In this document: one piece after another, positions 1-64,000 of the stretch
Position numbering within the stretch: the first letter of the stretch is position 1
Layout of the letters: each line of letters opens with the position of its first letter
NCBI GenBank assembly: GCA_012064415.1
Contig: SSNU01000252.1
Coordinates: 143,765-207,764 of the forward strand
DNA length: 64,000 nucleotides
Direction of reading: 5' to 3'
Origin: Gyrodactylus bullatarudis
Taxonomy: Eukaryota; Platyhelminthes; Monogenea; Gyrodactylidea; Gyrodactylidae
Notes under the pieces: generated by a model
What the model saw: the letters and a program-made list of their open reading frames with translations, nothing else
The model's database searches: none
What the model was told of the DNA's origin: nothing
Made by a program: the position numbers and the translations under genes

Positions 1-20
1 AAATCATGCATTTTAGGTGA

Positions 21-529
21 ATAAAATTTATCATTAAAAATCAAAATTTAGACATCAAAAAAATCATTGTTTTAGAACATAGCCCACTTAATATTTTGTT
101 GTCTAAAATTTATAAAAAATATAATTTTAAGGTTGTTTTTAAAAATAATATAAGTCTTGTTGATAAAATTTCAAAAAATGAAAATAACATTTTTGAGGGC
201 TGTGGTATTTATAAATTGAAGTGTAGCTGTGATAAAAGTTATATTGGTCAAACTGGTAGGAATTTTAGAACAAGAATCAAAGAACATAAAACAGTATTTT
301 TAGAAATGATAATAAGTCACATGTTTTTCAACATGTCTTAAACAATAATAAGCATAAAATAAATTTTGAGGAGGTTAAAATTCTTAGTGTACAGAAAAAC
401 TTTAGAAAGAGGTTAATTGATGAAGCTCTAGAAATAGGCAATAATGATACTTTTAATGGAAATGTTGGTGAAGTGAACATTGAGCAGGGTTGGATTCAGC
501 TTTTCGTCAAAAGAAGGAAGTTAAATTAA
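21..529 (+). pseudogene. Penelope-like retroelement, C-terminal GIY-YIG endonuclease (partial, frameshifted)
   Basis: The reading frame opens after a stop at 18-20 and runs through the GIY-YIG signature: GIYKLKC at about 210-230, then SYIGQTGRNFRTRIKEH to about 290. A CxC pair precedes YIGQTGR, as in the endonuclease of Penelope-like elements (PLEs). The frame breaks between about 300 and 314. From 314 a second frame continues the domain (SHVFQHVLNNNKHKINFEEV, then KILS, ending in KRRKLN and a TAA at 527-529). A one-step frameshift therefore inactivates the copy. The reverse transcriptase half expected upstream lies outside the window. In PLEs this enzyme cuts the target DNA for target-primed integration. 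A different GIY-YIG retroelement family is possible but less likely. Confidence 0.8.
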
Positions 530-696
530 ATCTGATAAAAGATTATTACTCTTTTCTGTTCTGATTATCTATACTTTATTATCATAGGTCAGCCTCTTGT
601 ATTATTCTATTCTCTCATCTGATTGGACAAAACTGATAGGTATGAGATCATGAAAGTATATAAATAGTAATTTGTCTTTTGACAAACTTGTCGTAC

Positions 697-740
697 CACT
701 GAAGAAGGCGTGTGAAGACAATCACCGTCGAAACGTTTGG
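697..740 (+). other. Stem-loop core downstream of the PLE ORF, hammerhead-like
   Basis: The sequence CCACTGAAGAAGGC is followed 16 nt later by CCGTCGAAACGTTTGG, about 170 bp after the endonuclease stop. PLE tails are known to carry minimal hammerhead ribozymes with CUGANGA and GAAAC boxes. Both boxes are present here, but an extra A follows CTGAAGA and the stem II pairing (GTG/CAC) is short. I see a motif of the right type in the right place; catalytic activity is not implied. Confidence 0.4.
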
Positions 741-3361
741 ATGACCATGGCTGAGAATGCTAATATTGACCTAAGTTTTAATAAATTTTATTATAAAACT
801 AATTTTAGATCATTTTTCACTGATTCGGAAATGATAAAGCTTCTTTTCAAAACTTGCTTTTCTGTTGTTAGGTCTGATGGCGATCATTTGAATTGCTTTT
901 GATCACTCTTTCAGAATAGTCTAAAATTTTCAACTCAACTTTTAGAATTGAGTAATATTCATATCAAAGCCATTAATTAAGAACTGGGTTTATCACTTAG
1001 CTACAATTAGCTGAGAACATACTACGATGACATTCATCAATTAAAATCTATACCGAACAGATCAAGTTACAAAATTATTTCGTATCGGCCGAATTTCTTT
1101 TGGATGAACAGATTCGATCCGTTCTCTTTCAACTTTCAATCTTTTATTATCAAGCAATTTTTATCAATGTACTTAAACTTGTAATGAATAAGAGTAAATG
1201 TTTGATTTGGAATTTTTCTTTAGAAAAAGATCAAATATTTGAGCATTCATTCTTTTAATACTATAAACTTTTACAGTTATTATTAACATTTGATTTTTAC
1301 AAAGTTTTATTGACACTAGATCTTTGTATTCTGAATACTATTTTTAACAAATTTGTTGATATGATAGACCGATTTAGTTCCATAGAATGAGGATTAGACA
1401 GGGTCCCTTTTTTAGTAAACGAAACGCCTAAATTTAGAATTTTCAGGTCAAAATTTTATTTAATAAAAATTAAATTGAATATTTGATTTCAAAAGTATAA
1501 CCCAATGAGGTTTGAAAATATTTTTCACCATAGTGAACAATCTCAAAATCTGCCTTTATCATTCTTCTATTCCATGAAAAATTCAAAACACCCTTGTAAT
1601 CTTCTAAATAATAAATCTTTATTCTTTGAAATAATTTTTTGGGAGAATAAAATAACTTTTGAAATTATTGGAAGTTAAAATTTAGAAAATAAATCCAGAA
1701 TAATTTTGAGATTAATCAGGATGTTTTAACCCTTTCATGAGGTTCGCCCTTTATATAAAATTCTTTTTGAAAATTCAGATAAAAATTATAATATTCCATA
1801 AATAGAGATACCTTCGTCCAATCCGATTTATTCTTTTCTTCTGTGTAAGAATGAACTGAAAGACTACAAAACTGCACAAACTTGAAAATGTCTTATGAGC
1901 TCAAAAAAAATATTTTTCCTGACCATGTAGAAAAATAACATTGAGTTCTTTTGTAAGAATTCTCATCCTCATATCAATTGGCTTACATGAAACATTGATA
2001 AACGGAATACCCTTGAAATAAGCTTGAAATTTTTTACAAGCTTTTACAATACTTGCATTTATAAACCTGATAATAAATCATCAGAGTAATGACACCCGTA
2101 AACTTTAACGAATACATTTTTCTGTACTTTACGAATGTCTCCTACTCTTTCACTGTGAATATATCTTCTTTACTTAGCTAGTGAATGAATTGCATACATT
2201 TTTCTACTGCTATTTAATGCTTGTTACGTTCGGCTATCCTTCCCTGCAATCAAAAAAAGTATTTCTAGTCTATATAAGAGAGCAATCCCATGTTGTATTG
2301 ATCTTTTTGCTTGTAATCGAAGGTCTAATCTATAGAAAGAACAATGAACTTTAAGGTAGAAATTAAAATGATGAAATAATTGGTATTGTAACAATTTTCT
2401 TACAGTTCAGATTAAAAGAAAAATTCTTGGAAAAAAATTATACCTAAACACGCTCAGCATTTAAATGAGCAATTTAAGAAAACATTTTCAATAATTATTA
2501 ATTATCATTTTATCGATTTGTATCATCTAAAATATCAAAAATTAAATTCTAAAAATATTAAAAATTTCATTTTAGAATTCCATAGAGCTTCTGATGCAGC
2601 CAGGAACTCTGGATGGGACAAATGACAAAAACCAAAAATTATCTAATGCGTACGTTTTACATTCCATAAAATGGCCAGATATACAAATTATCAAAAGATA
2701 AACACAAAAAAGGAGAGTAGAAGTAGAAAAGCAAAAAAATACTGGCACCAAAAGACGACGAGCTAGCATAATCAATGATGATCTTGGATCTGAAATAACA
2801 CCGACCAAAGAAAGATGCTTCTTTTTATCAAGAACCAAAGATGTCAAACTATCTGTTATTCGTGAGAAAAATCATGTCTTGATTTGCTAAGAATGACAAA
2901 AGTCTTGAAATATATAATATACATTGTATATCATGTCAGATGTAAAATTTTTATTTTATAAAAAAGTTTTAAATTAGAGAACAGCCCCCTTTTGGTCTTT
3001 TTATCATCGATTACATGAAAAAGAATGCCTTTTGGTGAGCCGTTAGTTTCTTTGTCAATCAGATAAACTACTGTTGAACAAGAGGTAGAAAAAGTTCTAT
3101 CGATTAATCTTAATGAGTAGGAAGGTGAAACGTGTAAAATGACCAACTTTCAGAGCGAAGGTTAAAAACTAAATAGAATCATGAAAACGATGAATTTAAC
3201 AAAGAATTAATTAGCTTTATAATGAATAAAACCTGAATCTAAAGCTATTTTCGATAGGGTTCTTCAGATTCAGAAATATTATAATTATTTCCCAATCGCG
3301 ACAGATATAACAAATATTAATTATAAATAATATTTACATAAGTTTTTATTATTGTTATAAA
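741..3361. other. No gene recognised
   Basis: AT-rich DNA with stops in all frames. The sense strand at about 2745-2889 reads openly (KRRRASIINDDLGSEITPTK and onward) but matches no family I know and has no clear splice context. An isolated TTAACCCTTTC at about 1730 looks like a piggyBac-type end, but no partner end was found. Confidence 0.5.
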
Positions 3362-3715
3362 ATGAATATTGATAATTCAAAAATGTTAAATGGACAATAT
3401 TTGAGTCCTATTGATATTGGAGATTCTATCCAATTCTAGAAATCTAAAGGTCCAAATCAGATGAATAAAAACACTATAGGTAAGGTCATTGATGAGACAA
3501 ATTTTTCGTTCAGAATTGTTACAGAGCATGGAGAATTGAAGGAGCTAATGTGTCGTTCACAGGCTTCTAACTGCCATTCTGATCGTGTATGTAAAAATAA
3601 AAAAATAAATTCTCATTTATTAAAAGTAGTTCTTATGAATACATTTTGTATTCAAAGTATACAAAAAAGGGCAGAGAGACATTCTACAATATATAGAAAT
3701 CCTACACATTTTTAA
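3362..3715 (+). pseudogene. Fragment resembling the C-terminal tail of an integrase-derived (Ginger/KRBA2-like) transposase
   Basis: One frame runs from ATG 3362 to a stop at 3713-3715, interrupted by a single TAG at 3437-3439. The read-through includes LSPIDIGDSIQF, then NTIGKVIDETNFSFRIVTEHGELKE and CRSQASNC. This resembles the tail of integrase-derived proteins, in which a G-D-x-V/I strand is followed by 'I.g.V.e......igTkhG.l...ysrsqf..C'. No DDE catalytic core is visible upstream, so only a tail remains. The resemblance is from memory of the family pattern and is weak to moderate. Confidence 0.35.
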
Positions 3716-4304
3716 GCAAATTACAATTCTTCTCTAGTGTTAAATTTTATAATGTCTAAGCAGGCTATCTTCCTTCTAATTTGAATAATTTTTTCAAAAA
3801 AATATATTATTTCGTTCTGCACTATTCAATAAAAAAATATATATTTCACATGATTATCGAAAATTAATACTTGTTTTAGTAATTTTATTTTCGATACCTT
3901 TTACGGATTTTTTCAGACGGATCCGAGTCTGAATTATCTGAAGAATTATCGATTAATTTCGGAATTTATGATTTTAACAAAAATGTCTCAAGACCAATTC
4001 AAAAGTGACACTTTAAATTTTTAGTTGGCGCGATTTTTCCATTTTTTCAATATGAGTTGTTTTTTCACGTTTTTTTTCATGATCACTATTAGACAAGGGG
4101 AACCAGAAATGGTCGTTTTGATTTTAGCAAACTCTTCATTATTTACTACTTGAAAATACTCTAATGATTAGAGTGATCTGAGATCATCTTTTTATGTATT
4201 GTTATTACTATTGGAAATTTTAAAAATTACAGCCAAGTCTTCTGTTCTAGACTCACATGTAAGATTAGAGAACCATTTTTTCATTACTAGCTGGTCGTTT
4301 TAAC
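3716..4304. other. No gene recognised
   Basis: AT-rich. A short acidic open stretch (SDGSESELSEELS, about 3914-3955) follows an acceptor-like TTTTTTCAG. It is too short to assign. Confidence 0.4.
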
Positions 4305-4308
4305 TTAA

Positions 4309-4472
4309 CCGTTTCACTGCCGAGTTATTTGGCCAAAAATATACCTAATGCAAGTTCACATTGTGAGTTTCAATTTAAACTTTAATTAATCCAGAAACCT
4401 ATCAAACTGGTAGAGTTATGAAGGTTCAAAAAATTGGAAAATGGACATATATGTCCATCGGCACCGAAAGAG
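4309..4472. mobile_element. piggyBac-type MITE, family A, copy 1
   Basis: A 164-bp element flanked by TTAA at 4305-4308 and 4473-4476. The left end is CCGTTTCACTGCCG and the right end is CGGCACCGAAAGAG, whose reverse complement (CTCTTTCGGTGCCG) matches. TTAA duplications and CCyTTT termini are the hallmark of piggyBac elements. The interior closely matches the copy at 38410-38603, including the stretch GGAAAATGGACATATATG near the right end. No coding capacity. Confidence 0.8.
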
Positions 4473-4476
4473 TTAA

Positions 4477-5253
4477 CTAAGGACCTCTAATATTTACTAT
4501 ATTTTGAATAGAAGGCTAGAATCTAACCGTTAGATGGTTCTATGATGCAATCCTTAACTCTGAGTCAATATTATAACACAAATATTTACTCTTGTTGCCG
4601 GGTTAATCTTTATCAGGTTTTGATCAAACAATGAAAGAAAATAACGCCTTCTTCTCGGAAAGGTGAGAGAAATCCGAGTAGTTTCACGATATTCTTAAAA
4701 TGTATGAAAAGATTTTATCAGACTAATAAAAGCTTAAAGTAAACTTCAATGGCATAAAATTATTCTCACCAAAGTCCGTCAAGATCTAAACTTCGCATCG
4801 AGGTCTAGTGAACAGTGATTAATAATCACTGATTATGAATCAGAAATCTACGTAATATTTTAATAATTTATCATAATTTACAAATATATTTTAAAATTTT
4901 GATCAAAACCATTCAACTCCTTCTATTTAACAGGGTTGTAGGGATTCCCCTTATACAACCAGAAATTCAGAGCTATTCAAAAGAGTGGATCTAATCGATA
5001 AAATAGGTAATTTTCAACTCAGTAGGTTAAAAACAAAAAAGATGGTAGCTTACTCTGATAAAAGAAATCTTACTCAAATTTAGTGATGAAATCGTTGAAA
5101 GAGTTAGAAGAATGGCTTTGATTGATGAAACGCCTATAACTTGAGTATACTTTGCGATAAACGACATGCAGGTGAAAAAAACTCTAGATTCTTGAAATAA
5201 TTCAAGCTTGACCATGACAACCAGCCTTTCGTTATTCTATTCTTGGACATTAT
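4477..5253. other. No gene recognised
   Basis: AT-rich DNA with no ORF or repeat that I could link to another part of the window. Confidence 0.5.
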
Positions 5254-5261
5254 GTATTTAT

Positions 5262-5721
5262 TAGACTTGAATGAAATTTCGTAAAACTGATGAAACCGCC
5301 TGTAATTTTGTTTAAATAATCTTTGAGCTATTTCTAAATCACTCCACCATGTCTGGCTGAGTCAACTCTTTAAATGATTTTTGTATCATATAAACAAAAT
5401 TTCGGAAATTTTCAAATTTCGAACGTTTTTTATTTTAATTTTTGTTAATTATATTCGATTTTATTAACTTTATGCAACTATTAATAGTTTAAATATTTTA
5501 TTTAAATAGTTTTTCATATTTTGGATTTTGAATGTAAAGGATTAAGACATTTTTAATGAAATTATTTTTGAAAATCTCTGAAATTTTGTTTATATGATAC
5601 AAGAATCATTTAAAGAGTTGACTCAGCCAGACATGGTGGAATGATTTAGAAATAGCTCAAAGATTATTTAAACAAAATTACAGGCGGTTTCATCAGTTTT
5701 ACCAAATTTCATCCAAGTCTA
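5262..5721. mobile_element. Foldback MITE with 8-bp target duplication (hAT-like), copy 1
   Basis: A 460-bp element flanked by GTATTTAT at 5254-5261 and again at 5722-5729. Ends are TAGACTTGAATGAAATTT and AAATTTCATCCAAGTCTA, a near-perfect inverted pair. Inverted pairing extends about 150 bp inward (for example CCACCATGTCTGGCTGAGTC near 5344 against GACTCAGCCAGACATGGTGG near 5620) around an AT-rich spacer. An 8-bp duplication fits hAT elements; P and Merlin elements also make about 8 bp. It shares its left end and interior motifs with 54617-55031. No ORF. Confidence 0.75.
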
Positions 5722-5729
5722 GTATTTAT

Positions 5730-8700
5730 GGCCATTTCGCTAAAAGTTATTCAATAAACAGAATCAGAGGGAAATTATTTCTTCGTTATAAGGTTGACTT
5801 GAAAATAATACTGGTTGCATTGACCGAAGGAGTGTTTATTATCGTTATCAAGAAAGTTTGAAGTTATTTGTACACTAGAAATTCAACTTATTGAAGATGA
5901 AAAAACTTTTCTGACAAGAATAACCAAAGAAGGGAATGTTTTCATGTGTGAAATAAACCAAGTTGCTATGATTTTTATTGATTTCCCAAGACTGGAGCCA
6001 ATGATTTAAAAAACAGAAATTGTAAAGAAAATTCCAGATATGAAACAGGTCTGGTTATCGCATTAGAAGTTTACGTTCTTGCTTCATCGAAAAATCTTAT
6101 TATGTGTACTTTAAGATTCCTGGAATAAGAAAAACATATAAATCAGTGACCTGTCTTACACTTTGAAGCTGCATAACTCATAATTAACACTTTAAATTGC
6201 TGCTTAAGGTATCTTTCACTGAGGTCAGAAAATTTCTGGACCGAAATTCTATGCTGATCACAAATTGGACTTAATAGAACTCAGAACGCCAGAAACGGAA
6301 ATTCGCACTGCATTGAAGACCGTCAATAAATCCATTTTTTCTGGTTATAAAAATGAATATAAAGCCAGGAATAACACTGTTCAAAAGAAGAAAAAATGAG
6401 AAATTTAACTGATGAAAAATGATGGCTGTTTGATAAGTTGATGCGACCAAAACAGCTCAAATTCCTCCTAACCAAAACAGGCATTGAAATTCATCTTTAG
6501 ATCTGATTCATCAGTTGGTGTTTCTAAAAAACCCCAACCTATTCTTTCTACCTGTCTTAATTTAATTAAGTCTTTTTTTCTGCTTGACTCTTCCACTAAT
6601 AGAAATTGATTTCATTGTCATTTGATTAATGAGTTTTAATCATCGATAAAAATTGTATTATTCTCTGTTATTTATATGATTATAGAGAGATATGATTGAT
6701 TGGAGAAGAATTAGAATCTAGTTCAATAATAATACGCGCAGCTAGGTAAACCATACCGGAAGCTTCTTGAAAAAAGAACTAGGTAGTGAATATTGAAACT
6801 GGTTTTTTTTCAAATATCAAAAGAGTTTATGTTTGAGAAAATCATGCATGAGAAAACGGCATGATGTAAATCAACCGTTAGGTTGTCAATATGAGCTCGA
6901 GTCTTTAGTTGATTTTTGAGATTTGAAAGGAATCAGATACTGAGATTTGTGATCAATATCAGACAAATGATATGAAGTCAACATCTTGCTGAAGAACAAT
7001 TTCGTTCAAAATTGTGAACAAATTGACTGCCATTACAGACTGAAAAGATAAGTGAAAAGTATTAATTCTGGTCTTGAATAAGTTATTAAGAATAATCTAA
7101 ATATACTCAATCAGACTAATAACTGAAAAGTTTAAGGTAAACAATGCTTACAGAGTTACAAAAGAATGTTTGTCAAATTTATGAAATACTCCTATTCTAA
7201 TTGATTAGTTAACAATAGTTTACTCAAAGATTCGAATCGGTTACTTTTGGATCAGAAAAGTGGCTGAAAATCAATGACACCATAGACCAAGAAATTATAG
7301 AAAATCTTTTAAATTAAAATCAACCAACATATAAAAAGGGAAAACTGAAGCCCTGATACGTTTTTATATTCTATCCGAAATACAGATCTTGAAAATTAAT
7401 CAAGTGAATATCGAACAAACTGTAACCATTTAGATACTCTTTAAAAGTATCAAATCAAGATGGATATACCATTACATAACAAGATGTCGAAATGAAGATC
7501 TATATTTATACATGTAATGAGCTGATATGCTTGAAAAATACTCAAAAGATTGGTTGTATCATCAAATTTTAAATAAGCTTTGCTTAGTATGAGATTACTA
7601 GTCAATAGAACTCAAGGCACATAAGGAATGATTAAAACTTACTAGCTTGGGAGTCTTTTTGGTTTTTGAATGAATCTGAGTTGGAAAATTTAAAAAATAT
7701 TTGGACAACTAAAATAGAAATCAAAGGCGTATGAGATTCAGATATTTAGCTGCGTGAAAATTCTTCGACACCATTAAATGAATTAGTAAACGATGAAGCT
7801 AATGAGATTAATGCACATTGTACCAACCTTGATGTTACCGCAATGATTGATTATATTGGTAAGGCAACTTTCTTTTTCCACACACTTTGTAATTAAAAAG
7901 TAAGTGTCCATATTATTATAATGATGAATTGTTTGGAAGGGGGTTGCTTCTATTAGAGTGTTCTAGAGTGTGTTTTACTAATCTTGGTTATTTTATCCAA
8001 GTTTGAGAAATTTTGGTATTTTTGAGATTAGTTTAGCGCGAATTATCGAAATAGATTATGGGCTATTGTTTGAACATAAGTTATAACTGAGAATTTCTGA
8101 CTTGGAACAATCTAGCTTCAAAATGTATAACCTGATTTAAGAAAAAAAATAATACTTTTCTGGTTTTTCCGAGTGAAGAACCCAAAATGGTTTTCGTTCA
8201 GCAAGACAGGATAAAATTTTTTTTTCCTTGATCTTCGCCGATTTTCTGGGTCGATCACACGAGTAAGAGTCAAATTTCCTCGAAATTTTTTTTTCTTGCA
8301 AAAGTGATCTACCCCTCTTTCCGAGATATCCTTTTTCTTCGCAATAAAAACACATCTATCGTATTTTAACGGCAGCATCAAATGTAAGGCGAAGACTATT
8401 TTCAGAACATCTTTAGACATCGGATTTGGCCAATTTGATCTAGACCTTCTATAATATCGTATTATTAATATTGGACATTAAATATCTATTATCTTGATTA
8501 TGATGAAAGAAATTCTAAATCTTAGAACTTTGACACACTCTGAATAAAAATACGTTCTTTAAGGAAAAAAAAGATTTTTTTAGTTCCTAGTCATGATTTT
8601 AATTGCAATATTTGTACAATAAATATAGAAATGTATTTATAAATGTACTGAAATGTCCGAATTTGGCATTGAAACCAGAATATCCCACCAGAAATCCATT

Positions 8701-10133
8701 ATATCCAAAATTCCATTCTATTTTACTTTCTCTAAACATACAAGCCAGGTAGAAAGGAAGTTGATTTGTGTGCAAAAGGAAGCGTTTATCTAATTTATAT
8801 GAAATTCTATGCATGTGATTTTCCCTGATCTCGATTTAATTCTGGCGAAACTTGTTCTCCTTCCATTAAAAATACTGACACCTCTCTTTTCTATTCACCC
8901 ATAAATCATAAAAATTGTAAGCCCTTCAAACTGTAAAATATATGAAAGAAGATAGATTAAAACCTAACTTGAATTTCTCAAAGCATCATCAGTGACAATA
9001 AAATAAAAATCATCCAAATTATCCCTTTCGATAACAGAGGTGATATATAACCCCTGTGTTCAAACTGACTTTTCTGATTCTTTATCACAAACTTTAAAAA
9101 ACCTCTTTTTTGAGAGAACCAATCAAATTTTCAACAAAGATATTCATTAATATAAAATTCTCTACACATTCCATATCTTAGTTCATTAATTGATGATGAT
9201 TTGTAAGAATAAGAGCAAGATTTTCCAAAATGCAAAAAAATACCTACTTTTAGCCCTATTTTTAGCATAACTTTGTTATTTGAGCAGATAATAGTTTGGC
9301 GATCCAAATTTTCTATCGTGTTAAATGTTCGCTAGCTAGACATAAGGATGCCATTGATATTTGAGCTTATTTAACCCGTCAAGACCTAGCGGGTGATTTG
9401 AGTAAAATTGAAATGGTTTATAATTCCTCCTAACTTTTTCGAAAAAATCCTCATGAAGGAGACTTCTAGGTGATTTGAAATCGATGATCATGCCTCAATA
9501 TATCTTTCAACTAACTCTCCAATGAAAATTCCCTAGAAATCTTCGATTTATTACCTCCTAATTATTGATGATCTATCTTCTACTTTATGTAATTATCTCA
9601 ATAATTCATTGGCCACTTTTCTGAAAGAAGAAATATTCTTTTGAATGGACTATGACTTATCAAGCCACAATATATTTTTAATTAAGTTATGAAAATTAAA
9701 AAAATGAATATAAAGTATGGTTTTTGGAACAACCACTCAGAAAAATCGAAGAGAAAGATTAGAAACCATACCCGTAGAATTCGAAAATGTGATCACCTTG
9801 ATTTCATCTCTTGAAATAAAAATGTTAGCCATTTTCAGGGTCTAAAAATTTTTATTTTCTAAATAGCTAATTCAGAACAAGCTATATTTTTTAAGCGTGA
9901 AATAAATAAGCAGCTTCGTCAAGAGTACTTTGTAAATGGGGTAAAATTTAAACTCCATTTTTACCTCAAGTTTTCAATATTTGATTTTTTGTAATCACTG
10001 TGATAAAATCCTTATGAATCCTTTTATGATCCGCTCAGCCAACTTCCTGTGATAACTGAATGCCATTTCAATGAAGGGAATTTTGAGATTTATTTAATGT
10101 ATTTTAATCATGTATTTAATAAAAATCAGTAAA
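5730..10133. other. Gene-poor stretch with possible decayed coding fragments
   Basis: No intact gene seen. At 7750-7893 one frame reads openly (LRENSSTPLNELVNDEANEI and onward to a stop), loosely like the acidic C-terminus of pogo/Tigger-type transposases, without a supporting catalytic core. On the minus strand at 8137-8420 two overlapping frames read openly. One contains CFYCEEKGYLGKRG, which could be a gag zinc knuckle whose His and last Cys have been lost. Neither is secure. Confidence 0.35.
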
Positions 10134-10408
10134 AGTAGATTTAATTAAGATATAACCAACCTTTTTCCAAAGCCTCTTCCAGACCAATAGGATCTAGATC
10201 AATAGAAAAACAAAGGTTTTTAGATAAAATTGAAGAGAGTTCAGGTTACAAGTGTCTCATCCACTGAAGAAGGTACTTGCTATCTCAGAACCGAAATGTC
10301 TGGAAGAGGCTTTGGAAAAAGGTTGGTTATATCCCGATTAAACTTACTTTTACTATATTTTTATTGAAGATTTCAGATTCCATCATGGAACAAAACAATT
10401 TTTCTATT
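10134..10408 (+). repeat. Dispersed stem-loop repeat (PLE-tail-like), copy 1
   Basis: The ends are inverted: AGTAGATTTAATTAAGATAT plus AACCAACC and CAAAGCCTCTTCCAGAC on the left, against GTCTGGAAGAGGCTTTGG and GGTTGGTTATATCCCGATTA on the right (about 10297-10344). The core CCACTGAAGAAGGTACTTGC...AACCGAAATGTCTGG (10261-10302) parallels the motif after the PLE endonuclease at 697. It is followed by TTTCAGATTCCATCATGG, which recurs alone at about 39905. Related copies lie at 18055-18262 (+) and 41231-41422 (-). Probably a non-autonomous or 5'-truncated retroelement tail. Confidence 0.6.
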
Positions 10409-13400
10409 GATCTATTTATCTGAATGAATATTTTAACTTGGAAATTTAATTTTATGATATACTTACAAGTAGTACATAAGATTTTGGAAAAATCAATTGT
10501 GCGTACAATTATTATATGTTTTCTTTTTGTAAAAGTTAATTTCCAAATAAATCCTCTCGTTAGCGCAATTTCATTTCCAAACTACTCACCAGTAGATGTG
10601 AATTTCAATATAAGTCAACTTGGATTTCGCTTGGATTTCAATGGACATTGTAATAATTTCTGACCACACTTGGCTTACAGGTTGAATGTATAGAAACAAT
10701 GTAAATTCTAAAGTTTATAAATATTTCCTTTCTTCTATAAGGTCTTTTATTCACAGTTTGAAAAGAGTCCAAATAACTCATAGCTCATAGAGTTGTAAGG
10801 AATAGCTGTAGGATTAAGAATAAGTCAATCATCACGAACAGAAAGATATCATCAACTACAGTCGAAAACCAAAATGAAAATGTATTAGAAAATTTCCTCT
10901 TCACTCTTGGGATGAATCATTTCTTTCCTCTTCAACAGGATTCTAACAAAACACTATTCAATAAAAGTTTATTTTTCTCATGTTTGAAAAAAAGGTGGTG
11001 TACAGGTAAGTAAGGCGGATAAGTTATTCTTTTCCCTAACCTAGTCAACAGGAATTACTTTAGTAGAGATGAAGACTCTTTTGCGAAGTTTTCCAACCAT
11101 CATGTCTAGGGGATTTACATGAAAATGATTAGCTTACAGGGAAAATTTCTCTAATTTCTCATCAATGAATGAATCAACACATGAAGGAGCCAGTTTGGGG
11201 TTTTGACTACGCAAAAACTTTCCAAATGTAGTCCAAGCTGTGAATGAACACGTCAAAAGATAAATTGAAAATCACCAATATACTCCTCAGATCAAATAGC
11301 TATGTTATTTTGCCGGAGTTTAATCAATTTAAGAAAAGATATTAAATCCACTTTTTAAATGTCTCCAAATTTTCTAATTTTGTTATTCCGAGAACTTGTT
11401 AACCTGTATCTCATAAAGAATATCTTAATGTTGGAGGCATAATTCACTGATCAAGAAGAAGCTATCAATTAAATCTTTCAACCTTTGAGGTAAAGTGTAT
11501 AAATAACGAAACTTCAAGACCTCCTTTGGTAATGTTCACCCTAACCCCGGGAAGAGAACAATCCAACGTAAAGAACCCCCCCCCCCCAATAATAATGATG
11601 CAATGCCAGTCAAAGCACAATCATGGATTTACCCCCATCAAGAAACTGTTAAACCACTTGGGTTTTGGATGATTAATCTTAGCTATTATTAAATGTTACA
11701 TTATGTATACTATACATATTGAGGGCATATACAACGTATATTATACATCTAAGCCTGGATAGGTTAGAAGAGTTGTTATCTGTATGTTGAAAAAAGTCTT
11801 TACTTTATACAGAGAATGGATATAGTATTCCTTACAGAAATCAATTTAATTTTCATTTCCAACTGAAAAACTATAGAATTTCATTTCGAATATATTGAAT
11901 ACAAAGATAATAAATCTAGTATCTTCTGTGAAGAATGGAATTCAAGTATCAATCATGGTTGATAATAAGAACAGGCATCAAAAGCGATGGAGTTTACTTG
12001 GTATTGGAGCCCTTAAAAGCAATTTTGTGCCTTTGTATGAGTTGAAACAGGAGCTTTGACAGTATAAGTTTCAAAAAAAGAGTTATGGAACTTGCGGTGT
12101 GAGGACTTCAAGAGTGATCATATATAATCGTTCTCAAATATAAGAAACATTTCTAAAGCATAAGGATTATCACTCTAAGAGAGTCTAAATGAAACTCCTG
12201 AGAGTACGTTAAGGATATTGATAAAGACAAGTCCAGGATAACTATACAAACAGAATTTCCTTGAGAGACATATCGAAAGACATGTTTATTCTATAGAATC
12301 TTAACTTCGGGAAGAAATGGAAATTGTCATTTTTAATTAATCAATGAAACTCGATACTGCTCATCAAAATTAGAAAAAAATAGTTAATTTGAAAGGTAGT
12401 TTTTCTTATATCGATATAAATTCAACGTGAGAGTCCTCCCCTTTAATAAAAAACTTTGAGTACACTTTTAAATATTCCTTAGTGAAAGCCTACTCAAGAG
12501 AGTGTAGATTGAATTTCTCTGACATTCGTACGTTCAAATACAGAACATATGAATTGAAAAATGACACTAAAGAGTTTTGAATGAATGAGACATTCCAACT
12601 TGTAAATGTCTTCAACCAGAAATACAACTGCCATAGTTAAAATAGGGATCTATCTTTTTTTCATATTTATTATTATTATTACTTATTGTTGGGCGTATTT
12701 TCACTCATTTCTTGCCAATGTATCATCCACTAATTTGTTAGCTCAACATTACTGGTGTCTAACGTACACTTGAGTGATTATTTCTAATGAGTAAAGGAGG
12801 GAATGCATTGCTCAAGTGTACACACAAGATAGGCAAGCGATACAATGGGAGAGTTTGGCTCTCAGTATTTTTAAATTCATTTTGGTACTTATCGATTTCG
12901 GATAAACTCATTCATTGCTAATAATTATTATAATCGATGTAGTAAGTTGATAATTTTATACGTAAGAATGTGTAGATATTTGAAATTATTCAACGCCGAT
13001 TGTCTGGACATGCCTCTTTCAAGCAAAAAATTTACATTCTAATTTGACGAAAATGTCCATAACTGTCCATCAGTTATTAAGCTGTTTTTTTTTCAAGTGA
13101 CCTAAAATCTCAAATTCGTTTGAAATCAAATAAATCTTGAAGATTCAGATACTGTATAAAAACATTCTCAATTCTTTTCTCCGATTAGATATTCTTATTG
13201 TAATTGAAATAATCTTTTCATACGATTACATATTCCGTCTACGAACCTGGGACGATTAAAAATTTGGAATAGAATCCAGATGGGGCCCACTTCTAAGATA
13301 AATTTCAAGGATGGATCTATAGAATACTTCTCTACTCTTAGAGATACAGTTTAGAGATAGAAATTCAGAAAAATACTGAAATATTAAATATGTACCATTT

Positions 13401-13599
13401 TCGAAGGATTTCGATTTATTAAAATATGATTGATTATCAAGTAGTGAAAATGATCAAGAAGTCGAAATCCAACGAGATCAGATTCAGCATAATTGATTTT
13501 CATGTCTAATGTTAATCCTGAATAAAACTCTTTCGACCAAAAAATGGGAATTTTTCGTAGAATCAAAATTTCAAAAATGACCATCTTAAAGCTATTTGA
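10409..13599. other. No gene recognised
   Basis: AT-rich. Holds a run of 12 C at 11576-11587 and an 11-bp inverted repeat, GTACACTTGAG (12764-12774) against CTCAAGTGTAC (12811-12821), with a 36-nt loop. A 79-codon ORF at 10424-10663 matches nothing I know. Confidence 0.5.
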
Positions 13600-14575
13600 C
13601 ATGAGAATGAGAATTAATTTTTTTCACAAAAAACTTAATAATTTTTGTCAGAAAGTCAGGAAAAATTTATTTTCCGTAAGCCAAAAAGTTGTGGAAATTT
13701 AAATTTACAACTTTTTTTTTCAACCTTCGCATCTAAAATTTATATCGATATCAACAATTTGAAGCAGTTAAACGCAGATATTCGAGATCAGCATTAAACG
13801 AAGAATTCGAATTCGGCTGCAGAAATTCACAGAAATTCGTTATTGTTGTGGAAAATCGAAAAATTTGACTTTATTGATTATCAAGAAAGGATCCATAATT
13901 TCAAAGTTTAAGTTTTTCCTTGAAAACAGTAGGTTTTTTTCTACCTCCACGGCTGAATTCGAATTCTTCGTCTTAAGGCTAGTTGTCATGGAGATGAGAA
14001 TTTACTATTTTACAAAAAACTCGATATTTTTCTACGGATTCACAGAAAAAAATAATTTTTTGAATTCTAAAACGGAATGAGCTAATAAGATGTGGATATT
14101 CGAAAAAATATCGAAAAAAATTCAATCTGACCAAAATAAAGCCGTTTTTCGAATTTCGAAAATGTACCAAATTTCCACTTTTCCAACTTTTGAGCCCAAA
14201 ATTATTATCGATTTCGATGATTCGAAGCAGTTAAGTGATGATATTTGGGATCATCATTAGAAAAAGAATTGGAATTTGACCACAGAGATAACGAAGATCT
14301 TACTGTTTCTGAGAAAAAGTTAAGGATTTTGGATAATTTGTTTTCGTGGCAATCTAAAAACTTACACGCTTCGATTTCTCACTGTAACGACAAACCTCAA
14401 TGAACTTCTGCAGGTGAATTCGAATTCTTTGTCTAATTTTGATCCCAAATATCATCAGTGATTGATTCATCACTAAACTGCTTCGAATCATCGAAATCGA
14501 TAAAAATTTCACAACAGAAGAAAATTATTGAGTTTTTTGTAAAATAAGTAAATTCTCATCTTCATATCAAATATA
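13600..14575. mobile_element. Foldback MITE family F1, two adjoining copies (one truncated)
   Basis: The complete copy runs about 13986-14575. Its left arm starts CATGGAGATGAGAATTTACT, and its right arm ends GTAAATTCTCATCTTCATAT. The arms also pair internally, for example TCGATTTCGATGATTCGAAG near 14210 against CTTCGAATCATCGAAATCGA near 14481. A second, truncated copy occupies about 13600-13975, with GAATTCGAATTC boxes near 13804 and 13955 in opposite arms. Short open frames here are by-products of the repeat and are not genes. Confidence 0.7.
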
Positions 14576-15718
14576 TTTCCACACAAGTAGGATAATATTG
14601 TATTTTTTTAGCTGAAGCGGGCGAAAATTTTCATAATTCTTTTACAAATTGTGAATCCTGAAAAATGAGTAATTTAAAATTAATTGTTTTGTTTCTTCTA
14701 TGGAAGAAAAAGATTTTCCAATTGTTGGCAAAGTCAGAGACATGGCTTTTCAGAATGGTTTAAAGAACAAGATGACCGGTAGTTACAGATAAATCCATCT
14801 TCTTGAGTAATTGCTGATAGAATAAATATTTCTGTAATGATCATAAAATTCTCTTCTTCATTCCAACTATCGCTTCAGATCAACTTCAAATGGTATAAAT
14901 ACACACTGAGAATGAATTCTCTATAGGCTAGTTGTGAATGAATACTTTATTTGATGAAGCAATGGGTAATGTATTTGTTTATGAACTGCCATCATTTTCA
15001 AATATAGATACTTTAAGATGATTCTTGTTTATTCCTGATGGGAAATTGTGAAGATGAAAAATCCTTCCAAAAGTTGTACTGTATACTCTGGAGAAAGTCT
15101 GTATTTTATTTATTATAACAGAGTAAGTTTATTTATCATAAATTGTCTCATAAATTCACAGATTCATATTACAATGGGAATTTCTTTTTTTTTGTAAAAT
15201 TTCCATTGATATCTCTCGTTGGCACTAGGTTGAATATTCGTAAATGATGACGTGCAACAAATGAATGCTTAGTATGTGATTACAGATGTGTCTTTATGAC
15301 ATTGTCATAGGACCCTTGGGAAATTCAAATTGATTTCTCTACATGTAATGAAATTAGTAAGAAGTCGATGATTTTTTCTTTACCTCCAAATCACAGTTAA
15401 AAGAATATAAAATTATGGCTGTAAGTAGAGGGAAAATTTCTAATCTTGTCTAGAATCATTTTATTCATTTATTAGAGCTTTTAATGTTGATAAAAATTAC
15501 CGATAAGATGGATTATTGCATCGGGCAAGGTAAGTTTCATTGAACATGGCTAAATTATAGAGTTGAATCAATCCAACCATCAGCTGATACATTATCGTTT
15601 AATATAGCCCGAATTGAAGTTTCTATGAAATTATAATCAGATTTCATTTGAATCAAATATGATTTATACATTTTCAATGATTTTTTCTATTCACACATTA
15701 TCTTTATATAACTACATA
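14576..15718. other. No gene recognised
   Basis: AT-rich DNA; no ORF, RNA gene or repeat link seen. Confidence 0.5.
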
Positions 15719-16135
15719 TTTTTCTTCGGAAAGTCGGGAAAAATTAAATTTTCGAATTTCTCAATGGAATAAGTCAATAAGTTGTGAAAATTTTCTGGAA
15801 AAATTCAATCTGACCAAAATGAGGCCGTTTCCTATTTTCCACGTTTTCGACTTTTGACCTCAAATTTTTTATTGATTTCAAAGATCTCGAATATCTGCAT
15901 TTAACTAGTTTAAATCAAAAGTTGAAAAAGTGGAAATTAGGTGCATTCTCGAAATTCAAAAAACCGGCCTCATTTTGGTCAGATTAAATTTTTTTCAGAA
16001 AGATTTTTTAATTTCAACAACTTATTGGCTTATTCAATTAAGGAATTCGGGAAATAAACTTTTTCCTGACTTTCCGAAGAAAAATATTGAGTGCTTTTGT
16101 AAAAAAAGTAAATTCTCATCTTTATGTCAATTCAT
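15719..16135. mobile_element. Foldback MITE family F1, left end truncated
   Basis: The left part starts inside the arm (TTCTTCGGAAAGTCGGGAAA). The right arm mirrors it (TTTTTCCTGACTTTCCGAAG near 16062) and ends with the family terminus GTAAATTCTCATCTTTATGT. Centre arms carry the paired AAGTTGAAAAAGTGGAAATT stretch, which recurs at 24340. Confidence 0.65.
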
Positions 16136-16335
16136 AGGTTTATCATCTAGGTTTGTTACATCTATTTAATACGAGATGGTGATTGATTATTACACTCGAT
16201 CAGCCTGGTATTGATTCTCTTAGAATGGTATTTGGGCGATTTGCTAATTTGAACGCTTTTACACAGAAAAAAACTTTTCATAGATTAAATTCAAAAATTT
16301 TGTCGTTCTGAGAATATCTAGCGAAGGGGTTTCAA

Positions 16336-16726
16336 CCGTTCATGTTCCATTGTTCTATTATAACTACCAGTGAAACACAACACTTTCTTGAGCAATAAAC
16401 TGAAAGATATAATTATAATTAAAATACATTTCCCTCCTAATTAATTAGAAGGGAAATTTATTAAGCTACAATTCATAAAGATAACTTGTAGCTGATGCTA
16501 GCCACAAGTTACTTGAAGACTCTTCAATAAAGAGGGGTGATTTTTTGAAAACCTTTTACCTGTAGATTTCGCCTGCCGTATATCTCTCATAGTTTTAGAG
16601 CCACAGAAAGTCAATCTCATTAATGATAAGTCGGCTTTCAAAAAAGGAATTCGGAATCAGCGTAATTATTTTGGTAAGGTTGTTTTATAATTTATGTGAT
16701 TAGAAAAAAATTTGAGACATGAATGG
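16336..16726 (+). mobile_element. piggyBac-type non-autonomous element, family B, flanked by TCAA
   Basis: A 391-bp element with ends CCGTTCATGTTCC and GAGACATGAATGG (reverse complement CCATTCATGTCTC). It shares its interior with the element at 47945-48582 in opposite orientation: ATTTATTAAGCTACAA, GCTGATGCTAGCCA, AGTTTTAGAGC, TCGGCTTTCAAAA and ATTCGGAATCAGCGTAAT appear in the same order. The flanks are TCAA on both sides (16332-16335 and 16727-16730) instead of the usual TTAA. Confidence 0.65.
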
Positions 16727-16744
16727 TCAAATAATTGTTAAACC

Positions 16745-17446
16745 TATTTAATATGAAGATGGGAATTTATGGTTTTTACATAATTCATTTTTTCATCAAA
16801 GAATCGAATTTGATCAAGATTTTTTGGAATCTAGATCATGAGACCCTCTTTCACAATACGGAGAAAATAATTTAGAAAAAATCAATTTTTACGGCAAATT
16901 TCCACTTTTTAAACTTTGGGTTGAAAACTTTTCCTGATTTCAATGTGAGCGAGTGATCATAAGTTGATTCTTAGGATCACAATAAGACAAAAAAACCGTT
17001 TATCATCATAAAAATTTTGATAAATTCGTCATTTTTCACGGATCTTGAAATATCAAATTTCATCGACTTTCAAGCAGGAAAAATGATCCAAAAATCAAAT
17101 TTTGATTTTGACACAGTTATCGTGTGATTCTCAAAACCAGATTCAGCGTATTTAATTTCTTTGACTAATTGTATTCCTTAACTTTCGATCACTCTCTCAC
17201 ATTGAAATCAACAAAAATTTCCAACCAAAAGTTCAAAAAATGGGTATTTGGCGCTACTTCAAGATTTCAAATTTGCCGTATTTTCCTTAAAAATTGATTT
17301 TTTCTAATATTTTTTTCTCCGTACCGTGAAAGTGGGCCTCATAATCTAGATTCCAAAAATTCTTGATCAAATTCGATTCTTTGATGAAAAAATAATAATT
17401 ATGTAAGAATCATCAATTTCCATCTTCATATTAACTAGGTGTTGAA
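16745..17446. mobile_element. Foldback MITE family F2, full length
   Basis: About 700 bp whose two halves are inverted copies. Left: AATATGAAGATGGGAATTTA, then CATCAAAGAATCGAATTTGA. Right: TCAAATTCGATTCTTTGATG, then TTTCCATCTTCATATT. Nearly the whole left half recurs at 20824-21265. No protein. Confidence 0.75.
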
Positions 17447-18054
17447 TAATTCCCATCCGAAAAGTCATATTGATTCTCTCAACATTTGTTGGCGCGGATT
17501 TAAAATTGCAACGTTCAAATGAGATATCAGAAAAAAATTTAAAATATTCGATACAAGAGCTTTTTTTCTCTATTTCAATTCTCTACCAAATATTTTTTAT
17601 TACCATTTAAATCGATGAATAAGTGAATTGGTTCAAATATTGCAATAAAAATTTTCCTATAATTTAAGTTATGCTATTCTCAAAGTTAAATTCATTAATG
17701 CTAGTTAAAGTTGTTTTTTTTAACCTGAAAATTCTATAACTAATTTGAATAATTTTTCGATTAACTTGAGGCTGCAGTTCCTACCCCTTAGGCTATCAAA
17801 TTGATTTTTTTAGATTAAAAATTACCTTGATGAAATTCCCAATTCTATGCTCTGATTACTCAAGATCTCGACCTATGACCTATTCCAATTAGAATGAGTA
17901 GACAAAAAGTGATGAGTACATGGTTGCAAAACCTCTGGTACTGTTGAATAATTTGAGATGAAAGTAGCTTCAAAACGTTGAAGATCAAACTTCCTGACTA
18001 AGTTGTTAATAAAGAGTTCATAATTTTCACATCGAAACCTTAAGAATAATCCTT
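17447..18054. other. No gene recognised
   Basis: AT-rich DNA. A 61-codon minus-strand frame at 17873-18058 has no recognisable content. Confidence 0.5.
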
Positions 18055-18262
18055 TCAAGTTTTATTAAATTTTGAATGGTTTTCCAGATCTAGACCAATA
18101 GAAAAACAAAGGGTTTTAGATAAAATTCAAGAGAGTTCAGATCACAAGCATCTCATTCCACTGAAAAAGTTATTTGATTATCTCAAGACCAAAAAGTCTT
18201 GAATAGACTTCGGAAAACGGTCGGTTATATTCCAGTTAAATCTACTTCTACTAATACTTAAT
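18055..18262 (+). repeat. Dispersed stem-loop repeat (PLE-tail-like), copy 2, decayed
   Basis: Starts TTTATTAAATTTTGAATGGT and continues AGATCTAGACCAATAG, TTTTAGATAAAATTCAAGAG and AGAGTTCAG, as in the reverse copy at 41231-41422. The core has decayed to CCACTGAAAAAGT, and the right arm ends GGTCGGTTATATTCCAG. Confidence 0.6.
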
Positions 18263-19435
18263 AAAGTATGCTTAAACCTAGAATAGATTATAACGATAAT
18301 TATAATTATCAATAAAAACCTACCAAAATTGTCTGGAAACCCATATTGAAAATGCAATTAACACTGAATAAATTATCACTGAAATTAATTTGAAAGACAC
18401 AGATTAACTTTTTCCAATAACCAATTTTTTATTCGTTAATTAAATATTGATCCAAAACACACATCCATGGGCACACTGGAATACTAAACAGTTTTCTTGA
18501 AATTCAATTTTATTGCTTCCTCCTTGGCAATTTATAACTTGTCTGGAGGAAAGCACATTAGACACTATAATTGTAACAAAGTGAAACCCAAGAAGGTGTT
18601 TGCTTATAACACAGTTTAACTGACAGTAATAACAACTAATCAACGAATAGGAGTATGGATAGAGTTCTTTGTTTCAGATCAGAATCTGGGAACTCTACCA
18701 TCAACTGAACCCAGTGTTTAAATAAAATTCAATATTTTCAATGGTTTATTGCAAATTTTTTGATTTCGAACAATACTGGGGATAATATAAAAATTAATTT
18801 TACAAACTTATTAAAAGAACGATCTGACTTTTTCATTCAGTTAACCAATCAGATTTAGGCAAATTAAAAACATCTTTGAATTAAGCTTAATAACTTTGAG
18901 ACCAGGAATAACATTATCTGAGACGATACATCCGTGGAAAGAGCATTAAATTTAACATTTACTCTGGAAACACCAGTTGTGTTCAATTTTATGACAATTT
19001 TGTGATTTCGAGTGCGAGGGTTAAAGCTAGTTGATAAGAATTTTAGAAAATCCTAATGACGGGTTGACTTTTTTGTTCTAATTTTAATCAGGAAAAAACA
19101 ACTCTAGATCGCTCTCTAGACAATAGATGAAAGATTGCATACACTAATGGAAGGAAAGGAAGAAGATCATTCTATTAGAGTTAGAAAAAGAGATTTAGAT
19201 TGTAGAAATCATGTTAACAAATCTCTTCATGACGTCAACAATGACTTTTCAGGTCAGTTATCTGATCACGGACAATTCCTCTAAGCAATGAAGCGTTCTT
19301 TTTGAATAGGAAATTGAATTTAAAATCAAAGAAAATACTTCAAGTCAGATCCAAATCAGTAAAAGAGGATCTAAAATTAGTTTTGTAATAAGATTTATAA
19401 AGTTAGTATGAGAATTATCAAAGATTTTGGTCACT
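18263..19435. other. No gene recognised
   Basis: AT-rich DNA without a convincing ORF. Confidence 0.5.
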
Positions 19436-19863
19436 CCAAACGCATATATTCTTCAAAAAATGAACTCTGTGTTGCAAAAATCAACGAAAAAGTATTCTAA
19501 GGTTCTCAAATTCGAACATTGATGACTAACAATGTGATAGTTCTCTATTTAGATCCTGAATTAAGAGTATGGAATGCTTATAGATCTTTGTGGACTCGAA
19601 TTTTTGGAAATTGCAGAGCCAGATATACTCAGCATTTAATAAACGAACTGCTTGCTTCGTATACAGATGTGGGATGCTTGATGAGCGTTGAGCTGCATTT
19701 CATCAAGTACCTTTATGATTTCTTCCCAAGAGAAGTTCTCGGATCAATGTCCGACGAACAAGGGGAGAAGTTCCATCAAGTTATAAACTTTTTAGAAGAA
19801 CGTTATGCAGATGTGAACATAAGAAATAGTTCATCAAAGTATTGCTGGCTGATAAAAACCTGA
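19436..19863 (+). pseudogene. Fragment of a mobile-element-associated protein family (GSMSDEQGEKFHQ motif)
   Basis: The frame at 19519-19863 carries GCLMSVELHFIKYLYDFFP, then GSMSDEQGEKFHQ, then LEERYADVN and YCWLIKT. The order 'lg..Ms.K.HFl.sHLdfFPenlG..SeeQGErFHQdi..mE.RYqgrw...m.aDYCW.lkr' is a conserved block that I recall from high-copy uncharacterised proteins in many invertebrate genomes. Their molecular function is unknown to me. Upstream parts of the family protein are not visible, so this is a fragment. The first 175 bp recur, broken, at 22610-22786. Confidence 0.65.
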
Positions 19864-20740
19864 TAGATGAAATTCCTGAAATAAAGATTTTAAGAATAAA
19901 ATATGAGAACGAAGTTTTTTCAATTACTGAACTTCTTGAAGTATTGCTGAGCTTAGACAAAATTTTAATTTAACCAAAAGATTTATAGTGAAAATTCAAA
20001 TAAATTAGCTACGATTTGATGTATCTCTCACCTCAATTCAAGAATTTTATTAATCTACAGGGAAGATGATCATAACTGAGTGTGGGATCAAAAGGGGTGA
20101 AAATATACTAGAACGACATGATTTTGTAAATTCTAATCAATTTTTTCAGAAAAAGTATCAAATATATCAATCTTTTTCTTGAAGCTGTAAAAGTTTCAGA
20201 CTTTGATGGAAATCTGAGATTCTTAAAAAATTCATTAATTTTTTGAGTTTGCATCAAAATTTTCATTTACGTGGACTTTTTATCAAACTAATAGATTTTC
20301 ACATGATAATGGAGAGAATTTCTTTCAGTATTCTTGATCTTCCTGTTGAATTATGATCTTTGGAAAAAACGTTTAATCTGCATTCGTAATTTTAAAAAAA
20401 TCTTTCCTTCATTTCGAACAAATACAAAAGATTGGATTTGACGATTCTTTTCAAGAAATACTGATTAAACTTATTGATTATAGACTATTCTATATTTCTA
20501 CTATGTTTTTGCATTGCATTACACATTATAATCGTTATTGTTTCAATAATTATTATTATCAGCTGCTAAACATCCATCTTTGTTACTACTGGTGACATTT
20601 GAGAATCATCCCTAACAAGCTATAAATATAGAAAAAATATATATTCAATTCATATACAGACATTCATAACAACATAGGTTTGAATTTATTCTCAAGCTTT
20701 TAAAGTACATTTTGTACTTTGAATAGAAATATACACCTAG
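19864..20740. other. No gene recognised
   Basis: AT-rich DNA; nothing supported beyond possible 3' sequence of the preceding fragment. Confidence 0.45.
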
Positions 20741-20744
20741 TTAA

Positions 20745-20823
20745 CCCCTAAACCTATAAGAAAACAGTTATCGCCTAAAATAGTTGATTAAGAAGTCGTA
20801 TACGAACTCTGGGGTCGAAGGGG
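20745..20823. mobile_element. 79-bp piggyBac-type mini-element
   Basis: TTAA at 20741-20744 and 20824-20827 bracket ends CCCCTAAACC and GGTCGAAGGGG (reverse complement CCCCTTCGACC). It sits directly against the left edge of the F2 foldback copy that starts AATATGAAGATGGG, so the right TTAA is shared with that repeat. Confidence 0.55.
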
Positions 20824-21265
20824 TTAATATGAAGATGGGAATTTATGATTCTTACATAAATCTTATTTTTTCATCAAAGAATCGAATTTGATCAAGATTT
20901 TTTGGAATCCAGATCATGAGACCCTCTTTCACAATACGGAGAAAATAATTTAGAAAAAATCAATTTTTAAGGAAAATACGGCAAATTTGAAATCTTCAAA
21001 TACCGCCAAATTTCCACTTTTTAAACTTTGGGTTGAAAACTTTTCCTGATTTCAATGTGAGCGAGTGATCAAAATAAGACAAAAAAACTGATTATCATCA
21101 TAAAAATTTTGATAAATTCGTCATTTTACACGGATCTTGAAATATCAAATTTCATCGACTTTCAAGTAGGAAAAATGATCCAAAAATCAAAATTTGATTT
21201 TGAGACAGTTATCGTGTGATTCTCAAAACCAGATTCAGCGTATTTAATTTCTTTGACTAATTGTG
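20824..21265. mobile_element. Foldback MITE family F2, right arm deleted
   Basis: Nearly identical to the left half of 16745-17446 (GATCAAGATTTTTTGGAATC, AGACCCTCTTTCACAATACG). It stops soon after the centre, at TATTTAATTTCTTTGACTAA, so the right arm is missing. The short minus-strand frame over its end is an artefact. Confidence 0.7.
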
Positions 21266-22609
21266 TATTTATCTTATTCGATGTATTTAGGGTTTCAAAA
21301 TATTTTAAAATCATATAAGGGAATTTATTAATTTCTTCGCTCATCAAGATGAAGGCTCGTCCTGATTGCGGATCAGGGAATGAGCTAGAATGAAATCACA
21401 AAACTCTATGATTCCAGTGATAGAAATGTTTTTTACACAAGTTACAAAAATATTTTGAAAATAAAGATCTTTATAAATGCTTTTCTTCCTAATTGGTGTC
21501 TCAGTCAAGGGATTTGAGGCCTTTATTATCTTCTGGGATAATGTACTCTCAAAATACTCGAGATTTGATCGGATAGGTTTGTGAAAAATCTATAGATCGT
21601 TAAGTAGATCTTCTTAAAATCTATTAGCAACCAATTGCACAGATATGCATTTTTAGAAAAAAAAACTCAAATAATTATTAGAATTTCATATTTTTCAAGA
21701 CTATAAGCCTCTTATAAGTAAAAGGATCAAAGCCCTATAAACTTTAAAGATGTGTTCTGCATAAATAATTACTAAATAAGAGATGATACATTGAGCGTTA
21801 AAAGTTTATCCCTGTTACATTTAACTTGCTGTTCAACATTATTAATGGTATATAGCATGACATTTCAAAAGAGAAGAAAGTGTATATTATCTATTAGAAC
21901 TTACATGTAATTCGAAAGTGTTGTTGATTAATCCTATACTGTATAATATGCAATGAATCCTATTACATGTAGTTTCAGGAATCTCTACTTATGCATTAGC
22001 AGTATTCTCTCTATTAATTTTATTACCACTTTTAAAGTTTGCTATTTACACGATAATACATACATACTATAGAATATCATGTCTCTTGTTACCTCCTTGG
22101 TTATAATACAATCAATCACAATAAAGGCTTTGGTTCTAAAATGTCGAGGTTTTAGCCTTGGATTGAATATCCTCGTTTCATCAAAGATCAGTTTCAGAAA
22201 TTCATTAGCATCAAACAAACTACACCATTTTCAGATCATTTTCAATCCAATTTTAATAACCTCCTTCCCCTTAATAATAATTACACACTAGGACACTTGA
22301 AGAAAATTTTCTGTTCCCATATGATATTTAAGATATTTGAAAGAGACATACGAAAGCAACTGAGGAAGATACAATACCAAATTTTATGCTCTGTTGTGGC
22401 TTACAACCAGGAAATAAATTATCCAGCTTATTATGTCTTTGGAATTCTAGAGCCCGAAAAACCTGCTACCAAATTGATCATCATCTGGTGGAATAGAATC
22501 AAGAATTGGGGTTCCATTAGTATCCTCTGATAAAAGATTGCACTTAAAATTAGGGATATTTAAGCAGATGATAAAAGCTTTCGTTTCAAGACACTCAGAT
22601 TGTATGGCA
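21266..22609. other. No gene recognised
   Basis: Two open frames of 70-77 codons (22079-22291, 22297-22530) match no family that I recognise and are probably chance. Confidence 0.45.
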
Positions 22610-22786
22610 TATATTCGTCAAAAAATGAACTCTGTGTTGCAAAAATCAACGAAGGAGTATTCACAGATTCTCAAATTTGAACATTAATGACTGACAATGT
22701 GATAGTTCTCTATTTAGATCCTGAATTGTAGAGCTAAAAATAATCAACATCTAATAAATAAGCTTCTTGCTTCATATACAGATTTA
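22610..22786 (+). pseudogene. Second, broken copy of the GSMSDEQGEKFHQ-family fragment
   Basis: Matches 19440-19680: GCATATATTC, then GAACTCTGTGTTGCAAAAAT and CAATGTGATAGTTCTCTATT. It breaks after TAGATCCTGAATT. It then skips the segment that encodes RVWNAYRSLW and resumes at the sequence encoding LLASYTD. The deletion and a TAG at the junction inactivate it, and the SDEQGE half is absent. Confidence 0.65.
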
Positions 22787-22924
22787 CCACTATAAAGGTG
22801 AAAGTTATGGAGAAAATTAACTCAAAAATCACAAAGTTTTCGACAAAAATGTAGCTTAATTGCGCAATTTTTGGTTTTTGGAGGATACTCAAAGTATCAT
22901 CAAATAGGAAGTTAAATATTTTGA

Positions 22925-23036
22925 ACCAAGTAGTTCTACAGGGAGTTTTTCGGCATAGATTGATTGTTAGCTTGCTACCTGGCTTGTATTGGTCTACTTC
23001 TAAGAAAAAGAAAAGGAAGAGAAGGGTGTAGTATAA
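22925..23036 (+). repeat. Dispersed repeat unit shared with 45190-45540
   Basis: Contains GAACCAAGTAGTTCTACAGG, CATAGATTGATTGTTAGC, then TTGCTACCTGGCTTGTATTG and AGAGAAGGGTGTAGT. At 45200-45290 the second half recurs directly. At 45490-45535 the first half recurs inverted (CAATCTATGCCCC...GAACTACTTGGTTC). Probably the end of an unclassified mobile element. Confidence 0.55.
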
Positions 23037-23921
23037 TTTTTATAATCATTACTTTTTCAGTGGATTTTTTCAATTTTTAATTGCAAATTTGAAAAAAATC
23101 TGGAAATGATGTCAAAAGAGAATGAAGATTTCAGCCTCCCATTAATTACTCTCTCGAGAGATATTAATTAATCTTAAGGTTTCGATTATAATTATGATTT
23201 TGACATTGAAATTTATGTAGATTGATCCATTTGAATAGCAAACCTGTGCTCTGTTTAGATTTTATTTTTCTTGAGTGTAATTCGGAATAAATAAATAACT
23301 TCGAAACCTCTTTAAAATACTCAGTGCTTCTAAATTTTACACTTGAAGCCCGATTAAAAATTAAAATTAAATGCACCAATGAATTTCTTCGGACTGGGGT
23401 GACCACTGAGTTTCCGTTCTGGCTGTAAGTGGCATGTTTTTTTTACTTTCGGTTAGGAGAGAAATATTTTACCCTGTTAATGTTGATTTCAAATTCTATT
23501 TTTTTATAAATAGTCTACGGACCATATGTTTTATATGCTATTTAAAGTTTGCTGAAGAGTCTGTTCGTATTCTAAGCCAGAGATAATTTAATTTTACTCT
23601 GTAATTCACCTTATTTTATCAATTTGCTACCCTTTGGACATGCAGCTTTTTCATTATCGAATTGAAGATGGACTCACTGAAAATTACTAAAATTCTCTAT
23701 CGATATGATAGAATTAATCTAAATGCATATATTACTTATGCTTCTGTAACAAGATGGTTAATAATAATTATAATTAACATTTTCAAATAAAAAACGTTTC
23801 TTGACCTATCACAATTTTTCTATTCAGTTTTATATCCATTTTTGTTGGATGAAATAATACGAGTTCAATTTAGGATTATGAATAAAAATATATATATTAG
23901 AACACCTAAACCCAATTTATA
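23037..23921. other. No gene recognised
   Basis: AT-rich; an 80-codon minus-strand frame (23164-23406) has no recognisable domain. Confidence 0.45.
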
Positions 23922-24548
23922 TGAAATGAGAATTTACTATTTTTACAAAAAACTCAATATTTTTCTCCGGACTCACAGGAAAAAATTATTTTTTGAATTC
24001 TAAAACGGATTGAGCTGATAAGATGTGTGAAAAAATTCAATCTGACCAAAATAAAGCCGCTTTTCGAATTTCGAAAATGTACCAAATTTCCACATTTCCA
24101 ACTTTTGAGGCCAAAATTTTTATTGATTTCGATGATTAGAAGCAGTTAAATCAAGATCTTTGGAATCAACATCAGACAAAGAATTCGAATTCACCTGTAG
24201 AAGTTCACTGAAGTTCGTCATTGCTGTGGGAAATCCCTAAGGTAAATTATCCAAAATCTTGAAGTCTAACTTTCTCTTGGAAACAGTGGCCAAATTCGAA
24301 TTATTTGTCTAATTTTGATCCCATATATCATCAAAATCGATAAAAGTTGAAAAAGTGGAAATTTGGTACATTTTCGAAATTCGTAAAACGGCCTTAATTT
24401 GGTCAGATGGAATTTTTTTCGGATTTTTTTTCAATATCAACTTATTAGCTCATTACGTTTTAGAATTCAAAAAATTATTTTTCTCTGTGAATCTGGAGAA
24501 AAATATTGAGCTTTTTGTAAAAATAGTAAATTCTCATCTTCATGTCAA
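23922..24548. mobile_element. Foldback MITE family F1, full length
   Basis: The left arm starts ATATGAAATGAGAATTTACT and the right arm ends AGTAAATTCTCATCTTCATG. Inner arms repeat the paired boxes of the 13986 copy (CAATCTGACCAAAATAAAGC near 24038 against CTTAATTTGGTCAGATGGAA near 24393). The 65-codon frame over its right arm is not a gene. Confidence 0.75.
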
Positions 24549-27039
24549 TTAGATTTATTTCACCAACACTAGTTTGATGACGATTTGGAGAGAAATATTT
24601 CAGCTTCCTGTATAAGAAAATTTGGAACAAAATTTGAATCAGTTTATTTTTCATCCAGTTAATTCAAAATCATAGTTTCTGTTCTTTCTAAATGGGATTT
24701 CTTTCAAGTCTCCTAAAGGGTCTATTATTATTTTCAAGTTTAATCAGAATTCTATCGATGAATATATAATCAATCTCATTCGTTTTTAAGGTCTGTGTCA
24801 TCTTGCTTTATGTCTGAAAAATATTAGGATTAACTTTTATTTCTTACGAATTATTTTTAGATCAACAAGTGGACCGAATCAAATACGAGTAATGAGAAGA
24901 ATATAGAAACTTAGGCTAAATTTCTGTAGATTTGAAGTTGGTTTAATAATTATTTAGTCGAAAGAAGATCTCTTTCACTACCTAAAGAAAGAAGAGATGA
25001 TAATAGAACAAGACAGACATAATGCATGAACGGATAGCTTGAATTTCTTGTGAAGAGAAATTGCTATGAATTTGATTGAGATTTCTTTCGTCCCGGTAAA
25101 AAGTAAGTGAAAGGAATTTCTTTTAATATTCACATATGTTAATTCAAATTTAAAATTAGTAGAGACTGTTGGCACACCCTGAGTTCTAGTCTCATTGGAT
25201 TGTTTCATTAAAAAGAAACATTGCTCCGTATTTTATGTGCCACGTGCCTATTTTTCATTTAAACAATGATACTTTTAGAAAGCCATGAAGAGCTAATCTT
25301 TAAATCTTCAAACAACGGTAATAGGTTTACGCGTTCTTATGTTCAATAAAGAAAAGTTCTAAATTCTTCTTGAGTAATGTTTAAAAAAACTAACACAAAA
25401 TTCAAAGTAAAAAGCATTTTTTGCATCAGATGAATAATTAATAATATTCAGCACAATATTCGATTTATTTTGTGTAGGAAATCTACTTCTCTTAGCAGAG
25501 CGTAAATGTCATTGATAGAGGTTCATTTTGATTGGATGAAAGTTGAAATTATATCCAATAAAATCCATGGACCAATCAGATTGTAGCAAGATTACCTTTG
25601 GTTAGAGAGAAACTTGATAACACAATTACGATAGTACAATACAATATTATATCATTTGTTCTTGAACGTACTTTTCTGGAATTAACACTGTGGATTTATA
25701 ATTAAAATAAGTGAGTCTTATTTTTTACATAAAAACATACCTGAAAATTTGACTAAGTTTGGTATTTTTTCGATCAATATTCTTGTTGTAAAAGTTTCTC
25801 TATATATAACAGCTTTGCTTGCCAAAATGATGACCATCTTATGAATATCTAGGTCAATCAAGTTTACCGTCAAGAGTCTTGTTTAAAATCCAAGTTTCTT
25901 TCAAATCATTTTATAGTGAAAATTTCCCATTATCTTTAAATAGTAGTTATTTTTTCGAATAAATTTCCACCAAACCATTCTAAACTTGGATTATATTTTC
26001 GAAAAAAGAGTTATTAAAGTTTAGTAAAAAGTGTTAATGCCTAATAATTATTGATTACCGTTCTCTTATTCATTCATTCTTTCTCTAAAGACTACATTTT
26101 CTTGCTCAAACATGCTCGAAAAATACTAACTAACCAAGAACAACTCTATTGAGAAAAAACGTAAATGTTTCTTCTTCCAGCAACTTTATATTTCACAAGC
26201 ATACAACCCCTCCTATAAAGGCAGGAAGTTGTGAACAAGTTGTGTTAACAGAGAATTATGGTGTACTCAAGAGAGCATGCTTCATGTTTCTCTCACTGGA
26301 AAAAGGTGAACATATTTTCATATATCACTTGAAAAAAAATTAAAAAAAACAAGCGGAACATTTGAGTTTAGTGAAAATATAGGCAACCCTTTTCTTGTAT
26401 CTTAGTCAGTCAATTTCTTCTGTATGGAAATTTTGAGTTCCTCTAAATATTTTTTTATCATCGCTCAAGTCTCTATTGGATTTTTAGAGTTTATTGCAAT
26501 CAAAATTCAGAGGGGTTTTTTTTAAATTCTAATCTGAATGTCTAGGATAAAAACAGGGGACGAGTCACGTGACCATAAAAAATATTTCATCACAATGACT
26601 TTGTTTGAAAACTGCGTCATTGGAGAGTTTTCTGGAGGATGAAAATTTATGTTCCCCCCTTAAATTTTCTGATGAATTTCATAATTCAACCCTAAAAAAA
26701 TACATATATCTCACGAACATAAAATCTAAGTTTTCTATCTGATTCTATTAATGAATTTAATTAAAAAACGATTTAAACAGATGGTTCCACATCGAATTAG
26801 TCTTGCTAATGTTTAAAAATCTAGCTATTTGTCTGATAATTAATTTCTAATTAGAAATAAGCCTCAATAGAACCCATTCGTCTGAATTAAGTTAGTGTTG
26901 AACTCATGATATTTTTAACATTTCATTGTAAGCTGAATCTTCAATTGAGTTCTACAAATATGTAAGGTTATCATTTGATCTGTTATATTTGAACAATAGT
27001 AGTATATAAATATCCAATCGTCTGCTCACTATCTCTTAT
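24549..27039. other. No gene recognised
   Basis: AT-rich DNA with only short chance frames (24978-25208 minus, 26149-26343 plus). Confidence 0.5.
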
Positions 27040-27175
27040 AAAGTTTGGAAGATGACTATTTTTAGAGCCAAAAAATTCCAATTTTAACCTTCCTTATCAT
27101 TGAATGATAAGCCTAAAATCGAGTTTAAATTCGGAATCAGCGTAATTATTTACGTAAAGTTACAAATATTCAGAC
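27040..27175 (+). repeat. Fragment of piggyBac-type family B
   Basis: TTTTTAGAGCCA, TCATTGAATGATAAG and AATTCGGAATCAGCGTAATT appear in the same order as inside 16336-16726. The terminal inverted repeats are missing. Confidence 0.55.
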
Positions 27176-29875
27176 AGGATTTTCAAACTCGAATGACATA
27201 AGGTTCTCCAATGAAAAAATTCTTTAGAACTTTATATTTTAGAGGTATATTCAATAACTTGATAGTGGAAGAAAATTTTGCAAAAGACAAAGACGAGTTT
27301 TCTAATTTTATTTGAACTTTTCAGCATCTTCTAGTTTCTTAGTTCCACCTTGAACTTATTTTTATGGTATAAAATTTTAATACAAAATCAACTGTACTAT
27401 TTAATATTATTATCAAGTAGAAAAAATAATTTTGCATACAACAATGAAGCTATAGAAACATGAGCTTAGTTCTCTGGTAATGGTGTGTGTACATTCATTG
27501 TCGTTTGTAACAAAAGAATTGTTATTTCAGTAGTCTGGTTATTCTTACACGATTCCTATCCACGCACTTCTTCAACCAACGTTCCTCACCCGCGAGAAAA
27601 TTTTCCCATTCTGAAATTCATACACAGATTACATATATTGCTTATTATTATTTATCTAGGAAAGAGGAAAATTTAATTTTGAATGAATTTCTTTTACATT
27701 TTGTAATTTTTACAATTTCCCCTCTCAATGGGAGAGAGGATAACCTTTTTCATCTAGAAAGATTCTTTCTTTTTCATAAGAAATTCATTTATGTAACAGA
27801 TGGATTCAATGTCTTGGAACAAGGGGAAATTTATTTTTGAAAATTTTCATTCAAATTTTGAAATAGGCTTCCCTCTAACCTCTTGTCAATATAAATCATC
27901 CTCAGCATCCAGTGCGTGATTTCTTTTTGTTTATTTCTCTTTTGCTATCAAACTTTATGAATAGTCAAGAATTTTAAACCAATTATGATTTTTCTTATTG
28001 TGACCTCCTAAACGATATATTCGTATTGACATAATATGGGGATTCTACGATTTTAATTAAAAATTTTTTTCAATTCTTTCTCATGAATTACAACTATTTA
28101 GTTCGTTTTTACCAAGAAACGATTTTGGAAAAATATGCAAAATTATTAATTAGTTTAATGCCATAAAAATCTTAACAAACTTGCCATTTTTGATGGAAAG
28201 ATCAAGAAATCTAAGTTCGACTATCACACGATAATGAGGTCAATCCTGAAAAACCTCATTTAGCACTTTCTCAAATCAATGTTCAAAAAATCAAAATTTT
28301 GAGCTCCTAGTCTGTGAAGTGCCTCAAATAAAATTCAATTATTTTTTTCCCACTTTAAATGCTGAATCAGATTGCTGATACAATTTATGCATAGATTTTA
28401 AACCACATTTAAAGTCTCTTGAAGAGCCTTTCCGGATTCGGAGACATGCTATAAATTGTAGATTTGAAAAAAATTCTTATAGGAATTGCAGAACTGATTT
28501 AAATTTTGAATTTTAAAAACTGAATTTTCTATTGTGTTATTTTTCATGAATATAACAATTCTGATCTGTTAAAAAACGTTCATTTATTTGACAATTTCCT
28601 TAATTTTCTTCATCTTGTTATAGTATAAAAATTGGTGGGATGGTATTAAAATAAGCCATTTTAGTGATTTTGGAAATTTTCAGTCATGTCTACCAACTAT
28701 TAATAGGAATAAAGAGGCTTTCCTTCTAAAGAATTACGATTTAATTGCTGTTTCAAAATACGATAAATTTGATGAAATTGTAACTAAAAGAGATTTCCTT
28801 GTGCAAATAAGAGAACTAACCTGAATCCCGATAAATTTTGGGCTCTCTTCTTTCCAAAGAGAAACAAAACACTAGAAAACAACATACAAAAATGGAGTGT
28901 TAAAAATTTTTTAATATCCATTGTAAGTTTTAAATAACGTAGTTGGTGTAATAATTCATTTAACAGAATTTTATTGTTTTCGATAGGGTAGAATTTCTTG
29001 TGTTTCTTTTAAATGGAGCAGGGCTGTTGAAGATTTTTTATTTATTTCTTATAAGATAATTATCAAGTGCAATTGTTTCAAGTTGAAAATTAAGACGTGA
29101 CTCTGAGAGTCTAATTCTATGAATGAATGAAAATCTCTGTTATCATCAAGATGTCAATTTTTTCAGGTTTTGTTAACTGATAGTCAAGATATCAAAATTT
29201 ACTTCAAGTTCACAGTAATAAGAGAATTTCTCAAAATTCAATGAACAAATACGAGTTTCTTAAATGAAAGTAAGAACTTTTGATCTGAAATCATTAACAT
29301 TTTTTAATTCAAATGCTTCTTTTGTAAATTTCAATAAAAATATTATGTTATTTTCCACCTCAACTATCAAATTTTACTTTAAAGCTCTTTCAGCAATATC
29401 ATATAACTGAAACAGATTGATAAAGCAGTATTTTCTTTCACTTATCCTAGTGCAGTATAATTTTACGTTTCATAAAGTAAATTTTCGTGTAATTTTGATT
29501 CGATTTCAAATATCCTTTGCTTTTTTGATCATGTGATTGGTTGATATTGAGATTTTTTTCGGAATTTCTGTGGCCATATTTTCTGTCTTATCTTGATCCA
29601 AAATAACAGTAATTAATTATATTATTTCTCACTAATATTTTTGGCCTCAAAGGTTGAAAAAATTGAAATTTGGCGATGAATTTTATTCCATTTCGTGATG
29701 AGATTCAAAATGAATTAATGTTTCAGATTATGGAGGTTTTGATTTAGCTAAATTCTCATCTTCTTTTGCGTAGGATCCTGCAGAATTCTTATTTTCTCAA
29801 AAATTTAAATCCTGCGCCAAAATTTTTTTACTTAATTTCAGTAAACCAACTGCATTTAATGCTTTCATAGATAAA
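27176..29875. other. No gene recognised; faint foldback remnants
   Basis: The stretch near 28165-28260 (GATCAAGAAATCTAAGTTCG, ATCACACGATAATGAGG) resembles the centre of F2 foldbacks but is too decayed to bound. No coding sequence seen. Confidence 0.4.
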
Positions 29876-30028
29876 GTTTCTTGTAAATTACAACCAATTT
29901 TACCTTAATTTTCACAATAATCAATCATAGAAAGCAATTTTGTCATTATCTATAACAGGCTGCAGTATATTAACCAGATACAGTAAGCTTTGGGAAATTC
30001 CAAACTTTAGTTCATCAATATTTTGAAG
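29876..30028 (+). repeat. Direct duplication, copy 1 (uninterrupted)
   Basis: About 150 bp (TAAATTACAACCAATTTTAC ... GATACAGTAAGCTTTGGGAA, then CAAACTTTAGTTCATCAATA) nearly identical to 31330-31659. Here GGGAAATTC joins CAAACTTTAG directly, while copy 2 has 176 extra bp at that point. Confidence 0.8.
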
Positions 30029-31054
30029 CTGTTTCTCGTATGATTTAACGTGTTGAGATACAAAAATTTCCTATTAATCTATTTTTTAGTGTTTAAGCGG
30101 TATCAATTGAAATCTCCTGATGATTTTCTGAGTACAATTTTCCATCAACAATAACTAGCAGTAAAGTTCCTGAGAAAATCATTGATGATCATACCATAAT
30201 TGAAGCTACACCATGTTCGAAGTTCAGTATTTTCTTGGGATCCTTCCTATCTGAGCACAAATGGCAGCTTAAGACATCAGGTTCATCCATATCAAACTTT
30301 TCCTCATTAGAAACTATGGTTTTATCTCAAAAGTCGCTTTGGCATTATTTGTCCTTGATTCATTCAGATCGAATATTCATATGGCATTCTGAACGTTTTG
30401 GGCATTTTTCAGACTTCATAAAAGAAAACTTTAGATAATTTTTCAATAACTTCAGAATTATTCTCTAATTTCTACTCAAATCTTGTTTTGCTTTCGCTTA
30501 ATTCAAGTTCACAAGTTTTTAAATAGCTATCTTTTAAAATGTCCTATCAGAAAATTTTGTCCTTTTCAATCTTTTACAAGGGATTTTTTGGAATTATTCT
30601 TTATTTTTGATATTTTTGTTTTTGTTATATGTTGTGAGAGAACATTAGAATCTTTAAAGAATTTCCCTTTATTTTCAAGACTTTAAATTTGAGTATTTAA
30701 TCATCTTGAGCTCTTAATTTTTGAAGAGACAGGTTAGACGAAATATCTTTAAAAATTCAAAAAAACGTGTTGAGAAATCTGAATAAATTAAAAAAATTAT
30801 GGATTATAATGTTATCGCAGGCTTTTTCAGCGAAAAGTACACCAAATATAGAAGATTAAAAGTGCCTCACATATTTTTTCGTTTTCAATTTCAATAAAAA
30901 ATAGTATATTTACTTTTACTAGAAAAGTTAGGATAGGTAACAACTTCATCCAGGTATCATTCGATAGAGAATTTTTCTATGAATCGAAAGGTCTTGATTT
31001 GAAAAATATATTATCTAAAATGAGTCGTGAATCATAAATATTAGAAGTGCCTCA
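30029..31054. other. No gene recognised
   Basis: Two 67-codon frames (30235-30438, 30483-30686) have no recognisable content. AAAAGTGCCTCACAT at about 30859 recurs as AGAAGTGCCTCACAT at about 31044. Confidence 0.45.
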
Positions 31055-31576
31055 CATGTTAATTCGACCACTATATATGCTCAAATTTTGGAATCTAAGA
31101 ATTCATTTTGTGCATCTAAAGAGCAATAAATATCTCAACAAATAGTACCTATCTGATAAGTGATTAAATTTCAATCATTTTCGATAGTATCATTTCCATT
31201 TTTAAGAGACTTAATGAGGTTTCAAAACAGTAACTCCTGTAGTTGATTTCTTTGAACGACTGACTTTCTAGCTGTTCAACTTCTCTTTAGCTCGCTAGAA
31301 ATGATGTTATAATAGGTATATATCAAAAAGTTTCTAGTAAATTACAACCAATTTTACCTTAATTTTCACAATATATCAATCATAGAAAGCAATTTTGTCA
31401 TTATCTATAACAGGCTGCAGTATATTAACCAGATACAGTAAGCTTTGGGAAATTCCTGATTCTGTAAATTCCTTTAAAAAATATTCTCCAAATTTGCAGA
31501 AATAACGAATTTTAAACAGAAAATTTTATATTTTTGATAATAAATAATTTGTTTATATAGTGGTCGAATTAATATG
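31055..31576. repeat. Inverted repeat pair of unclear origin
   Basis: CATGTTAATTCGACCACTAT at 31055 pairs with ATAGTGGTCGAATTAATATG ending at 31576. The pair is 23 bp and nearly perfect. The span between them contains most of the second duplication copy. The arms may be ends of an unclassified element. Confidence 0.45.
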
Positions 31577-31659
31577 AAAATTGAATCTTCTAGATTATAA
31601 TCATAAAATTCTCAACAATTATTTTAATTTTCAAACTTTAGTTCATCAATATTTTGAAC
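31330..31659 (+). repeat. Direct duplication, copy 2, with a 176-bp insertion
   Basis: Repeats 29876-30028 with few changes. It is interrupted between GGGAAATTC (ends 31455) and CAAACTTTAG (starts 31632). The inserted segment carries the right arm of the inverted pair that begins at 31055. Confidence 0.75.
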
Positions 31660-33808
31660 TCGCTTCATACTAATTTAAAGAGAGTTTATTTTTGTTTAAA
31701 ACGTTTTTTTTGAAAACCTCCTTCCCAGTGTCATAGATAAAAAGTAAGATAACTTTTATCGAGTAATCATACCCGTAGAATTCAAATATGCAATCACCTG
31801 AACTCTAACTGCCAAAGCTACAAAGATAACCTGTTTTTGATCAAAAAGTTGGAATCAAAAAAAGATTTCAAAAGATTTCGTTTCAGTAATTAACGGAAAT
31901 AAATGCAATACTGCAATTGGAAACGATTTTTAAGCCTATTTTGTATTAATCTATTTTTTAAAAGTGTTTTCACCAAAAGTTAGCTTTATTCCTACATGAC
32001 AAAGTTCATAAGATGGCTTATTACTTAAAGTTTAGTCCACAAAAATTCCTTTTTCATCAAGTATTTTTATTTTGATGAAAAAGGATAATCGCTATATTTT
32101 TTAATTATTTCTAATTCCATGGGATTTTCTTCACTCATAGATACTAAATTATGCTAAAGACTCCTTGGTGAATATTTTCTTTACTAGCTTAAAAATTAGA
32201 TGAATCTTTTTTCTGAGGAAACATGTGTGATTGAGTTCTTATTCTAATCATACGCATTTCGATAGTTTTTTTAAATGATCTAATTATTCCTAAATTAGAC
32301 TAATCTTTTGTTTTTTCATTCTTTATTAGAATAAGGAGAGAAATATCTAGAGTTGTATGTTAATTTAATTCCTGAATTAATATTAGCATTCAGACAGAAA
32401 TATATGTGCGTTAGAGAAAGACTTGTTTGGAATAAATGTTGATCAAGAAATTAAATGATCACATGAATTTCTTAAATAAAGATATTTTTCTGTTCAACAA
32501 CGCGATTATGATACAGGTGAAATTAACGAAATGTGTCATTATTATTTTTACTGAAAAGACTTGTAATAACATTGATATGTTCGTTTTTCACCTACCACGG
32601 CATTTATTGTACAATGACAAGCAAATATATCATATTAGTTTGCAATTACAATCTTAAAAATACATTAAAATTCTTTCGACCAATTAAATGACTGCTGAAA
32701 TGTATTTTCTACATAATTCGTTATTGATCATTGATACTTGAAATCAATGGTTAATTTTGAATATAAAAAAATACGTTTTCTATTAAAACAGTATATTTTA
32801 CTCGTGAGATTAGCAAGTTATCGAATTGTATAAAGAACTTGAAAAAATAACACTTTATAATCAAGATTTAGTTCTGATCTGAACCCATCTAGTGTATTTT
32901 TTCTGTTTACTCTTGCCAGGGAGCAGATTCTATTTCTAGGCAACGCATCATCTCTTGTCTAAATAGGATCTCATAATGCCTGTCAGGATTAGATTTTTGC
33001 TTTAAACCAAAAGATTCCCACTTTGATAAAAAGGTATATAAGTTCTTTATTTATTTATAACCTCTCTATGCATATTTTGTCATTGTTGGGAGAAAAAAGA
33101 GACAGATATCCCCGTTTTGTCAATTACAAACAAAAAATGTAATAAATTCAAACTTCCAAATGATTGACTTGCAGCTTTAACTGTTGAACGTGAAAGGCGA
33201 AAAATCGAATTTTTCTAAGTTTGGTTGTGGGAAGAAAAATAATGAAATCTGAGTCTTATTCATCAAAGACTTATTTGAGATTACGTAATAAGGCTTCGAG
33301 TTTACATTCCAGATTTAAGAAATCCTTTTCGATAAAAATTATTTTAACTACTTATAAGTACAATTCAGAATATTAATCATTAATTTAATTAACATTGTCC
33401 TTCTTACAGCTTTCCAGTTACATTCTACCAATGGAAATTAGTTGATCTTGAAGATTAAAAGGAATTATATAAATTTATGTGACAAGAGACAGAAATAATA
33501 ATAAAAAATTCAACAAACAAAGAATTACAGAGTTATTTTGGAAGAATTTTAATATAATATTAACGGATAAGTACAGAACATACCTCTCGATAATTGAAAG
33601 AAACCAGACAAAGATTCTAATGAAGTTGGGTGAGTGTTATGATGTTGATTACATTTTTGAATATGGCTAATTTTCAAGCATAGATACCAAGCCAGAAATA
33701 CCACTAAACAAATTATGAAAATCTGGGAATTAAAATTTTCAAGCATCCTGTTTGATCAATAAGTGATAACTAGGGCCTCAGAAATAGTACCAAATAGAAT
33801 AAAAAATA
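31660..33808. other. No gene recognised
   Basis: AT-rich DNA with overlapping opposite-strand frames near 33479-33746 that resemble nothing known. Confidence 0.45.
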
Positions 33809-34110
33809 AAGCTAATTAATATGAAGTTGGGAGTCTATGATTTTTACAAAAACCTCGATTTTTTCATCAAAAATTCGAATATGTTAAAGATATTTTAGAA
33901 TCCTACTCATGTTGCCCACTGTTACTTTTGATGAAATATATACAAATTTCGATTTAGCGCCACAATCCCATTTTTTCGAAAAAATATTTTTTCAGAATTT
34001 TTTTCTTCAAAGTGGGCAACATGAACAGGATTCTAAAAAATCTTGATCATATACGAATTTTTGATAAAAAAATCTAGGTTTTTGTAAAAATCACAAATAC
34101 CAATTAGCTT
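33809..34110. mobile_element. Foldback MITE family F2, compact copy with TA flanks
   Basis: About 302 bp. The ends are AAGCTAATTAATATGAAG on the left and CCAATTAGCTT on the right, each flanked by TA (33807-33808 and 34111-34112). The arms pair through CATGTTGCCCAC and GTGGGCAACATG. TA duplications suggest Tc1/mariner mobilisation for this family; this copy shows the family's outer end best. Confidence 0.65.
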
Positions 34111-36669
34111 TAGTATCTCATGAACTGAGAAATAGAGGTGGAAAAAGTATTTTAAAGAAAATCTAAGAGAGCAAAATTTTGGTTTTATATTCAAATCCTG
34201 TCTCAACCAAATTTCTGATTTTTATTTAAATATTTTCATTGAAAAAAACCACTATTCAACTGTCCAATAGCGCGTAATTCACAGAATAAATTCTCTTTAG
34301 TTGAAATTTTAAATCTGTGTTAGCTGCTCACACGATGAATTAGTTCTAGCTCTGTATCAGGAATCTATTTAACCATTCATCAACAGATTTGATTGGCCGT
34401 TTACTAAAAAGTACCGAGGCAATAATTTAGTGCAGAAATAGTACCAGCTATCTTTAAATTGGGATAAGATGAGCAGATTTTTTTCTTCAGATTATCGAAA
34501 CTCAGCCAGTCCTTAGCTTAGAGTAAAAAAAGACTAAATAGTACTTTTTAGTGATAAATAATCAGCTTCCAAGGTTGAGATTAGTACATAACTCAGACTG
34601 TTGAATTGAGTAGCGGTAGTTGATTCCCCATATCCCTAGTGTAAGGGTAACAGATTTATTGGTAAATTACAGGCTCAATCAATATGAGTTTGCGCCAATT
34701 TTCCCTTTTTAAATTAAAGATCTAAATTTATTATCGTTGATTTAAATAAGATCAAGGATTTTTCGTCCAATCTTCTATGCAAAATAGGTTTAATTCCTAA
34801 AAATACCGCAAGAAATTTTTTTTTCCAAAAACGACCCAAAAATTTCCAGAAATCACCCCAAAGAAAAAATCTGATGACTCCAAAAATTTTCAAATGAAAA
34901 TACTCTTTATAAATAACAAGAAATAATTTCATTCAACACTAAATTTTAGTACACTCGTTTTCAGCTCTTGTTTTTTCTGGTTTTACATGGTCTTCCACGT
35001 TTTTTATTTATTCTGTAACCTTCAAGTTCCGACTCCTTCAGATTTTCGACGTCACAGAGCATGATAATCTCCGAGTAAGCTGCTTTCAAGGGACATAATT
35101 TTCAGGAGAAACTCTTAACTTTTTAGCCATTGCACACACACAGGCTCAAAGTGGTGTCCTCATCAATTTTAGTAGTGGTTAATCCATCCCACTTTTTTTT
35201 CAAGGCTCATACATACCTTAAAATAATGATATATTTTCAACTATTTACCTATACATTTCGTGATGTATAATTCATATTGAACAATTAAAATTATGTATCG
35301 TCCTCATTACAGTATTTTTAATTTTAACACACATGGTAGTTCTTTATTTTATACTCGATTGAATAACTTTGTAAAGAAGATTTCTGAATATTGTATTCCA
35401 TGCAACTGTTTTTAACACGAAATATTAAAAAGATACAACTAGATAAAGCTTTGGTGCACTTTTTTTAATGATATTAATTTAATACAAGATTTTTGGGCTT
35501 ATCAAAGTGGACCAATCAGAATCGAGAAAAAAATATAATCCAGTCAAGTTTTTGAATACATATATCATTGGATAGAAAATTTTTTCTTCCAAATTTGAGA
35601 CCATTTTTAAAGGTGCACATTCAATCAAAATTTGATTTTGAAATTTCTAATAATCAAGTCGAAAAATTTCGAATTACGGCTAGGTTTGATCTCTAACTTT
35701 TCAACTGTATAATAAATTTATTTATTAGTTCATTTAAATCTTCATTGCTTGAAATCTACAGTAATGTATTTAGAAAAATCTTATCGCTCATTCAATTCCC
35801 TATCTATCCCTAACACATAGAGGGCTTGTAAAATGAGAATTAGATTTTGGAAAACGAAAAATAAATAGTAGGATACAGTTTCTTTTTCCCTTCAACCATC
35901 ATCTCCATTTGTGTCTGCAATCTTTTATTTCTCTCGTGCAAATTTGGGATCAATTAATTCTTAGAAATATTTTGGTATTTGTAAAATAAACAGTATAAAA
36001 CAGGATAATAATGAACAGTGAATATTCTCTTAGTTTTAACGCCAGTTGTTGTAATACATTTTAGATAGAAACTCGTGATAAATGAATAATTGCATTTACC
36101 CAAGAAATTATGGAAGTTAGAGAACCGCTCTTCTGATACTTATGATATTTATTTATTAGGATTTTGAAATACCCTTGAATTTGTATTTTAAAAATCTTCA
36201 AAATGTCTGGAAACAATTTCAAAGTGGTCGCAAAATTTCTTATTTTACATCAAATTTTAATACAACAACATTTATCAATAGAATATTTACAGTCTACACA
36301 ATATGTTGGTAAGCAAAGTTTGATAAATTCATTTTCATGAAATATTTCTAGTTCAACTTCTAAAAGAAATTTCTTCGTGGCTAATTGATATTGACTATTA
36401 ACAAACGATCATTTGAAAGAGCTTCACAAGCTCAAGAATCGAAATTTTTACAACTGATCAATAAGTTGCTTGGTTGTTCATGAAAAACCATCAACAACTT
36501 GTTAGAAGGAAAAAGGATACAAGAAAATAAACGAGAGTCTAAATTTAATTGTATTATACTCAAAGGAAATTCATTAAACTTTTATGGCTACTTAGTACAT
36601 GTATTTTCTTAGCCATGCATATGCTACTCACTAAAGAAAAGGTATTGTTAATTTTAATAACCAAGTTGT
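34111..36669. other. No gene recognised
   Basis: AT-rich DNA. A 72-codon minus-strand frame (34714-34932) is Phe/Leu-rich and repeat-like. Confidence 0.5.
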
Positions 36670-37042
36670 TCTTCCGGTCCGAAGTAGCGCCAAATTCACT
36701 TTTTTTCGAACTTTGAGTTGAAATTTTTTGCTGATTTCAAAGTGATTAAAAGTTGATTTTTAGGATCAAGGTTAGAGAAAGAAATAAAATATGCTGAATC
36801 GAAGCACCCCATCATCGTGTGAAAATTGATTCTTTATTCTCTGATCCTTTTCCCTACTTGAAAATTGATGAAATTTTGAGGATTCAAGATCCCTCGAGAA
36901 GTGACGAATTAATATTTAAAAATTTGAGAATCGGTTTTATTTTCTAATCGAGATCCTAAAAATCAAATTTTGATCACTTTTTCGCTTTGAAATCAGCAAA
37001 ATTTTAAAGTCCGAAAAAATGTGAACTTGTCGCTAACTCGAG
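36670..37042. mobile_element. Foldback F2-related relic, outer ends missing
   Basis: Arms pair: GCGCCAAATTCAC and CTTTGAGTTGAAATTTTTTG near 36690-36731 against AAAATTTTAAAGTCCG, GTGAACTTGTCGC near 36993-37033. The core TCAAAGTGATTAAAAGTTGA is shared with 49490-49520. Confidence 0.55.
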
Positions 37043-37288
37043 ATGCTATTAGAGTTATATGATTATTTTTCTTTGTATCGTGGTTGTGTGCCCATTGATC
37101 TAGTCTCTAATTTGAACGAGTTTGAGTTTTTCCAATTATCTCAGAAATTATAGTTAATTCTTCAGATCTGAGAACAGATTTGGAAACAGCGCAAAAGAAT
37201 TACATCAGATAACTTTTCCCTTTTACCTTAATTTTGAATTTTTTATGACCGCCTGTGTAATCGAGATTAAAAACAAGATTTTCCTTAA

Positions 37289-37895
37289 CCCTTTCGATCC
37301 CAAGGGTCATATATGACCCCAAACTTCATATCCTTTATCACAATAATACCCTTCTATACAAATCAACACCATATTAATTCTTCAATTAACTACTATCTTA
37401 CTGATTAACCATTTTTGAAAGAAAAATATTCTTTAATTACTGTGCCAAAGGGCATAGAGATTTCTAATTTTCTGTAATGATACCTGACTAAAAGCTCATT
37501 ATACCTGATGAAAAACATTGATTCTATTGGTCAATGGGCCAGAGATATATTATTTTAAAGTATGGGTCATATGTGACCCACTGGGATATAACTTCATGTT
37601 AGACGAGGTTGAAATCAAATGTACACGGTCCGGAAAAACATGCTCATTACTCATGATTCCTGCTTTAGATAACTCAGATGAAGAAGTTGAAGAAGAAATT
37701 TTGCCTCTTGATCAAGAATTCATCCACAATGAGCCAGTAGATGATCTAGAAGGAGAACTTGAAGATTCGGATCTGAGAACAAATAATTTAAGAAATACCA
37801 GAAATCATCCTAAGATAGAAATAATATTTCAAAGCAGAGAAAAAAAAATCCCAGGCAAAGACAATATAAAAATTTTAGCTGTAAAATTGGACTAA
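37289..37895 (+). pseudogene. piggyBac-like element, 5' end with start of transposase
   Basis: TTAA at 37285-37288 is followed by CCCTTTCGATCCCAAGGGTC and ATATATGACCC, a typical piggyBac-like terminus. An open frame at 37518-37895 has a strongly acidic middle (DNSDEEVEEEILPLDQEF, then DDLEGELEDSDL), as in piggyBac transposase N-termini. The catalytic DDD domain does not follow, and no matching right end was found before 38400. I read it as a truncated 5' fragment. A second GGGTCATATGTGACCC box lies at about 37564. The start codon within the frame is uncertain. Confidence 0.5.
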
Positions 37896-38379
37896 TCAAA
37901 CGCACGTAAATCAATTTGATAAAAAATTAATACTCTGCAAGTTTGATTCTGTTCCAGTGAATTCTCGGAAGACAGAGAGAGAGAGAGTAATTCTTTCCAA
38001 ATACTGAGGTGTGCCTCATGAGAAATGATAACTACCAGAAGGGTGTTTTTATTGTTGGAAATCATTTAACCTGAGACATTTTTTAATAACTTCCCAATGT
38101 ACAACATATCCCAAGCTAGCAATTTGATGGGTAGTGAAGAAGAATAAGGAGGGAATACTTACCTGCTTTCTGTTATAAAAAATGACAATATCTTTATTAA
38201 TTGTTTTGCAGAAATGAATCATCAGATGGGTAGATAATCAAGCCAACTGATGAGAATTTATGAGATGGAAGGACAGACTCACGAGAGTAAATCTGACTAT
38301 CCTTGATTGATTTGTATTTCTGGTGCTTAGAAAAACCATGAATGAAACCTTTTTTTATCTGTACTGCTCAACTTCTTAG
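37896..38379. other. No gene recognised
   Basis: AT-rich; a short GA run (about 37975-37988) is the only simple repeat. Confidence 0.45.
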
Positions 38380-38690
38380 TTTATTTAACCGCATATACAA
38401 GCATTTTAACCCTTTCAGTGCGGAGAATATTTCACAAATTATAGCTATGAAGATACCAAGTTAAAAAAATATTACTAATGCAAGTTCACATTTTGGGCTT
38501 CAATTTAAACTTTAACTGATCCAGAAACCTATCAAACTGGTAGAGTTATGAAGGTTTTAAAAAATTGGAAAATGGACATATATGTTCATCGGCACCGAAA
38601 GGATTAAGCATGGAAAAATAAGTTTGAAAATACTTCAACATTTCTGGAAGAGAAGGTAGATATTTTGCATGTTTTAGATATGTTACGACC
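38380..38690 (+). repeat. Dispersed repeat split by a piggyBac-type MITE
   Basis: TTTATTTAACCGCATATACA and AGCATTTTAA on the left, and TTAAGCATGGAAAAATAAGT, TTTGAAAATAC, CTGGAAGAGAAGGTAGATAT on the right, are continuous at 52930-53045 (uninterrupted copy). A third, shorter copy lies at about 51928-51975. Confidence 0.75.
38410..38603. mobile_element. piggyBac-type MITE, family A, copy 2
   Basis: 194 bp between TTAA at 38406-38409 and 38604-38607. Ends are CCCTTTCAGTGCGG and CGGCACCGAAAGGA. The interior matches 4309-4472 (AATGCAAGTTCACATT, CCAGAAACCTATCAAACTGG, TAGAGTTATGAAGGTT). The host repeat without insertion at 52957 has a single TTAA, as expected for piggyBac insertion. Confidence 0.85.
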
Positions 38691-41230
38691 AATGTAGAAA
38701 CTATAATCAGTGTATACACTGACCGATCAGTAATGTAAGAGAGTAATCAAGATCGTTACTCGAGATCGAAATCCATCTAAATTAGATTGGATTAGTAATC
38801 ACTAAGATACGATTTTTTAGGATAATTCATTCTAATCATTGTACAGACTCAAAATCAAATGAATATTTGTGGCAAATTTGAATAATCATTTTCCTTTTTA
38901 AAACAGCAGTTTAAACAAATTTGGATACCAAGCGGTTGCGATCAGATTTAATCAACTTGACACTTCTAATTAAAAAAATTCAATGCATCATTCGTGATAA
39001 AAAAAACAAAAGGGGATCTCTCCTAATGTTAATTGATTTTTGACAGAATTATCATAAATCTACAACATTTCTCTTCCCCTCTCTCTCGGAAAAGAGTTGC
39101 ATTGATTCTTCTTGTCCATACATTTATTAACATGATGAAGGTACACTTTTTTACATAGTGAATACATTGTGCTTCATCCTACCTACCTAATTAGTTAGTC
39201 AGATAGGGATCTGACAGTCTTGAAAAATAACTCTCATATAACTTTTATTACTCTGATTTATTTATACACATACTGTACAATTTACAATCTAGTATACTTT
39301 ACGTATAGAACGCAAGTACAAGAGAGCGAACTAGCAAGAGAATAATGTAATGGGTTTCTGTATAACAAAATGAACTAATGTACTAAACCCTTTGTGTTCC
39401 TTTTGGTTATACAATTGAGTCAAGTGTGTAATAAATGTTGATAGACATTTTCCCCTTAAGCCCCTATTAGCAGAGCACTTGTGTGTCTTTTTAATGTGAA
39501 AAAAAAACTTTTTTTCAGCATAATATTACATGCATTCTAATGATGTTACTCTCTGTTTTACTGTTTAGAATGGGGTTACATTTCCCTCAGTGCGCTTATA
39601 ATGATGGGCTTTCATCTATCTACCATGATTACAAGGGTTTCCTGAAAGTAAAAAAATATATTATATACAGTAGTTAATATTTATCCAGAGAAATACATGA
39701 TGTTAATATTGATTTATCTCTCGGATAAATATTGACCTCTTACGCTGTAGGGTTTCCTACAAGTTGATTTGGAATCCATACAAAATTCAATTTGAAGTTG
39801 AACTATAAGCATGTTACCCAGAGAATGAAGATTGACGTTTTTCCCAGAGTTATTTACAGGGTCTACTAAAAACTAGAAAAAATCTACTTTTATTCATTTT
39901 TATTGAAGATTTCAGATTTCATCATGGAACAAACCAATTTTTCTATTAAGAGGTTCTCTTAAAATTAGATTTCTCCATGCCATCGACAAAGTTTCAGATG
40001 CTATACATACAGCTATGATTTGAAAAATATTCGATGGAGAATGGAAAAATAAACGATTATCTAAAATTCCATTTCTAATCATAAAGGATATTTTCCATCC
40101 ATTTTTTGATTCCTCGGTGATTCTGTTAAAGTTAGATAACCTTTATTTGGAAGCATATTAAAATAATAATTTTTGAAATAAAATTTCCACCATTGAAGAT
40201 ATTTATCCAAAAAATTCCGGTCCTAATTTAGGCATGGTTATTAACTTGGGGCTCATTAATTTTGGGACCAAAAATAAGAAAGCTAAAAGTATTTTATAAG
40301 TACGGTAGTACCCCTCAAAAAAGATTTCTGGAGCATGAAACTAAATGTACTATATAGTAGACACAAGTGCTCAATTTTGAGCCTAAATCCTTATTTTGGA
40401 GATTTTAGGCTCATTTGAAACAGCATTTATTCTAATCAAATCTGTTATGAAGGTAAATTTCGATATGAACCTGTTGAAATTAGCTTATAAAGCCTTCTAA
40501 ATTAGGAGAATCATTTCTATCTTAATTTTTTTGATTAATTTTCTTGAGTGTGGGGTAGTATGAGCCTAAAATCACCAAAAAAGGGTTCTGTTCCAAAATT
40601 GAGCTCCTGTTTCTACTTTATAGTAGTTACATGCTTCAGAAATCTTTTTAGATGGGGTAGGTAATATTCTACTAAAACAGTACTATTATACTCGAAATCA
40701 GAATATAAAGAACAAGTCCCGAAATTCTTCATACTGATCGCATCAATTTATTTTCAATCTAAAAGTTTATTAATTAAAATGAATTGAAATTACGTTATGA
40801 ACTCGAGAACTCATGAATTCCAGATGTTACAAACCTTTATCATAAAAAAAATTAAGTTAGATTCAATATTGTTTTGTTTCTAATACGATAGAAGAATTTC
40901 TACAAAATCTAGCTTTCATTCTTTAGGGTAACTCATGAATCATTGAATTTCCTATCGAACAAAATATTTTCATTCATTGACCCGAGATTTGTTGCTTAAT
41001 AAACTCCCGATGTTGTAATTATTGGATGAGAGAAAACGCTTGGTTTTGATTAAAATACATTCCAGTTTTATTTACTAGTGGGAGAGGAGAGAATGAGTCG
41101 AGGAAATTAATTTAATTATCGCATATGACCATCTATAAAATGCAGTCAGAATTTAGAAGATGAAAAGTTTAAATTCCTTCCACTGAATACAGTACTTGCA
41201 TTTACTGAAGAAAATTAATTTCAAATCTTC
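38691..41230. other. No gene recognised; one short repeat fragment
   Basis: AT-rich. At about 39885-39946, TTTTATTGAAGATTTCAGAT and TTCATCATGGAACAAAC repeat the downstream flank of the 10134 repeat. An ELAV 5' exon may lie here or further upstream, but none could be recognised. Confidence 0.45.
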
Positions 41231-41422
41231 AATATTAGTAGATTTAATCGGGATATAACCAACTTTTTTCCAAAGCCTCTTCCAGACGTCTCGGTACTGA
41301 AATAGTCAAGTACCTTCTTCAGTGGATGAGACGCTTGTAACCTGAACTCTCTTCAATATTATCTAAAAACCTTAGCATTCCTATTGATCCAGATCTAAAA
41401 AACCATTCAAAATTAAATAAAA
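41231..41422 (-). repeat. Dispersed stem-loop repeat (PLE-tail-like), copy 3, reverse
   Basis: Read on the minus strand, the core is CCACTGAAGAAGGTACT, a 10-nt loop, AGTACC, then GAGACGTCTGG. It is bounded by GAATGGTTTTTTAGATCTGG upstream and AAGTTGGTTATATCCCGATT downstream. The 6-bp GGTACT/AGTACC stem is perfect in this copy. It lies 0.3 kb upstream of the first visible ELAV exon. Confidence 0.65.
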
Positions 41423-41685
41423 CCAATCAATTATCCCCTATTTCGATTCCATCAATATTGCCATTGATAGTATAATTTTTACCTATTTCTAAAGCCTCTA
41501 AAGACGTTACAAGTTCTGAACTTTTGATTTTATATCCTGCAAGAAAGTGAACACTTTAAGAAGAAATGTTAGAGTTAAATTTAACGCTGATTCTGGTTTT
41601 GGATTTTTGTTCAAATTTACAAAAATAATATTCAACTTGTGAATATATTTGAAAAATATTGTTTTTCGAGTTTCTTCTAAAATGA

Positions 41686-58822
<17,137 letters not shown>

Positions 58823-58867
58823 CACACGAATTTCATAAAAAACCTTGACAAAAATTGACAATTTGCA

Positions 58868-58880
58868 CAAATAAAATAAA
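58868..58880 (+). terminator. Candidate polyadenylation signal of the ELAV-like gene
   Basis: AAATAAAATAAAC follows the stop by about 50 nt. Another candidate, CAATAAAATATT, lies at about 59247. Confidence 0.45.
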
Positions 58881-59355
58881 CCTCTTTTCTCTTTGACATA
58901 CATTCTAAATTGCACTGAAGATAAGCATTTGTAAAATGATTTTACTATGCCAATATTTTAATGATGATGAAGATAACAACCGGCAATTTAAAATTATATA
59001 GTGATGAGGGAAAGATCTTGCCGAAATATTTGTATTGATTATCAATCATGATAATGTTAAATGTATTACTCATTGAAAAAAATAGCTATTCGAGTATATA
59101 GAAATTATTGTGATAAAACATGATATTTTATTCAAAATGTGAAACAGTGCCCTTTTTGATTATTGGTTTTTGATGACAATTAAACATGTTAAATTATTGT
59201 GTACGTAAATTAAAAAATGATTGTTAAAAAGATGAGGAAATTTGTCAATAAAATATTTTCTGATGACCTAATCTTCTTCTAAATTCTTGAGAACTGCAAA
59301 ATTATAATTTTCGGTCCATTTTCTTAATTATTATTAATTCTGAAATAATAATTCA

Positions 59356-60338
59356 ATCAGCCCTAGTTCAAGCAAACATTAACCCATATCTCATTAACTG
59401 GATCTGTAATTTCATCTCTAATAGAAGTCAATTTGTACACCTTGATAATCAGTCCTCTGATACTCGAATTACCTCCGGATTTCCTCAAGGCTCAATTATT
59501 GGACCTCTACTATTCAACCTGGTATTTTCTAGTATTGTTCCTACATCAACGAACCTTAAATACTTTAAATATGCAGACGACTTAAAAGTTCTCATTCCAA
59601 ATTATTCTCAACAAAAAATTCTTGATGAACTCAAGCATATCAAAGACTCACTTAGAGTTATTGGACTAACCATCAATGATTCGAAAACTATAATTATGAT
59701 TCTCTCGCCAAGCAATCCGTCGAATGAACTAGACTCTAGTCTCTCTCACCTAATAGTTATGAAAATTAAAGACCTTGGTCTTAATTACGACAACAAACTC
59801 AGATTCAAGCCTCATATCAATGAATTACTTAAAACACTCAGATACGCGACTTATCTAATAATAAGATTCATAACATGCTCGAGACTCAAACTAATTGTAT
59901 ATAAAAGCTTCATTTTATCTAAATTTGACTACTGTGCTGCTCTAATAATGGGAATAATCGAATCTACTAAAAAGATTGAAAGAATTCAATACATATTTCT
60001 CAAATCATGCTTTGGCATGGAAAGTTACAGAAAATCTCTATCCTATTTGGTTGAGAAGAATTGCTGCATCGCTGGTACTTTATAAGAATATTATGAACTC
60101 ACGCCTGAGGAGATATGAAACTAGAAACAACAGAGGCTACACAATCCTTCTCCAAAACACCCTCCAACTAAGGACCAGATTCAAAATAGATCTATCGAAT
60201 CATAAATTTGTAAATATAAAAGCAACCTGCCAATTCCTATTTACATATATTCCAGAGAATCATAACATGTTTGAAAATTATTTCTTATAAATAACTGTAA
60301 ATATCCATATTTAATAATAAAAAAACTTCTATTCAAAA
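59356..60338 (+). mobile_element. 5'-truncated Jockey/CR1-like non-LTR retrotransposon
   Basis: The frame from about 59360 encodes the C-terminal half of a reverse transcriptase: ITSGFPQGSIIGPLLFNL, then KYFKYADDLKVL (YADD catalytic box), GLTINDSKT and KDLGLNYDNKLRFKPHI. It continues into the family's thumb region (SKFDYCAA, IERIQ). A frameshift near 60040 shifts the last part to another frame (IWLRRIAASLVLYKNIM, stop 60288-60290). A short A-rich tail follows. Perfect 13-bp duplications AAATAATAATTCA flank it at 59343-59355 and 60339-60351. It stands about 150 bp upstream of the next gene's start codon. Confidence 0.9.
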
Positions 60339-60499
60339 AAATAATAATTCACGTGTTGACTTCAAAATCATGATTTTGCCAAAAGATATTTTTAAAACAA
60401 AAATGAAACTTCAACTAAATATATTTTAATTTTTGTACAAGATAATTTTAATTTTGTACTAATTTAAAAGTTTTTGAGTTGGTGGTTTTCATAATTAAA

Positions 60500-60546
60500 A
60501 TGCTACGCGATATACTGGATAAAGGTGTTAACTTATTCGATAAAGT
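60500..60546 (+). CDS. clint1: clint1 exon 1
   Basis: Encodes MLRDILDKGVNLFDK plus two bases of Val. The donor is GTAATT at 60547. It aligns with the amphipathic N-terminal helix of epsinR. The following intron has 30 nt. Confidence 0.8.
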
Positions 60547-63039
60547 GTAATTTCTTATTTTGTCTATCATTTTCAGTACTAATGTCGTAATGAACTATAC
60601 AGAACCAGAGATTAGAGTTCGTGAAGCCACTAATTCTCAACCCTGGGGTCCTCATCCAAAATTGATGGATGAAATTGTTATAGATACCCGCCATTATATG
60701 AATTGTGTTGAGGTTATGTCTATGCTCTGGAAAAGAATGTTTAATGAAGAAGATGTTCACTGGAGAACTGTTTATAAAGTATAAAGACATAATAACTCTA
60801 TAGGGTCTTGTTCTCCTGACGTATCTCGTTAAGAATGGTCCTGATACAGTTTATAAAAATGCCAAGGAGCATATCTATGATCTCAGATCTTTAGAGTCTT
60901 TCAACTTTATAGATGAAAAGGGCAAAGACCAAGGAATTAATGGTGAATTTCAATTTCATTAATTTATATTCAATTCTAGTTAGATACAAAGTAAAAGAAG
61001 TGATTGATTTGTTGGATGATTTTGATAAACTCACAGCAGAACGACAAAAAGCTGATAAAATGAATGCAATTCGGTATCAAGGAGTTGGATCAGACTCTTC
61101 ACGTAGCTTTAACCAATACAACTCGTAAGTATTTCCCTGAATATCCAACATTCCTTTTTGACCCTTTTACGTCCCAGATAGTCTTCCTTATTTGCTAATA
61201 ATTAAAGTATTAAAGGATTTTTTTCAAATAAATACTGGGACGTTAGGGATTTTCATCTAAATTTTTTCATCTTTCTGATTATTTTGTAATAATCCAGCTC
61301 ATGTGTTCCAATGCATGGAGGTAACTCTTCATTAAGAGAACAAACCATTGCTTCTGAAATCACAGAAACCGTCAAAGATATTTGGATGACTACAAAATTT
61401 GTAGCCAAAACTGTTATGGGTGTTCCTTTACCTCATAATGTTCACATGCCGTTAGTATAGAAAATAACTTATTTTCTAGATGTGTAATTCCTTTTCTACC
61501 TTGAATACTGATAGATCAATATGAAAAATTATTTTCTAATTTTGTCTTGAACTGATATTCTATGTATGTTTGATGACACTTGAAAAACTTCTTGTACTTG
61601 AAGTACATTTATGCAGCTATTAAAATGTTGATGGAGTATTTTAGGATACTTTTTTTCTGATTTCAAGATAATTTGAACGTTTAATCTTTAGCCCTATAAA
61701 CTGAATTTCTACTTTTATTCTCCAATATCTAAGAATGATTTTTCAGGTTAAAATTAAAAAATATCCCTGTGATTTTCAGCTTTAAAATTAGTTTTAATAC
61801 CCAATACGATTAGGTTCTTATTTATTCTTGAATAGCTCAAATAGTTTTTCATATTGGTCTAGCTGTAGTTATGATTAGCTCTACTCTTAATTTGATAGAG
61901 TGTACACCAGAATTTAACCCCGTTTACATACACCTTTCCAATCTCTAGCTAATCCCACAATTAACAAGCTATTACACCCATTTATTACACTTTATTTACT
62001 TTGTACTTTATTTGTAGAAAGTCTTCATTCATTTAATTTATTCCTCATGCAATTGAATATGATTGAAAAACCCTTGTCTTGTATATTGACGTGTGTGCAT
62101 TTCTTGAATGACTCCATAACTATCATAATCTTGAAGCTGTTTTGCATCAGGGTGAAATTTGCACAAATCCCTCTGTAGTTGGTAATATAATCCAACTATT
62201 GAATAAAGTCTTATGATATTGAAATGAATCTCTTATTGATAGTGGTTAAAATATTTGTTGAGATAAAAAATAAAATCTTATTCAAGTTAATGTACAGTTT
62301 ATTTGCACTTTGATGTTTTTTCCTCTTAACAATTTTTCAAACTTCAAATCATAAGTAGACCCGTATTTACAGCTCAAATACTCGGGAACAATAAGACTGA
62401 CAAAGTAAAACCAGTTATAGTTAATCAATAACTTTAAATGAATAAACTATTTATTATCGGAAAATACTAGAACTGATCTGTACAATTTTGCACTTTATTG
62501 AGAAAGATATGAGCTAGTCACGCGAAAAAAAACCTTTTTTGCAAAACAGCTTATCTTTTATTTGAATAGAAACTGAGTGCCTCTTGTTTTTTATCCTTAT
62601 TAATATTTCTTTGTAGTTTTGAGTCCAACTCTAGGGTTGTCTCTGAGGACTATATATCACCAAAGCCAAATGGATCATATTATCGCCCAGAGGAGGAAAA
62701 CTCCTTTCAAAGTTGCCAAACCAGGAAGAAATCAACAGAGTCAACTCCTAATGGTAAAATAAACATAAAATGGAACGGTTCCCCGGGAATGAGCAAAACA
62801 CAACAACCTGGAAGGATATCCCATCCTAGGCAAACTAAACAGGAATCTCCAGTACAAGAAGCCACTGAAGTTGTTCCAGATCTCTTATACTTTGATGATG
62901 ACCAGCCTGTTGTTGGTAGTAAAAATAATAGCTCACTCAAAAATAACAATCCTCTTGTATCAACCGCCAATGATGATTTTACTGACTTTTTCAGCTCTAA
63001 TGCAACTGTCCCAGCCAATTCTAATTCCACCAATACAAG
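60500..63039 (+). CDS. clint1: Clathrin interactor 1/epsinR-type ENTH protein, 3' end beyond window
   Basis: Six exons join in frame to 369 residues: 60500-60546, 60577-60778, 60804-60942, 60980-61124, 61298-61450 and 62617-63039. The ENTH domain (about residues 4-145) starts MLRDILDKGVNLFDKVTNVV, then has YTEPEIRVREAT, QPWGPHPKLMDEI, MLWKRM, VYKGLVLLTYLVKNG, AKEHIYDLRSLESFNFIDEK and GKDQGINVRYKVKE. TNVVMNY and HIYDLRSLE favour epsinR (CLINT1) over plasma-membrane epsins. These proteins bind PI4P membranes, clathrin and AP-1 in trans-Golgi/endosome transport. The tail is disordered and carries PDLLYFDDD (316-324) and DDFTDFF (348-354), the kind of acidic Phe motif used to bind adaptor ears and clathrin. 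Human CLINT1 has about 625 residues, so the C-terminus is missing here. ATG 60500 is chosen because it gives the conserved N-terminal helix. Confidence 0.92.
60577..60778 (+). CDS. clint1: clint1 exon 2
   Basis: Acceptor CATTTTCAG, donor GTATAAAG at 60779. It encodes TNVVMNYTEPEIRVREAT through HWRTVYK of the ENTH domain. Without splicing the frame stops at once (TAA at 60782). Confidence 0.92.
60804..60942 (+). CDS. clint1: clint1 exon 3
   Basis: Acceptor CTCTATAG after a 25-nt intron; donor G|GTGAAT at 60943. It encodes GLVLLTYLVKNGPDTVYKNA and HIYDLRSLESFNFID. Overlooked by simple ORF scans because it has no long frame of its own. Confidence 0.92.
60980..61124 (+). CDS. clint1: clint1 exon 4
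   Basis: Acceptor CAATTCTAG after a 37-nt intron; donor GTAAGTAT at 61125. It encodes RYKVKEVIDLLDDFDKL and ends with GVGSDSSRSFNQYN, like the GVSSDS segment that closes the epsinR ENTH region. Confidence 0.92.
61160..61252. repeat. Short hairpin element in clint1 intron 4
   Basis: CCTTTTACGTCCCAG at the left and CTGGGACGTTAGGG at the right form a roughly 14-bp inverted pair, about 93 bp apart, filling most of this 173-nt intron. The CCyTTT/AGGG ends recall piggyBac-type mini-elements, but no TTAA flanks are present. Confidence 0.5.
61298..61450 (+). CDS. clint1: clint1 exon 5
   Basis: Acceptor TAATCCAG, donor GTTAGT at 61451. It encodes SSCVPMHGGNSSLREQTIAS and ETVKDIWMTTKFVAKTV. It is phase-compatible on both sides, but its sequence is not conserved enough to be certain of the 3' border. 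Confidence 0.7.
61451..62616. other. clint1 intron 5
   Basis: 1166 nt, AT-rich, without repeat matches to the rest of the window or any ORF of note. Confidence 0.6.
62617..63039 (+). CDS. clint1: clint1 exon 6 (disordered tail)
   Basis: Acceptor TTTGTAG, donor GTAAGC at 63040. It encodes 140 polar residues with PDLLYFDDDQP and NDDFTDFFSSN, candidate clathrin/adaptor-ear ligands. The base composition is clearly richer in G+C than the flanking introns. Confidence 0.85.
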
Positions 63040-63912
63040 GTAAGCATTATTTCTATATGTTACATACCAGACATTGTTTCTCTGTTATGTCTAGCTATGC
63101 TTTTTCGTTTCATTTCTATGACTACTTCTAATAGTCAGTTTATTATTAGCAATAATAGCTAGCTGTTAAGAATAATAAACAGTTTTTTTGCTATTCTTGT
63201 TAAACGATTTTTATTTTGTGGAAAATAATGCCGAGCTTCTTCTAAAATATTTTCTGATGACGAAGATATCTTCATGAGAAATTAAAAGTCGAGTGAATAT
63301 TTAGTGATTAAGCTTATATATCTCATTAGACTATTACACCGGCTTGATATTAAGTTTTTGAGCATATGCAAAGTCCTCTTATTGGTTCAAATAGTTTTTT
63401 ATTTTGTATTCTTCTCTAAATCCTTTTAGTCTTTTCTAAATTTTAAAATAAAATTTGTCTCAGATCAAAAGCAATCACATACTAAGCACTCAAAAAATGC
63501 AATATTCATGATAAATCTTTCGGCTGTATGAACTTGTACAATAAATAAATACTGATTTTCTATCTAGGGGCGAGTTAATAATTTATGATATTTGGTTGAT
63601 GTGCAAATTATAAATCATGATCTCTCTTTTTCATTGCATGACTCAGGCTACTTTTTACCGTATAATTCTTTCTAATGTCGCTTGATTATTAAACTCTTCC
63701 TTCGGTTTACCATCTATGGATAAGCAATACGATATATTTTATCGATCTAATCGGCAAAAATAATAGCCATGTCTATCATTCCATGTTTTTCTAAATCACT
63801 TAGATCTTATCGCTAAGCATAAGAAAATTCACGTCTCTACAGGTAGATGTAGCAATTCCCGATGAATTTGCTCGTCACTGCATCTCTTAACTTGAAAGTA
63901 AAAGTATCTAAA
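63040..63912. other. clint1 intron 6 (start)
   Basis: AT-rich; no further exon recognised before the window ends. Confidence 0.55.
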
Positions 63913-64000
63913 GCTAATTAATATGAAGATGGGAATTTATGATTTTTACAAAATTATAAATTTTTTCATCAGGAAATCGAATTTGATCAATTTTTTTGGA
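63913..64000. mobile_element. Foldback MITE family F2, left end cut by window edge
   Basis: AAAGCTAATTAATATGAAGA and TGGGAATTTATGATTTTTAC, then ATCAGGAAATCGAATTTGAT, match the left arms at 16745, 20824 and 33809. Confidence 0.7.

Follow-up and report, generated by a model that had tools for sequence, protein, structure and literature searches.

Three putative near-minimal introns in a CLINT1/epsinR-like gene and a class of 23–41 nt introns in the conserved genes of a flatworm genome

The window analysed here is a 64-kb stretch of DNA (29% GC) from an assembly of 77.3 Mb in 471 contigs. Its forward strand carries six exons of a gene that we identify, from the predicted product, as a homologue of CLINT1/epsinR, a clathrin adaptor. 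The preliminary description gave introns of up to 8.9 kb for a neighbouring ELAV-like gene; two open frames with an RRM lie at 50948–51331 and 58195–58590, ∼ 6.9 kb apart. A reverse-transcriptase remnant lies closely upstream of the epsinR gene (59291–60085). Joined across three short segments, the exons give a 178-residue ENTH protein, which matches the Pfam ENTH family with 142.8 bits. The preliminary description had held that this frame reads correctly only after removal of three segments of 30, 25 and 37 nt. Indeed, the alignment of the joined protein with human CLINT1 (PDB 1xgw, 'Epsin 4') is uninterrupted between residue 11 and approximately residue 155, all three junctions included; its one gap lies in the tail, beyond this point. 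The coordinates, lengths and GT/AG ends that had been given for the segments are exact to the base (Table 1). Retention of the 30 nt segment introduces an in-frame stop, and retention of either the 25 nt or the 37 nt segment shifts the frame.

Table 1. Exons and introns of the CLINT1/epsinR-like gene within the window.
Feature	Position	Strand	Characteristics	Basis
Exon 1	60500..60546	+	from ATG; CLINT1/epsinR-like ENTH gene	ATG at 60500
Intron 1	60547..60576	+	30 nt, GT-AG, phase 2, GTAATTTCTTATTTTGTCTATCATTTTCAG	CLINT1 match and spliced alignments
Exon 2	60577..60778	+	ENTH domain	Pfam and homologue alignments
Intron 2	60779..60803	+	25 nt, GT-AG, phase 0, GTATAAAGACATAATAACTCTATAG	CLINT1 match and spliced alignments
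Exon 3	60804..60942	+	ENTH domain	Pfam and homologue alignments
Intron 3	60943..60979	+	37 nt, GT-AG, phase 1, GTGAATTTCAATTTCATTAATTTATATTCAATTCTAG	CLINT1 match and spliced alignments
Exon 4	60980..61124	+	end of ENTH domain and start of tail	Pfam and homologue alignments
Intron 4	61125..61297	+	173 nt, GTAAGT...CAG	sequence reading; frame-consistent
Exon 5	61298..61450	+	153 nt, open, phase 2 on both sides	inside open frame 61293-61460
Intron 5	61451..62616	+	1166 nt, GTTAGT...TAG	sequence reading; P0001 alignment supports acceptor at 62616 only
Exon 6	62617..63039	+	tail, then GTAAGC donor at 63040	inside open frame 62570-63043

Eight reference proteins were aligned to the locus with a custom-written spliced protein-to-DNA aligner. 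The three introns of 30, 25 and 37 nt, and no others, were recovered with four of them (P0004, P0005, P0013 and P0031), and the alignments of P0005, P0013 and P0031 begin at the ATG of exon 1, at the first residue of each protein. P0001 gave the three introns and one later gap, whereas P0026 gave the 25 nt and 37 nt introns but, in place of the first, one gap of 450 nt ahead of it and another of 50 nt across it. Two schistosomatid proteins of partial coverage recovered one intron each: P0071 that of 37 nt, with one frameshift, and P0073 that of 25 nt. The aligner was also run with the terminal dinucleotides left free, a mode that, as expected without the constraint, yields nonsense gaps outside the conserved part. 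The 37 nt intron was again placed at GT...AG in 7/8 runs, the 25 nt gap was shifted by one base in 7/8 runs (and measured 22 nt with P0071), and the 30 nt intron was exact in three of the eight (P0005, P0004 and P0013).

The two further introns listed in the preliminary description, of 173 and 1166 nt, could be confirmed by reading the sequence; both are of phase 2 and preserve the frame. The 153 nt exon between them found no homologue support among the references, and the P0001 alignment passes over it in a single 1492 nt gap. This gap is contained in the relaxed survey set described below; we read it as two introns and one exon. Exon 5 may be a cassette exon. A Pfam search of 62570–63040, the region of exon 6, gave no match, and the gene probably extends past this exon and out of the window.

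A survey of 5' introns across the genome for a mode at 25–40 nt had been suggested in the preliminary description. Our sample comprised 67 gene models (the epsinR locus, six regions with CCT subunits, and 30 loci each for small GTPases and kinases), with external proteins and proteins from the same genome as references, and leans to conserved domains. At least one gap was present in 49/67 models, giving 97 gaps in total, of which four were dropped as non-disruptive. A strict filter, under which each flank, taken as up to 12 codons, had to reach a BLOSUM62 score of 20, removed 48 and kept 45 introns in 30 genes. A relaxed set, with a flank score of 10 on both sides, takes in 23 of these 48 failures and amounts to 68 introns from 41 genes. 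The conserved genes surveyed contain exact, frame-restoring GT-AG segments, and these fall into length classes. Among the strict introns, 25 measure 23–41 nt, none 42–53 nt, 14 measure 54–69 nt and six at least 118 nt, so that 39/45 are shorter than 75 nt; the corresponding numbers in the relaxed set are 36, none, 19 and 13. A two-component normal fit to the strict lengths below 80 nt placed the means at 31 and 61 nt (BIC 299 vs 330 for one component). Paralogues from the same genome underlie 23 strict introns; the remaining 22, for which external proteins alone served as references, comprise 14 of 23–37 nt, five of 55–68 nt and three of at least 118 nt. The short class has a median of 30 nt and a minimum of 23 nt, the latter found in a homologue of CCT-gamma and in L061, a gene designated Ras-like by eye. 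The epsinR intron of 30 nt is present in the relaxed set only, because the P0001 alignment has no more than four codons ahead of it and it thus fails the strict filter. As a class of 23–41 nt was found across the surveyed genes, the three epsinR introns are representative of this sample of conserved genes and not peculiar to the epsinR gene. They appear to behave as real introns of near-minimal size; the preliminary description had placed 25 nt near the known lower limit for animal spliceosomal introns. Two GTPase gaps, in L060 (30 nt) and L064 (39 nt), are in-frame and stop-free and belong to the four dropped as non-disruptive. They probably correspond to a coding insertion of Rab27-type proteins, which we take the products of these loci to resemble.

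The dependence of these results on GT-AG was compared with chance in several ways. Over the 67 gene models the GT-AG aligner reached a total score of 33,235 with no frameshift and 44 strict introns. The best of 12 decoy dinucleotide pairs totalled 31,839, with 10 frameshifts and 24 strict introns, and the 12 pairs ranged from 9 to 18 frameshifts and from 7 to 24 strict introns each, although the references had been chosen under GT-AG, which lends the comparison some lean towards that pair. Decoy pairs still yield some gaps because real introns are present for them to approximate. When the length of the 39 strict introns shorter than 80 nt was fixed and their position left free, the GT-AG placement was the best or tied for the best in 26/39 and, in a count made for GT-AG alone, within 4 points of the best in 36/39; each of 15 other pairs reached the best place in at most 1/39. 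This test, too, leans somewhat to GT-AG since it starts from gaps preselected as such, and one-base slides (such as GG..TA and TA..GG), which lie outside the 15 pairs compared, tie more often. A scan for GT-AG segments between flanks of coding-like codon usage gave no excess over 11 other pairs (58 vs 34–125 hits) and was abandoned in favour of homology, because 25 codons carry too little coding signal where a genome is A/T-rich, as here. That the GT-AG model ran through all 67 models without a frameshift speaks against assembly indels or a decaying pseudogene as the source of intron-like segments, a reading that could draw on the broken frames and on the reverse-transcriptase remnant upstream. 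We hold it to be extremely improbable: removal of one exact GT-AG segment cures each break and leaves a conserved frame, and like segments recur in Ras, Rab, Rho and CCT genes.

The ends of the short introns resemble spliceosomal sites. Among the 36 relaxed introns of the class, A is found at +3 in 29 and at +4 in 28, and G at +5 in 17; the 3' ends are TAG (21), CAG (8) or AAG (7), and the intron bodies are A/T-rich, with 31% A and 5% G. Two U1 genes lie on one contig (C9), with the 5' ends AAACTTACCTG and AAACTTACTTG, the first of which is complementary to CAGGTAAGTTT; a U12 match is also present in the genome. The 5' sites of the short introns appear complementary to U1, as judged from these base frequencies and from the duplex energies given below. 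A TAAY motif 6–9 nt from the 3' end occurs in 7/23 introns compared with 3.0 in shuffles (p = 0.017, uncorrected, for one of 12 combinations of pattern and window), so that the branch motif of the class is weak. Pyrimidines make up 68% of positions −12 to −4 in the short relaxed introns and 73% in those of ∼ 60 nt (p = 0.29). Vertebrate spliceosomal introns are usually longer than the segments described here, a point that counts for their removal by an endonuclease, along the route of tRNA introns or of XBP1, rather than by the spliceosome. In the available parts of one source, excision of short introns without the spliceosome is documented for some tRNAs and for XBP1 (PMC5435141). Nevertheless, GT...AG ends that are mostly TAG or CAG, A/T-rich bodies and U1-like 5' sites are at odds with such a route, and we give it hardly any credence.

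The short introns appear to differ from the ∼ 60 nt class in their 5' sites. In the latter (19 relaxed introns) A stands at +3 in 8 and at +4 in 16, and G at +5 in 17. G at +5 is thus rarer in the short class (11/25 vs 13/14 strict, p = 0.005; 17/36 vs 17/19 relaxed, p = 0.003) and A at +3 commoner (p = 0.006 relaxed, 0.075 strict), while A at +4 does not differ in the relaxed set (p = 0.73). These positions were picked after seeing the logos and the p-values are therefore exploratory; the site bonus of the aligner favours G at +5 equally in both classes. GTAAAT begins 6/25 strict short introns and 0/14 of the ∼ 60 nt class. The mean duplex energy with the first U1 was −5.2 kcal/mol for the 25 strict short introns and −6.2 kcal/mol for the 14 of ∼ 60 nt (p = 0.14). 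Against all larger introns the short class paired more weakly with p = 0.071 (strict), and in the relaxed set the values were 0.058 against the ∼ 60 nt class and 0.042 against all larger introns. For the second U1 they were, in the same order, 0.087 and 0.044 (strict) and 0.030 and 0.025 (relaxed). The weaker pairing of the short introns is thus on the border of significance, and in the count of matches to CAGGTAAGTTT no difference from the larger introns was seen (strict p = 0.46, relaxed p = 0.17).

Two other readings take up this difference. In one, the shorter class, down to 23 nt, would follow a 5' splice-site rule of its own, GTAAAT-like, mostly with A at +3 and with little need for G at +5, as distinct from GTnAGT in the ∼ 60 nt class, and the two would be quantal classes on either side of the empty 42–53 nt gap; recognition might then rely less on U1 and more on U6, for instance, or on the two ends being recognised at once. 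We regard this as a tentative and rather doubtful proposal. The other holds that the segments are introns regularly retained or alternatively spliced and serve as a switch for the adaptor protein. The scarcer G at +5 and the fact that any one of the three segments, if retained, breaks the frame count in its favour, but CCT and Rab, housekeeping genes that are unlikely to be under a general switch, have introns of the same class, and we consider such a role very improbable.

The preliminary description had further proposed, from what is established for schistosomes, that short introns lie towards the 5' end. Across genes this was borne out: short introns are closer to the N-terminus than others, with p = 0.032 for the GTPases and 0.008 for the CCT genes in the strict set, and 0.008 and 0.002, respectively, in the relaxed set. 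Kinase introns were left out of the position analysis; they have no placement along the gene axis because these loci hold only parts of the genes. Within single genes the pattern is weak, with the order short-then-larger in 3 vs 2 strict pairs (p = 0.50), 10 vs 2 relaxed pairs (p = 0.037) and 7 vs 2 relaxed pairs once epsinR is omitted (p = 0.11). Taken together, the tendency of the short class towards the 5' part of genes is moderate. Adjacent introns are alike in class more often than expected, in 11/15 strict pairs (7.3 expected, p = 0.049) and in 19/27 relaxed pairs (13.7 expected, p = 0.027).

The mitochondrial genome indicates where these introns should be compared. A contig of 14,926 bp carries COX1, in which 12 TGA codons fall inside the family match and 15 in the 531-residue frame opened by the flatworm code. 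AAA at residues 99 and 213 corresponds to Asn in the aligned chain 5z62_A, and AGA at residue 102 to Ser. As read from these codons, the combination of TGA for Trp, AAA for Asn and AGR for Ser points to a flatworm. The flatworm mitochondrial code also occurs in echinoderms; neither the genome size of 77 Mb nor the neighbouring genes, taken on visual inspection for nad1 and nad3, suggest such an origin. Comparison with flatworms, which the preliminary description had offered as conjecture, is thus grounded, because the mitochondrial code marks the organism as one. Gyrodactylus assemblies measure 67–91 Mb with 31–39% GC in the accessible portion of a recent account (PMC12677651); at 77.3 Mb the present assembly lies within this range of size, and the window's GC of 29% slightly below that of GC. 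The flatworm is probably gyrodactylid-like.

Microintrons are already known from flukes, tapeworms and Gyrodactylus salaris, and the kind described here is therefore not new, perhaps not even for the genus. According to the sections available of Ershov et al. (2019, PMC6530080), who also found a microintron fraction in the other flatworms that they analysed, introns of O. felineus peak at 37 and 90 bp, those shorter than 75 bp make up ∼ 34% of all and are located 5' and in clusters, and the 5' clustering may reflect intron definition. The introns below 75 nt in our sample are similar in their two short peaks, 5' location, clusters of neighbours and the presence of long introns alongside, but differ from these published peaks in their means (∼ 31 and 61 nt) and their minimum of 23 nt. 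The short fluke introns have sites nearer to the consensus in the same sections (PMC6530080), whereas the short class here has less G at +5 than the ∼ 60 nt class, the two comparisons being made against different sets. In the parts at hand of a second study (PMC5036155), Taenia introns peak at ∼ 36 and ∼ 73 bp, the same pattern is given for the monogenean Gyrodactylus salaris, flukes are said to have the first short peak alone, and the short tapeworm class is reported towards the 3' end. The two short peaks in our sample resemble those of Taenia and G. salaris, while the 3' location conflicts with the 5' trend found here. The two sources, in these excerpts, disagree with each other on the number of fluke peaks and on 3' or 5' location (PMC5036155; PMC6530080).

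Dicyemids had also been brought up for comparison in the preliminary description. They resemble the present case in size, with introns of 26.2 ± 1.9 nt (n = 16) in the part of the earlier report available (PMC2222250) and a mean of 38.2 nt in that of the D. japonicum genome (PMC6736024). The likeness does not extend to uniformity: dicyemid introns are described in these extracts as uniformly short, whereas 20/45 strict introns here are at least 54 nt long and both the ∼ 60 nt class and far longer introns occur. Paramecium introns, of 20–35 nt (mean 24.8, as quoted in the same part of PMC2222250), are similar in length alone and belong to a unicellular lineage. What is possibly new is the smaller size, with a minimum of 23 and a median of 30 nt compared with published peaks of 36–37, together with the lower frequency of G at +5 relative to the ∼ 60 nt class; we did not meet this difference between short classes in the accessible parts of the short-intron literature searched, mostly papers open without subscription.

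In our view the three epsinR segments are almost certainly near-minimal introns of the U2 type, removed by the ordinary spliceosome under intron definition, and members of a 5'-leaning class of 23–41 nt separate from introns of ∼ 54–69 nt and from long ones. The steps of such splicing can be put forward as a model. U1 would bind the GTAA- or GTGA-type 5' site of the short intron, the branch A and, a few bases further on, the 3' AG would lie within the same short segment, and both ends of an intron of 25 nt would be bound in one step. For the class as a whole, splicing, the branch point and intron definition are predicted from sequence features.

The finding bears on gene annotation as well as on the spliceosome. 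Authors of the fluke study caution, in the sections available, that microintrons escape annotation software in which the minimum intron length is set high (PMC6530080). In genomes such as this one, predictors with the usual minimum would break up genes such as those for Ras, Rab and CCT. Gyrodactylid assemblies have BUSCO scores of 55.6–63.4% in the portion seen of the account cited above (PMC12677651), and we infer that missed tiny introns may add to these modest values. Introns of 23–30 nt would be near the physical limit of what the spliceosome can grip, and their use in housekeeping genes would make this organism a natural test of that lower limit.

Two 30- and 39-nt segments in the GTPase genes L060 and L064, which we take to be Rab27-like, have GT...AG ends and were called as introns by the aligner. 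Both segments are in-frame and free of stop codons, and the call was probably mistaken. Such segments are, at these lengths, a pitfall for annotation by homology.

Directly upstream of the ENTH gene lies a remnant of a reverse-transcriptase gene. Its first open frame matches Pfam RVT_1 (59291-60082, 50.9 bits) and overlaps the second, which suggests that the remnant is broken by a frameshift. Two further upstream frames with RRM matches, ∼ 6.9 kb apart, were taken in the preliminary description to be an ELAV-like gene; a gene with micro-introns here adjoins one with long introns. The 173-nt intron of the ENTH gene contains a perfect 9-bp inverted repeat (ACGTCCCAG / CTGGGACGT), which may be due to chance.

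Features in the window and snRNA genes elsewhere in the assembly
Feature	Position	Strand
RRM frame	50948-51331	as ENTH gene
RRM frame	58195-58590	as ENTH gene
Reverse-transcriptase remnant	59291-60290	as ENTH gene
its open frames	59291-60085, 59958-60290	as ENTH gene
Inverted repeat	61169-61177, 61235-61243	
U1 genes (L077)	G000:C9:19577-19728, 19011-19163	
U12 match (L078)	G000:C252:369199-369356	

Among the 67 gene models, introns of 23–41 nt have GTAAAT-rich 5′ splice sites, with +5G rarer than in the ∼ 60-nt class. The two adjacent U1 genes begin AAACTTACCTG and AAACTTACTTG, and both differ from the usual 5′ end, ATACTTACCTG; the second would pair more loosely at the last exon base. A U12 snRNA match (76 bits) suggests that the minor spliceosome is retained in this compact genome.
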